DNA of 64,000 nucleotides, taken from the NCBI RefSeq assembly GCF_012910885.1, contig NZ_WTVM01000003.1, forward strand, positions 1 to 64,000, in the 5' to 3' direction. Of the stretch, positions 1 through 64,000 are shown one piece after another. The notes under the pieces are model-generated. The model saw only the letters and a list, made by a program, of their open reading frames with translations. It was not told the DNA's origin and ran no database searches. The stretch's first letter is position 1. Every line of letters begins with the position of its first letter. Made by a program: the position numbers and the translations under genes. The DNA is from Azoarcus taiwanensis (GTDB lineage: Bacteria > Pseudomonadota > Gammaproteobacteria > Burkholderiales > Rhodocyclaceae).

Positions 1-2
1 AA

Positions 3-578
<576 letters not shown>

Positions 579-607
579 GCATCCCGACACTCGCCAATGC
601 AAGACCT

Positions 608-640
608 GCCCGCCCGACGCCTGCCGTCCGGCGGGCTTTT
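608..640 (+). terminator. Rho-independent terminator after ybiT
   Basis: A 7-bp GC stem (GCCCGCC at 608-614 with GGCGGGC at 630-636) is followed directly by TTTT. It lies 30 bases after the ABC-F stop codon and before the next gene, so it probably ends the ybiT transcript. Confidence 0.65.
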
Positions 641-666
641 CGATTAGACCACCTGCGACCCACGCC

Positions 667-1218
667 ATGAACCCGCAAGACACGCCCGCTTCCGACAAAA
701 GCCGCGCCAAAAAGCTCGAACTCAAGCTCGAGGCCCTCATCTTCGCCAGCCGCTGGTTGCTGGCACCGTTCTTCATCGGACTGATCATCGCAATCCTGGT
801 GCTGCTGGTGAAGTTCGGCAAGGAACTGATCGCATTGCTGATGGGCGTGCTGGGCGTAATCGAGCACGACTCGGTGATCTCCATCCTGACCCTGGTCGAC
901 ACCATGCTGATCGCCGCGCTGCTGTTGATCATGATCTTCAGCGGCTACGAGAACTTCGTCTCCAAGCTCTACACCGGCGACAACGAAGACCGCCCCGCGT
1001 GGATGGGCAAGGTCGGCTTCTCGGATCTCAAGATGAAGCTCATCGGCGCCATCGTCGCGATCTCGGCCGTCGAGCTGCTAAAAGCCTTTCTGGTGAGCCA
1101 CCAGATGACCGGCGAGGAGCTGGGCTGGAAGATCGCCATCCACCTCACGTTCGTGTTGTCGGGGCTGCTATTCGCGATCTCGGACTGGATCTCCGAGCAG
1201 CGCAAGAGCGGCAAGTGA
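667..1218 (+). CDS. UPF0114 (YqhA-like) inner-membrane protein
   Basis: A 183-residue protein with a short charged N-terminus (about 20 residues, Lys-rich), then hydrophobic segments at roughly residues 28-58, 72-98, 120-140 and 150-170. The segment FASRWLLAPFFIGL and the overall pattern fit the UPF0114/YqhA family of four-helix membrane proteins, whose function is not established. It stands alone, follows the ybiT terminator and converges on the TRAP transporter operon. The assignment rests on family resemblance only. Confidence 0.75.
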   Translation: MNPQDTPASDKSRAKKLELKLEALIFASRWLLAPFFIGLIIAILVLLVKFGKELIALLMGVLGVIEHDSVISILTLVDTMLIAALLLIMIFSGYENFVSKLYTGDNEDRPAWMGKVGFSDLKMKLIGAIVAISAVELLKAFLVSHQMTGEELGWKIAIHLTFVLSGLLFAISDWISEQRKSGK

Positions 1219-1235
1219 GCCCCGTCGTGGGGCTC
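1217..1235. terminator. Hairpin between convergent genes
   Basis: A perfect 7-bp stem (GAGCCCC / GGGGCTC, loop GTCGT) overlaps the stop codon of the UPF0114 gene and sits 5 bases from the end of dctM. There is no clear T-run on either strand, so termination is plausible but weakly supported. Confidence 0.4.
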
Positions 1236-1239
1236 GAAC

Positions 1240-2535
1240 TCACCATTTGCCGACGTTGAACATCGTCGCCGGTAACCACATCGCGATCGCCGGCACCGCC
1301 AGCACCACCAGCAGGCCCAGGAGCAGCAGGAACACGTAGGGAATCACGCCACGCACGATCTCGATCATCGGCGCACGGGTGATCGCCTTGATCGTAAACA
1401 GGTTCATGCCCACCGGCGGCGTGATCAGGGCCAGTTCCAGATTGATCATCAGCAGCACGCCATACCACACCGGGTTGATGCCGAGGTGGAGCATCACCGG
1501 CAGGATCACCGGCGTGGTGATCAGGATGATCGAGATGGTCTCGAGGAACATGCCGAGGATGAAGATGAGCAGCATCGCCAGCAGAAGGAACTCGAGAGTG
1601 CCGATACCGAGCTGGGTAACGAGGCCGACGATCTCCTGCGGAATGCGCATCTTGGTCAGCACATGGCCGAAGATGCTCGCGCCGGCCAGAATCATGAACA
1701 GCATCGCCGAGGTCCGGCACGCGGCGACCGCCGCGTGCCACAGATCGCCGAAACCGAAGTTGCGATAGACCACGACCGCGATCAGCAGGGCCGCCATCGC
1801 GCCGACACCGGCCGCCTCGGTCGCGGTGAAGATGCCGAAATACATCCCGCCCAGCACCAGCACCGGCAGCATCAACGACCAGAAGGACTTGCGCACCGCA
1901 GTGGCGAGTTCGGGCAGCGTGGCCCGCTTCTCCCGCCGGACGCCTTTCGAGATGAAGCGCGCATCGACCACGCACCACATCGAGAACATCAAGGCGAGCA
2001 ACAGGCCGGGCACCATGCCGGCGACGAACAGCGCACCGATCGAGGATTCGGTGATGACGCCGTAAAGCACCATCGGACCCGAGGGCGGAATGAGAATGCC
2101 CAGCGTGCCACCGGCCGCAACCAGACCGTAGGCGGTGCGCGGTTTGTAGCCGTAGTGGATCATCTGCGGAATGGCGACCGCGCCGATGGTGAGCGCGGTG
2201 GCCACACTCGAACCCGAGATCGCGGCGAAGATGGTGCACGCGATCACCGTCGCGATACCAATCCCGCCCGGCAGGTGGCGGGTGAAGGTAAAGGCGGCGT
2301 CGTAGAGGTCATCGACCAGCTTGCCGCGGATCATCACATGCGCCATGAAGGCGAACAGCGGGATCGCGACCAGCAGGTAGTGGTTGAGCTTGCCGAAGAC
2401 GATCTCGCCAAGGGCGCCGAGATCGCCCTGGGTGGCGAAGGTCAGCGCCCCACCGAAGATCGCCAGCCCGGCGAAGATCGGCAAGCCGGTGAGCAGGAGC
2501 AGCAGCGCGCCGAACAGCAGCAAAAGGAAGGTCAT
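1240..2535 (-). CDS. dctM: TRAP transporter large permease subunit (DctM)
   Basis: A 431-residue, very hydrophobic protein with about 12 membrane segments and the length expected of DctM. Segments such as GGTLGILIPPSGPMVLYG and TPPVGMNLF are typical of the family. The subunit forms the Na+-driven channel of a tripartite ATP-independent periplasmic transporter and takes substrate from the periplasmic binding protein. It overlaps dctQ by 4 bases (ATGA), so the two are translationally coupled. It is the last gene of an operon that also holds a CoA-transferase and an HMG-CoA-lyase-like enzyme, which suggests uptake of the acid those enzymes degrade. Confidence 0.93.
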   Translation of the reverse strand: MTFLLLLFGALLLLLTGLPIFAGLAIFGGALTFATQGDLGALGEIVFGKLNHYLLVAIPLFAFMAHVMIRGKLVDDLYDAAFTFTRHLPGGIGIATVIACTIFAAISGSSVATALTIGAVAIPQMIHYGYKPRTAYGLVAAGGTLGILIPPSGPMVLYGVITESSIGALFVAGMVPGLLLALMFSMWCVVDARFISKGVRREKRATLPELATAVRKSFWSLMLPVLVLGGMYFGIFTATEAAGVGAMAALLIAVVVYRNFGFGDLWHAAVAACRTSAMLFMILAGASIFGHVLTKMRIPQEIVGLVTQLGIGTLEFLLLAMLLIFILGMFLETISIILITTPVILPVMLHLGINPVWYGVLLMINLELALITPPVGMNLFTIKAITRAPMIEIVRGVIPYVFLLLLGLLVVLAVPAIAMWLPATMFNVGKW

Positions 2536-3158
2536 CGCCCACCTCCACCGCGGGGGTCATCATCCTGCGCCTGAACCGCGGCCGCAGCATGCGCCGCCTC
2601 ACCCCGGCTGACCACGACCTCTTCACCGATGGCGATGCGCAACAAGCCCATCAGGGCGGCAAGACCGAACAGCGCACCGCCGACCGGTACCGCAAGCTGA
2701 ACGATCCAGATCGGCACCTCGAGATGGCCGTAGGACTTCACGCCGAGCATCTTTGAGAAGGCCACGGTCTCCCAGCCCTCGACGACGAAGAACACGCCGG
2801 TGACGACCACCGCGAGCAAGGCCCAGACCGCGGCGATGCGTCGCCCCAGCGCACCGAGCCGGCTGGTCAGCAGATCGACCCCGATATGCTCGCCACGACG
2901 CATGGCATCGGCCGCGCCGAGCAGGACGATGGCGACCAGCAGAAAGCCGACGAGATCGTCCACCCAGGTCTGGGGTTGGTTGAGCACATAGCGCATCCCG
3001 ACCGAGTACACGACCATGGCGAGCGAGGCGATCAGCGCGAGCGCCGAGAACGCCATCGCCAGCCAGCACAGGGCTGCGACGATGCGGTCGAGCCCGAGGA
3101 CGACTGCGCGTGCCACCGTCGCGAGCGGACCGCGTACCGGGTGTTTCGAAGCTGTCAT
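2532..3158 (-). CDS. dctQ: TRAP transporter small permease subunit (DctQ)
   Basis: A 208-residue protein with four predicted membrane helices (about residues 30-57, 68-88, 110-130 and 150-172). It carries the family pattern around NQPQTWVDDLVGFLL and the RRGEHIGVDL segment. DctQ pairs with DctM in the inner membrane. The start ATG lies 70 bases after the dctP stop. That gap holds a strong hairpin, and the 3' end overlaps dctM. The C-terminus is Ala-rich and charged and probably cytoplasmic. Confidence 0.9.
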   Translation of the reverse strand: MTASKHPVRGPLATVARAVVLGLDRIVAALCWLAMAFSALALIASLAMVVYSVGMRYVLNQPQTWVDDLVGFLLVAIVLLGAADAMRRGEHIGVDLLTSRLGALGRRIAAVWALLAVVVTGVFFVVEGWETVAFSKMLGVKSYGHLEVPIWIVQLAVPVGGALFGLAALMGLLRIAIGEEVVVSRGEAAHAAAAVQAQDDDPRGGGGR

Positions 3159-3176
3159 GTCATGAACCGAAGCAAT

Positions 3177-3205
3177 GCGGCGACCGGCCTCGTGCCGGTC
3201 GCCGC
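3177..3205 (-). other. Intercistronic hairpin between dctP and dctQ
   Basis: A perfect 12-bp GC stem (GCGGCGACCGGC at 3177-3188 with its complement at 3194-3205, loop 5 nt) lies between the dctP stop and the dctQ start. No T-run follows on the minus strand. Such stems often protect the 3' end of the binding-protein message, giving more DctP than permease; that role is inferred here. Confidence 0.55.
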
Positions 3206-3228
3206 GGTTCGTAGCCGTGGTGCCGCGA

Positions 3229-4209
3229 TCAGAGGTTCTCGATCAACTCGACCAGTTTGGCGGCATCGTCGCCGAGCGCGCGAAACGCTTCGAGTACCGG
3301 CGGCTGCATCGCTGCCTTCCACACTTCGGCTTCTTCCGCAGTCTGCAGGTGCAGCACCATGCCCTTTTCCTGCAACTGGGTAATGGCCTGCTCGGCGGTG
3401 GCCTCGGTGACCGCGATGACGTCCTGCTCGGCCTTGGCCGCCGCGCGCTCGATACCGGCGCGAACGTCGTCCGGCAGGCGATCCCACCACGTGGGGGTCA
3501 CGAAAAGGTGGAAATACACTGCGAAGAACGGCGTCACGGTGCCGTACTTCTGCACCTCGTAGAAGCGACGGCTGTAACCGGCGGACACGTCGGTCAGACC
3601 GGCGTCGATCACCCCGGTCTGCAAGGCCTGATAGACCTCCGAGCCGGGCATGGTCGCCGGTGCGGCGTTGACCGCGACGAAGGCTTCATCGACCAGACGC
3701 GAAAGCCCGCGGATCTTCTTGCCCGCAAAGTCGGAGGTCTGGACCAGCGGTTTGGCGTTCGAGGTGAAGATGCTCTGACGGGTGGTGTACAACCAGGCGA
3801 TGTTGCGCACGCCCTTTTCCAGCAGCTTGGCCTCGAGCATGCGCGCGGCCTCGGAGCCCGGGAAGCGCTGCAGCCGGTCGAGATCGGTCATGAAATACGG
3901 GAGGGTCATGACGTTCATCTCGGGCAGCGTGCCGCCCCACTGGAAGTTGGTCACCACCGCAGCCTCCACCTGCCCCCGCGCCACCGCAGCGTGGTTCTGC
4001 GCCCCGCGGAAAGCCTGTTCCGCACCGAAGATCTGCACTTCGACCCGGTTGCCGGTTTCCCGCGCAACATCTTCGGCGAAGCGGTCGAGGGTCTGCGCAA
4101 TGTGGTGGGTGGGCGGCAACTGGTGACTGAGGCGCATCGTGAAGTCGGCGGCAGTGGCAATGCCGATGCTGGCCGCAACGAGCAGGCTGGCGAGCAGGGT
4201 GTGTTTCAT
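3229..4209 (-). CDS. dctP: TRAP transporter solute-binding protein (DctP family)
   Basis: A 326-residue periplasmic binding protein. The chosen ATG is preceded by AGGAGACCCTG and opens a clean signal peptide: two charged residues, a hydrophobic core, then ATA-AD cleavage near residue 20. The mature part starts with FTMRLSHQLPPTHH, typical of DctP proteins. The segment PETAR-like GIERAAAKAE near the C-terminus and the helix-rich tail also fit. An upstream in-frame extension has no ribosome site and would bury the signal peptide, so it was rejected. Most DctP ligands are carboxylates; the exact substrate cannot be read from the sequence. Confidence 0.92.
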   Translation of the reverse strand: MKHTLLASLLVAASIGIATAADFTMRLSHQLPPTHHIAQTLDRFAEDVARETGNRVEVQIFGAEQAFRGAQNHAAVARGQVEAAVVTNFQWGGTLPEMNVMTLPYFMTDLDRLQRFPGSEAARMLEAKLLEKGVRNIAWLYTTRQSIFTSNAKPLVQTSDFAGKKIRGLSRLVDEAFVAVNAAPATMPGSEVYQALQTGVIDAGLTDVSAGYSRRFYEVQKYGTVTPFFAVYFHLFVTPTWWDRLPDDVRAGIERAAAKAEQDVIAVTEATAEQAITQLQEKGMVLHLQTAEEAEVWKAAMQPPVLEAFRALGDDAAKLVELIENL

Positions 4210-4240
4210 CAGGGTCTCCTTTTTTGGTGTGAGCGGGCGA

Positions 4241-5197
4241 TTACGAACCGACGATCTGTGGTGCGGCATCGTCCGTGGTGCAGGCGAAGGGTCGCAGGCG
4301 GGGTCCGGCGACACCGACATGCCCTTCAAGCGGATGCCCGACCGCCTGTTCGACGGCCCGGCGGGTTTCGAGCAAGGCATCGAGGTCGATGCCGGTTTCA
4401 TGGCCCATCAGTTCTAGCATGTGCACCAGATCCTCGGTGCACACGTTGCCGGACGCGCCGGGCGCGAACGGACAGCCACCCAGCCCGCCGATGCAGGCGT
4501 CGAAGCGCACGATGCCCGACTGCAGCCCGGCAAGCGCGTTGGCCAGTCCGAGTCCTCGGGTGTCGTGAAGATGCAGACCGAAACGCGCCTCGGGGTAGCG
4601 GCGCAAGACCTCGTCGCACAAGGCCGCGACCTGGGTCGGATACGCCATGCCGGTGGTGTCGGCAAGGGAAATGTCTTGAATGCCGGTGGCGAGAAAGCGC
4701 TCGATGAGGCCGAAGACCCGCGCCGCGGGAATGTCGCCCTCGAGCGGACAGCCGAAGGTCATCGAGATCGCGCCGCTGAGCGCGGTGTTGGCGGCACGGC
4801 TCATGTCGGCAACCGCGGCGAACCCGGCAAACGAGTCGTCGATGCTGCGTCCGGCATTGGCGTTGTTGTGGGCCTCGGACGCGGAGACGACCACCGCGAT
4901 CTCGTCCACGCCGGCCTTGATTGCGCGCCCCGCGCCGCGCGGCGTCATCGCGAGCGCCACGTAGGTCGTGCCCGGTCGGCGCCTGATGCGCGCGAACACC
5001 TCCTCGGCATCTGCGAGCGCCGGCACCGCCCGGACGGATACGAAGGAGGTGGCCTCGATGCGCGAAAAGCCGAGATCCGAGATGCGGTCGAGCAGGGCGA
5101 CTTTGACATCGGTGCTCAGAATCGTGGGCTCGATCTGAAGCCCGTCGCGCATCACGACTTCGGTCAGCATCACAGGCGGACGCAACACCGGACTCAT
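4241..5197 (-). CDS. HMG-CoA lyase family enzyme (HMG-CoA or citramalyl-CoA-type lyase)
   Basis: A 318-residue TIM-barrel enzyme of the HMGL-like family. The metal-binding RDGLQ lies at residues 17-21, His209 and His211 are in LHLHD, and the signature GGLGGCPFAPGASGN carries the active-site Cys242. Such enzymes split a 3-hydroxyacyl-CoA with a 3-methyl branch, for example HMG-CoA to acetoacetate and acetyl-CoA, or citramalyl-CoA to pyruvate and acetyl-CoA. The start overlaps the CoA-transferase stop as ATGA, so activation and cleavage of the acid look coupled. The substrate cannot be separated between these options by eye. Confidence 0.85.
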   Translation of the reverse strand: MSPVLRPPVMLTEVVMRDGLQIEPTILSTDVKVALLDRISDLGFSRIEATSFVSVRAVPALADAEEVFARIRRRPGTTYVALAMTPRGAGRAIKAGVDEIAVVVSASEAHNNANAGRSIDDSFAGFAAVADMSRAANTALSGAISMTFGCPLEGDIPAARVFGLIERFLATGIQDISLADTTGMAYPTQVAALCDEVLRRYPEARFGLHLHDTRGLGLANALAGLQSGIVRFDACIGGLGGCPFAPGASGNVCTEDLVHMLELMGHETGIDLDALLETRRAVEQAVGHPLEGHVGVAGPRLRPFACTTDDAAPQIVGS

Positions 5198-6414
5198 GCC
5201 TCAACCCCGTTCGGATCGGGCATTGCCACCACGCCCCGCGCCAGCAGGTCGTCGATGCTGGCCTCATCGACTCCCGCGGCCCGCAACACCTCGCGGGTAT
5301 GCTCGCCGACGCGCGGTCCCAGCGCCCGCACGCTGCCGGGCGTCGCCGACAGCTTGGGCACGATGCCGGGCATCCACAACCGTTCGCGCTCGTCGAGCGG
5401 CGCGGACAGAATCATGTCGCGCGCACGGTACTGTTCGTCGTCACAGATGTCGGCAATGCTGTAGATCTTGCCGTGCGGCACGTCCGCGCCCTTGAGCACC
5501 GCCATGACCGCCGCGGCGTCGTGCGACGCGCACCAGTCGACGATCGCCCCCTCGATGATTTCGGCATGGGCCGCACGCCCGGAATTCTGCGCGAAACGCG
5601 GATCCTCGCCGATGTCCTCGCGCCCGATGGCCGACATCAGGCGGCGGAAAATGCCGTCGCCATTCGCAGCGATGATGATGTTCACGCCATCGCGCGACAC
5701 ATAGGTGTTGGACGGCACGATGCCGGTCAGGTTGGAGCCGGTGCGTTCGCGCACCTCTCCGTACATCGCGTACTCGGGCACCGCGCATTCCATCAGGTTG
5801 AACACCGATTCGTACAGGGCGACATCCACCACCTGGCCCTTGCCGCCATTGGCATCGCGATGGCGCAACGCCATCAGCGCGCCGATCACCGCGTGCAGCC
5901 CGGCGACCGAATCGCCGATGGACAGGTTCAGTCGCACCGGCGGCCGGTCGGGATAGCCGGTCACATAGCGCAGCCCGCCCATCGACTCGCCGATCGCACC
6001 GAAACCGGGTTGGTCGCGCATCGGTCCGGTCTGACCAAAGCCGGAGACACGAACCATGACCAGACCGGGGTTCTCGGCCGACAGTGCCTCATAGCCAAGC
6101 CCCCATTTTTCCATAGTACCGGGGCGGAAGTTCTCGACCACGATGTCGGCCTCGCGCGCGAGCCTCCGAACCAGCATCTGCCCATCCGCAGTGCGCAAAT
6201 CGATGGCGACCGACTTCTTGTTGCGGGCCTGGACGTACCACCACAGTGAGGTGCCCTGGTAGAGCCTGCGCCAGCTTCGCAAGGGATCCCCCTGTCCGGG
6301 CGGCTCGACTTTGATCACATCGGCACCGAACTCGGCCATCATCCGGGCTGCGAAGGGGCCGGCAATGAGTTGGCCGAGTTCGAGCACCCGGATACCGGAG
6401 AGGGGTCCCTGCAC
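5194..6414 (-). CDS. CaiB/BaiF family (class III) CoA-transferase
   Basis: A 406-residue enzyme, normal for family III CoA-transferases. It starts with the family opening PLSGIRVLELGQLIAGPFAARMM. The nucleophile matching Asp169 of formyl-CoA transferase is Asp168 in SIGDSVAG. A GTG start at 6414 is preferred because AAGGAG lies 5 bases upstream; an ATG seven codons earlier has no clear ribosome site. The enzyme would move CoA from a donor such as succinyl-CoA to the imported acid, which the next gene then cleaves. It is divergent from a LysR regulator, and a palindrome lies in the gap between them. Confidence 0.88.
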   Translation of the reverse strand: MQGPLSGIRVLELGQLIAGPFAARMMAEFGADVIKVEPPGQGDPLRSWRRLYQGTSLWWYVQARNKKSVAIDLRTADGQMLVRRLAREADIVVENFRPGTMEKWGLGYEALSAENPGLVMVRVSGFGQTGPMRDQPGFGAIGESMGGLRYVTGYPDRPPVRLNLSIGDSVAGLHAVIGALMALRHRDANGGKGQVVDVALYESVFNLMECAVPEYAMYGEVRERTGSNLTGIVPSNTYVSRDGVNIIIAANGDGIFRRLMSAIGREDIGEDPRFAQNSGRAAHAEIIEGAIVDWCASHDAAAVMAVLKGADVPHGKIYSIADICDDEQYRARDMILSAPLDERERLWMPGIVPKLSATPGSVRALGPRVGEHTREVLRAAGVDEASIDDLLARGVVAMPDPNGVEA

Positions 6415-6495
6415 ATTGTCTCCTTGCAAGATCATTTAGCTTTTTGAAGGCTTTGAACACGCCAGATCGCTGTGGCCCGATGATGCGTACCCGCC

Positions 6496-6513
6496 AGATT
6501 ACTTGTGTAATCT
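6496..6513. promoter_or_regulatory. Candidate LysR-type operator
   Basis: An 18-bp perfect inverted repeat, AGATTAC-TTGT-GTAATCT, lies in the 200-bp gap between the divergent CoA-transferase and lysR genes. It contains the T-N11-A pattern of LysR binding sites. It sits 82 bp from the CoA-transferase start and 101 bp from the regulator start, so it could serve both promoters. Confidence 0.6.
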
Positions 6514-6614
6514 TTGCTCTGATGAATCGTAGTGCGTGTTGCGCTGCGTCGGCCAGCCACGATTTCTGCTGCTATCATTAGTTTTTCTAAATTCAATGCG
6601 GGTCGCGCCCGACC

Positions 6615-7511
6615 GTGAGTCGTCCACGTATACCTTTAACCGCAATTCGAGCCTTCGAGTCCGCCGCGCGGCGATCCAGCATTGCACAGGCGGCTTCGGA
6701 GTTGTGCGTCACCCCCGGAGCAGTAAGTCAGCAGGTACGCCAGCTGGAGGATTGGGTCGGCGTACCCCTGTTTGAACGCGCGGGTCGTGGCCTGCGGCTC
6801 ACGATCGAAGGCCGACAGTTGTCCGAGCGCCTCGGCCCTGTGTTCGAGCAGCTCGAACGGGCGATCACCGACGTACGCTCAAGTGCAGCGCCCGATCATC
6901 TTCGCCTGCGGCTTGCACCGACTCTAGCGATACGGTGGCTGGTACCCAAACTCGGCGATTTCATCGGACGTCATCCGGGACTGGAGGTCGAAGTGAGCAC
7001 CAGCGCCGTCGCTGACGAAGGGGCGCTGGATGGCTTCGACCTGACAGTTCGCATACACACGTCGCGGCCGGAGCGCGAGGAGGCGCTGCTTCTCTTCCGC
7101 GACGCCTTCACTCCGGTTTGCAGCCCGGAAACCGCGCGTCAGCTGCGTGCCCCGTCGGACCTCGACAGGCTGCCTCGGCTGCATTCGATGATTCGGCCGG
7201 AGTCCTGGCAGATCTGGCTCGACGGCACCGGCCTGGCACTCGACCCCCTTGCCGGCCCGAAGTTTGCCAACGCCGCGCTCGCCTACCAGGCAGCCGCCGA
7301 AGGTCTCGGTGTCGCAATCGGGCAGCGTGTCTATGTGGAAGCCGATATCGAGGCAGGCCGACTGGTCGCGCCTTTTGAGGGTTTCGTCGGATCCGACATG
7401 GGCTACTGGCTGGTCAATGCTCGGCACAAATCGGCCTGGCCCAAGGTTCGCGCCTTCCGCGAATGGTGCGCCAGACTCGTCGGAGAGCAGAGCGACCAGA
7501 CCAGCACATGA
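6615..7511 (+). CDS. LysR family transcriptional regulator (GcvA-like)
   Basis: A 298-residue regulator with an N-terminal winged helix-turn-helix (about residues 6-65: AIRAFESAARRSS, TPGAVSQQVRQLE) and a type 2 periplasmic-binding-fold effector domain after residue 90. The opening PRIPLTAIRAFESAAR is typical of the GcvA branch. The start is GTG. It is transcribed away from the CoA-transferase/lyase/TRAP operon and probably controls it in response to the transported acid or its CoA ester. It converges on opgH, 27 bases from that gene's end. Confidence 0.88.
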   Translation: MSRPRIPLTAIRAFESAARRSSIAQAASELCVTPGAVSQQVRQLEDWVGVPLFERAGRGLRLTIEGRQLSERLGPVFEQLERAITDVRSSAAPDHLRLRLAPTLAIRWLVPKLGDFIGRHPGLEVEVSTSAVADEGALDGFDLTVRIHTSRPEREEALLLFRDAFTPVCSPETARQLRAPSDLDRLPRLHSMIRPESWQIWLDGTGLALDPLAGPKFANAALAYQAAAEGLGVAIGQRVYVEADIEAGRLVAPFEGFVGSDMGYWLVNARHKSAWPKVRAFREWCARLVGEQSDQTST

Positions 7512-7538
7512 CCAGAGGTCGCAGCAGCCGTGGGCCGG

Positions 7539-9605
7539 TCAGGTCCCGATGCGTTCGTCCACCGCCCGCCCCCAGAAGCTGTCCGACGGGGCCCGCCAGG
7601 CACGCCGGTGCAGCGACTCGAGAGCGCCACGGCTCAGCGCCAGCTGCGTCACCTCGCGTGACGTCAGGTTTTCGGGTCCTTCGCGCTCGCAGCGTGCTAC
7701 CAGACGCGCGATGGTTTCGGACTTCACCCCGGGACGATTGTCGCGGGTGGTCGCGACGTGCACCCGGTTGAGTACGGGGTCGACCACGACATGAATGAAG
7801 GCCGAGCGGTCGCCTCGCTCGCTGACGACCGTTTGCGCCTCGCGCACCGCTGAGATCACCGCTACCGTGTTGCGCTCTTCGGGCGACTGCAACAGACCAT
7901 AACGTTTCAGGAATGCGCCGACGGAGATCCGCGCGGAAACCACTGATACCGGTGCCGCAACGATGAGCGGAATCGCCACCGGCAAAGACCAGAAGAAGAA
8001 GAGCGGGTCGAGCCACCACGCCAGGATCGCCCAGCATCCGGCCAGCAAGGAGCCGGGCGCCTGATCTACGAGCGCCTCGCGCCAGGTCGTTTCCTCACTG
8101 CGGTTCTGTCCCGCCCAGCGCAGCTTCACACCGGACAGCCCCTCGACCACGTGACGACTGTGCGAAAGCATCCGGATCGGCGCCATCAGCGTGGAGACCA
8201 GGATCTCGAGCAGGACCGACAACAGCAAGCGAAAGCCTCCTCCAAAGTCCGCGCTTCGCCCCCGCAGAGCGACATCGATCAATGCCAGCCACTTGGGAAG
8301 AAACAGCAGCAAGACAGTTGCTCCGGCCAAACCCAGCGCCCACTCGGGGTTCCATTTCGGCCAAACTGGAAACGGGCTATGCGGAACCGGAAAGTAGTCG
8401 ATTGGAAACAGCACCAGCCGCGCTGTGGCAACAGTCGTCAAGCCCAGAAAAGCAAGCCATAGCGGCGATGCGAGATAAGACATGACACCGTTGAGCAGGG
8501 CCAGGCGGTGAGCCATGCGCAAGCGTCTTCCGAACAGCAGCAGCCACAGGTGCTGGAGGTTACCCTTGGCCCATCGCTTGTCGCGCGCCAGTTCGTCGAC
8601 CAGGCTGGGTGGAGACTCCTCGTAACTGCCCTGCAGCTCCGGCTCCAGCCAGACCTCGTATCCGGCCCGAGCCATGTAGGCGGCCTCGACGAAGTCGTGG
8701 CTCGAGATCGGGCCCCTGAACGGGCCGAATCCACGCAGCTTGCGCAGACCGCAATGCGCCATGAAAGGGGCCACGCGAATGATCGCATTGTGTCCCCAGT
8801 ACGCGGCCTCGCCTAGCTGATAGGCGCTCAGGCCAGCAGTGAACATCGGACCGTAAAGGCGACTCGAGAACTGCTGCGCTCGAGCGAACATCGATTCAGC
8901 ATTGACGATACCGGGGCTGGTCTGGATTATCCCCACACCCGGTTCGCGCTCCATCAGCCGGACCATGTCGACCAGTGTCCCGCCATCCATGATGCTGTCC
9001 GCATCGAGCACGATCATGTATTCGTAGCGCCGACCCCATCGGCGCAGAAAGTCTGCGACGTTGCCGCTTTTGTAGTTCATGTTGATCGGACGACGCCGAT
9101 AGAACAACCGCCCGAAGGCACCCAGCTCACGGCAAAGCTCGTACCACACGGTCTTCTCCGACAACCAGTGGTCCGGGTCGCGACTGTCCGAGAGGATGTG
9201 AAACTCGAAGTGCTCGAGCTGGCCGGTCTCTTCGAGCGAGCGGTAAATCGCGCGCAGACCGCCGAGCGTGCGTGCGATCGGTTCGTTGTAGATCGGCATG
9301 ACGATTGCTGTGCGCGCCAGTGGCGTCGCTTCCAGCACACCGCGCGAATGACGTTGCAGGAGTCCCTGCGGGTCACCGCCAGCAAGGCGGACGACAAAAC
9401 CTGTGAAACCCACCCAGAATCCGACCGAAATCCAGCCGAACAAAACCGCAAACAACGCGAGCAGACCGATCTCCACCGCGTTGCCACCTTGATACGGCAA
9501 CACCTGGCGCATGATCGTGACACCGAGTGCGGTCTGACCGACCACCACCAGCGTCAGCACACTTCGCCGTACGAACGCGGCGCGCTTCCAGGAAGGTTTG
9601 GTCAT
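7539..9605 (-). CDS. opgH: Glucans biosynthesis glucosyltransferase H
   Basis: A 688-residue membrane glycosyltransferase (GT2 type) that polymerises the glucose backbone of osmoregulated periplasmic glucans from UDP-glucose. Two helices at about residues 15-70 precede the catalytic domain, which shows AIVMPIYNE, the metal site LDADS and the product-site motif KRWAKGNLQ. Several membrane helices follow. The ATG at 9605 overlaps the stop of the preceding small gene (ATGA). The protein lacks the long N-terminal extension of the 847-residue enterobacterial form. It works with periplasmic OpgG, encoded just upstream. Confidence 0.92.
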   Translation of the reverse strand: MTKPSWKRAAFVRRSVLTLVVVGQTALGVTIMRQVLPYQGGNAVEIGLLALFAVLFGWISVGFWVGFTGFVVRLAGGDPQGLLQRHSRGVLEATPLARTAIVMPIYNEPIARTLGGLRAIYRSLEETGQLEHFEFHILSDSRDPDHWLSEKTVWYELCRELGAFGRLFYRRRPINMNYKSGNVADFLRRWGRRYEYMIVLDADSIMDGGTLVDMVRLMEREPGVGIIQTSPGIVNAESMFARAQQFSSRLYGPMFTAGLSAYQLGEAAYWGHNAIIRVAPFMAHCGLRKLRGFGPFRGPISSHDFVEAAYMARAGYEVWLEPELQGSYEESPPSLVDELARDKRWAKGNLQHLWLLLFGRRLRMAHRLALLNGVMSYLASPLWLAFLGLTTVATARLVLFPIDYFPVPHSPFPVWPKWNPEWALGLAGATVLLLFLPKWLALIDVALRGRSADFGGGFRLLLSVLLEILVSTLMAPIRMLSHSRHVVEGLSGVKLRWAGQNRSEETTWREALVDQAPGSLLAGCWAILAWWLDPLFFFWSLPVAIPLIVAAPVSVVSARISVGAFLKRYGLLQSPEERNTVAVISAVREAQTVVSERGDRSAFIHVVVDPVLNRVHVATTRDNRPGVKSETIARLVARCEREGPENLTSREVTQLALSRGALESLHRRAWRAPSDSFWGRAVDERIGT

Positions 9606-9874
9606 GGCGCGTAGCCGATGCTGCCGCGGACCATTGTCGGCGTGACCGGTGGCAGTAGCGGCTCCGGCGGAGTGAAGGCGTCGTCCAATTGCGTCATCAG
9701 TCGCGTGTACGCGGCGGTCTCGTCGATCGGCTTTCCATGAACCGCCTCCTCCGCGATCACGCGGGACACCACCCCCAGCACCCGGCGCTCGACTACGGCA
9801 TCGATGTCCAGTCCGCACAACCGGAGATAACCAAGCGCCCGGTGTAGTAGCCGCTCGCTCATCGTCATGGCCAT
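9602..9874 (-). CDS. Small protein of unknown function between opgG and opgH
   Basis: About 90 residues, no membrane segment, and no family I recognise. The first two-thirds look helical (SERLLHRALGYLRLCG, ERRVLGVVSRVIAEEA); the end is Pro-rich. It begins 2 bases after the opgG stop (ATG at 9874; a TTG two codons earlier is possible) and its stop overlaps the opgH start as ATGA. This spacing on both sides argues that it is translated with the glucan genes. It could be an accessory or regulatory subunit of OpgH, but that is a guess from position alone. Confidence 0.65.
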   Translation of the reverse strand: MAMTMSERLLHRALGYLRLCGLDIDAVVERRVLGVVSRVIAEEAVHGKPIDETAAYTRLMTQLDDAFTPPEPLLPPVTPTMVRGSIGYAP

Positions 9875-9876
9875 GG

Positions 9877-11424
9877 TCAACGCCTCTTGACCAGGATGTC
9901 GTTGTCCGAGGGAAGCCGATATGACCAGGTTTCGCTCAACGCGTTTTCCCCATCGCTCAGGAACGCACGCAAGGCAACCGACTTGCCCGCCTCGGGTTTG
10001 ACCAACGCGGACATTCGCCAGGTTTTCAGCGCCGCATTGAACTCCACGAAGTGTTCCAGCACTTCGGTACCGTCCAGTCCGGTGACCCTGGAGAGCACCT
10101 CACCGCCTTCGGCCTGCCTGGGCAGCGAGCCTCCCTCGAAGTCGACCACGAAACGGTAGGCGCCCGGGACATTGCCCCCGCCAACGACGCTGCCATCGCC
10201 GACGAAAGTATTCACAGTGCGCGCCAGACCAGTCTCGACTGGGTCACCGGGTCCGAAGCCGACCGTCCACTCGAATCGATAGGCTTCGCGAGCCTTGACA
10301 GGTTCGACGGGCTTCCAGAATGCCACGATGTTATCGTTGGTTTCGGTATCGGTCGGAATCTGCACCAGAACCACGTGCCCGGCACCCCACTCGGAGCGGG
10401 GTACTACCCAGGCACCTGGTCTCCGCTCATAGCGGGCCCCAAGATCTTGGTAGGACGAGAAATCGACGTCACGCTGCAGCAGTCCGAAGCCGGCCAGGCG
10501 CTCGACTGCGAACCAGTCCATCTCGAGGTTGACCGGGTTGAGCAAAGGCCGCCATAACCATTCTCCACTCGCGCCGTCCGCAATCAGGAGTCCGTCCGAA
10601 TCATGCACCTCACCACGCCACTCGCCGCGCGGTCGCCCGGTGTTTTCGCCGTAGAAGAACATGCTCGTCAGCGGCGCCACACCAAGCTGCTCGATCTCAC
10701 CGCGCGGAAAGAGCACGGCCTTCACATCCAGCCGGGTCGTCTCCCCTGGTGTGGCGACGAATTCGTAGGCCCCAGTGAGGTCTTCGCCATCGAGAAGACC
10801 ATAGAACCGGACAGTGTGGTCATCCGGCGACGGCTGCTCCAGCCAGAATTCGACGAAGGACGGGAACCGCTCACCCCGGGGCAGGCCGGTATCGATGGCG
10901 ACGCCACGCCCTGAGATGCCCCATGCGTTGTCACGGCCGACCCCGCGAAAGTAGCTTGCACCGGCAAACACGAGAAACTGGTTCTGCTCTTTCTCGGCGG
11001 CCAGAGGGAAAGTCAACCGGAAACCGGCGTAGCCGAGATCGGCCGGCACGCGCCTTTCGATCTCCGGATCGCTGTAGCTGAAATCCGACTTGCGGAAGTC
11101 CAGGGGCTGGACCTCTTCGCCTTCGATGACGTTGATCCGCACAGGATGGGTATAGAACAGCCCCGCGGGGAAGAACATGACCTGAAACCGACTGTCGGAA
11201 CCGGCCCACAGACTGCTGGCCGGTTCGAAACGGATGCCTTGATACTGGTCGTAGCTCAGCTCCCGCATCACGCGGGGGATCGGTTCGGGCGCCCGGTAAG
11301 TCTGCTCGGCCAGCGCACGGGCCCGCTCTGCAAGCGTATCGAGGTCGAACGCGAGCGCATGGACAGGGGAAAAACAGGCGAACGCAAATGCGCCCACGAA
11401 AAACGTATCGCGTACGGTATGCAT
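9877..11424 (-). CDS. opgG: Periplasmic glucan biosynthesis protein G
   Basis: A 515-residue exported protein. The N-terminus has a signal peptide (about 25 residues, ending near VHALA). The mature part carries OpgG/MdoG family blocks: YDQYQGIRF, FRKSDFSY, GYAGFRL, FAGASYFRGVG and the C-terminal immunoglobulin-like region. OpgG is needed to branch or release the glucan made by OpgH. The ATG at 11424 is used; no strong ribosome site is visible. The gene leads the opgG-small gene-opgH operon, which fits an osmotic-stress theme with the neighbouring mechanosensitive channel and BCCT transporter. Confidence 0.92.
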   Translation of the reverse strand: MHTVRDTFFVGAFAFACFSPVHALAFDLDTLAERARALAEQTYRAPEPIPRVMRELSYDQYQGIRFEPASSLWAGSDSRFQVMFFPAGLFYTHPVRINVIEGEEVQPLDFRKSDFSYSDPEIERRVPADLGYAGFRLTFPLAAEKEQNQFLVFAGASYFRGVGRDNAWGISGRGVAIDTGLPRGERFPSFVEFWLEQPSPDDHTVRFYGLLDGEDLTGAYEFVATPGETTRLDVKAVLFPRGEIEQLGVAPLTSMFFYGENTGRPRGEWRGEVHDSDGLLIADGASGEWLWRPLLNPVNLEMDWFAVERLAGFGLLQRDVDFSSYQDLGARYERRPGAWVVPRSEWGAGHVVLVQIPTDTETNDNIVAFWKPVEPVKAREAYRFEWTVGFGPGDPVETGLARTVNTFVGDGSVVGGGNVPGAYRFVVDFEGGSLPRQAEGGEVLSRVTGLDGTEVLEHFVEFNAALKTWRMSALVKPEAGKSVALRAFLSDGENALSETWSYRLPSDNDILVKRR

Positions 11425-11652
11425 GCTCAACAGTGCAAGGGAAGAGGCGGGGTAAGGGCGAACCTTTGGGCAGTCGGTCGATCAGTTGCTTCAACCCCGA
11501 CGCATGCGCAGATTCAGTTCGATCAGAGAAACCTTCGCCACCCTTGCCAAAGGCAAAGTCACGGGCGGCAACTGCGGAGAGGAAGTGCGTCTTGAAGATT
11601 CGATTGAATCAGGTTTCGATAGCGCGAATCATCGGCTTTCGGATGCGCTAAA

Positions 11653-12507
11653 TCAAGTACCCGAGGGACATGTTTTTTCGGCTCTTGACTCATGCGCCGC
11701 CGCCAGCACCGCTGCCATTACCTCGTGGTCGATCCGCTCGGTGTCGCCGGTTGGAACAAAGGCGGTCACACCGATGCGAATTCGCGCTTCGTTGGTGGTG
11801 ACCATGCGGATGCGAGGCTCGATGGCGGGCATCTCAACGCCGGAGCGACGGCGAATCAGCTGGTTGTAGCGCTGCGCGACTTCCCTGCTGTCGACGATCG
11901 CGGCGGTCATGGCCGCTTCCATCACGCGAGCGGTCTCGGTCGGATCATCCTCCCTTTCGATGGTGATCTCGACGCTGTGATAGACGAACTTCTTGTAGAA
12001 ATTCTCGTTCACGACGTTGGTGGTAAGGAATACGCTGTTGGGCAGGGTCACGGTGCGACCGGTGAAGCGGTGGCCGCGAGCGGGCGGCTCGAGTTCCTGC
12101 AGCGTCACCGACATGATCGACTGGTCGACGACCTCGCCACGCAGCTCCCCGATGCGAACCCAGTCTCCGACCGAAAAGGCGCCGGTGGAGGTGCGAAGCA
12201 GGCCACCGGTGATGCACAGGATGAGCTCCTTCGTGGCGATGACCAGCGCCACCAGGAAGGCGGTCACCGACAGCGCGAAGGTGCGCAGGGCCGGCGCCCA
12301 GATCAGGATCAGGCCGACCACCAGCACCAGCACCAGCGCATTGCGCGACCAGGAGATCAATCGGCGCCGCTCGTCGGGAATGAAGTCCTCGCGACCTCGC
12401 AACAGCTTTTCGACCAGCTTGCGCACCAGCACGAAAACACTGACCAGAATCAGCGTCGAAAGCAGCTGATTGCCGGAGAACAGGCTGGTGAGCGTCTCTT
12501 GGATCAT
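11653..12507 (-). CDS. Small MscS family mechanosensitive ion channel
   Basis: A 284-residue protein with helices at about residues 15-33, 55-72 and 77-105, then the cytoplasmic MscS beta domain (VGDWVRIGELRGEVVDQ, VTLPNSVFLTTNVVN) and an alpha/beta C-terminal domain. It is near the size of E. coli MscS. It probably releases solutes on osmotic downshock. The start codon lies immediately beside a possible inserted repeat element (12508-12740). The inverted repeat of that element supplies GAGG 8 bases before the ATG, so the present ribosome site may come from the element. The gene lies 229 bases upstream of opgG on the same strand. Confidence 0.88.
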   Translation of the reverse strand: MIQETLTSLFSGNQLLSTLILVSVFVLVRKLVEKLLRGREDFIPDERRRLISWSRNALVLVLVVGLILIWAPALRTFALSVTAFLVALVIATKELILCITGGLLRTSTGAFSVGDWVRIGELRGEVVDQSIMSVTLQELEPPARGHRFTGRTVTLPNSVFLTTNVVNENFYKKFVYHSVEITIEREDDPTETARVMEAAMTAAIVDSREVAQRYNQLIRRRSGVEMPAIEPRIRMVTTNEARIRIGVTAFVPTGDTERIDHEVMAAVLAAAHESRAEKTCPSGT

Positions 12508-12740
12508 CGTAGAAACCTCAGTTGGACGCGTTCGAATGTGCGTCTGGTGCGTCGTCTGGCAAGGCGCAACGAGGCAGCATGGTTGTTCCCTGCAACGAGA
12601 AGCAACGCAGCCAGGCGGCGCACCGGGCGTGCAATCGGGCGCGTAGCGGACTCACCCATTGGGTGACCGTTGTCGAAGCTGCGTATCCCAAGCTCTGTAA
12701 GGCATTCAAGATCATGGAGAGCGATCAACTGAGGTTTCTA
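12508..12740. mobile_element. MITE-like element with 15-bp inverted repeats and 7-bp flanking duplication
   Basis: TAGAAACCTCAGTTG at 12510-12524 is repeated exactly, inverted, at 12726-12740. The segment is flanked by the direct repeat GGATCAT (12501-12507 and 12741-12747), as a target duplication would be. No protein I recognise is encoded inside; the interior has a small palindrome TCACCC-ATT-GGGTGA near 12652. This accounts for most of the 350-base gap between mscS and the exonuclease gene. No second copy was seen in the window, so the mobile-element reading is a hypothesis. Confidence 0.5.
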
Positions 12741-12857
12741 GGATCATGCTTGTACCCGCCCTGCGCGGTTCTGGAGATGGACTGCCGCCAGTTTAAGTCG
12801 GGCGTACCGGCGCGTGCAAAACTGCAGACGGGCATGTCGCTCGCAGCGGCTCCCGGC

Positions 12858-13613
12858 TCAGGTCCACAACGCATCGAGCCGGGTGTCCGGCGCGTAGCGA
12901 TGGGCGATCTGTGCCTGCAACAGCTCGCCGGTGGCGAGTGCATCGGTGAGCGCGTGGTGCAGGCCATAGCGTGGCAATCCGTAGCGCGCGCGGCTCGCGG
13001 CCAGACGTATGGATACCTGCTCGGTTCGAGCGAACAGGCGGGCGAAGAATCCAGGCCTGCGGCGCGGATGCAGCTCGGCCTCGAGCGCCATCGTGTCGAT
13101 GGTCGGAAACTCGATGCCCTCGCCGATGCGCGGCTTGAGGGCCTGGTCCAGGAACTGGCGCTCGATGTCACGGCAATGCACCACGACGATTCGCCCGACC
13201 ATTGCCTCGAGCACTTCACCGAGAATGGATTGCAGGTCCGGCGCCTCCTCAACCTGCGAGTCAGTGATGCCGTGAAGCGTGACCGAGGTTTCGTCCAAGC
13301 GCACCCTCGGACGCACAATCCAGTGCCTCGAGGCGCTCGCGTGGATACGCTCGAGTGTCATCGGCACCAGCCCGATGCTGACGATGCCGTCACGCACCGG
13401 ATCGAGACCGGTGGTTTCGACGTCCAGCGCAACCATCGGCACCTCAGCCAGCGGAGTGTCTCCGGCAGGCAATCCAGCGGCGTAGTAGGCTCGCAGGCGG
13501 GGGTCATGCGCGGCGTCGGCGAGCTCGGCGAAACGCGCGGGCCAGTCCGGCGCACGGCGGGCGCGCGGGGTGCGCCTGCTCTCCTTGTCGTCAAGTTTGC
13601 CGAGGTAGAACAT
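12858..13613 (-). CDS. DnaQ-like 3'-5' exonuclease (DEDDh type)
   Basis: A 251-residue protein with an exonuclease domain from about residue 75. Exo I is ALDVETTGLD, exo II lies around VVHCRDIERQFLD, and exo III is HALTDALAT with the expected His and Asp. An N-terminal segment of about 70 residues is poorly conserved. The family includes the proofreading subunit of polymerase III, but this stand-alone form is more likely an accessory nuclease. It begins 5 bases after the cNMP/CBS/nucleotidyltransferase gene. I know this pairing from other proteobacteria, where the two are usually co-transcribed. Substrate unknown. Confidence 0.82.
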   Translation of the reverse strand: MFYLGKLDDKESRRTPRARRAPDWPARFAELADAAHDPRLRAYYAAGLPAGDTPLAEVPMVALDVETTGLDPVRDGIVSIGLVPMTLERIHASASRHWIVRPRVRLDETSVTLHGITDSQVEEAPDLQSILGEVLEAMVGRIVVVHCRDIERQFLDQALKPRIGEGIEFPTIDTMALEAELHPRRRPGFFARLFARTEQVSIRLAASRARYGLPRYGLHHALTDALATGELLQAQIAHRYAPDTRLDALWT

Positions 13614-13618
13614 CCAGC

Positions 13619-15496
13619 TCAGTTCACCCGCCCGGGCTGGTAACGGTACTTCATGAATTTCTGCGCGTTGGACAGAATCAGGAAGGCGTCGCGCAGGCTC
13701 TTGCGCTCGAATTCGGAAAGGGTGTCCGGCTCCACGCTGTTGTCCGGCTCCTCGCCTGCGGCTAGCGAAACCGCCTGGTTGCGGATGCGAACGATGGAGA
13801 TGAACTCCAGTGCGTCCACCAGATCCTGGCCGCGGCCGAGCGGCAGAATGCTCGCATCGATGACGTCACGCAGGCGTTCGAAGCTGTTCACCGAGATCGA
13901 ACCGACCGCAAGCGCATGCACCCGCACCAGGTCGGCCAGCGGCGCGGTGCCGCGCCGCTTGAGGTTGATCGCGCGGCTGTGTCTACCATCGGCCTCGACG
14001 ACGAAGTCCTTGAAGAACCCCAACGGCGGCGTGCGCAGCAAGGCGTTGCGCGCCATGCAGGCAAGAAATCGCGGGCTGGCCTGTGCTTTCTGCGCGATCA
14101 CGCGGCGCAGGGCGTCGACCCACTCGGTCTTGCCCCAAACGCCTTCAAGGTCGAAGAAGATGTTGGCGTTGAGCAGGGACTCCGGCGTCGGTTTGTCGAT
14201 CCAGTCCGCGAAGGTCCGCTTCCAGACGGCCAGCGGTTGCCGCCAGCGCGGGTTGGTCGCCATGATGCCGCCACTGCAGTAAGTGTAGCCACAGCGCGCG
14301 AGACCATCGCTGACGAAGGCGGCCAGCTCGGCAAAGTAGGCATCGTGTACCGCCGGGTCGAAACGGTCGTCCAGGATCAGGGCGTTGTCCTGATCGGTGA
14401 CGATGAGTTGCTCCTGTCGCGCCATCGATCCCATCGCCAGAAAGCAGTACGGTACAGGAGGCGGGCCGAGCTTTTCCTCGGCCAGTTCCAATAGTCGTTG
14501 CTTGAAGCTTCGCCCGATCGCGGCCATGGCCGAGCCGATCATGCGCGAGTTGGCATCCTCGGTGACCATGCGCGTGAAGCAGGCGTGAACGTCCGGCAGC
14601 AAGCCGACCAGGCCGTCGACATCGGTCTGGCGGAAGATGCTGCCGACCACGAACAGGCTGTTGCGGGATTCGTAGTGGATGATGTCGGACAGCGCGATCA
14701 CGCCGAGTGGCCGGCGGTGGCGCATCACCGGCAAATGGTGAACGTTGTGGCGCAGCATCAGCATCATCGCCTCGAACACCAGCTGGTTGTGATCGACGGT
14801 AACCAGGTCGCCACTCATGATCTCGGTCACCGGTGTGTCGTACGACAGACCCGGCGCTACCAGCCGGGTGCGCAGATCGCGGTCGGTAACGATGCCCGCG
14901 ACAAGCGCGAGATCGCCGGGCGCTGCCTCCTCGTCCATGACCAGCACCGACGACACCCCCTCCTCGGTCATGCGTTGCGCCGCCTCGCGCACCGTGGCGG
15001 ACACATCGAGCAGCACCGCCTCACGGCCGACGAGGGTGTCCACGGTGGCCGACATCAACTGGTTGGCGTCTTCCTTGCGCGAGACCACATGGCGCAGGCG
15101 GGTCCGGTCCTCGATCTCCACCGCATCGGCGAAGGTCTCGTCATTATCGAACACCTCGCTGAAGACCGGCTCGGGCACCATGTAGAGAAGGGTGTCCTCG
15201 ATTGCGCGGGCGGGAAAGCGTACCCGCTTGTTGCGCAACAGCCCGAACTCACCGAAATAGCCGCCCTCGGTGAGGCGGTTGTACAAGGTGCCATTGCGGC
15301 GATAGACCTCGACCGCTCCGCTGCGCACGATGTACCACCACTGCGCCTCGTCGCCGAACTCGCTGATCTGGGTGTCCGCCCTGCAATAGCGGACATCGAC
15401 GGAAGTGGCGAGCTTGTGCAGCCATGTCTCGTCGAGCGAATCGAACGGCGGTCTGCCTCGAAAGAATTCGAGTATCTCGAGTTGCTCGTCCTTCAT
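13619..15496 (-). CDS. cNMP-binding / CBS / DUF294 nucleotidyltransferase-like signalling protein
   Basis: A 625-residue soluble protein in four parts: a cyclic-nucleotide-binding-type beta roll (about residues 15-125), two CBS domains (about 155-285), a GlnD-like nucleotidyltransferase core with MGSMARQEQL and the TDQD metal aspartates (about 340-400), and the C-terminal DUF294 helical domain. It probably senses adenine nucleotides and may modify a protein partner; the target is unknown. It lies 21 bases after the BCCT transporter and just before the DnaQ-like exonuclease on the same strand, so the three may form one operon. Confidence 0.85.
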   Translation of the reverse strand: MKDEQLEILEFFRGRPPFDSLDETWLHKLATSVDVRYCRADTQISEFGDEAQWWYIVRSGAVEVYRRNGTLYNRLTEGGYFGEFGLLRNKRVRFPARAIEDTLLYMVPEPVFSEVFDNDETFADAVEIEDRTRLRHVVSRKEDANQLMSATVDTLVGREAVLLDVSATVREAAQRMTEEGVSSVLVMDEEAAPGDLALVAGIVTDRDLRTRLVAPGLSYDTPVTEIMSGDLVTVDHNQLVFEAMMLMLRHNVHHLPVMRHRRPLGVIALSDIIHYESRNSLFVVGSIFRQTDVDGLVGLLPDVHACFTRMVTEDANSRMIGSAMAAIGRSFKQRLLELAEEKLGPPPVPYCFLAMGSMARQEQLIVTDQDNALILDDRFDPAVHDAYFAELAAFVSDGLARCGYTYCSGGIMATNPRWRQPLAVWKRTFADWIDKPTPESLLNANIFFDLEGVWGKTEWVDALRRVIAQKAQASPRFLACMARNALLRTPPLGFFKDFVVEADGRHSRAINLKRRGTAPLADLVRVHALAVGSISVNSFERLRDVIDASILPLGRGQDLVDALEFISIVRIRNQAVSLAAGEEPDNSVEPDTLSEFERKSLRDAFLILSNAQKFMKYRYQPGRVN

Positions 15497-15517
15497 GCTC
15501 CTGCCCCGCCCCGGCGC

Positions 15518-17149
15518 TCAGCTACCGCGCGGTTCGCTGCGCAGGCCCATCACCACCGCTACGGTCGACATCAGCAGTACGATGGTAAAGGGCAACCCGG
15601 TGGATACCGCCATGGCCTGCAACGCCACCAGGCCGCCGCCGAGAATCAGCGCAATCGCGACAAGGCCCTCGAAGGTCACCCAGAACACCCGCTGGGGCGT
15701 CGGAGTATGCACTTTGCCACCCGAGGCGATGACGTCGATCACCAGCGAACCCGAATCCGAAGAGGTCACGAAGAACACCACCACCAGCACGATGGCGATG
15801 AACGAGGTGATCTGCGCCAGCGGCAGCACGTCGAGCATCGAGAACAGCTGCAGCGGCAGCGCGGCTTCGGCAGCGGCGGTGTAGTTGTCGCGCACCAGCT
15901 GGGCGATCGCGGTTTCGCCGAACACCGTCATCCACAATACGCAGGCAAGCGACGGCACGATGAGCACCGAGAAAATGAACTCGCGCACGGTACGGCCGCG
16001 CGACACCCGCGCAATGAACATGCCGACGAAGGGTGACCACGAGATCCACCAAGCCCAGTAGAAGGCGGTCCAGCCGGCGGCGAAGTTGGCATCCTCGCGC
16101 CCGACCGGATTGGACAGCGCCGGCAGGTTCTGCACGTAGGCCGCGAGATTGTTGAAGAAGCCGGTCAGGATCGCGACCGTCGGACCGACGACGATGACGA
16201 AGAGCATCAGCAGCACCGCGAGCGTCATGTTGACCTCGGACAGACGCTTGACCCCTTTCTCCAGCCCGGCGAGCACCGAAACCAGCGCGATCATGGTGAT
16301 CGCCACGACGAGCACCACCTGGGTGGCGGTGCCCTCTGGCACACCGAAGAGGTAGTGCAGGCCGGCGGCTGCTTGTGAGGCACCGAGGCCAAGCGACGTC
16401 GCGAGGCCGAACAGGGTCGCGAACACCGCGAGGATATCGATGACGTGGCCGGGCCAGCCCCAAACACGCTCGCCGAGCAGCGGGTAGAACACCGATCGAA
16501 TCGTCAACGGCAGGCCCTTGTTGAACGAAAACAGCGCCAGGCCCAGCGCGAGGATCGCGTAGATCGCCCAAGGGTGCAGCGCCCAGTGGAAGATCGTCGC
16601 CGCCATGCCGAGGCGCAACGCCGCCTCGCTGTCGCCGGCTGCAGCGCCGAGCGGCGCCCAGTCGGTGCGCACCCCACCTTCGGTCGCGGTGCCACCGAGC
16701 GCACTGCCAAAGTGCGACAAGGGCTCGGACACCCCGAAGAACATCAGGCCGATACCCATGCCTGCGGCGAAGAGCATCGAGAACCAGCCCAGATACGAAA
16801 AATCGGGCGTCGCTTCTGTGCCGCCGAGCCGCACCTTGCCGAGTGGAGACACCGCGAGCGCGATACACGCGACGACGAACACGTTGCCGGCGGCGATGAA
16901 GAACCAATCGAGATTGGTGGTGAGCCAGCTGCGCAAGGCACCGAACAAGGGTTCGACCTGGCCGTGGAAGGCGACCGTGAGAATCACGAACGCGATCACC
17001 GTCAGGGCCGAAATCGCGAACACCCGGTTGTGGATATCGAGACCGAACGGCCCGACATCGATCACCACGTTATCCTGCCCAATCTGATAATCGGTGTCGA
17101 TCGGGCTGACCTCCCCGTCGGGGGTCATCAAGTCCTTCTTCTCTGTCAT
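15518..17149 (-). CDS. BCCT family betaine/choline/carnitine transporter
   Basis: A 543-residue protein with about 12 membrane helices and the BCCT signature around WISWSPFVGMFIARVSRGRTVREF. GMGIGLMFFGVSEP and TSSDSGSLVID are further family blocks. It should import a quaternary amine by Na+ or H+ symport. The C-terminal tail is short, so the long osmosensing tail of BetP is absent; this points to a nutrient or constitutive role rather than strong osmotic gating, though the neighbours include osmotic-stress genes. The start ATG is followed by a charged N-terminus of about 40 residues. Confidence 0.9.
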   Translation of the reverse strand: MTEKKDLMTPDGEVSPIDTDYQIGQDNVVIDVGPFGLDIHNRVFAISALTVIAFVILTVAFHGQVEPLFGALRSWLTTNLDWFFIAAGNVFVVACIALAVSPLGKVRLGGTEATPDFSYLGWFSMLFAAGMGIGLMFFGVSEPLSHFGSALGGTATEGGVRTDWAPLGAAAGDSEAALRLGMAATIFHWALHPWAIYAILALGLALFSFNKGLPLTIRSVFYPLLGERVWGWPGHVIDILAVFATLFGLATSLGLGASQAAAGLHYLFGVPEGTATQVVLVVAITMIALVSVLAGLEKGVKRLSEVNMTLAVLLMLFVIVVGPTVAILTGFFNNLAAYVQNLPALSNPVGREDANFAAGWTAFYWAWWISWSPFVGMFIARVSRGRTVREFIFSVLIVPSLACVLWMTVFGETAIAQLVRDNYTAAAEAALPLQLFSMLDVLPLAQITSFIAIVLVVVFFVTSSDSGSLVIDVIASGGKVHTPTPQRVFWVTFEGLVAIALILGGGLVALQAMAVSTGLPFTIVLLMSTVAVVMGLRSEPRGS

Positions 17150-17336
17150 GCCAGCTCCCTGAGTTCTGGAATGGTGGCCGCAGACACGTCCGGTACGACG
17201 CGCTTACGACCGGCATTTGCGGATCACCGGTGGGCGCATCCGCTTATTCAGGGTAGCACGCGAGGGCAGGATGACCACGTGTCCGCCGGGCATCCGACAG
17301 CCTGCTAGAATCGTCGAAACGACTGACCAGCGGATC

Positions 17337-17720
17337 ATGATCGGCATCTTCCTCGTCACCCACGGCACACTCGGCGAAGCGCTGATCCAGTGCGCCTGTC
17401 ATGTGCTGAACAGGCGACCGCCCGCCATCGCCCAGCTCGGTGTATCTTCGCAGGACGACCCGCTCGACCTGTTGCCGCTCGCACACGAAATGCTGGGGTG
17501 GGTGGACCAGGGTCAGGGGGTCGTCGTGCTGACCGACATCTTTGGCGCAACACCGAGCAACCTCGCGAGCCGCCTGCTCGAACCCGGTCGTATCGAAGGG
17601 GTGGCCGGGGTCAATCTGCCGATGCTGCTGCGGGTGCTGACACATCGGGACAAGAATTTGGAAGCGCTTTTGCAGCGCGCGGTGTCGGGCGGTTGCGATG
17701 GTGTGATGAGAATGAGGTGA
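17337..17720 (+). CDS. ptsM: PTS EIIA component of the mannose type
   Basis: A 127-residue EIIA-Man domain. The phosphoacceptor is His9 in LVTHGTLGEAL, and the family block LTDIFGATPSNLA is intact. No IIB, IIC or IID genes follow; instead HPr and enzyme I do. This is the reduced PTS of many betaproteobacteria, where phosphorylation of EIIA is thought to be regulatory rather than for sugar import. The start used matches the start of the domain; a longer upstream frame has no similarity to the family. A TAGAAT at 17306-17311 could be a -10 box, but no convincing -35 is visible. Confidence 0.88.
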   Translation: MIGIFLVTHGTLGEALIQCACHVLNRRPPAIAQLGVSSQDDPLDLLPLAHEMLGWVDQGQGVVVLTDIFGATPSNLASRLLEPGRIEGVAGVNLPMLLRVLTHRDKNLEALLQRAVSGGCDGVMRMR

Positions 17721-17727
17721 GGGAGCA

Positions 17728-17997
17728 ATGCCGCGCAGGGAAGTGGAGATCATCAACAAGCTGGGGCTTCATGCGCGCGCGTCCGCGAAGCTCACCCAGA
17801 CCGCCAGCGGTTTTTCATGCGACATCGCGCTCGAGCGCAACAATCGCCGCGTCAACGCCAAGAGCATCATGGGCGTCATGATGCTTGCTGCCGCCAGGGG
17901 CGCGACCATCGTCATCGATACCGAGGGCGAGGGCGCCGAAGAAGCCATGGAAGCACTCGTGACACTGATCGCGGACCGCTTCGGCGAGGAGGAGTGA
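17728..17997 (+). CDS. ptsH: Phosphocarrier protein HPr
   Basis: An 89-residue HPr with the active His15 in LGLHARAS and Ser46 in NAKSIMGVM. Ser46 is the site of HPr kinase/phosphorylase in species that have it; hprK is not in this window. The ATG is preceded by GAGGGAGC and lies 7 bases after the EIIA stop. HPr passes phosphate from enzyme I to EIIA. Confidence 0.95.
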   Translation: MPRREVEIINKLGLHARASAKLTQTASGFSCDIALERNNRRVNAKSIMGVMMLAAARGATIVIDTEGEGAEEAMEALVTLIADRFGEEE

Positions 17998-18001
17998 CGC
18001 G

Positions 18002-19741
18002 ATGGCATTCACGCTGCATGGTCTCGCAGTCTCGCCCGGCATTGCCATTGGCCATGCACATCTGATCTCGCACGCACTGCTCGAGGTCAATCATTACCAC
18101 GTCGCCGAAAAATACATCCCCGAAGAACTCGACCGCCTGGATGACGCACTGGCAACGGTGCAAGGCGAGCTTGTCGGGCTGAAGGCAGCAGCCACCTCCG
18201 GGCTGGGTCACACCGAGGTCGGCGCCTTTATCGACCTGCAGATGATGATGCTGGCCGATCCGATGCTGGTGGACGCCGCACGCAAACTGGTCGAGGAGCG
18301 ACGCTGCAACGCCGAATGGGCACTGGTGCAGCAGATGGAGCACCTGGTCGAACAGTTCGACCAGATCGAGGACCCCTACCTGCGCGAGCGAAAAGCCGAC
18401 GTGGTGCAGGTGATCGAGCGCCTGGTCAAGGTCTTGCTCGGCCACCCGGGCCATCTGCCGGCAAAGCGGCGTGATGGCCTCGGCACCATCATCGTCGCCC
18501 ATGACCTGTCACCGGCCGACACCATCGGGTTCCGCGATCACAACATCGCCGGATTCGTCACCGATGTGGGTGGCCCGACCAGCCACACCGCCATCGTCGC
18601 CCGCAACCTGGCGATCCCGGCGGTGGTCGGCCTGCAGCACATCCGCCACCTGCTGGAGGACGACGAACTCGTCATCATCGACGGTACCCGGGGCGTGGTC
18701 ATCATTGATCCGGACCCGACCATCGTCGAGGAATACCGGTTGCGCCGAGCAGAGCTGGAACTCGAGCGCTCCAAGCTCCATCGCATCAAGGACACGCATT
18801 CCGCCACGCTCGACGGCGAGGAAGTCTTTCTTCACGCCAATATCGAAGGTCCGAAGGACATCGGCCAGGTTCGTGCCGCCAACGCCGACGGTGTCGGGCT
18901 GTACCGCACCGAGTTCCTCTTCATCGGGCGTGACACCCTGCCAGACGAAGAAGAGCAGTACGAGGCCTACAAGGCGGTGCTCAAGGCGATGGGCAGCAAG
19001 CCGGTCACGATCCGCACCTTCGACGTCGGCGCCGACAAGGCACTGAAGCACCAGCCCAGCCGCATCGAACCCAACCCGGCGCTCGGGTTGCGCGCGATCC
19101 GTTTCTCGCTGTCAGAGCCGAAGATGTTCCTGACCCAACTGCGGGCCCTGTTGCGCGCTTCGGTGCATGGCAAGCTCCGCATCATGGTGCCGATGCTCGC
19201 GCACGCGAAGGAGATCGACCAAACCCTCGGCCTCGTCGATCGCGCCCGTGCGGAGCTGCGCGCGGAGGGCGCGAAGTTCGACGAACGCGTCGAGATAGGC
19301 GCAATGATCGAGGTGCCAGCGGCAGCGCTGTCGCTCGGCATGTTCGTGCGTCGGGTATCGTTCATGTCGATCGGCACCAACGACCTGATCCAGTACACGC
19401 TCGCGATCGACCGCTCGGACGATGCCGTGGTGCACCTGTACGACCCCTTGCACCCGGCAGTGTTGAAACTCATCGCCGGCACCATCCAGGCAGGCGTACG
19501 CTACGGCCTGCCGGTTGCAGTGTGCGGCGAGATGGCCGGCGACCCGGCCTACACCCTGTTGCTGCTCGGCATGGGGTTGCGCCATTTCTCGATGCATCCG
19601 TCGAACATCCTCGGCATCAAGCAGCAAGTGCTGCGCGCCGACGTCGGCGAGCTCGCGCCCAAGGTCCAGCGCATCCTGCGCATGGATGAGCCAGCCAAGG
19701 TAAGAGATGCAGTATTGCGACTGGGTGGGGGGGTGATTTGA
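18002..19741 (+). CDS. ptsI: PTS enzyme I (phosphoenolpyruvate-protein phosphotransferase)
   Basis: A 579-residue enzyme I of normal length. The phosphohistidine is His195 in GGPTSHTAIVARN. The PEP-binding barrel follows with GLYRTEFLF, the FDVGADK segment, SIGTNDLIQYTLA and the active Cys in AVCGEMAG. It starts the phosphorelay by taking phosphate from PEP. The gene begins 4 bases after HPr and is the third of the three-gene PTS operon. The next transcription element is the SAM-II riboswitch of metX, and no separate terminator is seen between them. Confidence 0.95.
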   Translation: MAFTLHGLAVSPGIAIGHAHLISHALLEVNHYHVAEKYIPEELDRLDDALATVQGELVGLKAAATSGLGHTEVGAFIDLQMMMLADPMLVDAARKLVEERRCNAEWALVQQMEHLVEQFDQIEDPYLRERKADVVQVIERLVKVLLGHPGHLPAKRRDGLGTIIVAHDLSPADTIGFRDHNIAGFVTDVGGPTSHTAIVARNLAIPAVVGLQHIRHLLEDDELVIIDGTRGVVIIDPDPTIVEEYRLRRAELELERSKLHRIKDTHSATLDGEEVFLHANIEGPKDIGQVRAANADGVGLYRTEFLFIGRDTLPDEEEQYEAYKAVLKAMGSKPVTIRTFDVGADKALKHQPSRIEPNPALGLRAIRFSLSEPKMFLTQLRALLRASVHGKLRIMVPMLAHAKEIDQTLGLVDRARAELRAEGAKFDERVEIGAMIEVPAAALSLGMFVRRVSFMSIGTNDLIQYTLAIDRSDDAVVHLYDPLHPAVLKLIAGTIQAGVRYGLPVAVCGEMAGDPAYTLLLLGMGLRHFSMHPSNILGIKQQVLRADVGELAPKVQRILRMDEPAKVRDAVLRLGGGVI

Positions 19742-19774
19742 CAAGTGCGCTTCCAAACGCTAACTTGACGACAT

Positions 19775-19830
19775 AGCGCCGATTTGAACCACAGCTTGCG
19801 GGCGCTCAATAAATCCGGCTAAAGCGAGGG
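19775..19830 (+). promoter_or_regulatory. SAM-II riboswitch aptamer upstream of metX
   Basis: The segment matches the SAM-II (metA-type) aptamer as I recall it. A P1 stem AGCGCC (19775-19780) pairs with GGCGCT (19801-19806). The loop holds GATTTGAACC and GCTTGCG, and the 3' strand runs AATAAAT, GGCTAAA, then the purine-rich GCGAGGG that should form the pseudoknot. S-adenosylmethionine binding would lower expression of the methionine genes that follow. The 3' purine strand is about 55 bases before the metX ATG, too far to be its own ribosome site, and a terminator follows. Confidence 0.85.
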
Positions 19831-19833
19831 CGA

Positions 19834-19866
19834 CCCAGTCCGCGTTTTTCAGCCGGCTGGGTTTTT
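19834..19866 (+). terminator. Intrinsic terminator after the SAM-II aptamer
   Basis: CCCAG-(T)-CCG at 19834-19842 pairs with CGGCTGGG at 19854-19861, an 8-bp stem with one bulge, followed by TTTTT. It starts 3 bases after the aptamer and ends 19 bases before metX. It probably serves as the riboswitch expression platform, and it may also end read-through from ptsI. Confidence 0.7.
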
Positions 19867-19885
19867 CAGTTTACGTGCGCACAAA

Positions 19886-21013
19886 ATGATCCAACCTCAA
19901 TCCGTCGGTGTCGTCGAAGCCCGAACCGCCCGGTTCAGCGCCCCGCTGGCGTTGAAGAGCGGGGGCACGCTCGACGAGTATGAACTGGTCTACGAGACCT
20001 ACGGCGAACTCAACGCCGATCGCAGCAATGCGGTGCTGGTATGTCACGCGCTGTCCGGCTCGCATCATGTCGCCGGCCACTATGCAGACGAACCATCGAA
20101 CGTCGGCTGGTGGGACAACCTGATCGGCCCCGGCAAGCCGCTCGATACGCGCCGTTTCTTCGTCATCGGCGTGAACAATCTCGGCGGCTGCCACGGCACG
20201 ACCGGGCCCCGCTCGATCAACCCGGCGACCGGCCGTCACTGGGGCGCGGATTTCCCCTTCGTCACCGTCGAGGATTGGGTGACCGCCCAGGCCCGGCTTG
20301 CGGACATGCTGGGCATCGAGCGCTTCGCCGCGGTCGTCGGCGGCAGCCTCGGCGGCATGCAGGCGGTGTCGTGGTCACTGCAGTACCCGGACCGGGTGGC
20401 CAACGTCGTAGCGATTGCCTCGGCACCCAAACTCAGCACACAGAACATCGCGTTCAACGAGGTCGCGCGACAAGCCATTCTCAGCGACCCCGACTTTCAC
20501 GGCGGGCACTACTACGAACACGGCGTGGTGCCGCGTAACGGCCTGAAGCTTGCGCGCATGATCGGCCACATCACCTATCTGTCGGATGATTCGCTGGCCG
20601 AGAAATTCGGTCGCAGCCTGCGTCATGGCAAAGCCTTGTACAGCTTCGACGTCGAGTTCGAGATCGAATCCTACCTGCGTTATCAGGGCGACAAGTTTGC
20701 CGGTTTCTTCGACGCCAACACCTACCTGCTGACCACCAAGGCCCTGGATTACTTCGACCCCGCCTTCGAGCATGGCGGCAATCTGCCCGCTGCACTCGCA
20801 CGCTCGAGAGCCGATTTTCTGGTGGTCTCGTTTACGACCGACTGGCGCTTCTCGCCGTCGCGCAGCCAGGAGCTGGTCTATGCCCTGCTGCACAACCGCC
20901 GCAACGTCAGCTACGCCGAGATCGACTGTGCCGCAGGTCATGACTCGTTCCTGCTCGACGACGTGCATTACCACTCGGTGCTGCGCAGCTACTTCGACCG
21001 GATCAGGACGTAA
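19886..21013 (+). CDS. metX: Homoserine O-acyltransferase (MetX)
   Basis: A 375-residue alpha/beta-hydrolase-fold acyltransferase of normal length. The nucleophile is Ser154 in [10 protein letters not shown], and the C-terminal His is in [10 protein letters not shown]. It acylates homoserine in the first committed step of methionine synthesis. Many proteobacterial MetX enzymes use succinyl-CoA rather than acetyl-CoA, and the donor here is not settled by eye. It is followed 5 bases later by metW and lies under a SAM-II riboswitch with terminator. Confidence 0.93.
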
Positions 21014-21018
21014 ACGCC

Positions 21019-21618
21019 ATGATGTATCGCTATGACTTCGACGTGATCGCCCGGTGGATCGAACCCGGGGAGAAAGTGCTCGACCTCGCCTGCGGCGACG
21101 GCTCGCTGCTACGCCATCTGATGAGCGTGCGCAACGTGCAGGGATACGGGGTGGAGAACGACATCGACAACCTGACCGCCTGCATCGGCAACGGCATCAA
21201 CGTGATCCAGGTCGACCTAGAGAAGGGCCTGGCCGGCTTCGAAGACGGCTTCTTCGACCACGTCATCATGAGCCTGTCGCTGCAAGCCATCCACAACACT
21301 CAGGGCATTCTCGCCGAGATGCTGCGGGTCGGACGCGAAGCGGTGGTGAGTTTTCCGAACTTCGGTTACTGGCGACACCGCCAGAGCATTCTTAACGGAC
21401 GGATGCCGGTGTCGGAAAGCCTGCCGCACCAGTGGTTCAACACGCCCAACGTCCGCTTCTTCACGATCGCTGATTTCGAGGCGTTGTGCGAGCTGAACGG
21501 CATCGAGGTACGCGAGCGTCTCGCGTTCGACGAAGGCCAGCAGGTCACCGACGAGCCGAACTTCCTCGCCAGCGTGGCGGTATATCGTCTGGGCAAACGC
21601 CACAACATCGGCGCCTGA
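21019..21618 (+). CDS. metW: Methionine biosynthesis protein MetW
   Basis: A 199-residue class I methyltransferase-fold protein. The SAM-site motif VLDLACGDGSLLRHL is near residue 20, and GYGVEND follows. MetW is a usual partner of MetX and is reported to be needed for its activity in several proteobacteria; its own reaction is unclear. The gap to metX is 5 bases, so the pair is one operon. It ends close to a bidirectional hairpin shared with the convergent small gene. Confidence 0.92.
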   Translation: MMYRYDFDVIARWIEPGEKVLDLACGDGSLLRHLMSVRNVQGYGVENDIDNLTACIGNGINVIQVDLEKGLAGFEDGFFDHVIMSLSLQAIHNTQGILAEMLRVGREAVVSFPNFGYWRHRQSILNGRMPVSESLPHQWFNTPNVRFFTIADFEALCELNGIEVRERLAFDEGQQVTDEPNFLASVAVYRLGKRHNIGA

Positions 21619-21628
21619 CACAAGACTA

Positions 21629-21646
21629 GGCCGGCAATTGCCGGCC
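21629..21646. terminator. Bidirectional hairpin after metXW
   Basis: GGCCGGCAATTGCCGGCC is an 18-bp perfect palindrome, 11 bases after the metW stop. A second stem (GCACCC / GGGTGC) follows at about 21653-21679. There is no good T-run, so terminator activity is only likely from its position between convergent genes. Confidence 0.5.
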
Positions 21647-21690
21647 CGCGTTGCACCCGCCCGTGCTCGAGCAGGGTGCCTGATCCCTTG

Positions 21691-22008
21691 TCAGCCGACC
21701 ACGAAGTTGGCTACGTCGACGCGTATCGCCGGACGCTGCAGGGCAGACGCAACTGCCAATGCGAACGCCTTGGACCATTCTCCACCAGCTTCGAAGCGTT
21801 CCTCGCCACCGTACTTGGCGACGTTCAGCACCATGTCGAGGACCAGCACCTTGCCCATCGGGTTGGTGGGCGTGCATTCCAGGTCCTCGAACTCCTTGGC
21901 CAGCCAGGCACGCGCCTGATCCTTGCTCATTGCCGTGACTTCGGCGTCGTGCAGGGGAATCTCATACTCACGCTCAGCACCGAACGAAACGGTGATGGTA
22001 TAACTCAT
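21691..22008 (-). CDS. Conserved-looking small hypothetical protein
   Basis: A 105-residue acidic, soluble protein that I cannot place in a family. It begins SYTITVSFGAEREYEIPLHD, suggesting beta strands, then a helical region (KDQARAWLAKEFEDLE) and a C-terminal strand. The ATG has an excellent ribosome site, GAGGAG with 6 bases spacing, and codon use matches its neighbours, so it is probably real and well translated. It stands alone, convergent to metW. Confidence 0.7.
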   Translation of the reverse strand: MSYTITVSFGAEREYEIPLHDAEVTAMSKDQARAWLAKEFEDLECTPTNPMGKVLVLDMVLNVAKYGGEERFEAGGEWSKAFALAVASALQRPAIRVDVANFVVG

Positions 22009-22245
22009 GGTCAGCTCCTCGATTGTGATTCAACTTTTGTAGTATCGTGCCATTTTCGGCGCCGTAGCTCGAACTGGCAAGTCGTGGCCGGTGGCGCTCG
22101 GTCAGGGCGCATGATCTAGCGGATAACAGCCCTGCGCATTAGTAGGCACACATGGGGCAAGGATACAGGGACTTGGCAGACTGCGGCCACTCACAGGCAC
22201 ACGTTCTCCCGAACGCGCGGGTTCCGGGTTGTATCGCCGCCACGG

Positions 22246-22267
22246 CACGTGTCGGAGCCGACACGTG
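22246..22267. repeat. 10-bp inverted repeat upstream of the GGDEF-EAL gene
   Basis: CACGTGTCGG-AG-CCGACACGTG lies 34 bases before the start of the signalling gene. The 2-base loop is too short for a normal RNA hairpin, so a protein operator is more likely than a terminator. The rest of the 292-base gap shows no gene. Confidence 0.5.
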
Positions 22268-22300
22268 AATCTGGGTCAATCGTAGTCATCCTCTGATCAT

Positions 22301-25099
22301 ATGGCGCATGAAACGCTGATCGAAGAGCTCGCGGGTATCGGCAGCTGGACGGTGGATTGCCTGACGGGCGAAATGACCTGGTCGCCCGGTTTGCGGATAC
22401 TGCTTGGCATCGGGCCGGATGTGCCCGCCAGCGCCGAAGCTCTGCTCGCGTGTTTCGCAGAACCCGGGAAGCTGGCCGAGTTCGCCAGGGGTCGGGGCGA
22501 GGGTGGCGAGCTTCGCCTGACACCTGTTTCCGGCAGCGCACGCTGCCTCGAGATCGTGGTCGCACCCGAGCAAAATGGCTGCAAACCACCGACACGTTTC
22601 ATCGGCGTGTGCAAGAACGTTACGGAACTGAGCGCGCTCGAAGACGAGTATCAGAAACAGGGCGGCTACCTCAAGGGCATTCTGGCGCACCTCCCGCAGG
22701 GGATCACGGTATTCGACGAAACCTTGCGTCTGAAATACTGGAACGACAGCGCCATCGAAGTTCTTGCCCTGCCCCACGAAATCGTGGTACCGGACGTTCG
22801 CTTCGAGGACCTCATCATGGTGCCCGCCACGCGTGGCGAGTACGGCCCCGGCGATCCGGGCGAGCTGGTTCGTCAGCGCCGCGAGCTCGCGTTGCGCTTC
22901 GAGGCTCACAGCTTCGAGCGTACCCGCCCGAACGGGCGGACCCATCTGGTGATCGGCGAGCCAATGTTCATAGACGGCCGGATAGCCGGCTTCATCACCA
23001 CCTACACCGACATTACCGAGCGCAAGAAGATTGAGCGCGAAATCGAGCGCCAGAACCAGATCCTGGCGTCGATCATCGAGAACATCCCTTGCGGCGTATC
23101 CCTCTTCGACAAGGACTTCCGTCTGCTCGCCTACAACGAGGAGCTCAAGGCAGTACTCGGCCTGCCGGACGAGCTCTTTGCAGACCAGAGCACGACACTG
23201 ATCGACTTTTTCGAATACAACGCCAGACGAGGCGAATACGGTGAAGGCGATCCGGACGAGATCGTGCGCCAGCTCACCGAGCGCGCGCGCGACCCGCAGC
23301 CCCACAGTTTCGAGCGGGTAAGACCCGACGGACGCGTCATCCACATCCGTGGGCAGCCCCTGCCCGACGGCAGCTTCGTGACCATCTACAACGACATCAC
23401 CGAGCTGCGGAGAGCAGAAGCACGCCAGATTCTTGCCGACAAGGTGTTCGAGAACACACCCGAAGCGATCGTGATCCTGTCACCGGACAAGCGCATCGTT
23501 TCGGCCAACCCGGCTTTCACGACGATTACCGGGCAGGAGCTGGAATCGGTGCTCGACAAGCATTTCGACCCGTCGGACGACCCGTCGGAAAGTGCACTGG
23601 CCGACGATGCGTGGGCCATTGTCGAAGGCGGCGGCAGCTTTTCCGGCGAAACCGTCGGCGTGCGTGCCGACGGCAGCCGCTATCCCCGAGCGCTGACCAT
23701 GGTCGCGGTGCGGGACCGGGACGATGGGTCGATCACCCATTTCGTCGCGATCTTCATCGACATCACCGAACGCAAGCGGCAGGAAGCGGATATCGCACAC
23801 CTTGCCCACCACGACGTGCTCACCGGGCTCGCCAACCGCTTTTCGCTGCAAGCCCGACTCGAGCAATCGCTGGCCGATGCGCGACGCAAGGGGAATGCGC
23901 TGGCGGTGCTCTTTCTCGATCTCGACCGTTTCAAGAACATCAACGACTCGCTTGGTCATCACCATGGAGACGCGCTTCTCGTCGAGGTCGGCAAGCGGCT
24001 GACAGAGGCTGTGCGGGCCTCGGATACCGTTGCGCGCCTCGGCGGCGACGAGTTCGTCGTTGTCGTGCAGGACGTCGGTAGCGTCAGTGATGCCGCACAT
24101 GTGGCCGGCCAGTTGATGGGACGTCTGTCGGCACCCTACTCGGTCGGGGAACTCGAACTGCACGCGATACCGTCGATCGGCATCAGCATGTTCCCGTGCG
24201 ATGGCGAGACACCCGACACGCTGCTTCGCAACGCCGACGCCGCGATGTACCACGCGAAGGCGCTTGGTCGGGCCAATTTCCAGTTCTTCACCGAACAGCT
24301 CAACCGCGCGGTGACCGAACGGTTCCAACTCGAGGCGAAACTGCGCAAAGCGGTAGCCAGCGAAGAATTCGAACTCTGGTATCAGCCGCTCTTCGAGCCG
24401 CAGGGCGACGTCATGGCGGTTTGCGCCGTGGAGGCCTTGTTGCGCTGGCGAACGATTGACGGCGAGCTGGTGTCGCCCGGAGAGTTCATACCACTCGCCG
24501 AGGAAACCGGCATGATCGTCCAGATCGGCGACTGGGTCATCGCCGAGGCTTGTCGGCAACTTGAGAAGTGGCATGCCGGCGGCCTCGAGTCACTCCGCAT
24601 CGCGATCAATCTTTCGGCCAGGCAATTGCGCGACAAGGGTTTGCCGCTGCGTGTCGAGCAGCTGATGAAGCAGCACGGGCTCGGAGCGGGTGCGATAGAG
24701 TTCGAGATCACCGAAAGCAGTGTCATGGAGGAGCCGACCCAGGCCATCGCGGTACTGGATGCCCTGAAAGCGTCCGGAGCATCGCTGTCGATCGACGACT
24801 TCGGCACCGGCTACTCCTCACTCTCGTATTTGAAGCTGTTCCCACTCGACCGGCTCAAGATCGACCGCTCCTTCGTCTCCGACATCGAGCACGATGCCAA
24901 CGACGCCGCCATCGTCGGCGCGGCGGTATCACTCGCCCACAACCTCGGCCTGCGCGTCGTCGCTGAGGGCGTCGAAAGCGCCACCCAGCTTGAACGCCTG
25001 ACGCACCTCGGCTGTGATGAACTCCAGGGCTATCATCTGTGCCGACCCTTGCCGGCCGCAGCAGTCGAACGCTTCCTGCGCGATAATCCTGCGCCATGA
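22301..25099 (+). CDS. PAS-GGDEF-EAL cyclic di-GMP signalling protein
   Basis: A 932-residue cytoplasmic protein without membrane helices. It has about four sensor modules: a divergent N-terminal PAS-like part, two PAS segments with the repeated pattern REYGxGDPxELVRQ (around residues 120-240 and 245-370), and a PAS ending in FIDITERK near residue 490. The GGDEF domain keeps GGDEF near residue 582 and the EAL domain keeps VEALLRW near 710 and DDFGTGYSSL. Both catalytic signatures are intact, so it may make or break c-di-GMP depending on its signal. The stop overlaps the next gene as ATGA. Confidence 0.92.
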   Translation: MAHETLIEELAGIGSWTVDCLTGEMTWSPGLRILLGIGPDVPASAEALLACFAEPGKLAEFARGRGEGGELRLTPVSGSARCLEIVVAPEQNGCKPPTRFIGVCKNVTELSALEDEYQKQGGYLKGILAHLPQGITVFDETLRLKYWNDSAIEVLALPHEIVVPDVRFEDLIMVPATRGEYGPGDPGELVRQRRELALRFEAHSFERTRPNGRTHLVIGEPMFIDGRIAGFITTYTDITERKKIEREIERQNQILASIIENIPCGVSLFDKDFRLLAYNEELKAVLGLPDELFADQSTTLIDFFEYNARRGEYGEGDPDEIVRQLTERARDPQPHSFERVRPDGRVIHIRGQPLPDGSFVTIYNDITELRRAEARQILADKVFENTPEAIVILSPDKRIVSANPAFTTITGQELESVLDKHFDPSDDPSESALADDAWAIVEGGGSFSGETVGVRADGSRYPRALTMVAVRDRDDGSITHFVAIFIDITERKRQEADIAHLAHHDVLTGLANRFSLQARLEQSLADARRKGNALAVLFLDLDRFKNINDSLGHHHGDALLVEVGKRLTEAVRASDTVARLGGDEFVVVVQDVGSVSDAAHVAGQLMGRLSAPYSVGELELHAIPSIGISMFPCDGETPDTLLRNADAAMYHAKALGRANFQFFTEQLNRAVTERFQLEAKLRKAVASEEFELWYQPLFEPQGDVMAVCAVEALLRWRTIDGELVSPGEFIPLAEETGMIVQIGDWVIAEACRQLEKWHAGGLESLRIAINLSARQLRDKGLPLRVEQLMKQHGLGAGAIEFEITESSVMEEPTQAIAVLDALKASGASLSIDDFGTGYSSLSYLKLFPLDRLKIDRSFVSDIEHDANDAAIVGAAVSLAHNLGLRVVAEGVESATQLERLTHLGCDELQGYHLCRPLPAAAVERFLRDNPAP

Positions 25100-25821
25100 A
25101 AGAGTACGCCCGAGAACTTATTGCGGCGGCGCGCACGCTCGCCGACACCGTCGACCGCCTGGACTTCGCGCCACCGGTCAGCCATGTCTACAACCCGCTC
25201 GACTACGCACGGACCATTCATGAAGCCTACCTCGCCCGGTATGCGGACGGACGTCGCCGGGTGGTCTTCATCGGCATGAACCCCGGCCCCTTCGGAATGA
25301 CTCAGACCGGCGTGCCGTTCGGCGAAATTGCGATGGTACGCGACTGGCTCGGTCTCGCCGGGCCGGTGGGCAAGCCCGACCGCGAGAGCCCGAAACGCCC
25401 GGTCGAAGGTTTCGACTGCAGCCGTTCGGAAGTATCTGGACGGCGGCTGTGGGGGCTGTTTAGCGAGCGTTTCGGCACTCCGGAGGCATTCTTCGCCGAG
25501 CACTTTGTCGCCAATTACTGCCCGCTGGTGTTTCTCGACGGCGGGCGCAATCTGACGCCGGACAAGCTCCCCGCCCACGAAACCCGGCCACTGCTCGAGG
25601 CCTGCGACATCCATCTGCAACGACTCTGCGACGTCCTCGAGCCAGACTGGGTCATCGGAGTGGGCGCCTGGGCCGAACAGCGTGCTGCACTCGCTCTTGC
25701 CGGTCGAGACATCCGGCTCGGCCGGATACTGCACCCCAGTCCGGCGAGCCCGGCGGCGAACCGTGGCTGGGCGGCTGCAGCAACCCGGCAACTGCTTGAA
25801 ATGGGAGTGTGGACCGACTGA
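25096..25821 (+). CDS. SMUG1-like uracil-DNA glycosylase
   Basis: A 241-residue protein of the uracil-DNA glycosylase superfamily, SMUG1 branch. The first active-site motif is GMNPGPFGM near residue 59, the middle segment NYCPLVF holds the base-recognition Asn, and the last motif is HPSPASPAAN near residue 214. It should remove uracil and oxidised pyrimidines from DNA in base-excision repair. Its start overlaps the stop of the c-di-GMP gene, so translation is coupled, though no functional link is known to me. An ordinary ung gene is not in the window. Confidence 0.88.
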   Translation: MKEYARELIAAARTLADTVDRLDFAPPVSHVYNPLDYARTIHEAYLARYADGRRRVVFIGMNPGPFGMTQTGVPFGEIAMVRDWLGLAGPVGKPDRESPKRPVEGFDCSRSEVSGRRLWGLFSERFGTPEAFFAEHFVANYCPLVFLDGGRNLTPDKLPAHETRPLLEACDIHLQRLCDVLEPDWVIGVGAWAEQRAALALAGRDIRLGRILHPSPASPAANRGWAAAATRQLLEMGVWTD

Positions 25822-26117
25822 ATCGACCGTTCGCACCCAGAGCTTTTGCAGGGGCAGCATGCGCGCATCCCCGGCAATCGTCAGCGTCAGGCGCGCCATC
25901 GGTTGTGTCGTGGGGTCCGACGATGTGCCTGCTCCGCTAGCCAGCATTCATCAGACCGCAGGATGCGGCCCGCGATCGCTGCGGTTCAGGATTCCAGCCC
26001 GACCTCCGAGTATGTCGTGGGAGGAGACGCGAACTTTCCGCCCTCGCTCCGGAGCCGTTATAATTCATAATTATGCATGCAAGGGCGTCTCGCTGACGTT
26101 CCGCAAGGAGAGACCTG

Positions 26118-26774
26118 ATGGATGTCGTGGACCAGCTATTCGAGAACAATCGCAGGTGGGCTCAGCAGAAATGCGAGGAAGACCCCGACTTCTTCACCCG
26201 TTTGCTCAACCAGCAGAGCCCGGAATACCTCTGGATCGGCTGCTCGGACAGCCGAGTTCCGGCAAACCAGATCGTGGGGCTCGCACCTGGCGAAGTGTTC
26301 GTTCATCGCAACGTCGCCAACCAGATCGTGCATACCGATCTCAATGCCTTGTCAGTCATCCAGTACGCGGTCGACGCCCTGCGCGTAAAGCATATCCTGA
26401 TCGTCGGCCATTACGGTTGCGGCGGCGTACAAGCCGCACTCAATGACAACCGGATTGGACTGATAGACAACTGGTTGCGCCATGTGCAGGACGTTCGTGA
26501 CCGCCATCGGGACATGCTCGGTACCATCGACGACCCCAAACACAGGCTTGATCGCATGTGCGAGCTCAACGTGATGCAACAGGTAGTGAACGTGTGCCAG
26601 ACCTCGGTGCTGCGTGAAGCGTGGGAGAGGGGGCAGAAGGTCACCGTTCACGGTTGGTGCTACGATCTCGCCGATGGCATCATTCGTGATCTTGAGGTGA
26701 GCGCCGGTTGTCGCGACGAAGCAATCGAACTCTATCTCGACGCCGGCAGCCGCTGCCTGCGCGAAAGGGCCTGA
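26118..26774 (+). CDS. can: Beta-class carbonic anhydrase
   Basis: A 218-residue enzyme. The zinc ligands are Cys42, His98 and Cys101, with the Asp44-Arg46 dyad in CSDSRVP, the same positions as in E. coli Can. It interconverts CO2 and bicarbonate in the cytoplasm. The ATG follows AAGGAGAGACCTG. The 296-base gap upstream holds no recognised gene. A TATAAT at 26059-26064 lies 53 bases before the start and could be a -10 box, but the -35 region is poor. Confidence 0.95.
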   Translation: MDVVDQLFENNRRWAQQKCEEDPDFFTRLLNQQSPEYLWIGCSDSRVPANQIVGLAPGEVFVHRNVANQIVHTDLNALSVIQYAVDALRVKHILIVGHYGCGGVQAALNDNRIGLIDNWLRHVQDVRDRHRDMLGTIDDPKHRLDRMCELNVMQQVVNVCQTSVLREAWERGQKVTVHGWCYDLADGIIRDLEVSAGCRDEAIELYLDAGSRCLRERA

Positions 26775-26814
26775 CGCAGCCGCTCCCGCGCAGTTTCGCC
26801 AGAGACAGGAAACC

Positions 26815-26991
26815 ATGCGTATCGGCATAGACTTCGGAAACACCTGGGTCGGGATCATCGCACTTGCCGACGACCGTGGTCCGTCCCGAATCATGCGTCC
26901 TCATGGCCATGTTCCGCACTTGTGGCGCGAAGCGGTCTGCTCGGGTGTCGTTGGCACCCCATGGCTGCAGCCCGCCGGAGCATGCGGATGA
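26815..26991 (+). pseudogene. Short remnant resembling the N-terminus of a ROK/actin-fold kinase
   Basis: A 58-codon frame opens with MRIGIDFGNTWVGIIAL, which resembles the phosphate-1 motif at the start of ROK sugar kinases (usually IGIDLGGTK) and other actin-fold ATPases. After about 30 residues the likeness is lost and the frame stops. It has a fair ribosome site (AGGAAACC) and its stop overlaps the next start as ATGA, so it may still be translated. I read it as the leftover 5' end of a deleted kinase gene now coupled to the membrane protein gene. Confidence 0.4.
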
Positions 26992-27668
26992 CGACGCTGG
27001 CCCATGATCGCAGCCTGCACGCGATTCTCGCGGCGAACATCGCCACCATTGCCGCCGCTCTGCTCTTCGGCTGGGGGCTGGGCCAGCTGTTGTGGCCCTA
27101 CTGGATCCAGAGCGTGATCATCGGCTTCTACGCCCGCCGCCGAATGCTCATGCTGCAGGACTTCTGCACCGAGGGCTTCAAGGTGAATAACCGGCCAGTC
27201 GCCCCGACACCCGAAACCCGCAAACAGACCGCGAACTTTTTCGCGCTGCACTACGGCATCTTCCACCTCTTCTATCTGTTCTTCCTGTCGGCCTTCGCTG
27301 CGGGCTCGGACGCCAGCGGTAATCTGGCGGTCACCAATACGAGCACCGGCGAGGTCAGCATGCTGCACATCGGACAGACAGACGGCCTGGATCTGCTCAT
27401 CTACCTCGCGCTAGGCATCGGCTTCTGGCTCAGCCATCGCGCCTCTCACCGCGAGCACGTGCAGGCGGATCTCGCGCGCAAGCCCAACATCGGCTCGTTG
27501 ATGTTCCTGCCGTATCTGCGCATCATCCCGATGCATCTGACGATCATCTTCGGCGCCGTACTGGGGGGCGGGCTGGCACTGGTCTTTTTCGCTGCCCTCA
27601 AGACCGCTGCCGACATCGCCATGCACCGCGTCGAGCATCGTTGGCTGCAGGCCGTCAAGGCGCTGTAG
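26988..27668 (+). CDS. DUF6498-like integral membrane protein
   Basis: A 226-residue protein with about five to six membrane segments (about residues 12-40, 72-98, 128-146, 168-205). The opening ANIATIAAALLFGWG followed by YWIQSVIIGFYARRRML fits a family labelled DUF6498, of unknown function. The ATG at 26988 is chosen because GGAG lies 7 bases upstream; an ATG two codons earlier has the wrong spacing. A charged His-rich loop (RASHREH) lies in the middle. It follows a kinase remnant and precedes a MOSC gene. Confidence 0.7.
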   Translation: MTTLAHDRSLHAILAANIATIAAALLFGWGLGQLLWPYWIQSVIIGFYARRRMLMLQDFCTEGFKVNNRPVAPTPETRKQTANFFALHYGIFHLFYLFFLSAFAAGSDASGNLAVTNTSTGEVSMLHIGQTDGLDLLIYLALGIGFWLSHRASHREHVQADLARKPNIGSLMFLPYLRIIPMHLTIIFGAVLGGGLALVFFAALKTAADIAMHRVEHRWLQAVKAL

Positions 27669-27716
27669 GTTCGCAACACCACGTCGGCCAAGTTTGCACT
27701 TACTCTGGATCAGGCA

Positions 27717-28397
27717 ATGACCTCCCTCACCGCGTTCGCTCCAACTCCTCTCGACCAGGTATTCATCGGAAAGCTGACGCCTTTGCCGCCCGAGGGGCAG
27801 ATGAGCGGCATTTTCAAGGAGGCGGTGCAAGTGCCGGTGACCGTATCGGCGTCAGGCCTCGCCGGCGACCAGCAGGGCGATCTGCGTCACCATGGCGGTC
27901 CCGACAAGGCAGTGCATCACTATCCGGCGGAGCACTACGGCACGCTTCGTGCGAAGTGGCCGGCAATCGAGGGACTCGCTATCCCCGGTGTGCTCGGCGA
28001 GAACATCAGCACCCGAGGTCTGACCGAGATCGACATTTGCATTGGTGACACCCTGCGGGCAGGCACTGCCGTGCTACAGGTCAGCCAGCCACGCCAACCC
28101 TGCTGGAAGATCAACCACCGCCTGGACATCGCCCGTGCCGCTGCCTTTGTCTTCGAGCAGGGCATCACAGGGTGGTATTACCGTGTGCTCGAGCCCGGCG
28201 CGATCGGACCCGGAGACACGCTGGAACTGCTCGAGCGACCGTCACCGTGGCTGACGCTCGCCCACTACTGGCGTAGCGTGACCACGCACCGACCCGATCC
28301 CGCAGTGCTCGTCGCGATCGCCGCCGCTCCGGGGCTGGCCGCTGACAAGGCCGCCCGTCACGCCGAGCGTGCCCGCTGGCTGCGAGAGAACGGATAG
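27717..28397 (+). CDS. MOSC domain protein (YiiM-like)
   Basis: A 226-residue protein. The MOSC domain covers about residues 30-165, with GDLRHHGGPDKAVHHYP, GENISTRGL and the conserved Cys in QPRQPCWKINHR. The C-terminus fits the 3-alpha domain that follows MOSC in YiiM. MOSC proteins handle sulfur or molybdenum-cofactor-dependent chemistry, and YiiM is reported to reduce N-hydroxylated compounds. It has a stand-alone position, 48 bases after the membrane protein and convergent with priA, only 1 base apart. Confidence 0.87.
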   Translation: MTSLTAFAPTPLDQVFIGKLTPLPPEGQMSGIFKEAVQVPVTVSASGLAGDQQGDLRHHGGPDKAVHHYPAEHYGTLRAKWPAIEGLAIPGVLGENISTRGLTEIDICIGDTLRAGTAVLQVSQPRQPCWKINHRLDIARAAAFVFEQGITGWYYRVLEPGAIGPGDTLELLERPSPWLTLAHYWRSVTTHRPDPAVLVAIAAAPGLAADKAARHAERARWLRENG

Positions 28398-28398
28398 G

Positions 28399-30639
28399 TC
28401 AAACCTCCAGCGGGTCGACGTCCACCTGCCAGCGCAGCTCTCGCGGTATCCGCTGAGCACGCAGCAACTCGACCCATTCGGTGACGAAACGCTGGAGTGG
28501 CGCGCGCGCATCCGCTTCCACGAGCAGCTGTGCGCGCTCGCGCCGCGCCAGACGGGTCATTCGCATCGGCACCGGGTCAAAGACCCTGAGCGTGTCGGGC
28601 GGATGTGCTTGGGCGAGGCGTTGTGCATGACGCAGAAAGTCCAGCGCGTCGTCCAACCGAGGCGCATCGGCACGCAGCATGACCTGAAACGAGAAGGGTG
28701 GAAAGCCGGCTTCCTCGCGTGCATCGAGCTCGCTCGACGCGAAACGGTCGAAGTCGTGTCCGACCAGGCAGCGATACAGCGGATGCTCCGGATACTCCGT
28801 CTGAATCAGGACCTCACCGGGCAGGTGCGCGCGTCCAGCGCGACCGCCGACCTGCATCAGCTGCTGGAACAAGCGCTCCGGGGCGCGGAAATCCGCGGCG
28901 TGCAAGGAGGCGTCGGCCCCGATCACACCCACCAGCGTGAGTTGCGGAAAATCGTGCCCCTTGGCCATCATCTGCGTGCCAACCAGGATGTCTGCCTCGC
29001 CCGCAGCAATCCTTGCCAGCAAGGACTCCCACTGGCGTCGTGTGCGGGCGGAGTCTCGGTCGATGCGCAACACTCGGGCTTCCGGGAAGAGCTCGGCCAG
29101 GCGCGCCTCGATGCGCTGGGTGCCGCGGCCGAAAGGCTGGATGTCCTGGTTTCCACAACTCGGGCAGGCATGTGGGATCGCGGCATCACAGCCGCAATGA
29201 TGACAACGCAGGCGACGGTCGGCGAGATGAACCACGAGGTTGGCCGAGCAATGCGGGCAATGGCTGATCCAGCCGCAGGAAGGACAGGAGAGTACAGGCG
29301 CGTAACCCCGTCTGTTGAGAAAGACCAGGCTTTGCTCGCCGCGAGTCAGTCGATCGCCCAGCGCAGCAAGGAGCGCAGGACTCAGTCCCTCGTCCAGTCG
29401 CAGCCGGCGGGTATCGATGCAGCGCACCCGGGGCAGGGCTTCGGCGCGCGCCCGCAAGCGAAGCTGCAAGGCACGATAGCGCCCCTGTCGCGCATGCTGC
29501 CAACTCTCGAGAGAGGGCGTGGCCGAGCCCAGCACGACCGGCACCTGGCGCTGCCTCGCGCGCCACACAGCGACGTCTCGTGCCGAATAGCGCACGCCCT
29601 CCTGCTGCTTGTAGGAGGCGTCATGCTCCTCGTCCACGAGAATCAGGCCCAGACGGGGAAGCGGTGTGAATACCGATAGGCGAGTGCCAAGCACGATGTC
29701 TGCACGTCCTTCGAGCGCGTGCATGAAGCCGCGCGAGCGTGCGCCCTCTGCCTGCGCCGAATGCAGACTGACCACCGACGCCGCCGGGAAGCGCCCGGCG
29801 ACGCGGGACTCCAGTTGGGGCGTGAGCGCTATCTCGGGCACCAGCATGAGCACTTGCTCGCCGCGGGCAAGCGCCGCGGTGGCAAGCTGCAGATAGACCT
29901 CGGTCTTGCCACTCCCGGTGACTCCCTGCAACAGCCAACAGGCGAAGCCCTCGTCGCTTTCAGCGATCGCCTCGACCGCGGCGCGCTGTTCCACGGTGAG
30001 GGGCGGCGCAGAGCGCGAAGCACCGGCGTCGGCACGCTCCGGCGCCGGGACGACGCCGAGCCAGCCCCTGCGCAGGGTCTCGGCAAAAGCCTGGCCATCG
30101 GGTAGCTCACGCACCTGACTGCGCCGCTGCACGCCCGCTTCACGGAGTTGGATCAGCAGGCGAAGGCTGCGACTGTCCCGACGGCGATCGGCGAGCGCCG
30201 CTTCACCCTGCTCGGTGAGGTCGATGAACGGGTCCTCATCCTCAGCGGCCACCGCGTCAGCCCGGCGGAGCCCCGGCGGCAGCGCGAGCGCGATCACCTC
30301 GCCAATCGGCGCATGGTAGTAACGGGAGACGAAGGCCACGAGCTCGAGCCAGTCATCCGGCAAGGCCGCAACTTCACGCTGGACCTGGATCACCGGCTTC
30401 AGACGGCCGGCAGCTACGTCACTCGTCTCGGGCAGGGCGACGACGACGCCGGTCTTCTCGCCCCGACCGAAAGGCACCCGGACGCAACGACCGATATCGC
30501 CAGGACCAGCATCATCGCAAAGATAGTCGAACAGACGCGGCAAGGGTACCGGCAAAGCGACACGAAGTAGCCGATGTTGTGAATCGATCGAGGCCGCAGG
30601 CAATGTCGTTGTCACAAATAAACGCCAGATTTCATGCAC
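28399..30639 (-). CDS. priA: Primosomal protein N' (PriA replication-restart helicase)
   Basis: A superfamily 2 helicase of 746 residues from the first GTG. A second GTG at 30615 is equally possible because the family homology starts at LLRVALPVPLPRLFDYL; neither has a clear ribosome site. Walker A VTGSGKTEVYLQ, the DEEHD box and eight zinc-binding cysteines in four CxxC pairs (LSCPSC, HCPHC, CHHC, CPSC) are all present. PriA reloads the replisome at stalled forks. The 435-base region upstream carries DnaA boxes and an IHF site. Confidence 0.95.
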   Translation of the reverse strand: MHEIWRLFVTTTLPAASIDSQHRLLRVALPVPLPRLFDYLCDDAGPGDIGRCVRVPFGRGEKTGVVVALPETSDVAAGRLKPVIQVQREVAALPDDWLELVAFVSRYYHAPIGEVIALALPPGLRRADAVAAEDEDPFIDLTEQGEAALADRRRDSRSLRLLIQLREAGVQRRSQVRELPDGQAFAETLRRGWLGVVPAPERADAGASRSAPPLTVEQRAAVEAIAESDEGFACWLLQGVTGSGKTEVYLQLATAALARGEQVLMLVPEIALTPQLESRVAGRFPAASVVSLHSAQAEGARSRGFMHALEGRADIVLGTRLSVFTPLPRLGLILVDEEHDASYKQQEGVRYSARDVAVWRARQRQVPVVLGSATPSLESWQHARQGRYRALQLRLRARAEALPRVRCIDTRRLRLDEGLSPALLAALGDRLTRGEQSLVFLNRRGYAPVLSCPSCGWISHCPHCSANLVVHLADRRLRCHHCGCDAAIPHACPSCGNQDIQPFGRGTQRIEARLAELFPEARVLRIDRDSARTRRQWESLLARIAAGEADILVGTQMMAKGHDFPQLTLVGVIGADASLHAADFRAPERLFQQLMQVGGRAGRAHLPGEVLIQTEYPEHPLYRCLVGHDFDRFASSELDAREEAGFPPFSFQVMLRADAPRLDDALDFLRHAQRLAQAHPPDTLRVFDPVPMRMTRLARRERAQLLVEADARAPLQRFVTEWVELLRAQRIPRELRWQVDVDPLEV

Positions 30640-30772
30640 TTGACGATAGCGCCGCTCGGACCGGAAAAACCATGGCTACGACAAATGACGTCAAATCATG
30701 GAGTTGCGGGCACTTTCTCAGCGCAAACCGCAATTGCGCTGCTAAATGACTGCCCCTGAAGAGCTTGTGGCC

Positions 30773-30781
30773 TTTTCCACA
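30773..30781 (+). promoter_or_regulatory. Near-consensus DnaA box
   Basis: TTTTCCACA differs from TTATCCACA at one position. It lies 5 bases before the consensus box at 30787-30795 and in the opposite orientation. Confidence 0.5.
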
Positions 30782-30786
30782 GAACC

Positions 30787-30795
30787 TGTGGATAA
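30787..30795 (-). promoter_or_regulatory. Consensus DnaA box
   Basis: TGTGGATAA is the exact complement of TTATCCACA, the strongest DnaA box. Confidence 0.75.
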
Positions 30796-30891
30796 GTGTG
30801 TGGAAACCATGCTGAAAACCGACCCAAAGCGCCGTCAGACAAGCATTTTTGTCACTTTGCCTTAACAATGAGCAACGTAAACAACGTTATT

Positions 30892-30904
30892 AATCAATGC
30901 CTTG
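30892..30904 (+). promoter_or_regulatory. Consensus IHF binding site
   Basis: AATCAATGCCTTG fits WATCAANNNNTTR at every position. It lies between the DnaA boxes at 30787 and 30963, next to an AT-rich run. Confidence 0.6.
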
Positions 30905-30962
30905 GAAAATCCGTGCTGCGGCGCAGCGATTCTTGGCCAGAAACCACGATGGAACGTCGGGA

Positions 30963-30971
30963 TGTGTATAA
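30963..30971 (-). promoter_or_regulatory. Consensus DnaA box
   Basis: TGTGTATAA is the complement of TTATACACA, which fits TTATNCACA exactly. Confidence 0.65.
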
Positions 30972-31074
30972 GTCAAGCCCCTTCGCACATTTTTTTGCCT
31001 TGACATATGACGCCACGATGGGTGCGAAAACGGGATTCTTCCCACCCATCGCAACAGTCTTCCGGCTCGTGCGG

Positions 31075-32145
31075 TCAGGCTCCGGCGCGCAGGGCCCGAC
31101 TGTGTTCATGGACCGTGTCGACCAGCACCGAGACCGACTCCGGCGGCGTGAACTGGGAAATGCCGTGCCCCAGATTGAAGACATGGCCCGGATGGTTACC
31201 GAAGGAATCGAGCACCTTGCGTGCCTCGGCAGCGACCACCTCGGGCGGAGCAAACAGCACATTGGGGTCGAGGTTGCCCTGCAGCGCAACCCGCTCACCT
31301 ACCAGCGCACGCGCGCGGCCGATGTCCATGGTCCAGTCCAGTCCGACCGCGTCGGCACCGATGTCGGCGATGCGCTCGAGCCACAGACCGCCACCCTTGG
31401 TGAACACGATACTCGGTACTCGCCGTCCGTCGTTTTCGCGAATGAGACCGTCAACCACGCGTTTCAGATAAGGCAGAGAGAAGGTGTGATATGCCTCTTC
31501 CGAGAGGACGCCACCCCAGGAGTCGAACACCATCGCGGCCTGGGCGCCTGATTGGATCTGGGCGTTGAGGTAAGCGGTCACCGCATCGGCGGTCACCGTC
31601 AGGATGTGGTGCATGAGGTCCGGCCGGCTGTAGGCGAGACTCTTGACCTTGCGGTAGTCGGACGACGAACCGCCCTCGACCATGTAGCAGGCGAGCGTCC
31701 ACGGGCTGCCCGAAAAGCCGATCAGGGGTACGCTGCCGTCGAGCGCGCGGCGAATTTCGGACACCGCATCCATGACGTATTGAAGTTCGGCGTGCGGGTC
31801 CGGTGCGGTGAGATTGCGGATTTCCCACTCGTCCTTGAGCGGACGCTCGAAGCGCGGTCCCTCACCTTCGGCGAAGTACAGACCGAGACCCATTGCATCC
31901 GGCACCGTGAGGATGTCCGAGAACAGGATTGCGGCATCGAGATCGTAGCGCGCGAGCGGCTGCAGCGTGACCTCGCAGGCCAGGTCCTTGTTCTTGCACA
32001 GGTCGAGAAAGCTGCCGGCGCGGCGGCGCGTCTCGCAGTACTCGGGCAGATATCGGCCTGCCTGGCGCATCAGCCAGATCGGTGTATGTTCTGTAGGTTC
32101 ACGCAGCAATGCGCGCAGAAAGGTGTCGTTGACGAGACGGCTCAC
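31075..32145 (-). CDS. hemE: Uroporphyrinogen decarboxylase
   Basis: A 356-residue enzyme of normal length. It starts with the family block [14 protein letters not shown] and shows [29 protein letters not shown] and [13 protein letters not shown]. It converts uroporphyrinogen III to coproporphyrinogen III in cytoplasmic haem synthesis. The GTG at 32145 is chosen because GAGGAAG lies 6 bases upstream and it matches the usual N-terminus; a longer frame to 32244 adds a tail with no similarity. It is flanked by priA and trkH, all on the minus strand. Confidence 0.95.
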
Positions 32146-32244
32146 GGAAGACTTCCTCGGTTTCTTTTGGCTAACTTGCCGATTATCCCGGTTTTCCGTG
32201 CTGCTGCCGACCCTCTGGATCAAGGCGGCGCAGATTCCCTGCAA

Positions 32245-33702
32245 TCAGCGACGCCAGAAGACCGGCGTAAGCACGACGAGCAGGGTGAAGATTTCGAGGC
32301 GGCCGAGAATCATCGTGAACGACAGCGTCCAGATCTGGAACTCGTTTAGCCCGGCGTAGTTGGACGCCGGCCCCACCGCACCGAGGCCGGGACCTGTGTT
32401 GTTGATGCACGCTACGACCGCCGAGAACGCGGTCACGATGTCGAGCCCGGACAGCGACAACACCAAAGTCAGGCTGACGATGGACACCATGTACATGAAA
32501 CCGAAGCCGAGCACGGCGTGCAGAATATCGTCCGAGACTCGCTGGTTACCGAGTCTCACCGGATGAACCGCGTTGGGGTGGAGCGAGCGCACGATTTCCC
32601 GGAAAACCTGCTTGTACAGAATCATCGCACGCATCATCTTGATGCCACCGCCGGTGGATCCGGAACAGGCAATGAAGCTGCCGAGAAACAGTATCCACAA
32701 CTGGGCAAACATCGGCCACAGCGTGTAATCGTAAGTTGACAGCCCGAGCGAGGTCGAGATGGAAACGACATGAAACGAAACATAGCGCAAGGTCATGGCC
32801 AGGTCACTGTGCGCCTGATACTGGGTCAGGTAGGCAGTAAGCAGAAGCACGCTGACGCCAAGCACCCCCAGGAAGATCGGAATCTCCGGGTCGCGCATGT
32901 AGGGTCGCGGACTTCGCCGTACCAACGCGAGATAGTGGGTCGCATAGTTCATCGCCGCAAGCAGTGCGAAGAAAATCACGACCATCTCGACCTGGATGTT
33001 GTTGAAGTGGCCAAGCGAAGCTTCCTTGCTCGAGAAGCCACCGAGACCCGCCACGGTAAACGCATGGATCAAAGCGTCCCAGCCAGACAGCCCGGCCAGC
33101 CACAGGCAGACACCGCAGGCCACGGTGAGCAGGATGTAGGTAATCCACAGGCCCTTCGCCGTCTCAGTGATCCGCGGCGTGAGACTCGACTCCTTCATCG
33201 GCGTCGGCACCTCGGCCTTGAACAGCTGGCGCCCACCGATGCCGAGCAGCGGCAGGATCGCCACCACCAGCACGATGACCCCCATGCCGCCGATCCAGTG
33301 CATGAAGGTGCGCCATACGTTGATCGACACCGGCAGGTCGTCAAGGCCGCTCAGCACGGTCGCGCCAGTGGCGGTCAGACCTGACACGGCCTCGAAATAC
33401 GCGTAGGTGAAGGTGAGATCGGGGATGAAGCTCAACAGCGGAATCGCGCCGAATAGCGGCAGCATTATCCAGCTCGCGGCGACCAGCAGAAAACCGTCCG
33501 GCACACGCAGATCGCGCCGTTTTCCCCGGGTGAGCAACCACAGCGACAAGCCACTGCCGAAAGTCACCAGCAAGGCAGTATCGAACGCGATGTGCGCGCC
33601 ATCCCCGAGATAGTAGGAGATCGCGATCGGAAAACCCATGAGCAGGCCGAAGATCATGATGATCAGGCCCATGGCATTGAGAACCGGGTAGTAGCTGCGC
33701 AT
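32245..33702 (-). CDS. trkH: Trk potassium uptake channel TrkH
   Basis: A 485-residue K+ channel subunit with repeated membrane-pore-membrane units. The pore segments are visible as VSGLTATGATVL, FTVAGLGGFSSKE, SISTSLGLSTYD and CINNTGPGLGAVGP. The cytoplasmic gating loop GSTGGGIKMMRA is intact. TrkH moves K+ across the inner membrane under control of the TrkA ring encoded 39 bases upstream on the same strand, so the two form one operon. The hemE start lies 100 bases further on. Confidence 0.95.
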   Translation of the reverse strand: MRSYYPVLNAMGLIIMIFGLLMGFPIAISYYLGDGAHIAFDTALLVTFGSGLSLWLLTRGKRRDLRVPDGFLLVAASWIMLPLFGAIPLLSFIPDLTFTYAYFEAVSGLTATGATVLSGLDDLPVSINVWRTFMHWIGGMGVIVLVVAILPLLGIGGRQLFKAEVPTPMKESSLTPRITETAKGLWITYILLTVACGVCLWLAGLSGWDALIHAFTVAGLGGFSSKEASLGHFNNIQVEMVVIFFALLAAMNYATHYLALVRRSPRPYMRDPEIPIFLGVLGVSVLLLTAYLTQYQAHSDLAMTLRYVSFHVVSISTSLGLSTYDYTLWPMFAQLWILFLGSFIACSGSTGGGIKMMRAMILYKQVFREIVRSLHPNAVHPVRLGNQRVSDDILHAVLGFGFMYMVSIVSLTLVLSLSGLDIVTAFSAVVACINNTGPGLGAVGPASNYAGLNEFQIWTLSFTMILGRLEIFTLLVVLTPVFWRR

Positions 33703-33741
33703 GCGGTCGCTATCCGTTCAGGGCGTCGCAGTGGCTCCCGC

Positions 33742-35145
33742 TCACAGGAAGGTGAACCCGACCTGGAACAGCTTCTCGACCTGACGGACAAGACGCTTGT
33801 GGGTGCAGAAGACGATCACGTGGTCCTCGGATTGGATCACCGTGTCATGGTGGGCCATGATGACCTGATGCCGGGCGATGCTGCCGTCCTCGCGTCGTAT
33901 CTGACGCACGATGGCGCCGATCGTCGCGCCCTTGGGCAGGGCGATGTGTTCGATCGCCTTTCCGACCACCTTGGATTCCTTCTCGCTGCCGTGCGCGACG
34001 ATCTCGAGCGCCTCCGCAGCACCGCGCCGCAGGCTGTGTACCGCCACCACGTCGCCCCTGCGCACGTGTGCGAGCAGCGTACCGATCGAGATCTGTGCCG
34101 GCGACACCGCGATGTCGATCGGTCCGCCCTGCACGAGGTCGACATAGGACTTGCGGTTGATCAACGCCAGTGTGCGCCGCGCGCCCATGCGCTTGGCAAG
34201 CGAGGCCGACATGATGTTGTCTTCCTCGTTGTTGGTCAGCGCCACGAAAAGATCGGTCTCGTCGATGCCCTCGTTCTCGAGAAGTTTTTCGTCAGTCGAA
34301 TCGCCCTTCAGCACCAGTGCCCGGTTCAGGTGGGTGGCGAGAAACTCGGTGCGTTGCGGCTGCAGTTCGACGAGCTTGACGTTGTGGTCGTGCTCGATGG
34401 AGCGTGCAAGACGAAAGCCGATGTTGCCGCCGCCCGCGATGATGATGCGCCGCATCGGACGATCGATGCGCCGCATCTCACGCATGACTTGCCGGATATG
34501 CACCGTCGCGGCAAGACAGAAAACCTCGTCGCCGGCAAGGATCGTGGTGTCGCCCTCGGGGATGATGGCTTCGCCGTTGCGGTAGATCGCTGCGATACGC
34601 ACTTCCACGTTGGGCAGGTGATAGCGGATGGCCTTGAGCGGATGACCGACCAGCGGCCCGCCCTCGAAGGCGCGTACGCCGATGAGACTGAGCACACCGT
34701 CGGCAAAATCCAGCACCTGCAGTGCCTCCGGGAAGGAGATCAGGCGCTGAATGTGATCGGTGACGATCTGCTCCGGGCAGATCGAGAAATCCACCGCGAA
34801 GTTGTCCGCGTTGAGCAGCTCGGGGTAATCGACGAAATCGCCGGAGCGCAGGCGCGCGATACGGGTCGGGAGGTTGAAGAGGGTTTTGGCGACCTTGCAG
34901 GCGCACAGATTGGTCTGATCCGACTGGGTTACCGCGATCAGGAGATCGGCATCCTCGGCGCCGGCGTCCTGCAGCACATAGGGCGACGCAGCGTTGCCGC
35001 ACACGGTGCGGACCTCGAGCCTGTCACGCAGCAGTTCGAGATACTCGGCGCTGGTATCGACCAGGGTGATGTCGTTCGCCTCGGAGGCGAGGCTTTCAGC
35101 GACCGAGGCGCCGACCTGGCCGGCGCCCAGAATGATGATCTTCAC
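33742..35145 (-). CDS. trkA: Trk system potassium transporter regulatory subunit TrkA
   Basis: A 467-residue cytoplasmic protein with two RCK units in tandem. The first NAD-binding fold starts with IIILGAGQVGASVAE and has Asp at the expected ribose site (LVDTS). The second starts with IIIAGGGNIGFRLAR. Each is followed by a TrkA-C domain. It binds nucleotides and gates TrkH. The ATG is in a fair context. The next upstream gene ends 108 bases away, so trkA may have its own promoter. Confidence 0.95.
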   Translation of the reverse strand: MKIIILGAGQVGASVAESLASEANDITLVDTSAEYLELLRDRLEVRTVCGNAASPYVLQDAGAEDADLLIAVTQSDQTNLCACKVAKTLFNLPTRIARLRSGDFVDYPELLNADNFAVDFSICPEQIVTDHIQRLISFPEALQVLDFADGVLSLIGVRAFEGGPLVGHPLKAIRYHLPNVEVRIAAIYRNGEAIIPEGDTTILAGDEVFCLAATVHIRQVMREMRRIDRPMRRIIIAGGGNIGFRLARSIEHDHNVKLVELQPQRTEFLATHLNRALVLKGDSTDEKLLENEGIDETDLFVALTNNEEDNIMSASLAKRMGARRTLALINRKSYVDLVQGGPIDIAVSPAQISIGTLLAHVRRGDVVAVHSLRRGAAEALEIVAHGSEKESKVVGKAIEHIALPKGATIGAIVRQIRREDGSIARHQVIMAHHDTVIQSEDHVIVFCTHKRLVRQVEKLFQVGFTFL

Positions 35146-35253
35146 GGTCTCGCCTTCACGGAAGCCGAAAAGTCGTCATTGTACGCGCGACAAACCAGCC
35201 CGGCGCAATTGTTTGCTGCGACGCAGCACACCATTGCGGCCAGGCTGGCCGGC

Positions 35254-35952
35254 TCATCGGTCTCCGCGCCGCAACAGTCCGCCGACGAAGGCGTCAATGT
35301 GGAAGCGGGCATGCGACGACTGATATCGCCACTGCGGCGCCACAGGGCAGGCCGCCCGCGCGACGCAAACCCTGGTCCGGCAGGCGCTGTGCTCGTGTGA
35401 CAGCAGATGGTCCGCACAGGCGTGATGGTCAAAACCCGCCGGTGTGGTGGCGCCAACAGGACAGGCGGCAAGACACGGTTGACCCACGCACTCGTCACAC
35501 GGCGCGGAGGTGACGACTGAAACTGTCGCCTCGCCGACAGGCTCGGGAAGCAGCAACGCGAAGCGAAAGGCCTGCCACAGACCAAACTCGGCATCGATGA
35601 GGATGCCGAGCGGCGAAGAATGCAGCGCGCGGGCACGCATCGCCCAGCGCTGGAAGGGGTGAAACGGTGGACCCTCGAACGGGTAGAGTGCGCGACCGCC
35701 CGCACGGGCCGCGAGGCTGTCGCCGATACGACCACTCCAGCGGTCCAGCGGATCGGGCTGACCGTCGAGATACTCGGGGGACGCGGTGAACCTGCTCCAG
35801 TGCGAGGAGCCGACATGGCCGATCAGGACCAGCGAAGCTGCCGGCATGTCCTCGGCGATCGCCGGAAGCGCCTCGTCTTCGTCCGGCGAAAAGTGCCCCA
35901 GGGGCAGGAGACCGTGATCGTCGAGCGCTGCGACGAGTTCGGCCGGAGTCAT
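35254..35952 (-). CDS. QueG-like iron-sulfur protein
   Basis: A 232-residue protein. A typical 4Fe-4S motif, CDECVGQPCLAACP, lies near residues 154-167, and a second Cys-rich stretch (CRTRVCVARAACP) follows near residue 195. The layout recalls the C-terminal ferredoxin part of epoxyqueuosine reductase QueG, but the protein is much shorter and lacks most of the cobalamin domain, so it is not a true QueG. The ATG at 35952 lies two bases after the ntrX stop codon. Its role is unknown; electron transfer is likely. Confidence 0.7.
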   Translation of the reverse strand: MTPAELVAALDDHGLLPLGHFSPDEDEALPAIAEDMPAASLVLIGHVGSSHWSRFTASPEYLDGQPDPLDRWSGRIGDSLAARAGGRALYPFEGPPFHPFQRWAMRARALHSSPLGILIDAEFGLWQAFRFALLLPEPVGEATVSVVTSAPCDECVGQPCLAACPVGATTPAGFDHHACADHLLSHEHSACRTRVCVARAACPVAPQWRYQSSHARFHIDAFVGGLLRRGDR

Positions 35953-35956
35953 GCGC

Positions 35957-37204
35957 TCAGCTTTCCTCGTTTCGACGTCCGACCTGCACCCCAAGCTGCT
36001 TGAGCTTTCGGTACAGATGGGTGCGCTCGAGCCCGCACTTCTCGGCGATACGGGTCATGTTGTTGCCTTCAATCCCGATGTGATGCTCGAAGTACAGTCG
36101 CTCGAAAGCCTCGCGTGCGTCGCGCAGGGGCTGATCGAAGGACACCGCACAGTGACTCTCCTGCACCGGCTGCGGCAACACGCGCCGCACATCATCAACG
36201 CCGATCTCTTCATCGAGCGTTCCCAGCGCGAGAGACCTCACCGCCGAGCGCAGTTCACCAAAACCGCCTGGCCATGGATGCGTGCGCAACAGGTTCAGAG
36301 CTGCGGTCGACAGCCGACGGCGCGGCACCTCGCCAGCCTCGACTAGATGCAGCAGAACCTGGGCGGCCATCTCCGGAAGATCGTCCTTGACCTCCTCGAG
36401 CGTCGGAGGAGCCAGATTCACCTCGTACAGCCGGTGAACCAACGACTCGTCCCAACCCTCGTCCAACAAGGCATCGGCGGCATGCTCCGTGACCGCGACA
36501 AGGTGAAGGTGGAAGCGTTCGAGGCGTTCGATCGTGAACGCCAGGTTCTTCTGCTGCGTGCGACCGAGCCGCTGAAGCTCGGCGACGAAAACCACACCGC
36601 CCTGCACCGTTTGCAGCTGCTTGATGTCCAGGGGCTGGCTTACCGAACCCAGATCGAGCCAGCCCGGCGCATCGGGCTTGATGCTGCGCGCGGCGAGCTC
36701 GGCCAGACTCCCCGGGCCGGCACGGAGCAAGACGATGCGTGACTTTTGCGCGATCTGTTGCAGTCGACGACGCAGATCCGACAGCGGCGCGGAACGGGGA
36801 AATGCCGCAAGCGTGAGCTGTGCGCTGCGTCCGACGGTGCTGGGTTTTTGCAGGCTGCGCTTGACTGCCGCAAGCAGCTTTTGCAGCGCGATTGGTTTCT
36901 CGAGGTAGTCGATCGCGCCGATACGGGTCGCCTCGACGGCGGTGTCGATGGTGCCGTGACCCGACATCATCACGACCGGCATCGTGAGTTGGCCGTTTGC
37001 GGACCACTCCTTGAGGAGGGTAATGCCGTCGGTATCGGGCATCCAGATATCCAGCAAAACGAGATCGGGGCGCCGTGCGTTGCGCCAGGCCCGGGCCTCG
37101 GCTGCATTTTCGGCCAGAGCGACATCATGCCCTTCGTCGCCCAGAATCTCCGAGAGCAATTCCCGGATGCCGGCTTCGTCATCAACGATAAGAATCTTCG
37201 CCAT
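35957..37204 (-). CDS. ntrX: NtrX-like response regulator with degenerate AAA+ domain
   Basis: A 415-residue regulator. The receiver domain (residues 1-120) is intact: phosphoacceptor Asp in LVLLDIWMPDTDG, Thr/Ser in MMSGHG and Lys in EKPI. The central AAA+ part keeps its general outline but has lost Walker A (RAGPGSLAEL in its place), the GAFTGA loop and the acidic Walker B (GGVVFVAEL). A Fis-type helix-turn-helix is kept at the end (MTRIAEKCGLERTHLYRKLKQLG). It probably binds DNA without activating sigma-54 polymerase. It is paired with the NtrY kinase 18 bases upstream. The ATG at 37204 is preferred over an adjoining TTG. Confidence 0.88.
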   Translation of the reverse strand: MAKILIVDDEAGIRELLSEILGDEGHDVALAENAAEARAWRNARRPDLVLLDIWMPDTDGITLLKEWSANGQLTMPVVMMSGHGTIDTAVEATRIGAIDYLEKPIALQKLLAAVKRSLQKPSTVGRSAQLTLAAFPRSAPLSDLRRRLQQIAQKSRIVLLRAGPGSLAELAARSIKPDAPGWLDLGSVSQPLDIKQLQTVQGGVVFVAELQRLGRTQQKNLAFTIERLERFHLHLVAVTEHAADALLDEGWDESLVHRLYEVNLAPPTLEEVKDDLPEMAAQVLLHLVEAGEVPRRRLSTAALNLLRTHPWPGGFGELRSAVRSLALGTLDEEIGVDDVRRVLPQPVQESHCAVSFDQPLRDAREAFERLYFEHHIGIEGNNMTRIAEKCGLERTHLYRKLKQLGVQVGRRNEES

Positions 37205-37222
37205 CAATCCAACCTGATTACT

Positions 37223-39352
37223 TCAGTCCCGCTTATGGCCGTTGGTCTCATCGGCCGCTCTGAGACGGATGCGGATCTCCGCCCCCCCTTCGTCCAAGTT
37301 GCGCAGACGAACCTCGCCGCCATGCTCGTCAACGATCTTCTTGACGATCGCCAGTCCGAGCCCGGTGCCGCGAGCCTTGGTGGTGAAGTAGGGCTCGAAG
37401 GCGCGAGCGAGCAGCTCGGCCGGAAATCCTGGCCCATTGTCGCGCATTTCAATCGCGATCCTGTCTCCGTCACTGCGCGTCCCTACCGACAAGACACCTG
37501 CAGGTGTATCGGCGAGCGCGTCTTCCGCATTCTGGACGAGATTATGAATGATCTGGCGGATCTGTGCCGGATCCCCGACAACCTCGGGCAAGCCGCCATC
37601 CAGATCGGTGACGATTCGGATCGGCGAGCTCTCGTACAGACCGAGCACTTCGGTGATCAGCGCATTCACATCCACCCGGCCGAAGGTCGGATTCGGCAGG
37701 CGCGCGTAGTCGCGGAAGGCATTCACCAGATTCTTCATCGCCTCGACCTGATTGACGATCGTCGTCGTTGCCCGCTCCAGCACCGCCAGTCCTTCCTCGT
37801 CCAGGCGCCCGGCGAGTTTGTAGGCTAGACGCTCAGCCGAAAGCTGAATGGGCGTAAGCGGATTCTTGATTTCGTGCGCCAGACGTCGGGCCACCTCTGC
37901 CCACGCGGCCGTGCGCTGCGCCATGACCAGGCTGGAGATGTCGTCGAAGACCACCACGATGCCGCCCCCGGTACTCTCCGGCAGGCGCGTACCATGCACG
38001 AGGAGGGCTTGAGGCGCACTGTCCTTGCGCGCGATCTCGAACTGCTCATGCCAGTCGGATTCAGCCGCGTCGATACGGGCAAGCAGAAAATCCCGGAAGT
38101 CCTCGTGTCGCGGCCATTCAGCGAGCGTGTAGTCCTCGAAGTTCGCGAGATCGTCCCTGAGGATGTCCATCGCTCCGCGATTGGCGGCGCGCAATCTGCC
38201 GTCCTCGCCAAAGGCCAGCACACCCGCCGAGAGGTTGGCAAGCACACTCTCGAGGTAGGCGCGAGCACCTTCGACCGCGGCACGGTTCTTCTCGGCCTGA
38301 GCGCGGGCCTCCTGGAGCTGACGGGTCATCTGGTTGAAAGATTGCGTAAGCACACCGAGTTCGTCGCGCGCCGGCAGCGCCTTGCGAGGGCTGAAGTCAC
38401 CTTGCGCGACCGCCTGCGTGCCCTCGGCGAGAATCAGCAGGGGTGCCGCAAGCCGCCGGGTCAGCACGAATGCAATGGCCACTGCCGCGAGGAGGGACAA
38501 CAACAGAGCAAGTGTCAAGGTAACCGAGTAGATCCGCGACAGACCGGTACGGCCGAGCACCAGTTGCTGATACTCGCGGTGCGCCTCCTGAACCACCTCG
38601 ACATTGCGCGCGAAGGCCTCCGGAACCGGCTGCGTGAGCTGCAGATACGAAGGTTCGGCAAACAACGAAGCGGACGGCACCGGCACCACGACGCGGATCA
38701 GCAAACCGTCACCGGGGCGGGTTTCAACCAGATGATAGCGCTGGCTTTGGCGCGCCTGCCGCATCTGGGCTGGCGTGGGCAGGTCGGGGAGCAGGGTACC
38801 GACACCATCCGAAACGGTCGCGATCAGCTGAGCGTTTGCGCCCACCAGGGTGAGGGTGGCTACCGCGGCCTGCTCGCGCAGGCGGTTGAGCTGCATTGAA
38901 TTCAGCTGCGCCTCGGCATCGAGTTCGAGCGCGATATCCCTGGCCTTGTCGCTGATCTGGGTGACCAGGTAGTCGAGCGCGTTCTGACCGAGCGCAACCC
39001 CGCCTTCGAGCGCACGCTCGACGCGGACATCGAACCACGAGTCGATGCTGCGCACGACGAACTGCATGGACACCGTATACAGCAGCAGACCCGGCCCGAT
39101 GGCCATCAGTGCAAACATCAACAACAGACGGTACTTGAGGCGTGAGCCGAACTGGCGGGTGCGGTACTCGCGCCAAAGCTTGCGTAACTGCACTGCGACG
39201 AGGGCGGCCAAGGCCACGCCAACAGCACCGTTCAGTGCGAGCAGAAAAGGATAGGCGCCGGCGAACAGGTCGGTGTTGGCGCTCGCCGAGGCGAGCAGGA
39301 ACAAGGAGATCGCTGCGAGCGCTGCCGCAACGATGACGACGACACGCCTCAT
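37223..39352 (-). CDS. ntrY: NtrY-like membrane sensor histidine kinase
   Basis: A 709-residue kinase: membrane helices at about residues 4-25, 33-58, 80-105 and 270-300 with a periplasmic region between the last two, then HAMP (about 300-350), PAS (about 360-470), HisKA with the phosphoacceptor His in RLAHEIKNPLTP, and the ATPase domain with VQNAEDAL, DNGPGFP and GTGLGLAIVKK. It should phosphorylate NtrX. NtrY is linked in other species to nitrogen and redox control. The start overlaps the DUF4390 gene stop by 4 bases. Confidence 0.93.
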   Translation of the reverse strand: MRRVVVIVAAALAAISLFLLASASANTDLFAGAYPFLLALNGAVGVALAALVAVQLRKLWREYRTRQFGSRLKYRLLLMFALMAIGPGLLLYTVSMQFVVRSIDSWFDVRVERALEGGVALGQNALDYLVTQISDKARDIALELDAEAQLNSMQLNRLREQAAVATLTLVGANAQLIATVSDGVGTLLPDLPTPAQMRQARQSQRYHLVETRPGDGLLIRVVVPVPSASLFAEPSYLQLTQPVPEAFARNVEVVQEAHREYQQLVLGRTGLSRIYSVTLTLALLLSLLAAVAIAFVLTRRLAAPLLILAEGTQAVAQGDFSPRKALPARDELGVLTQSFNQMTRQLQEARAQAEKNRAAVEGARAYLESVLANLSAGVLAFGEDGRLRAANRGAMDILRDDLANFEDYTLAEWPRHEDFRDFLLARIDAAESDWHEQFEIARKDSAPQALLVHGTRLPESTGGGIVVVFDDISSLVMAQRTAAWAEVARRLAHEIKNPLTPIQLSAERLAYKLAGRLDEEGLAVLERATTTIVNQVEAMKNLVNAFRDYARLPNPTFGRVDVNALITEVLGLYESSPIRIVTDLDGGLPEVVGDPAQIRQIIHNLVQNAEDALADTPAGVLSVGTRSDGDRIAIEMRDNGPGFPAELLARAFEPYFTTKARGTGLGLAIVKKIVDEHGGEVRLRNLDEGGAEIRIRLRAADETNGHKRD

Positions 39353-39951
39353 CGTGTGGTTCCGGCCAGAAAGGTCCAGCGCAGCCAGTCTGTTCCCACG
39401 CTCCAGTCTCGGTTTCCGATCGCGGTGACCTGGAAAGGCCGCGGCAACCTGCTGGTGTCATGACGCATGCGTAACGCCGCGTTGTACGAAACCCCGGCTT
39501 CCAGCTCGTCAAGCTCGACGATATGCCAGTTCCGGATACGCTGCATGGCACGCAACGCGCCGTCGAGGGAATCGAAGGTCTGATGAAGGCCACCGACGGA
39601 GAGACGATAGCTGCGCGTGATCGCGTGATAGGACAGACGATAATGGATGCTGCGGGCGGCGATCTGTCGGTCGAACCAGTACCAGCGTCCGCGCTCGAGC
39701 TCGAACTCGAGTACGAAATGCAATGAAACCCCGCGCAGCAAGGCTTCGGTCAGGCGAGGACCGAGGTCGAGATCGATATCGGCGTTGACAACATAACCGT
39801 CGTCGCCCTGAACGATCTCGGCATAGCGGACGACATTTTCGTCAGCCTCGGCGTGGGCGATCAGCGGCGTCAGGAGAAGGCACAACGCGAGCAGCCAGCC
39901 GCGGAGCGACTCAATCGGACTTGCGCAGCAGGGCGTAGTAGAAGCCGTCAT
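39349..39951 (-). CDS. DUF4390 domain exported protein
   Basis: A 200-residue protein with a probable signal peptide: a hydrophobic core LLALCLLLTPLIAHA ends near residue 37, after a short charged start. The mature part is strand-rich and fits the DUF4390 family, which in betaproteobacteria lies between rsmB and ntrY. Function is unknown; a periplasmic input to NtrY is an attractive guess. The ATG at 39951 overlaps the rsmB 3' end by 41 bases. Earlier in-frame starts exist but lie deeper inside rsmB. Confidence 0.78.
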   Translation of the reverse strand: MTASTTPCCASPIESLRGWLLALCLLLTPLIAHAEADENVVRYAEIVQGDDGYVVNADIDLDLGPRLTEALLRGVSLHFVLEFELERGRWYWFDRQIAARSIHYRLSYHAITRSYRLSVGGLHQTFDSLDGALRAMQRIRNWHIVELDELEAGVSYNAALRMRHDTSRLPRPFQVTAIGNRDWSVGTDWLRWTFLAGTTR

Positions 39952-41227
39952 TCTCGGCGGTCGGAAGGAGTTGGCGATCATCGGCACCATCTATCTGGAT
40001 ACGCTTGGCATCCGGATGGCGGGCCAGAAACTGCGACACCTGCACGCGGTTTTCGTCATCGAACAGCGAGCAGGTCACGTACAACATTCTGCCACCCGGG
40101 GCGAGCGTTCTCCACAATGAATCCAGAATAGCGGCTTGTTGCGCTACAAAGCCACGGATATCCTTCTCGCGGCGCAGCCATTTGATGTCCGGATGGCGTC
40201 GCACCACGCCGGACGCACTGCAGGGCACATCGGCAAGAATACAGTCGAAAGGTCGACCATCCCACCAGTCATTCGGTTCTCTGGCATCGCCTATCCGCGT
40301 TTCGCCGCGGAGACCGAGGCGGGCGAAGTTGCGGTCGATCCGCTCAGCGCGGACGGGGTCGATTTCGAGCGACAGCAAGTCGACGTCGGCGTACTCCAGG
40401 AGATGAGCGCTCTTGCCGCCCGGGGCGGCACAGGCATCGAGTACGCGCTGGCCGGCGTGTGGGTCCAGCCAACGAGCCGCCCATTGCGCCCCTGCGTCCT
40501 GCACCGAGAGCCTGCCCTCGGCAAAGCCGGGCAAAGCCGTAACCGGCACAGGCTGCTCAAGCAACAAGGCGTCGTTTGCGAGGCGGCGCACAGCGAAACC
40601 ATCCTCACGCAAGGCCGCCAACGCGTAGTCGACCGTCGTACGGCGCAGGTTGACCCTCAGACTCATCGGCGGGGGCTGATTGGCGGCCTCGAGCACACCC
40701 TCCCAATCATCCGGAAAGCTGCGGCGAACACGATCGATCCACCATGACGGATGGCGGTAGTGGCTGACCGGATCGCGCTCGATGAGCTCCGCCAGGCGGG
40801 CAGCCTGCCGCAAGGCATTGCGCAGCACACCATTGACCACCCCCTTTAGACCGGGGGCAACGACTGCGACGGCCTCAACCGCCTGATCGACAACGGTGTG
40901 GGATTGGTCTGGGCGTGTTTCGAGGCGCTGCAGGGCGACAAGAAGAACGGCCCGGACACTGTCGGGCAGCGGTTTGCTGAGCAACTGGGCAAGCACGAGA
41001 TCACCGCGTCCATAGTCACGCAAGGCTCGCCACGCGAGATCGCGGATCGCACCCCGGACGGCATCCGGCCAGAGCGGTCGGGCGTGATGCCGCGCGTGCT
41101 CGAAAGCGTCGGTCAGATTCTGACCGCCGAGCACCTTCTCGACAAGTCTCGACGCCTCGAGGATTGCGTAGGCGAGGCTGTCCTGTGGCAAGCGGTTGGT
41201 GGGGTGGCTACGCCGTCGATCGGACAT
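39911..41227 (-). CDS. rsmB: 16S rRNA (cytosine-967-C5) methyltransferase
   Basis: A 438-residue enzyme: an N-terminal NusB-like RNA-binding helical domain (about residues 15-145) and a C-terminal SAM methyltransferase domain with DACAAPGGKSAHLLE, the catalytic pair of motifs DVPCSASGV and VTCSLF, and HPDIKW. It methylates C967 of 16S rRNA. It heads the rsmB-DUF4390-ntrY-ntrX-iron-sulfur gene run, all with short gaps or overlaps, so these probably share a transcript. Confidence 0.93.
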   Translation of the reverse strand: MSDRRRSHPTNRLPQDSLAYAILEASRLVEKVLGGQNLTDAFEHARHHARPLWPDAVRGAIRDLAWRALRDYGRGDLVLAQLLSKPLPDSVRAVLLVALQRLETRPDQSHTVVDQAVEAVAVVAPGLKGVVNGVLRNALRQAARLAELIERDPVSHYRHPSWWIDRVRRSFPDDWEGVLEAANQPPPMSLRVNLRRTTVDYALAALREDGFAVRRLANDALLLEQPVPVTALPGFAEGRLSVQDAGAQWAARWLDPHAGQRVLDACAAPGGKSAHLLEYADVDLLSLEIDPVRAERIDRNFARLGLRGETRIGDAREPNDWWDGRPFDCILADVPCSASGVVRRHPDIKWLRREKDIRGFVAQQAAILDSLWRTLAPGGRMLYVTCSLFDDENRVQVSQFLARHPDAKRIQIDGADDRQLLPTAENDGFYYALLRKSD

Positions 41228-41238
41228 TCTGGATCCTG

Positions 41239-41275
41239 AAAAGCTTACGCCCGCGAAATGACAGCGGGCGTAAGC
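41239..41275 (-). terminator. Rho-independent terminator of the speDE operon
   Basis: A perfect 12-bp stem (GCTTACGCCCGC at 41243-41254 with its complement at 41264-41275, loop 9 nt) is followed on the minus strand by TTTT. It lies 53 bases after the speE stop and just ahead of rsmB. Confidence 0.8.
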
Positions 41276-41327
41276 GGTGGTAGCAGCCGCTCGGCGTGGT
41301 CAGGACCCCGAAGTTGGGGCGATCGCC

Positions 41328-42212
41328 TCAGGCCAGCAATCTGCGCAGATAATTCGGCAAGGCGAACTGTGCGACATGAACATCGCCATTGTAGTACTGC
41401 AAATGGTCAATCGCGCGGGCTGCAATGCGCTGGTCGACCTCGCCGGCGGCCAATGCCCTCGGGTCGAGCTTGTCGGAGGCGACCGCCATGCCCCACTGAC
41501 TGCCGTAGAGGGGGATGTACATGAAATACGGCGAAACCTTGTTGAAGACCGCCCGCAGGTTGTCCACCAGTTGCCTCAGGCGCTCCGGCTGGAAGATCGG
41601 TGCCCCGATGTGCAGCGTCATCGCGCCCTGCTCGCTGAGCAAGGCCTTGCATTCGTCGAAAAAGCGGCTGGTGTACAAGGCCTCGGCCGGACCGATCGGG
41701 TCGGTCAGGTCGAGCACGATCAGGTCGAATCGCTCACCGTTTGCGGGAGCGACTTCACGAACGTAGCGCAATCCGTCTTCGACACGAAGTTCGAGACGCG
41801 GATCGTCCAGGGAACCGCGATGAACCGACTCGAAATGCTCTCGCGCAAGGTCGATAACCTTGCCGTCGAGCTCGACGAGGACCACTCGTTCCATGGTCGA
41901 ATACTTGAACAGCTCCTCCGCCGAGCCGCCATCGCCGCCACCGATGATCAAGGCCCGGCGAGGTGCGGGGTGGGCTATACAGGGTACGTGGATCAAGTTT
42001 TCGTGATAGAAGAACTCGTCCCGTTCCGAAGTCATGAAGAAGCCGTCAAGGCGGAAGAGCTTGCCGTACTGTGGGGTATCCCACACCTCGTAAGCCTGAT
42101 ACTCCGACTGCCCGGACTCGATCAGACGACCTGCCTTTACGAAGAAGCCGGCATCTTCGGACAGCGCCTCGAACAAGGCATTCTGCGGTGGAAGCTGCAT
42201 CTGCTCCGCCAC
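41328..42212 (-). CDS. speE: Polyamine aminopropyltransferase (spermidine synthase)
   Basis: A 294-residue enzyme. The nucleotide-binding motif is ALIIGGGDGGSAEEL; the catalytic region LIVLDLTDPIGPAEALY holds the conserved aspartates. It transfers the aminopropyl group of decarboxylated SAM to putrescine. The gene begins 2 bases after the speD stop, so the two steps of spermidine synthesis are in one operon, ended by a strong terminator. Confidence 0.92.
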   Translation of the reverse strand: MAEQMQLPPQNALFEALSEDAGFFVKAGRLIESGQSEYQAYEVWDTPQYGKLFRLDGFFMTSERDEFFYHENLIHVPCIAHPAPRRALIIGGGDGGSAEELFKYSTMERVVLVELDGKVIDLAREHFESVHRGSLDDPRLELRVEDGLRYVREVAPANGERFDLIVLDLTDPIGPAEALYTSRFFDECKALLSEQGAMTLHIGAPIFQPERLRQLVDNLRAVFNKVSPYFMYIPLYGSQWGMAVASDKLDPRALAAGEVDQRIAARAIDHLQYYNGDVHVAQFALPNYLRRLLA

Positions 42213-42214
42213 CT

Positions 42215-42601
42215 TCAGACCTCCGCAGGAATGCGCCCGCGAATCACGTCATGACAGACCGACTCTTCGGGCTCGAGCAAACCAATGATCCGGTTGAACA
42301 CCGCACGTGCGCGGTCACTGTTGTCGCGCGAAAAGTTGCACACGTAAACGTCAAGGGTGACATCGCCGGTTTCCGGCCAAGTATGGATAGCGAGATGGGA
42401 CTCCGCAAGAACCACGGTACCGGTCACGCCGGCCTGTTGGCCGTCGTCATGGGTAAACTGATAAAAGTAGGCGCCGAGCGGAGTGAGTCCGGCATCCGCG
42501 CAACCCCTCACACAGATATCCTCAAGTACCGCGCGATCGAGGAGCATGTCGGGCGGGCACTTGCAGCGGTAGATATCTGCAATCAGATGAAGTCCATTCA
42601 T
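42215..42601 (-). CDS. speD: S-adenosylmethionine decarboxylase proenzyme
   Basis: A 128-residue bacterial-type AdoMetDC that cleaves itself to give a pyruvoyl enzyme. The cleavage site is Glu-Ser in LAESHLAIHTWPE, with the catalytic His in the same block. It makes the aminopropyl donor for SpeE. The ATG at 42601 is preceded by AAGGGATAAC; a TTG six codons earlier was rejected. Upstream lies a 554-base gap with a parS site. Confidence 0.93.
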   Translation of the reverse strand: MNGLHLIADIYRCKCPPDMLLDRAVLEDICVRGCADAGLTPLGAYFYQFTHDDGQQAGVTGTVVLAESHLAIHTWPETGDVTLDVYVCNFSRDNSDRARAVFNRIIGLLEPEESVCHDVIRGRIPAEV

Positions 42602-43155
42602 GTTATCCCTTCCATCCAACTACAGGAAAAACGAGCAGTTTAACATGGCGCGGCACGCAACCGCAGGCTGCAACATTTGCTCAAAGATGCTGTGGCAGCA
42701 TGAATCGGCACCCACTTTTGCGACTCGCGGTTTCACGTGAAACACTTCGGGCTCGAGCGCAGACACGTAAGAGTGTGCCCGGCGACTTCCATCACGTCGC
42801 GCAGCACAAGCGCCATGCGCATTGACCCAACGTTGCCGGAGGTTTCGCATCCCGTAGTCGGCGCAAATCCACAGCTTCACGCACCCCCACCGGATCCCAA
42901 CATCACCACCCCACCGCCCCATGCCTGGCGCGCGCTGTTGAGCGGTGGGCCTGCGCAAAAGCGATTGAGCGCGCACATGTCCCGCACAACTCTGCGCACT
43001 CGCCCCGAACGCACGCCCCTACACAGAATCCGCGCGGAAGCCACTGCCCGATAGCGCCGGGAGCTTACAGGGGGGCGCGATCAACCCTCTGTGCGCATCA
43101 TCCCGGGACGAACTCACGCGCAGGCGCCATTGACCGACTACACACCACAGCCTCG
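42602..43155. other. 554-base non-coding gap with parS
   Basis: No frame here looks like a real gene: those present give Arg/Pro/Cys-rich products without recognisable domains. The parS-like site at 42729-42744 is the only feature I can support. The promoter of speDE should lie at the left end. Confidence 0.6.
42729..42744. promoter_or_regulatory. parS centromere-like site
   Basis: GGTTTCACGTGAAACA matches the ParB-binding consensus TGTTNCACGTGAAACA at 15 of 16 positions. It is 5.4 kb left of dnaA, a normal distance for chromosomal parS. Confidence 0.8.
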
Positions 43156-43938
43156 TCAAACCCCCACAACGAGGTCATACCCGAGCTTGCCAATCAACAG
43201 AATGACCACGAATAGAAACATGTGTCTGACGAAGACCGCGCCGTGTTTAAGCGCGAGTCGCGATCCAAGCAGGGCTCCTGCAAGATTGCAGCAGGCCATC
43301 ACGACACCCAGCTTCCACAGAATTTCCACGCTCACGCTGAATACAAGCAAGGCAGCCAGATTCGTCGCGACGTTCACGATCTTCGCCACAGCAGACGCCG
43401 AGAGAAAGTCGAGACCGATGAATCGCACAAACAGAAAGATCAGGAAACTACCGGTTCCCGGCCCGAAGAATCCGTCGTAGAAGCCCACCACGACGCCGAT
43501 GGTTGCTCCCAGGAACATCTCGCGGTTGCGAGCAGGTCGCACCCCCGCATGCTTGCCGAAATCCTTGCGCGCGAACGTATATATCGCAACCGCGACCAGA
43601 AGGAGCAACACGACCGGACGAATGAACTCAGCGGGGAGATACACGACGGCCTTGGCACCGAACCACGACCCCACCAGCGCCGCCAGCGCTGAAGGAAGCG
43701 CGATGGTCCACACAATCGGGATTCGGCGCGCGTACTGGATGGCCGCACTGAAGGTGCCAACGATACTTGAAAGCTTGTTGGTGCCGAACAAGGTCGCCGG
43801 CAGCGTGGTCGGATAGGCCGCAAACAAGGCCGGTATCTGCACCAGCCCGCCGCCACCGACGACTGCGTCCACAAAGCCTGCCATGAACGCGGCCAGACCA
43901 AGCAGGAGGAACAGCGTGTCTAGGTTATCAAGAAGCAT
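43156..43938 (-). CDS. TSUP family (TauE/SafE) membrane permease
   Basis: A 260-residue protein with about eight membrane helices in two repeats. The first repeat contains FVDAVVGGGGLVQIPAL, FGTNKLSS; the second contains GFYDGFFGPGTGSF, which are the two halves of the TauE/SafE signature. The family moves sulfite, sulfonates or other small anions; the substrate is unknown. The ATG at 43938 is used since the upstream extension is polar and has no similarity, but no strong ribosome site is visible. It stands between two parS sites. Confidence 0.87.
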   Translation of the reverse strand: MLLDNLDTLFLLLGLAAFMAGFVDAVVGGGGLVQIPALFAAYPTTLPATLFGTNKLSSIVGTFSAAIQYARRIPIVWTIALPSALAALVGSWFGAKAVVYLPAEFIRPVVLLLLVAVAIYTFARKDFGKHAGVRPARNREMFLGATIGVVVGFYDGFFGPGTGSFLIFLFVRFIGLDFLSASAVAKIVNVATNLAALLVFSVSVEILWKLGVVMACCNLAGALLGSRLALKHGAVFVRHMFLFVVILLIGKLGYDLVVGV

Positions 43939-44148
43939 GATGTCGCAACCCGCTATCGTGGGCTGGCGTTGCCTTGCGCTGCCAGCCGTCTTGCGCATGC
44001 TTGTGCATGTCCGGCTTGACCTTTGAAACCCTGAGCGCCTTTACGTGGACGCTCTTTGCAGAGCGCATCTGCCCAAACCAACACCGGCCACGGGGGGTTT
44101 TCTTGTAACGCGAGCGCGCGAGGAGCGTGGCGCCCTCCCGACTCCATT

Positions 44149-44164
44149 TGTTCCACGTGAAACA
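44149..44164. promoter_or_regulatory. parS centromere site (perfect consensus)
   Basis: TGTTCCACGTGAAACA fits TGTTNCACGTGAAACA at every position. It lies 17 bases beyond the mnmE 3' end and 1.4 kb from the other parS. Confidence 0.88.
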
Positions 44165-44180
44165 CACCTGTTCTCACGCG

Positions 44181-45533
44181 CTACTTGCCAATACAGAAAC
44201 GCGAGAAGATCACTCCAAGCAGATCATCAGGAGTGAACTCCCCCGTAATCTCGCCCAGCGATTCGTGCGCAAGCCTCAGCTCTTCTGCAAAAAGCTCGAG
44301 CGCGTCGAGCCTCAGCTCCGCTCGTTCGACATGCTCCAGAGTCATCTGCAAAGCATGCACGTGCCGCTCACGGGCAAGTGGCACATCCTCCGCTCCGCTC
44401 CGCCACCCCGCAATCCTTGCGAGTTCATCGCGCAGCAGGTCCACCCCCTCGCCCTTGCGCGCTGACAGAAGTATTCTCACACCTCCGTCGAAGGCCTCCC
44501 TGGCAGGACCCAAGCCCGCGAGATCGATCTTGTTCACCACGATCACGCGCGGAATGGCCACGTCGATGCGGGCATCGATACCGGCTTCAGCCTCCGCCTC
44601 GGAACCGTCGCGCCCCGCCTCCACCAGCCGGAGAATCACATCGGCCCTGCCGATCTCGGACCAGGTTCGCTCGATTCCGATCCGCTCCACTTCGTCCGCT
44701 ACCGATTCGCGCAAACCCGCCGTATCCACAATGTGCACCGGAATACCGTGAACCTGGATGGTCTCCCTCACTGTGTCACGTGTGGTGCCGGCGATCTCGG
44801 TCACGATGGCGCTTTCGTCTCCGGTCAGCGCATTGAGCAAACTCGATTTGCCGACATTCGGTCGGCCAACCAGCACGACCCGCATTCCGTCACGCAGCAA
44901 CCTTCCTTGTTGCGCGCCCGCAAGCACCTCACGGAGTCCTTCACTCACCTTCGCCAGGCGCTCGAACGCACGCGAGCGCTCCAGAAAATCGATCTCCTCT
45001 TCGGGGAAGTCCAGCGTCGCCTCCACCAACATGCGCAAGTCGATCAGCTCGTCCTTCAGTCGATTGATCTGATCCGAGAACTTGCCCGTCAGCGAACGTA
45101 CCGCCGATCGCGCAGCCGCCGCAGTCGATGCCTCGATGAGGTCCGCGACCGCTTCGGCCTGCGCCAGATCCATCCGCCCATTGAGGAACCCACGACGCGA
45201 GAACTCCCCGGGCTCCGCATGCCGCGCGCCCAGCTCGAGACAGCGAGCAAGCAACAACTGCATCACCACCGGCCCGCCATGGCCCTGCAGCTCCAGCACA
45301 TCCTCACCGGTGAACGAAGCCGGCGCGGGGAAGTAGAGCAGGATGCCCTCGTCTATGGTCTCCCCGTTTTCCGCCCGAAAACGAACAAACCCCGCATGGC
45401 GGGGTTTGGGTGTGCGCCCGGATAGCGCTTCAGCAAAATCCGCCAGCGATGGTCCGGAAACCCGGACGATCCCGACGCCGCCACGGCCAGGGGCCGTGGC
45501 AACCGCCGCAATCACATCAGTCTGTCTTCGCAC
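44181..45533 (-). CDS. mnmE: tRNA uridine-5-carboxymethylaminomethyl(34) synthesis GTPase
   Basis: A 450-residue protein of normal length: an N-terminal folate-binding domain (about 1-118), a helical domain, an inserted G domain ([14 protein letters not shown] near residue 225, [12 protein letters not shown]) and the C-terminal CIGK motif whose Cys is catalytic. With MnmG it modifies the wobble uridine of several tRNAs. The start overlaps the yidC 3' end by 17 bases. In many relatives mnmG, rsmG and parAB come next; here a TSUP permease follows instead. Confidence 0.95.
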
Positions 45534-47172
45534 CGGTTTTCTTCGCGCTCTCGATCATCCGGGTGATCTGCCACTGCTGGGCGATCGACAGGATGTTGTT
45601 AACCACCCAGTAAAGCACCAGGCCGGACGGGAACCACATGAACATGAACGTGAATACCACCGGCAAGGCCATCATGATCTTGGCCTGGATCGGATCCGGC
45701 GGCGTCGGGTTGAGCTTCATCTGCACCAACATGGAAGCACCCATGATGATCGGCAGGATGAAGTAAGGATCTTTTGCAGACAGATCCTGGATCCAGCCCA
45801 GCCACGGTGCATGACGAACCTCGACACTGCCCAGCAGCACCCAGTAGAGCGCAATGAAGACAGGGATTTGTACCAGGATCGGAAGACACCCACCCAGCGG
45901 GTTGATCTTCTCCTTCCGGTACATGTCCATGACCTCCTGCTGCATGCGCTGCTTGTCGTTGCCATAGAGCTCTTTGAGCCGCTGCATGCGCGGACCGAGC
46001 ACCCTCATCTTGGCCATCGACTTGTAGCTCGCTGCCGACAATGGGAAGAAGACCAGCTTGATCACCACGGTGACCAGGATGATCGACCAGCCCCAGTTTC
46101 CGGTAAGGCTATGGAACCACGACAGGACCCAGAACAGCGGCTGCGCGATGACGGTGAGCCAGCCGTAATCGACGACCAGCCCCAGGCCTTCCGCGATGCC
46201 GGAGAGGTGATCCTGCTCCTGCGGGCCTGCGTACAAACGCGTCCCGATAGTGCCAACCTGTTCCGGAGCGATCGCCGCGACCGGCAGGATCAAACCAGCC
46301 GTGAACAGGTCCGGGCCGACGTGGCGTGCAAAGAACTCACGTTGGATATTGCCCTCGGGGAGCCAGGCACCAACGAAGTAGTGCTGAACCATCGCCGCCC
46401 AGCCATCGTTCGCCCGGTTGGTGAACTTCGCCCGACCTCGCTCGATGTCGTCGAACTGCACCTTCTGAAACTTGTCCGCGTCGGTAAAGAAGGCCGGACC
46501 TGTAAAGGTACGCACCCCGAACAGTTGCACCGCCTCGGCAGGCTGGCCGTCACGCGCAAACTGGAAATAAGCATGTCCGGCCACCGGCAATTCACTGCGG
46601 TTCACGATCTCGTAATCGATGTCGATGACGTAGCTGCCGCGGTGGAAAGTCATCAGCTTGGTGACCTCCACCCCGTTCTCTTCCGGCGCTACCAGCCGCA
46701 CGGTCAGCTTGTCCTGGCCCGGCTGCAGAACATGTTCGCCGGCGTCGACGTAATAAATGGTCCGGTGGTTTGGCAAGCCGTCACCAATCAGGCCCGATTG
46801 CGCCGAGTACAGGTGACGCTGACCGTCGTCGAAGAGCAGGAAGTTGGCGCTGCGGTCCTCGCTCGCGGCATGTTCCGTGAGCTCGAGACGCACGATCTCT
46901 CCGCCTTGCGACGAAATCTCTGCGACCACCATATCGGTGCGAACAATGACCCGCTCGGCCGTCGCCGGCGCCACAGCGCTCGCGCCCGGTATCGTCGGAT
47001 CTCCAACGAGTCCGGCACTTGGCGTAGGCAGACTGGGATCAATCGCCCTACCGTCGGCTGCAGTCGCGACGGGTTCGCTCGGGGGCGGCCGCTGGTCCTT
47101 GAGCCAGGCGTCCCACAGCATCACCAGGGCAAACGAGAAAATCAGGAAGAGAATGATTCGGCGCTGATCCAT
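45517..47172 (-). CDS. yidC: Membrane protein insertase YidC
   Basis: A 551-residue inner-membrane protein. An N-terminal helix (residues 5-23) anchors a large periplasmic domain (about 60-335); five helices follow with the conserved region [16 protein letters not shown] and the cytoplasmic hairpin around [19 protein letters not shown], which carries a conserved charged stretch. It inserts proteins alone or with SecYEG. It lies 4 bases after yidD and overlaps mnmE, as in most gamma- and betaproteobacteria. Confidence 0.96.
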
Positions 47173-47176
47173 CGGT

Positions 47177-47410
47177 CTATTTCTTGTGCTGATGCGGCTC
47201 GGGAACGGGGTCGTACCCGCCGGGATTAAAAGGGTGACAACGACCGACCCGCTTCAGCGCGAGCCAGGTGCCACGCAAGGCACCATGAGCGCGGATCGCG
47301 TCCATCGCATACTCCGAGCAACTCGGGTGGAAGCGGCAGTTCCGCCCGAGCATCGGACTGATGCCGTAGCGGTACAAGCCTATCAGACCGAGAAGCAGGG
47401 ACTTGATCAT
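47177..47410 (-). CDS. yidD: Membrane protein insertion efficiency factor YidD
   Basis: A 77-residue protein with an amphipathic N-terminal helix and the family pattern [20 protein letters not shown], including the three conserved cysteines region and a His-rich tail. YidD assists insertion of membrane proteins with YidC. It overlaps rnpA by 4 bases. Confidence 0.93.
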
Positions 47411-47778
47411 TTTTCGGATCGGCCTTGGAGTCGATCGAGCAATTGCGCCATGTCGTCGTTGATCATCGCCCGCGTCGCACCCACGATCGGTGCATTCAGG
47501 CGCACAACCAGATCAAACGCCGGCAGCGTGGCACGGCGGCGACGGAACTGTTCCCGCACGATACGCTTGACCAGGCTGCGCTGGCTCGCCTGCCTTGCGA
47601 ATCGCTTAGCCACCACCACACCCAGACGCGCGGTATCGAGCTCGTTGGGTCGGTAATGCACGATTAGCCACCGTCCCTTGAGTGCGCGCCGAAAAGCAAA
47701 AACGGATGAAAACTCATCCGTTTTTTGTAATCTGTAAGCGCCGATGAACCGTTGGTCGGCACCCGGCGGGCGGATCAC
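47407..47778 (-). CDS. rnpA: Ribonuclease P protein component
   Basis: A 123-residue basic protein. The RNR motif region appears as [14 protein letters not shown], and [12 protein letters not shown] is the usual central strand. It helps the RNase P RNA cut tRNA 5' leaders. The start is GTG, placed immediately after the rpmH stop codon; the family match begins about residue 15, so a later start cannot be excluded. rpmH and rnpA share a promoter. Confidence 0.92.
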
Positions 47779-47913
47779 TTAGACGGCGAGACGGTGACGG
47801 CCCTTGGCGCGACGTGCGCGAATCACGGCACGACCACCACGAGTCTTCATGCGAACCAGAAAACCATGGGTACGCTTGCGACGAACGACGGAAGGCTGAT
47901 AGGTGCGTTTCAT
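47779..47913 (-). CDS. rpmH: 50S ribosomal protein L34
   Basis: A 44-residue, highly basic protein starting [18 protein letters not shown] and ending GRHRLAV, an almost invariant sequence in proteobacteria. It is the first gene of the rpmH-rnpA-yidD-yidC-mnmE run and is divergent from dnaA. Confidence 0.97.
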
Positions 47914-47945
47914 TTTGGTTGGCCAGTGTTGAAGTCAAACGCGGC

Positions 47946-47974
47946 ATTTAAATCTATAAAATCCTGTTTGTCAA
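47946..47974 (-). promoter_or_regulatory. Sigma-70 promoter of rpmH
   Basis: On the minus strand TTGACA (47969-47974) and TTAAAT (47946-47951) are 17 bases apart. This is a perfect -35 and a 4/6 -10 in the expected place, about 33 bases before the rpmH start. Confidence 0.75.
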
Positions 47975-47994
47975 GCACATTTTTTGGCTTGATC

Positions 47995-48003
47995 TGTGGA
48001 TAA
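47995..48003 (-). promoter_or_regulatory. Consensus DnaA box in the rpmH-dnaA gap
   Basis: TGTGGATAA is the complement of TTATCCACA. It is the only consensus box I find in this gap. It lies next to an AT-rich stretch (47945-47990) and just upstream of a possible dnaA -10 (TAGAAT at 48020-48025), so it may serve DnaA autoregulation, replication initiation or both. Confidence 0.75.
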
Positions 48004-48190
48004 GTCCGCTCCAGCAGGGTAGAATTCAAATGCTTCGCGCCCTGCCGACCCACGAGATTTAGCGGGTTGCGACAACACGACGGTGCGAGGCCTCTCCCGA
48101 ACCATGTGTTCGCGCACGTCCGGCCAACCGTCGGACGCAGGGGTTCGGCCTTGCTTTTTTCTTCAGACCCAGCACGCCATCAACTCCATC

Positions 48191-49609
48191 GTGACCCAAC
48201 AACTCTGGTCCTTTTGCCTGTCGCGTCTCGAAAGCGAACTGCCACACCAGCAGTTTGCCACCTGGATCAAGGGTTTGCAGGTCGAGTGCGCTGAAGCCAG
48301 CGACCAGCCGGCGTTACGCCTGTTCGCACCCAACCGCTTCGTGCTGCAATGGGTCCGCGAGCGCTATCTGCGCCGCATCGGCGAGCTCGGCGAAGAGTTT
48401 CACGGCGCTCCGATCGCACTGGAGTTGTCACTCGCCGACACAGCGACAAAACCGGCTGCCAAACGAGACGCCGTTGCGGACACCGCCGCGCCCACCGCCA
48501 CGACACCCGCGCCTGAGGCCAGACGCGCCACAGCGCGACCGGCCGCACGCAACGAGGACATCCCCAACCAGGCCGAAGCGCTCTACGAAAAGACCCGCCT
48601 CAACCCGGATTTCACCTTCGAGACCCTGGTCACCGGCCGCGCCAACGACCTCGCTCGCGCCGCGGCAATGCAAGTTGCCCAGAATCCCGGCACCTCTTAC
48701 AACCCGCTTTTTATCTACGGCGGGGTCGGCCTCGGCAAAACCCACCTCGTACACGCCATCGGCAACTCGGTTTTCCAGCACAACCCGCGCGCGGTGATCC
48801 GTTACGTCCACGTCGAGGACTACTACGCCGACGTCGTCCGCGCCTACCAGCAAAAGAGCTTCGACCAGTTCAAGCGCTATTACCGCTCGCTCGACCTGCT
48901 CATCATCGACGACATCCAGTTCTTCAACAACAAGAACCGCACCCAGGAAGAGTTCTTCCACGCATTCAATGCGCTCACCGAAGCGCGCAAGCAGATCGTC
49001 ATCACCTGCGACACCTACCCCAAGGACATCCAGGGCCTGGAAGACCGTCTCATCTCGCGCTTCGACTGGGGCCTCACCGTGCAGATCGAGCCCCCCGAAC
49101 TCGAGATGCGGGTCGCGATCCTGCAGAAGAAGGCCGAGGTGCTCGACGTGACCCTTGGTGACGATGTCGCCTTCCTGATCGCCAAGAATCTACGCTCCAA
49201 CGTCCGCGAGCTCGAAGGCGCGCTCAACAAGGTGGTCGCCTATGCCCGCTTCCACGGTCGCGAGATCTCGCTCGAGGTTGCCAAGGAGGCGCTCAAGGAT
49301 CTGCTCAACGCACACAATCGCCAGTTGAGCATCGAGCACATCCAGAAGACGGTCGCCGACTACTACAAGATCAAGATTGCAGACATGCACTCCAAGAAGC
49401 GCACCCGCGTCATCGCCCGGCCTCGCCAGGTTGCGATGTGGCTCGCCAAGGAGCTCACGCCCATGTCGTTGCCGGCCATCGGTGACGCCTTCGGCGGGCG
49501 TGACCACACCACCGTACTGCATGCCTGCCGTACGATCACCGAGCTGCGTCTTGCCGACAACCAGCTCAACCACGATGTTCACGTCCTGACCCAGGTGTTG
49601 CGCGGATGA
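48191..49609 (+). CDS. dnaA: Chromosomal replication initiator protein DnaA
   Basis: A 472-residue protein from the GTG at 48191, which gives the usual start [17 protein letters not shown]; an upstream extension of 36 codons is not similar to DnaA. Domain I is at about 1-80, a Pro/Ala/Thr-rich linker at 85-120, the AAA+ domain has Walker [10 protein letters not shown] and Walker [11 protein letters not shown], and the C-terminal DNA-binding domain carries the signature [15 protein letters not shown]. It opens oriC and binds DnaA boxes. No good ribosome site is seen before the GTG. Confidence 0.96.
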
Positions 49610-49675
49610 TGCCCTACCGGCCTCTCGACCGTCGCCCGCCCGGCCATTCAATCCCTTTGCACACAGACTGACGCC

Positions 49676-50782
49676 ATGCACCTGCTCACCACCACCCGCG
49701 ATGCAATCCTGGCCCCACTGCAATCGGTTGCCGGAATCGTCGAGAAGCGCCATACGCTCCCCATCCTGTCGAACGTGCTGATCGAAAAGCACGGCGAGCA
49801 ACTGACCATGCTGGCCACCGACATCGAAATCCAGATCCGCACCACCACGGCCGGTGATCTCGGCGGCAGCGATGCCAGCCTTACCGTCGGCGCGCGCAAG
49901 CTGCAGGACATCCTGCGCGCCCTGCCCGACAGCGCCGAAGTCAACCTCACACTCGACGACAAGCGCCTCACCGTCAAGGCCGGCAAGAGTCGCTTTGCGC
50001 TGCAGACCCTGCCCGCGGCCGACTACCCGCGCATGAACCTGCCGGAGGGCGAGGGCACCCGCTTCCAGGTCACCCAGAAGACCTTCAAGCGCCTGCTCGC
50101 CCAGGTCTCCTACGCGATGGCCCAGCAGGACATCCGCTACTATCTCAACGGCCTGCTCGTCATCGTCGACGGCGGCGAGCTGCGCATGGTCGCCACTGAC
50201 GGTCACCGTCTGGCCTATGCCGCAGCGCCCATCGAAGCCGATCTGCCGCGTACCGAGGTCATCCTGCCGCGCAAGACGGTGATGGAACTCGCGCGCCAGC
50301 TCGGCGACGCTGACGACGCGCTCGAAGTGGTGCTCGCCGGCAACCAGTCGGTGTTCCGTTTCGGCCCGATCGAGCTGGTCTCCAAGCTCATCGACGGCAA
50401 GTTCCCGGATTACGAGCGCGTGATCCCGCAGAACCACCCGACCACGATCACCTTCGACCGCGCCCCGCTGCTCTCCGCGCTGTCGCGTGTCGCAATCCTC
50501 ACCAGCGACAAGTTCCGCGGCGTGCGCCTGGTGCTCGAAGACGGCCTGCTGCGCATCGTCAGCTCCAACAACGAGCAGGAAGAAGCCCAGGAAGAGCTCG
50601 AGATCGATTACCACGGCGATGCGCTCGACATCGGCTTCAACGTCACCTATCTGCTCGACGTGCTCAACAACGTCAGCCATGAACAGATCGAGTGGCATCT
50701 GGCCGACGGCAACTCCAGCGCCCTGATCACCGTGCCGGGCAACGCCCACTTCAAGTATGTCGTGATGCCGATGCGCATTTGA
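49676..50782 (+). CDS. dnaN: DNA polymerase III beta subunit (sliding clamp)
   Basis: A 368-residue clamp of normal length with three repeats of the clamp fold. Family blocks are LPILSNVLIE near residue 24, ATDGHRLA near 175 and the C-terminal YVVMPMRI. The dimer ring tethers the polymerase to DNA. It lies 66 bases after dnaA. The start ATG has only a weak ribosome site. A GC hairpin (CCGCCGG / CCGGCGG) follows the stop and the 174-base gap before gyrB holds G/A-rich inverted repeats but no gene. Confidence 0.96.
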   Translation: MHLLTTTRDAILAPLQSVAGIVEKRHTLPILSNVLIEKHGEQLTMLATDIEIQIRTTTAGDLGGSDASLTVGARKLQDILRALPDSAEVNLTLDDKRLTVKAGKSRFALQTLPAADYPRMNLPEGEGTRFQVTQKTFKRLLAQVSYAMAQQDIRYYLNGLLVIVDGGELRMVATDGHRLAYAAAPIEADLPRTEVILPRKTVMELARQLGDADDALEVVLAGNQSVFRFGPIELVSKLIDGKFPDYERVIPQNHPTTITFDRAPLLSALSRVAILTSDKFRGVRLVLEDGLLRIVSSNNEQEEAQEELEIDYHGDALDIGFNVTYLLDVLNNVSHEQIEWHLADGNSSALITVPGNAHFKYVVMPMRI

Positions 50783-50917
50783 TCGTTCCCGCCGGAGAAC
50801 CGGCGGCACCTTACCCCTCTCCCTTCAAGGGGGAAACAGGGAGGGGGATGGGTTCCCCTGACGCAAGCAACAGCTATGTGCAACAACCCACCGCCGACCT
50901 GACCCTCCCTCCGATAG

Positions 50918-53443
<2,526 letters not shown>

Positions 53444-53537
53444 GCTTGATCGTGGGCCCTAAAGTGTGCCGGAACCGCCCGGGCTCAGCCAGGGTCGGTG
53501 TGAATCACAGCTCCAAACCCTGGCCATTGAGTAGAAC

Positions 53538-53858
53538 ATGACTGCTTCATTGCTTATCACCATCGTGACAGACGAAGTTTCGGATTTGGCTCTCAGCATC
53601 GCTGAACGTGAAGGCATCCGTGGCGTCACCATCCTGCCGGCAAGCGGTATCAGCCAATCGCCGCTCAAGACTTTCTTCGGGCTGACCTTCCAGACCCCGA
53701 TGACCATTCTCTTCTGGATTGCGGAGACTGAGACGGCCAACCGGACGGCCCGAAAGCTCAGAGATGAGCTTGACCTTGACTCGCCGCAGCAGGGTCTGGC
53801 TCTGACTTTGACCATCGATCAGTTGTTCGGGCTGGGGCTGGGCGACAACAAGCGCTGA
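53538..53858 (+). CDS. Small PII-like (ferredoxin-fold) protein next to an antiporter
   Basis: A 106-residue protein whose strand-helix-strand-strand-helix-strand pattern fits PII-like trimers: LLITIVTDEV, helix to residue 27, GVTILPASG, a loop with two aromatics in place of a T-loop (about 36-52), MTILFWIAE, then a helix and the strand LALTLTIDQLFGL. The classic PII signatures (Tyr51 uridylylation site, BC-loop) are absent, so it is not GlnB/GlnK. It lies 92 bases before a cation/proton antiporter and could regulate it after binding a small nucleotide. Fold assignment is by eye and not certain. Confidence 0.6.
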   Translation: MTASLLITIVTDEVSDLALSIAEREGIRGVTILPASGISQSPLKTFFGLTFQTPMTILFWIAETETANRTARKLRDELDLDSPQQGLALTLTIDQLFGLGLGDNKR

Positions 53859-53950
53859 CAGGTGCGACCTTGACGCTCGGAAGCGCCTCGCGCGGGCGCC
53901 CGAGAATCCCTGCGCACGCTTTCTATTCCCAATTGTTGGCACGGCCCTGA

Positions 53951-55753
53951 ATGGACTGGATGTTCACCACGATTCTTGTCGGAGCAGGACTCATTGCATT
54001 GTCTATCCTGACGAGTGCGCTGGCCTTTCGCTTTGGCACTCCGCTGCTGCTAGTGTTTCTTTGCATCGGTTTGATTGCGGGCGAAGACGGGCTCGGGTTG
54101 CGGTTCGACGATGCAGAGCTCGCTTACTTTCTCGGCAGCCTCGCGCTTGCGGTGATTCTCTTCGACTCAGGTTTCGGAACGCGCGTCCAGACTCTGCGCC
54201 GTGCCGCTGCCCCCGCCTTCGTGCTGGCCACGATCGGAGTATTCCTAACCACAATTTTCGTCGGCGTAGCTGCACGCTTTCTGTTCGACCTCCCTTGGCT
54301 CTACGCCCTCTTGATGGGCGCCATCATCAGCTCAACCGATGCGGCGGCTGTCTTCTTCCTGCTGCGCGCGGGCGGCGTCAAGATCTACAAGCGCGTGCGC
54401 TCGATGCTGGAAGTGGAATCCGGCTCGAACGACCCAATGGCCATCTTCCTGACGATTCTGTTCATCGAGATGATCCTTGCGGAGACACGCGGCAATGTGA
54501 TGACCAGCTTTCTTCACGGCTTTGGCCTCCAGATGGGACTGGGGCTGCTGGCCGGCGCACTGGGCGGGTATCTGATCGTTGAAATCGTCAACCGTGTACG
54601 TCTGGAAGAGGCGCTTTACCCCATTCTGGTGATGTCTTGCGCACTGAGCGTCTTTGGCATCACCGCCTATTTCGGCGGCAGCGGCTTTCTCGCCATCTAT
54701 GTCGCTGGAATCGTCGCAGGCAACCGGCCGATGAAGGGTGCCTCGGCCTTGCGCCGCTATCAGCAAGGCATGACCTGGTTGGCACAGATTGTGATGTTCC
54801 TCGTATTGGGCCTGTTCGTCACGCCTTCGGAATTTGGCTCGGTGCTCTTGCCTGCGCTCTTGCTCGGGCTTTTCCTGATGTTGATCGGCCGTCCGCTTGC
54901 GGTCGCACTCTGCCTGCTGCCGTTCCGCTATGACAGGCAAACGATGACCTTCACGGCCTGGGTGGGGCTTCGCGGCGCAGTCTCCATCCTGCTGGGAATA
55001 CTCCCGGCGGTCATGGGGGTCGAAGGTGCGGAGGTTTTCCTCAACGTTGCATTCATCATGGTCGTCACCTCCCTGCTCGTGCAGGGCTGGACGATCAAGC
55101 CTGCTGCGCGTTGGCTCAAGCTGATCGTGCCATCCAGGATGGGCCCGCTTGAGCGCATCGAGCTCGAGTTGCCGGGCAATCCAAAGCACGAGCTACTGAT
55201 CTACCGAGTGCTTGAGGAGAGCCCGCTGGTTATCGGGGGCGCCACACTTCCCCGTTGGGCACGCCCTTCACTCGTCGTGCGCAACGGACGATCGATGCAG
55301 CCGGAACATGCAGGTCAGCTGCAGTCGGGGGATTTGGTGTATCTCTTTACGCAGCCCGAGTACACGACGCTACTCGACCGCCTGTTTTCCCAGATCAAAG
55401 GGCCAGATCAGGACGACAAAGAGTACTTCGGCCAGTTCATGGTCAACATCGATGCGCCCTTGGTCGACCTGATCAGTGCCTACGACTTACAGCCCTCGAC
55501 GGACATCGCCCCCGATCTGAAAGTAGGTGACTTCCTGATGTCAGAGCTTGGGGCGCAGCCGGTTGTTGGCGACAGGGTCCCGTTAGGCAAATTCGATTTC
55601 GTCGTGCGACGGGTTCATCAGGGGAAAACCATCACCGAAGTCGGCCTTGCGCTAACCGGAGAAGATCGGCCTTCTGCGTATGTACGCAAGGCAAGGCGGC
55701 CACAGGTGCGTCTGCGGACCCGATTCGCACGAATGCTGGGGTTGGGCGATTAG
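53951..55753 (+). CDS. CPA-family potassium/proton antiporter with RCK domain (CvrA/NhaP2-like)
   Basis: A 600-residue protein. Residues 1-390 form about 12 membrane helices with the family segments GTPLLLVFLCIGLIAGEDG, ISSTDAAAVFFLLR and VESGSNDPMAIF, which hold the ion-binding aspartates. A TrkA-C (RCK C) domain follows at about 400-480 (SGDLVYLFTQPE) and a CorC/HlyC-type domain closes the protein. This layout is that of CvrA/NhaP2 K+/H+ antiporters. The cytoplasmic tail is the likely target for regulation by the small upstream protein. Confidence 0.88.
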   Translation: MDWMFTTILVGAGLIALSILTSALAFRFGTPLLLVFLCIGLIAGEDGLGLRFDDAELAYFLGSLALAVILFDSGFGTRVQTLRRAAAPAFVLATIGVFLTTIFVGVAARFLFDLPWLYALLMGAIISSTDAAAVFFLLRAGGVKIYKRVRSMLEVESGSNDPMAIFLTILFIEMILAETRGNVMTSFLHGFGLQMGLGLLAGALGGYLIVEIVNRVRLEEALYPILVMSCALSVFGITAYFGGSGFLAIYVAGIVAGNRPMKGASALRRYQQGMTWLAQIVMFLVLGLFVTPSEFGSVLLPALLLGLFLMLIGRPLAVALCLLPFRYDRQTMTFTAWVGLRGAVSILLGILPAVMGVEGAEVFLNVAFIMVVTSLLVQGWTIKPAARWLKLIVPSRMGPLERIELELPGNPKHELLIYRVLEESPLVIGGATLPRWARPSLVVRNGRSMQPEHAGQLQSGDLVYLFTQPEYTTLLDRLFSQIKGPDQDDKEYFGQFMVNIDAPLVDLISAYDLQPSTDIAPDLKVGDFLMSELGAQPVVGDRVPLGKFDFVVRRVHQGKTITEVGLALTGEDRPSAYVRKARRPQVRLRTRFARMLGLGD

Positions 55754-56115
55754 CTTCGGGCCTTCTGTCTTCGACGCTTGCCTGCATCGAAAGCCTGAGC
55801 TGCGGCTAAGCGCTTATTCGCCCAGTTCAAGCCTGGCTGGCGTGTAAGTCTGCGCATAGGGGTCGAGTGCGGTCTTCCTGCCGGTAGCGACGCCGGCCAG
55901 ACCGGAGCCGGCGGCTCTTTGCCGGTTCCTCTCACTGGCTCGATGACGGTACCAGGGCAGCGCTCAATAGCCTACCGCTGCGGTGTTTTCAACTGTATTG
56001 CCACGTTTGCGACTTTACTGGCAGGGAACAGTTGCGATTCTTCTCACTGGCAGTTTGCCATCCTCCCAGTCATTCCTTAGAATATCTCCAGCGCTCTCTA
56101 CACTTGGAGAATCGT
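55754..56115. other. 362-base gap before the toxin-antitoxin pair
   Basis: No gene is supported. The left part has GC inverted repeats (for example GCCGGC units near 55880-55920) that may end the antiporter transcript. The right part is less GC-rich with a short repeat ACTGGCAG near 56018 and 56048, and should hold the promoter and operator of the antitoxin gene. Confidence 0.5.
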
Positions 56116-56496
56116 ATGCGCATCCGCCAGAACGTGCTCCCGAACGATCGCGCGCGCGTGCTCACAGGCGCAGTGGCCGAGGTGAGCCGCCGGCTCGATT
56201 TGGGTCCGTCGATGCTCAGCAGGATCATCGGCATCAGCCAGTCGAGCGCATCGCGACTCCTTTCGGGCACCTACGAACTCCGTGAAGCGGCAAAGGAGTG
56301 GGAGCTTTCCGCAGCACTCGTTCGCATCTACCGGTCCCTGTTTGCGCTCGTCGGTGGCGATGAGGTGCTCGCCAAGGAATGGCTGAGAGCGCCGAACCGA
56401 GCCTTCTCGGGCCAGGCGCCGGCGAACCTCATTGTGCGCATCGACGGGCTGGTTCGTGTCGGCGAATACCTGGACGCACATCGAGCTCGCGTCTGA
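56116..56496 (+). CDS. Xre/MbcA/ParS-type antitoxin (DUF2384)
   Basis: A 126-residue protein. An N-terminal helix-turn-helix-like region (about 15-60: DLGPSMLSRIIGISQSSASRLLSG) is followed by the DUF2384 toxin-binding domain, with YRSLFALVGGDEVLAKEWL and NRAFSGQAPANLI. The ATG at 56116 has GGAG 6 bases upstream. These antitoxins neutralise RES toxins and repress their own operon. The toxin gene begins inside its 3' end, a 41-base overlap. Confidence 0.88.
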   Translation: MRIRQNVLPNDRARVLTGAVAEVSRRLDLGPSMLSRIIGISQSSASRLLSGTYELREAAKEWELSAALVRIYRSLFALVGGDEVLAKEWLRAPNRAFSGQAPANLIVRIDGLVRVGEYLDAHRARV

Positions 56497-57181
56497 GCGC
56501 TTGCCCTGGCAGGGGCAAGGCTGGCGCATGGTCGAGGCCCAGCATAAGGTTGCCACCATGGAGATCGTGGGTGGCAACCTTGGGGCACAAGCCACACTCG
56601 AGCAGATTCTCGAGGACTCCAAACCCCCTGTTCCTGCTGAAGCCAAAGGACTGCACTGGTTGCTGTCGACACCCTTTCGCTATCGCCCGCTGGATCAAGG
56701 GTCGCGCTTTCGCAGCCGGCATGACCCGGGCGTCTTCTACGGTGCGGAGGCTCGCGAAACAGCCCTGGCCGAGGCGGGCTACTGGCGCCTGCGCTTCTGG
56801 CTCGACAGCGACGCCTTGCGTGAGCGATCGAAGTCGATCCCGGTCACCCTCTTCCTGTTTGGCGCAGCAACCGAAGCACTCGTCGACCTGACCCGAGCAC
56901 CGTTCGAAGCACACCGCCCGGACTGGACCCACCCGGCCGACTACAGCGCCACCCAGGCCTTCGCCCGCAAAGCACGTGAGCAAGGCGTAGAGATCATCCG
57001 CTATCAGTCCGTGCGACACCCGCCTGCCGCGTGTCTGGCAATACTGACTCCCGCCGCGTTTCGGCATGCACCCCAGCCATACCCTCGCGTCGATCAGACA
57101 TGGACCCTGCACCTGGAGCCGCCCGGTCGCATTGTGTTCCACCGCGATCTGAGCGATGAGGTGTTCGCATTCGACTGGTGA
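56456..57181 (+). CDS. RES-domain toxin
   Basis: A 241-residue protein of the longer RES type. The N-terminal part WTHIELASERLP...WRMVEAQH and LHWLLSTPFRYRPL precede the RES core RFRSRHDPGVFYGAE, which carries the Arg and Tyr of the active site. RES toxins consume NAD+ and stop growth. The GTG at 56456 is chosen because it keeps the conserved N-terminal block; an ATG at 56528 would lose it. Paired with the DUF2384 antitoxin, this is a complete type II toxin-antitoxin module. Confidence 0.86.
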   Translation: MSANTWTHIELASERLPWQGQGWRMVEAQHKVATMEIVGGNLGAQATLEQILEDSKPPVPAEAKGLHWLLSTPFRYRPLDQGSRFRSRHDPGVFYGAEARETALAEAGYWRLRFWLDSDALRERSKSIPVTLFLFGAATEALVDLTRAPFEAHRPDWTHPADYSATQAFARKAREQGVEIIRYQSVRHPPAACLAILTPAAFRHAPQPYPRVDQTWTLHLEPPGRIVFHRDLSDEVFAFDW

Positions 57182-57254
57182 CCGAGCTACCCGACGTGCG
57201 ATGTTTGACGACCCTCGAACCGACGGCTGAATCCCGGCCACCGGAACCAAACCA

Positions 57255-57294
57255 CAAGCGACAACGCCCGGAGCAATCCGGGCGTTGTCGCTTG
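57255..57294. terminator. Perfect 17-bp stem-loop between the toxin gene and hsdR
   Basis: CAAGCGACAACGCCCGG pairs with its exact complement around a 6-base loop. It ends the toxin-antitoxin operon or separates it from the restriction operon. No T-run follows, so it may act as a bidirectional RNA stop or only as an mRNA end. Confidence 0.55.
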
Positions 57295-57359
57295 AGAACT
57301 GGGGTAAGCGACCAATTCGCGCTAAAGTCCCACCTGTTTGTCCTGACCATCCGCCGAGC

Positions 57360-60137
57360 ATGACCCCAGAAGCCCTCGCCCGAAGCCGGATCGACACCCG
57401 CCTTGAACAGGCCGGCTGGGTCGTGCAGGACATGAAGCAGCTCAACCTCGGCGCCGGGCCCGGGGTCGCGGTGCGTGAATACCCCACCGACAGCGGCCCG
57501 GCCGATTACGTGCTGTTCGTCGACCGCCGTCCGGTCGGCGTCATCGAAGCCAAGCGCGACGAGGCTGGCGAACACATCACGATGGTCGAATCCCAGACCG
57601 AGCGCTACGCCGGCGCGGCGCTCAAGTGGCGCAGCGACAATGCGCCGCTGCCCTTCCTGTTCGAGGCCACCGGCACGCTGATCCGTTTCACCGACAACCG
57701 CGACCCGGCACCGCGTTCGCGCGAGCTTTTCCACTTCTTCCAGCCCGCTCAGCTCAAGGACTGGCTGGAACAGTCCGAAACCCTCCGCACCCGCTTGCGC
57801 AGCGCCATGCCGCCCCTGCCCACGGAGAACCTGCGCGACTGCCAGATCAACGCGGTCACCGGGCTGGAAGCCTCGCTCGCCCACAATCATCCGCGTGCAC
57901 TCATCCACATGGCCACCGGTGCGGGCAAGACCTTCACCGCCATCACCGCCGCCTACCGCCTGCTCAAGTTCGGCGGGGCCAAACGCATCCTGTTTCTGGT
58001 CGACACCCGCAACCTCGGCAAGCAGGCGCATCAGGAGTTCATCGCATTCCAGCCCCCCGACGACGGGCGCAAGTTCACCGAGTTGTACAACGTGCAGCGT
58101 CTCGCCGGCCCCAACATCGACCCCGCGGCGCGGGTGTGCATCAGCACCATCCAGCGCATGTATTCGATCCTCTCCGGCGAGCCGATCGACGATTCGGCCG
58201 AGGACATCTCGCTCAACGAGCTGCAGCAGACCGATGCGCAGCAAAAGCTGGTGCGCTACAACCCGGCGATTCCGGTCGAGACTTTCGACTTCATCGTCAT
58301 CGACGAATGCCACCGCAGCATCTACAACCTGTGGAAGCAGGTGCTCGATTACTTCGACGCCTCCCTCGTCGGCCTCACCGCCACGCCGGACAAGCGCACC
58401 TACGGTTTCTTCAACCAGAACATCGTCGCCGAATACACCTACGAGCAATCGGTCACCGACGGGGTGAACGTCGGTTACGACGTGTACCTGATCGAGACCG
58501 AACTCACCAAGAAGGGCGCCACCATCGCCGCCCGCGAGTGGATCGACCACCGCGACCGCCAGACCCGCAGCCGTCGCTGGGCACAGACCGACGAGGACAC
58601 CGCCTACACCGGCACCGAGCTCGACCGCTCGGTGGTCAACCCCGACCAGATCCGCACCGTCATCAAGGCGATGAAGACCGCGATCGAGACCGAGATTTTC
58701 CCCGAGCGCCGCGAGACGCCCAAGACCCTGATCTTCGCCAAGACCGACAGCCACGCCGACGACATCGTGCAGATCGTGCGCGAGGTCTATGGCCAGGGCA
58801 ATGCCTTCTGCCGCAAGGTCACCTACTCCGAGAAGGACGCCGACGGCGTGCTGCAGAACTTCCGCAACGAGTACCACCCGCGCATCGCGGTCACCGTGGA
58901 CATGATCGCCACCGGCACCGACGTCAAGCCGCTGGAGGTGCTGCTCTTCATGCGCGATGTGCGCTCGCGCGGCTATTACGAGCAGATGAAGGGCCGCGGC
59001 GTGCGCAGCCTTGATGGCGACCGCCTCAAGCGCGTCTCGGCCAGCGCCCCCGGTGCCAAGAGCCGTTTCGTGTTGATCGACGCGGTCGGCGTCGAAAAAT
59101 CGCTCAAGACCGAGAGCCGCCCGCTCGAGCGCAAGCCCGGCGTGCCGCTCAAGGCCTTGCTGCAAGGGGTGGCGGTCGGCAGCCGCGACGACGACACGGT
59201 GCTTTCGCTCGGCAATCGCCTCGTTCGACTGGCGAAGCAGCTCGACGCGCGAACCCTCGCCCGCCTGGCCGAGCTGGCCGACGGCCGTACGGTCGGTCAG
59301 CTCGGCAAGACGCTGGTCGAGGCCTTGAATCCGGACCGTCACGTGGAAGCCGCGCTGGCCACCGCCGCCGCGCAAGGCATCACCCGCAGCGAGGACACGC
59401 TCACCGGCGAGGAGCTGGCCGCCGCCCGCAGCACCCTGGTCGCACAGGCCTGCCAGCCTTTCGACCAGCCCGAGCTGCGCGACGCGCTGGAATCCGCCCG
59501 CCGCGACCTCGAGCAGCTCATCGACCACGTGAATCCGGACGATCTGCTGTACAAGGGGTTCTCGGAGCAGGCCGAAGCCCAGGCGCGCGAGACGATCCGC
59601 CGTTTTGCCGACACGCTCGCCGAACATCGAGACGAACTCGATGCGCTGACATTCTTCTATCAGCAGCCTTTTCAGCGTCGTGCGCTCACCATCGAGATGA
59701 TCGAGGCCCTGCACGACCACCTCGCCCGCCCGCCGCTGCTGCTCACCACCGAGCGCCTGTGGAGCGCTTACGCCCGGGTGCAGGGCAGCAAGGTGCGCGG
59801 CGCCGACCTGCGCCGCCAGCTCACCGATCTGGTCTCGCTGGTGCGCTTCGCGCTCGGCCTTGCCGACGAGCTGCGCCCCTTCGCCGACGAGGTCGACCGC
59901 CGCTTCCAGGACTGGACCTTCCGCCACAATGCCCGCCGCACCACGGCCTTCACGCCCGAACAGATGGAGTGGCTGCGCCTGATGAAAGACCACATCGCCG
60001 CCTCCTGCTCGATCACCCGCGAGGACTTCGACTACGCCGAACTCGCGAGCCGCGGCGGGCTGCAGAAGGCGTGGCAGGTGCTGGGGGGTGAGCTGGATAC
60101 TTTGATGAAGGAGATGAATGAGGAGTTGGTGGCGTGA
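57360..60137 (+). CDS. hsdR: Type I restriction endonuclease R subunit
   Basis: A 925-residue subunit. The N-terminal nuclease domain has the PD-(D/E)xK layout (Asp in PADYVLF, then GVIEAKR near residue 62). The SF2 motor follows with Walker A MATGAGKTFTA, the DECH box in IDECHRSIYN and TATPDKRTYG, then MKGRGVRS. It cuts DNA after translocation when bound to HsdM-HsdS. The ATG at 57360 starts the conserved part; an upstream frame to 57285 runs through the hairpin and has no similarity. hsdS starts inside its stop codon. Confidence 0.93.
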   Translation: MTPEALARSRIDTRLEQAGWVVQDMKQLNLGAGPGVAVREYPTDSGPADYVLFVDRRPVGVIEAKRDEAGEHITMVESQTERYAGAALKWRSDNAPLPFLFEATGTLIRFTDNRDPAPRSRELFHFFQPAQLKDWLEQSETLRTRLRSAMPPLPTENLRDCQINAVTGLEASLAHNHPRALIHMATGAGKTFTAITAAYRLLKFGGAKRILFLVDTRNLGKQAHQEFIAFQPPDDGRKFTELYNVQRLAGPNIDPAARVCISTIQRMYSILSGEPIDDSAEDISLNELQQTDAQQKLVRYNPAIPVETFDFIVIDECHRSIYNLWKQVLDYFDASLVGLTATPDKRTYGFFNQNIVAEYTYEQSVTDGVNVGYDVYLIETELTKKGATIAAREWIDHRDRQTRSRRWAQTDEDTAYTGTELDRSVVNPDQIRTVIKAMKTAIETEIFPERRETPKTLIFAKTDSHADDIVQIVREVYGQGNAFCRKVTYSEKDADGVLQNFRNEYHPRIAVTVDMIATGTDVKPLEVLLFMRDVRSRGYYEQMKGRGVRSLDGDRLKRVSASAPGAKSRFVLIDAVGVEKSLKTESRPLERKPGVPLKALLQGVAVGSRDDDTVLSLGNRLVRLAKQLDARTLARLAELADGRTVGQLGKTLVEALNPDRHVEAALATAAAQGITRSEDTLTGEELAAARSTLVAQACQPFDQPELRDALESARRDLEQLIDHVNPDDLLYKGFSEQAEAQARETIRRFADTLAEHRDELDALTFFYQQPFQRRALTIEMIEALHDHLARPPLLLTTERLWSAYARVQGSKVRGADLRRQLTDLVSLVRFALGLADELRPFADEVDRRFQDWTFRHNARRTTAFTPEQMEWLRLMKDHIAASCSITREDFDYAELASRGGLQKAWQVLGGELDTLMKEMNEELVA

Positions 60138-61828
60138 GTGATACACGTTGGGAATTGCCACCGAGCTGGACCTGGACCACACTTGGCGAAGTTGCCACAG
60201 TCGTTGGCGGAGGCACGCCATCAACCAGCGACCCGGCCAACTTCGGGGGGAACATCCCCTGGATAACGCCCGCAGACATGTCCACACATGTCGGCAAACA
60301 CATCTCGTCCGGTTCCCGCTCCATCTCTGAGAAGGGCTTAAACGACTCTGGCGCACGGTGGCTTCCTACGGGAAGCGTGCTGTTCAGTTCGCGTGCACCA
60401 ATCGGCTACACCGCTATTGCCGCGCAACCGGTCACCACCAACCAAGGCTTCAAGAGTTTTGTCCCACATCTCGGCATCAACTCGGACTTTCTCTACTATT
60501 GGCTCACGGGTGCCAAGTCCATCGCCGAGGAACTTGCGAGCGGCACGACCTTTCTCGAACTATCAGGCGCAAAGGCAGCGCTGCTACCGATACCCCTCGC
60601 GCCAACCACCGAACAAACCCGCATCGTCGCCAAACTCGAAGAACTGCTCTCCGACCTCGATGCCGGCGTCGCCGACCTCAAGGCCGCGCAGGCCAAGCTC
60701 ACGCAGTACCGCCAGTCGCTGCTCAAGGCCGCGGTCGAAGGCGCCCTCACCGCCGACTGGCGCGCGCGCCGTGTTGCGCTCGAAACCACTCGCCCGGCGC
60801 AACCCGCTGACGCCGAAAACCGCCCCCGGCCGACGGAATTTCATGCCTCCTTCGCTGCGGGGCAGAGGCGTCGGCACGAAACCCCGCCAACCGGGGGCTG
60901 CGCCGTGCAGGAGGATAGCGCGGACGGGTTTGAGACCGGCGCCCAACTGCTCGCCCGCATCCTCACCGAACGCCGCGCCCGCTGGGAAGCCCGCCAACTC
61001 GCCCGCTTCGAGTCCCAGGGCAAGTCCCCTCCCAAGGGTTGGCAGAGCAAGTATCCGGAACCTGTCGCGCCGGACACGCGCGATCTGCCGGAATTGCCGG
61101 AGGGGTGGGTGTGGGCAAGCTTGGACATGCTGGGCGAGATCGCATCCGGTGTTGCAAAGGGCTCGAAGCTCAAAGCCGGTCTGTCTGTCCGAGAGGTACC
61201 CTATCTCCGCGTCGCAAACGTCCAGCGGGGCTATCTAGACCTTTCTGAAATCAAGACCATCGAAGCTACCGAGAGCGACATCGAGGAACTTGCGCTGAAG
61301 AACGGCGACGTGCTTTTCAACGAGGGCGGCGATCGCGACAAGCTGGGGCGCGGATGGGTCTGGCGAGACGAAATCCCCGAGTGTATCCACCAGAACCACG
61401 TGTTCCGGATGCGTCCGTGGCTAAACGCAATCAATTCGGAATTCATCTCCCACCACGGAAACAGTTTCGGCAAGCGGTGGTTTCAGCGTGCGGGAAAGCA
61501 GACCACCAATCTTGCCTCGATCAATTTGAGCATCCTTCGCGCTTTCCCAGTCCCCGTGCCACCTCCGGCTGAGCAGGAGGCGATCATCACACAACTCAGT
61601 GAGCAACTCGCCGCGCTGGAAATCCAGGTTGCCGAGGTCGAGCTATCAATGAAGCAATCCGCAGCCCAACGCCAAAACCTCCTCAAAGCCGCCTTCTCCG
61701 GCCAGCTCGTCCCGCAGGACCCGGCCGACGAGCCGGCCAGTGTGCTGCTCGAACGCATTCGTGCAGAGCGTGAGTCGCACGACAACACGACCCGACGCAG
61801 TCGCCGCAGGGCGGCAACGACCTCATGA
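60134..61828 (+). CDS. hsdS: Type I restriction-modification specificity subunit S
   Basis: A 564-residue protein with two target-recognition domains (about 1-160 and 335-490), each followed by a coiled-coil spacer: TTEQTRIVAKLEELLSDLD after the first and EQEAIITQLSEQLAALE after the second. TLGEVATVVGGGTPST and DMLGEIASGVAKGSK are the typical domain starts. It sets the DNA site recognised by the complex. The start is GTG overlapping the hsdR stop. A linker of about 40 residues near 230-270 is Arg/Pro-rich and unlike the rest. The methylase partner HsdM is not in the window. Confidence 0.92.
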   Translation: MSDTRWELPPSWTWTTLGEVATVVGGGTPSTSDPANFGGNIPWITPADMSTHVGKHISSGSRSISEKGLNDSGARWLPTGSVLFSSRAPIGYTAIAAQPVTTNQGFKSFVPHLGINSDFLYYWLTGAKSIAEELASGTTFLELSGAKAALLPIPLAPTTEQTRIVAKLEELLSDLDAGVADLKAAQAKLTQYRQSLLKAAVEGALTADWRARRVALETTRPAQPADAENRPRPTEFHASFAAGQRRRHETPPTGGCAVQEDSADGFETGAQLLARILTERRARWEARQLARFESQGKSPPKGWQSKYPEPVAPDTRDLPELPEGWVWASLDMLGEIASGVAKGSKLKAGLSVREVPYLRVANVQRGYLDLSEIKTIEATESDIEELALKNGDVLFNEGGDRDKLGRGWVWRDEIPECIHQNHVFRMRPWLNAINSEFISHHGNSFGKRWFQRAGKQTTNLASINLSILRAFPVPVPPPAEQEAIITQLSEQLAALEIQVAEVELSMKQSAAQRQNLLKAAFSGQLVPQDPADEPASVLLERIRAERESHDNTTRRSRRRAATTS

Positions 61829-62688
61829 GTACACCGGAAACCACCCGTCAATTCTCGCTTTTTCAGGATGAGACGGTCGCCGAAGCGGCAAGATCCGAGG
61901 CGACCCTGCCGCGCGGTGCATTCAGCAACTTCATCGTCTATGTGGACGAGAGTGGCGACCACGGCCTGCAGACGGTCGATCCCAACTACCCGATGTTCGT
62001 CCTTGCCTTCTGCGTGTTCTACAAGCGGCATTACTGCGAACGGGTGGTACCCGCGCTGCAGAAGCTAAAGTTCAACCGCTTCGGCCACGACGTGGTGATC
62101 CTCCACGAGAACGAGATCCGCAAGGAGAAAGGGGAGTTCCGTTTTCCAAGCCGCGAGCGGAAACAAGCGTTCATGCAGGAACTGACCGACATCATCGAGT
62201 CGAGCAACTTCATCCTCATCAGTTGCGCGATCGACAAGGAAAGGTTGCGACGTCGGGGAGATGTTCAGTCGAACCCTTACCACCTCGCATTGGGTTTCTG
62301 CCTCGAAACCCTGCACGAGCTGATGCAGGAAAAGAACCAGGACGACACCCTGACGCATGTCGTCGTCGAGTGCCGGGGCAAGAAGGAGGACGGTGAGCAG
62401 GAGCTCGAGTTCAGGCGGATCTGCGCGGGAGCGAACAAGCTTGGCCGCAATCTGCCCTTCGACATCATCTTTGCCGATAAGAAGGTGAACTCCGCAGGTC
62501 TGCAGCTTGCTGATCTGGTCGCCCGCCCAATCGGGATTAGCGTGTTGCGTCCCGGACATGAGAACCGCGCGTTCGACGTGCTGAAACGCAAGTTTTTCTG
62601 CAGCGGCGGCCGGGCGAAGGTCGGGGAAGGGTACGAAAACTGGGGCCTGAAGGTTTACCCACCCCAAGAAAGCGAAAGGCCCCGATGA
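61825..62688 (+). CDS. DUF3800 domain protein embedded in the type I restriction operon
   Basis: A 287-residue protein. The DUF3800 hallmark VDESGDHG is near residue 38, and SAGLQLADLVARP lies near residue 215; these acidic residues recall an RNase H-like nuclease fold, which is suggested for the family but not proven. The start overlaps the hsdS stop by 4 bases, so it is made with the restriction subunits. DUF3800 genes are often found in phage-defence loci. Its exact job here is unknown. Confidence 0.82.
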   Translation: MSTPETTRQFSLFQDETVAEAARSEATLPRGAFSNFIVYVDESGDHGLQTVDPNYPMFVLAFCVFYKRHYCERVVPALQKLKFNRFGHDVVILHENEIRKEKGEFRFPSRERKQAFMQELTDIIESSNFILISCAIDKERLRRRGDVQSNPYHLALGFCLETLHELMQEKNQDDTLTHVVVECRGKKEDGEQELEFRRICAGANKLGRNLPFDIIFADKKVNSAGLQLADLVARPIGISVLRPGHENRAFDVLKRKFFCSGGRAKVGEGYENWGLKVYPPQESERPR

Positions 62689-62895
62689 AACTCACCGAGG
62701 CCATGACGCCGACCGGGAACGCCCAGTCCATTTGCATCCATTATAGGGCGCTAACGACTTTATGATCAAGTCAGTCCGCCGACACTCAATCCAACGTGCT
62801 CACCAAGCTCGGCCCGGCGGACGAACCAGCCAACATGCCGCTGAAAATTCTGGTATGAAAAGCGAAAGACGCCGCCACGCCCTCAAGGTACAAAC

Positions 62896-64000
62896 ATGAA
62901 GATCGAATCCATCCGACTGAAGAACTTCAAGGCATTCCGGGAGGTACACCTCCAGGACATCCCGAGCTTCCTTGTTGTCGTGGGGGCGAACGGTTCGGGC
63001 AAATCGACCTTGTTCGACGTATTCGGGTTTCTCCACGACTGCCTCAAGGGCAACGTCCGCCAAGCGCTCGACAAGCGAGGCCGCTTTGGTGAGGTGCTGA
63101 GCCGGGGCTGCGACCCGAAGAAGGATGCGATCTTCATCGAGCTTCAGTACCGCATGGAGATCACCGGCACAGAGCGGCTGGTGACGTATTCGCTGGAAAT
63201 CGGAGAGCGCAACGGCGCTCCGGTAATTCGCAAGGAATTGCTGCGCTACAAGCGGGGCCGCTACGGGAGCCCGTATCACTTCCTGAGTTTTGTCGAGGGC
63301 GAGGGTTACGCGATCACCAACGAAGAGGACTTCAACAAGACCGATGAGGAGCTCGAACGGGAGAACCAGCGGGTTTCACCGGATACGCTCGCAATAAAGG
63401 GCTTGGGGCAGTTTGAACGTTTCAAAGCCGCCAACGCTTTCCGCAGCCTGATCGAAAACTGGCACGTATCCGACTTTCACATCAGCGCCGCACGTGGGCG
63501 CAAGGATGCCAGCGGCGAAACCGAGCACCTGTCGGAAACCGGAGACAATCTACCCTTGGTCGCGCGTTACCTGCACGAACAGCACCCCGCCATCTTCAAC
63601 CGTATCCTCGCGACGATGGCGAGCCGCGTTCCGGGTGTATCGTCGGTCGAGCCAAAGCTGATGGACGATGGCTACCTCACTCTGCGCTTTCAGGACGGCT
63701 CGTTCAAGACGCCCTTTCTCGATCGCTACGTGTCCGACGGCACGATTAAGATGTTTGCCTACCTCGTGCTGCTGCACGATCCACGGCCACACCCGTTGCT
63801 GTGCGTCGAAGAGCCGGAGAACCAGCTTTACCCGCAACTCATGTCCGAGCTTGCCGAGGAGTTCCGTAGCTATGCCAATCGGGGCGGACAGGTGTTCGTA
63901 TCCACCCATTCACCGGATTTCCTCAATGCGCTGGAACTGGATGAGGTGTGCTGGCTCGTCAAGCGCCAGGGTTGCGCAGAAATTCATCGCGCTAGGGACA
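62896..64000 (+). CDS. AAA family ATPase (ABC-type, RecF/OLD-like), 3' end beyond window
   Basis: The first 368 residues are visible and the frame is open at the right edge. It begins MKIESIRLKNFKAFREV, Walker A GANGSGKST lies near residue 35, a signature-like SDGTIKMFAY near 284, Walker B LLCVEEPENQLYP near 300 and STHSPDFLNAL near 337. This is the layout of SMC-like ATPases used in defence pairs such as those with a DUF4276/RloB partner. The ATG has AAGG 7 bases upstream. The next gene cannot be seen, so whether a nuclease partner or hsdM follows is open. Confidence 0.85.
   Translation, partial: MKIESIRLKNFKAFREVHLQDIPSFLVVVGANGSGKSTLFDVFGFLHDCLKGNVRQALDKRGRFGEVLSRGCDPKKDAIFIELQYRMEITGTERLVTYSLEIGERNGAPVIRKELLRYKRGRYGSPYHFLSFVEGEGYAITNEEDFNKTDEELERENQRVSPDTLAIKGLGQFERFKAANAFRSLIENWHVSDFHISAARGRKDASGETEHLSETGDNLPLVARYLHEQHPAIFNRILATMASRVPGVSSVEPKLMDDGYLTLRFQDGSFKTPFLDRYVSDGTIKMFAYLVLLHDPRPHPLLCVEEPENQLYPQLMSELAEEFRSYANRGGQVFVSTHSPDFLNALELDEVCWLVKRQGCAEIHRARD

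Follow-up and report, generated by a model that had tools for sequence, protein, structure and literature searches.

A MITE at the start codon of an mscS-type gene in Azoarcus taiwanensis: IS1380-like ends, pentamer duplications and a strand-biased conserved structure

In the 64,000-nucleotide stretch of Azoarcus taiwanensis DNA analysed here (contig NZ_WTVM01000003.1, positions 1 to 64,000; hereafter the window), a gene for an mscS-type channel and its upstream neighbour, an exonuclease gene, are separated by a short element whose parts are listed in Table 1. A sequence-only reading had described a 233-base segment with perfect 15-bp inverted ends, bounded by a 7-bp direct repeat that includes the mscS start codon. 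The 15-bp repeats exist as described (TAGAAACCTCAGTTG at 12510-12524 and CAACTGAGGTTTCTA at 12726-12740) and the segment is indeed a discrete element, but alignment with other copies extends it to 235 bp, with inverted ends of 17 bp that differ by one mismatch, in the left end. Likewise, GGATCAT does occur at 12501-12507 and at 12741-12747, but the duplication is only 5 bp long (ATCAT); the GG ahead of the right ATCAT are the last bases of the element, and the GG ahead of the left one is not repeated at other copies. The left duplication does contain the start codon of mscS, as a minus-strand ATG at 12507-12505. Two open reading frames, of 65 and 74 aa and assessed by length only, lie inside or nearly inside the element. 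By its shortness, inverted ends, target duplication, several copies and lack of a transposase gene, 12508-12742 is a non-autonomous transposon (MITE), and the proposal of a miniature element without transposase, inserted at the start of mscS, holds. The sequence-only reading said nothing of the resemblance of the ends to IS1380, of the conserved structure with its strand bias or of the target preference shared across the family.

Table 1. Features of the element and of the neighbouring genes, in window coordinates; for the element, plus denotes the best-folding strand.
Feature	Position	Strand	Basis or remark
MITE, 235 bp	12508..12742	+	copies, ends, flanks, folding
Left terminal inverted repeat, CGTAGAAACCTCAGTTG	12508..12524	+	family form CCTARAAACCTCAGTTG
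Right terminal inverted repeat, CCTAGAAACCTCAGTTG	12726..12742	-	
Target duplication, left copy, ATCAT	12503..12507	.	ATGAT on the minus strand, with the mscS start codon
Target duplication, right copy, ATCAT	12743..12747	.	
GAGG, Shine-Dalgarno-like, within the left inverted repeat	12516..12519	-	read from the sequence; putative function
Long conserved hairpin, 5' arm	12526..12554	+	partner 12616-12644
Long conserved hairpin, 3' arm	12616..12644	+	partner 12526-12554
Small hairpin, TCACCCATTGGGTGA	12652..12666	+	14-base core 77 nt from the right end of the element
mscS-type channel gene, 284 aa	11653..12507	-	PF00924
Exonuclease gene, upstream neighbour of mscS	12858..13613	-	PF00929

Further copies, whose search in the genome and its relatives had been suggested, were found in both. 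The genome of A. taiwanensis matches the element at eight places; six of the matches are full-length copies, five besides the window copy (100, 93, 91, 89, 88 and 78% identity, window copy included), flanked in the same order by ATCAT, ATTAT, TTAAA, ATTAT, ATTAT and ATTAT, with the two members of each pair identical. At locus L003 of this genome, a gene that resembles alaS (as read from the translation) has its stop codon within the duplication. A reading of the flanks as a palindromic target was tried and rejected, the three kinds of flank in this genome being repeated directly and not inversely. Matches occur in 10 of 61 genomes, this one counted, and a single relative (G020) harbors about 22 copies, while among its 18 sister genomes 17 have none and one has a fragment.

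The family extends well beyond these genomes. A covariance model of the interior without the inverted ends (R1, 32 copies) matches 80 of the 399 sampled genomes of the order, spread over 39 of 159 genera, with at most seven candidates scored per genome and a sample that includes the genomes behind the model. When a genome collection was scanned for exact ends lying the expected distance apart, 107 stretches were returned, whose titles include Nitrosomonas, Sulfuricella, Gallionellaceae, Thiobacillus, Hydrogenophilales, Propionivibrio, Formivibrio citricus and Lysobacteraceae; the interior is present in 98 of these 107 loci (71/80 and 27/27), which come in part from genomes also in the later-copy set and may overlap the genomes used to train R1. 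The nine exact-end elements that R1 does not match (L321, L340, L351, L384, L385 and L390; L356, L362 and L388) are either diverged relatives or other cargo between the same ends. In turn, the ends could be examined in 88 model-found copies, and in 83 of these the inverted ends match at 13 or more of their 17 bases. Since the ends occur with the interior and the interior with the ends, both travel together. From the 90 loci gathered with R1, removal of two running off contigs, five with fewer than 13 end matches and five repeats left 78 later copies.

Similar DNA was absent from phage records, and viral contigs had no exact ends; plasmids gave one match. On a Polaromonas plasmid (CP087967.1, 345402-345581; L136), the annotated hypothetical protein LP417_34705 lies almost wholly inside a MITE copy and is probably not a gene. 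In one draft genome (G025), contigs C3, C63, C99, C105 and C122 (L038, L068, L069) begin or end within MITE copies with closely similar scores, so that the element may have been recently active there and be breaking the assembly. Another copy (L344) lies on a contig whose bin carries the label Klebsiella pneumoniae, perhaps through a binning error.

Identical 5-bp flanks were recorded in 35 of the 45 copies of the first set and, when all sets are considered (181 unique copies with both flanks), 116 copies have perfect 5-bp duplications and 163 have at least four of five bases matching. Nearly all perfect duplications (106/116) take the form ATNAT or TTNAA, and 41 of the 116 enclose the stop codon of a gene running into the element, as judged by a crude gene caller. 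This caller relies on codon composition, with a threshold of 0.2 for the tests on G020 and on the first set and of 0.15 for the later copies and the 181-copy set, and sites were treated as independent. In G020, where two of 22 places (the 134-bp and 444-bp forms) lay outside the length limit of the script and entered no test, the stop codon lies in the duplication at 8 of 20 sites, vs 15 of 446 WTNAW pentamers in the same flanks (p = 8e-7), and at 8/18 vs 15/121 when only non-coding sites are compared (p = 0.0025). The later copies, represented by the 47 of 78 loci with perfect duplications, give 15/47 vs 29/670 other sites of the same form (p = 1e-8), and 15/39 vs 29/225 for non-coding sites only (p = 3e-4). 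No such excess is seen in the 15 first-set copies outside G020 (1/15 vs 7/316, p = 0.31). For start codons, the excess is not significant, either in the later copies (4/47 vs 25/670, p = 0.11) or in G020 (3/20 vs 20/446, p = 0.07); the test is crude and overlooks, for instance, the starts of mreD and ispH.

Several G020 copies lie at gene starts: they adjoin mreD, folA (DHFR), a gene for an LPG_synthase_TM protein, ispH, ftsL, ptsI and one unidentified frame of 94 aa. Such genes (mreD, folA, ispH, ftsL, ptsI) are essential in model bacteria. The ATG coincides with the first three bases of the duplication at mreD, folA and the LPG_synthase_TM gene, and starts within the duplication at ptsI (ATCATG). 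At ispH and ftsL, the sequence at this point is ATGATG; sister genomes have CTGATG, which suggests the second ATG as the native start. The gene sides of seven such copies served as queries against seven sister genomes, and five sites could be compared, no sister locus having been retrieved for L174 and L184. The joined G020 flanks align continuously with sister loci at mreD (5), folA (7), ftsL (7), ispH (5) and ptsI (2), among 30 fetched, with 67-91% identity and small gaps; as read from these alignments, five gene-start copies of G020 have empty sites in sister genomes. The exact pentamer is kept in one sister (G185) at folA (CCGCAATGATCGTC) and at mreD, there with six extra bases before it, and the sister pentamer is one base off at ispH, ftsL and ptsI. 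Open frames of 323, 537 and 192 codons stop inside the duplication at mreD, folA and ispH, respectively, and as ATGAT is duplicated, each gene has its own copy of the ATGA overlap.

At mscS itself, the left inverted repeat reads CAACTGAGGTTTCTACG on the minus strand and is followed by ATGATC. The claim that the inverted repeat now supplies the ribosome site stands as far as the motif goes, GAGG being located 8 nt ahead of the retained ATG, but ribosome binding itself is only predicted from the sequence. GAGG is absent from several end variants of the family, e.g. CCTAGAAACGGCAGTTG. The leader from before the insertion, now past the element, has GGCGGGTACAAGC ahead of ATGAT, and without the element the junction would read GGCGGGTACAAGCATGATCC. 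The best mscS homologue, in genome G051, is 40% identical and starts at nearly the same residue (MSETILSHL vs MIQETLTSL), and the ATG is for this reason probably native. No close orthologue turned up among 61 relatives and 297 genomes of the taxonomic family, and hence no empty mscS site was found there. The further suggestion that the insertion gave the channel a new promoter found no support, a simple scan returning no sigma-70-like site in 12450-12900.

Which transposase could move such an element? The best known IS1380-like insertion sequence is ISEcp1. Its end is given as CCTAGATTCTACGT, with duplications of 4-5 bp (PMC7864471). IS1380-like elements of two genomes (G019 and G032) are about 1.73 kb long, encode a transposase of 543 or 552 aa and show the duplications ATGAG and ATGAA; they end in CCTATTTTCCTCAGTTG or close variants, CCTATTTTCCTCAGTTG being the same as the MITE end at 13 of 17 bases, and an alternative IS1380-like end is CCTAAAAACCGCAGTTG. 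Among the pairs with at least four of five flanking bases matching (8 of 20 loci), perfect 5-bp duplications were found at six IS1380-like loci: ATGAA, ATGAG (twice, at duplicated loci) and, at three loci of G104, ATTAT, TTTAT and TTAAT. The 543-aa transposase is recognised by the Pfam model DDE_Tnp_1_4; among NCBIfam models it scores highest with IS1380 (148.5 bits), below the cut-off of 180. The elements are named IS1380-like because of this shortfall, though the Pfam model is matched and their ends and 5-bp duplication are like those of the IS1380 family. Several of them have CACCCRATGGGTGA 76-77 nt from an end (at the start of the transposase in G019), and the same hairpin lies 77 nt from the right end of the MITE, where 19 bases are identical to IS1380-like elements. 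Both kinds of element thus share ends beginning with CCTA, an AT-rich 5-bp duplication and a hairpin placed some 77 nt inside one end. They differ in that the MITE has no transposase gene and that, in BLAST comparisons of four insertion sequence loci with the MITE, only the 19-base match and weak short matches appear, the structured interior being absent.

The distribution of the two speaks against this link. In 25 of the 29 copy-bearing genomes searched, that of A. taiwanensis included, no IS1380-like transposase of this subgroup was detected (E 1e-8), and the other four have fragments. Thirteen genomes have such a transposase, and only four of them are among the 80 interior-bearing genomes, about the level of chance; G019 and G032, the best carriers of the insertion sequence, have no MITE match. 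The partner transposase may have been lost, may be collapsed in draft assemblies, or may be another enzyme. An IS1380 element of the A. taiwanensis genome (contig C296, L106), the genome's one strong IS1380 match, has an intact transposase gene (392 bits) of another subgroup; it was considered as a parent and rejected, its ends being different. By eye, an inverted pair, AGCCCGCATTTCTCACA, surrounds its transposase gene. Two IS1380-like copies of G019 (L110 and L123), 7.6 kb apart, share both their flanks and their target duplication, a sign that the segment was duplicated; a frame resembling a REP-associated transposase (name read from the translation) now ends inside the insertion sequence.

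The interior of the MITE is a covarying structure favoured on one strand. In an alignment of 42 of the 45 first-set copies (A2; L070, cut by a contig end, L071, of 260 bp, and L041, with poor flanks, were omitted), 56 predicted pairs are formed in 96.5% of 2330 cells, and changes on both sides occur in 34 of the 56 pairs, with 249 such cells vs 69 in shuffles and a covariation score of 0.397 (shuffles 0.165, slid controls no higher than 0.123). The consensus energy is -79.1 kcal/mol on the plus strand vs -30.2 on the minus strand and G-U (G-T) cells outnumber A-C cells on the folding strand by 285 to 28, the structure having been derived from the plus strand of the same copies, a choice that favours this strand; the excess of G-U over A-C in the inner helices has the same direction in 10 of 10 host groups. 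When interiors are folded singly (44 of 45 copies, L070 left out), the plus strand is the stabler in 43 of 44, and composition does not account for the difference in 41 of 44; the sole exception to the strand rule (L071) is a mis-oriented copy that the model places on the other strand. Elements found by their ends alone behave alike: the plus strand is stabler in 71 of 71, oriented by their R1 matches (the nine exact-end loci without such a match being excluded), with compensated changes in 35 of 57 pairs. Fifteen of the 71, from Nitrosomonas bins, have 32-41% G+C, and a structure fitted to the minus strand of the 71 keeps the same bias, with 19 G-U vs 116 A-C. The inner loop appears, from the alignment, to hold stretches between C-G pairs with candidate tandem G-A pairs. 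At gathering score, Rfam has no match in the window; one stray match, to PreQ1-III, scores 15.4 bits vs 63. Any function of this structure is putative.

Transposition with a 5-bp duplication, the form of the target, the structure and the empty sites at loci other than mscS are direct observations on this family. The explanation that best accounts for them as a whole (probability of about 0.85) is a MITE family mobilised by an IS1380-like transposase, with ATGAT duplicated at mscS, tolerance at gene junctions and a structure on one strand. An IS1380-like transposase would most likely mobilise the family in trans. At mscS, insertion would have copied the 5-bp target ATGAT, once the start of the gene, so that the ATG would be retained and the DNA preceding it would now be the end of the element, with GAGG at a distance fitting ribosome binding; the GAGG or GGGG of the end may serve the downstream gene. 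Across the family, the target is a palindromic pentamer (ATNAT or TTNAA) that often includes TGA or TAA on one strand, ATGAT also having ATG. As duplication would leave a stop upstream and a start downstream, copies would be tolerated at tight gene junctions, even where the genes are essential in model bacteria. Finally, the structure may act as RNA or single strand in the life cycle of the element itself, because it is strand-biased and has no orientation bias to host genes. A bolder form of this explanation supposes a mobile noncoding RNA, in which a transcript of the folding strand would act in the element's transposition by an IS1380-like DDE transposase, and evolution would have shaped ends and target to keep two neighbouring genes translatable after insertion at their stop/start junction, even when these genes overlap and are essential in model bacteria; it is tentative, and probably not correct in this full form.

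Other roles for the fold, or none, have to be weighed against this. That the segment is ordinary intergenic DNA with a chance inverted repeat can hardly be true, as no point in its favour was found and it is contradicted by the existence of several copies, by their target duplications and by the empty sites known from other family loci. It is unlikely that the fold is selected in host mRNAs, altering stability or processing within operons: copies do lie at gene ends and between neighbouring genes, and RNase III and RNase E effects are reported for some Correia and ERIC copies (PMC10969869), but of the genes that end in the duplication, 17 are co-oriented with the folding strand and 24 have the opposite orientation (p = 0.35), so that host transcripts often hold the less stable strand, unlike what strand-specific selection in mRNA predicts. 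It is doubtful as well that selection acts on the fold in single-stranded DNA, formed by one strand while the element transposes or replicates, with G-T pairs allowed and no RNA involved. The inverted ends do form part of the predicted structure (helix 1), and a simple scan found no promoter in or near the window copy; the 285 G-T vs 28 A-C cells, however, are best fitted by RNA wobble pairs, and DDE transposases normally have double-stranded DNA as their substrate.

MITEs are a known kind of element, and an insertion at a start codon alone is a curiosity. ERIC and Correia elements, likened to the present family by description as small, intergenic and mobile, differ from it in ends and host groups. 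Their copies can change host transcripts (PMC10969869). The same review describes Chunjie, a MITE of Geobacter uraniireducens that is 235 bp at full length, has several dozen copies and is located in an operon, undisturbed according to the original title, one of two being disrupted according to the review (PMC10969869). Chunjie resembles the window element, by description only, in length and operon location and may be related to the family, although Geobacter appears in no title among the 107 exact-end loci, in a collection that may not include G. uraniireducens. For QMITE1 and QMITE2, MITEs of Coxiella burnetii, stable folding of the transcripts has been predicted; their duplications are 2-4 bp and 7-9 bp vs 5 bp here, and the stem 'covari' is absent from the text of that paper (PMC5896051). 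No description of the present family was found in the titles and abstract openings of the open-licence literature surveyed, which is not proof of absence.

Taken together, interest in this family is raised by its breadth, by the empty sites at ATGA overlaps and by the strand-biased, covarying interior. The family illustrates how a transposon can settle in gene-dense operons almost harmlessly: copying of the pentamer can preserve the stop codon ahead of it as well as the start codon that follows, and a sequence resembling a ribosome site is present in some of the ends. DDE-type ends are combined here with a strongly covarying, strand-biased structure in about one-fifth of the sampled genomes of the order, and whether a transposase-free DNA element has an RNA role is now a testable question.
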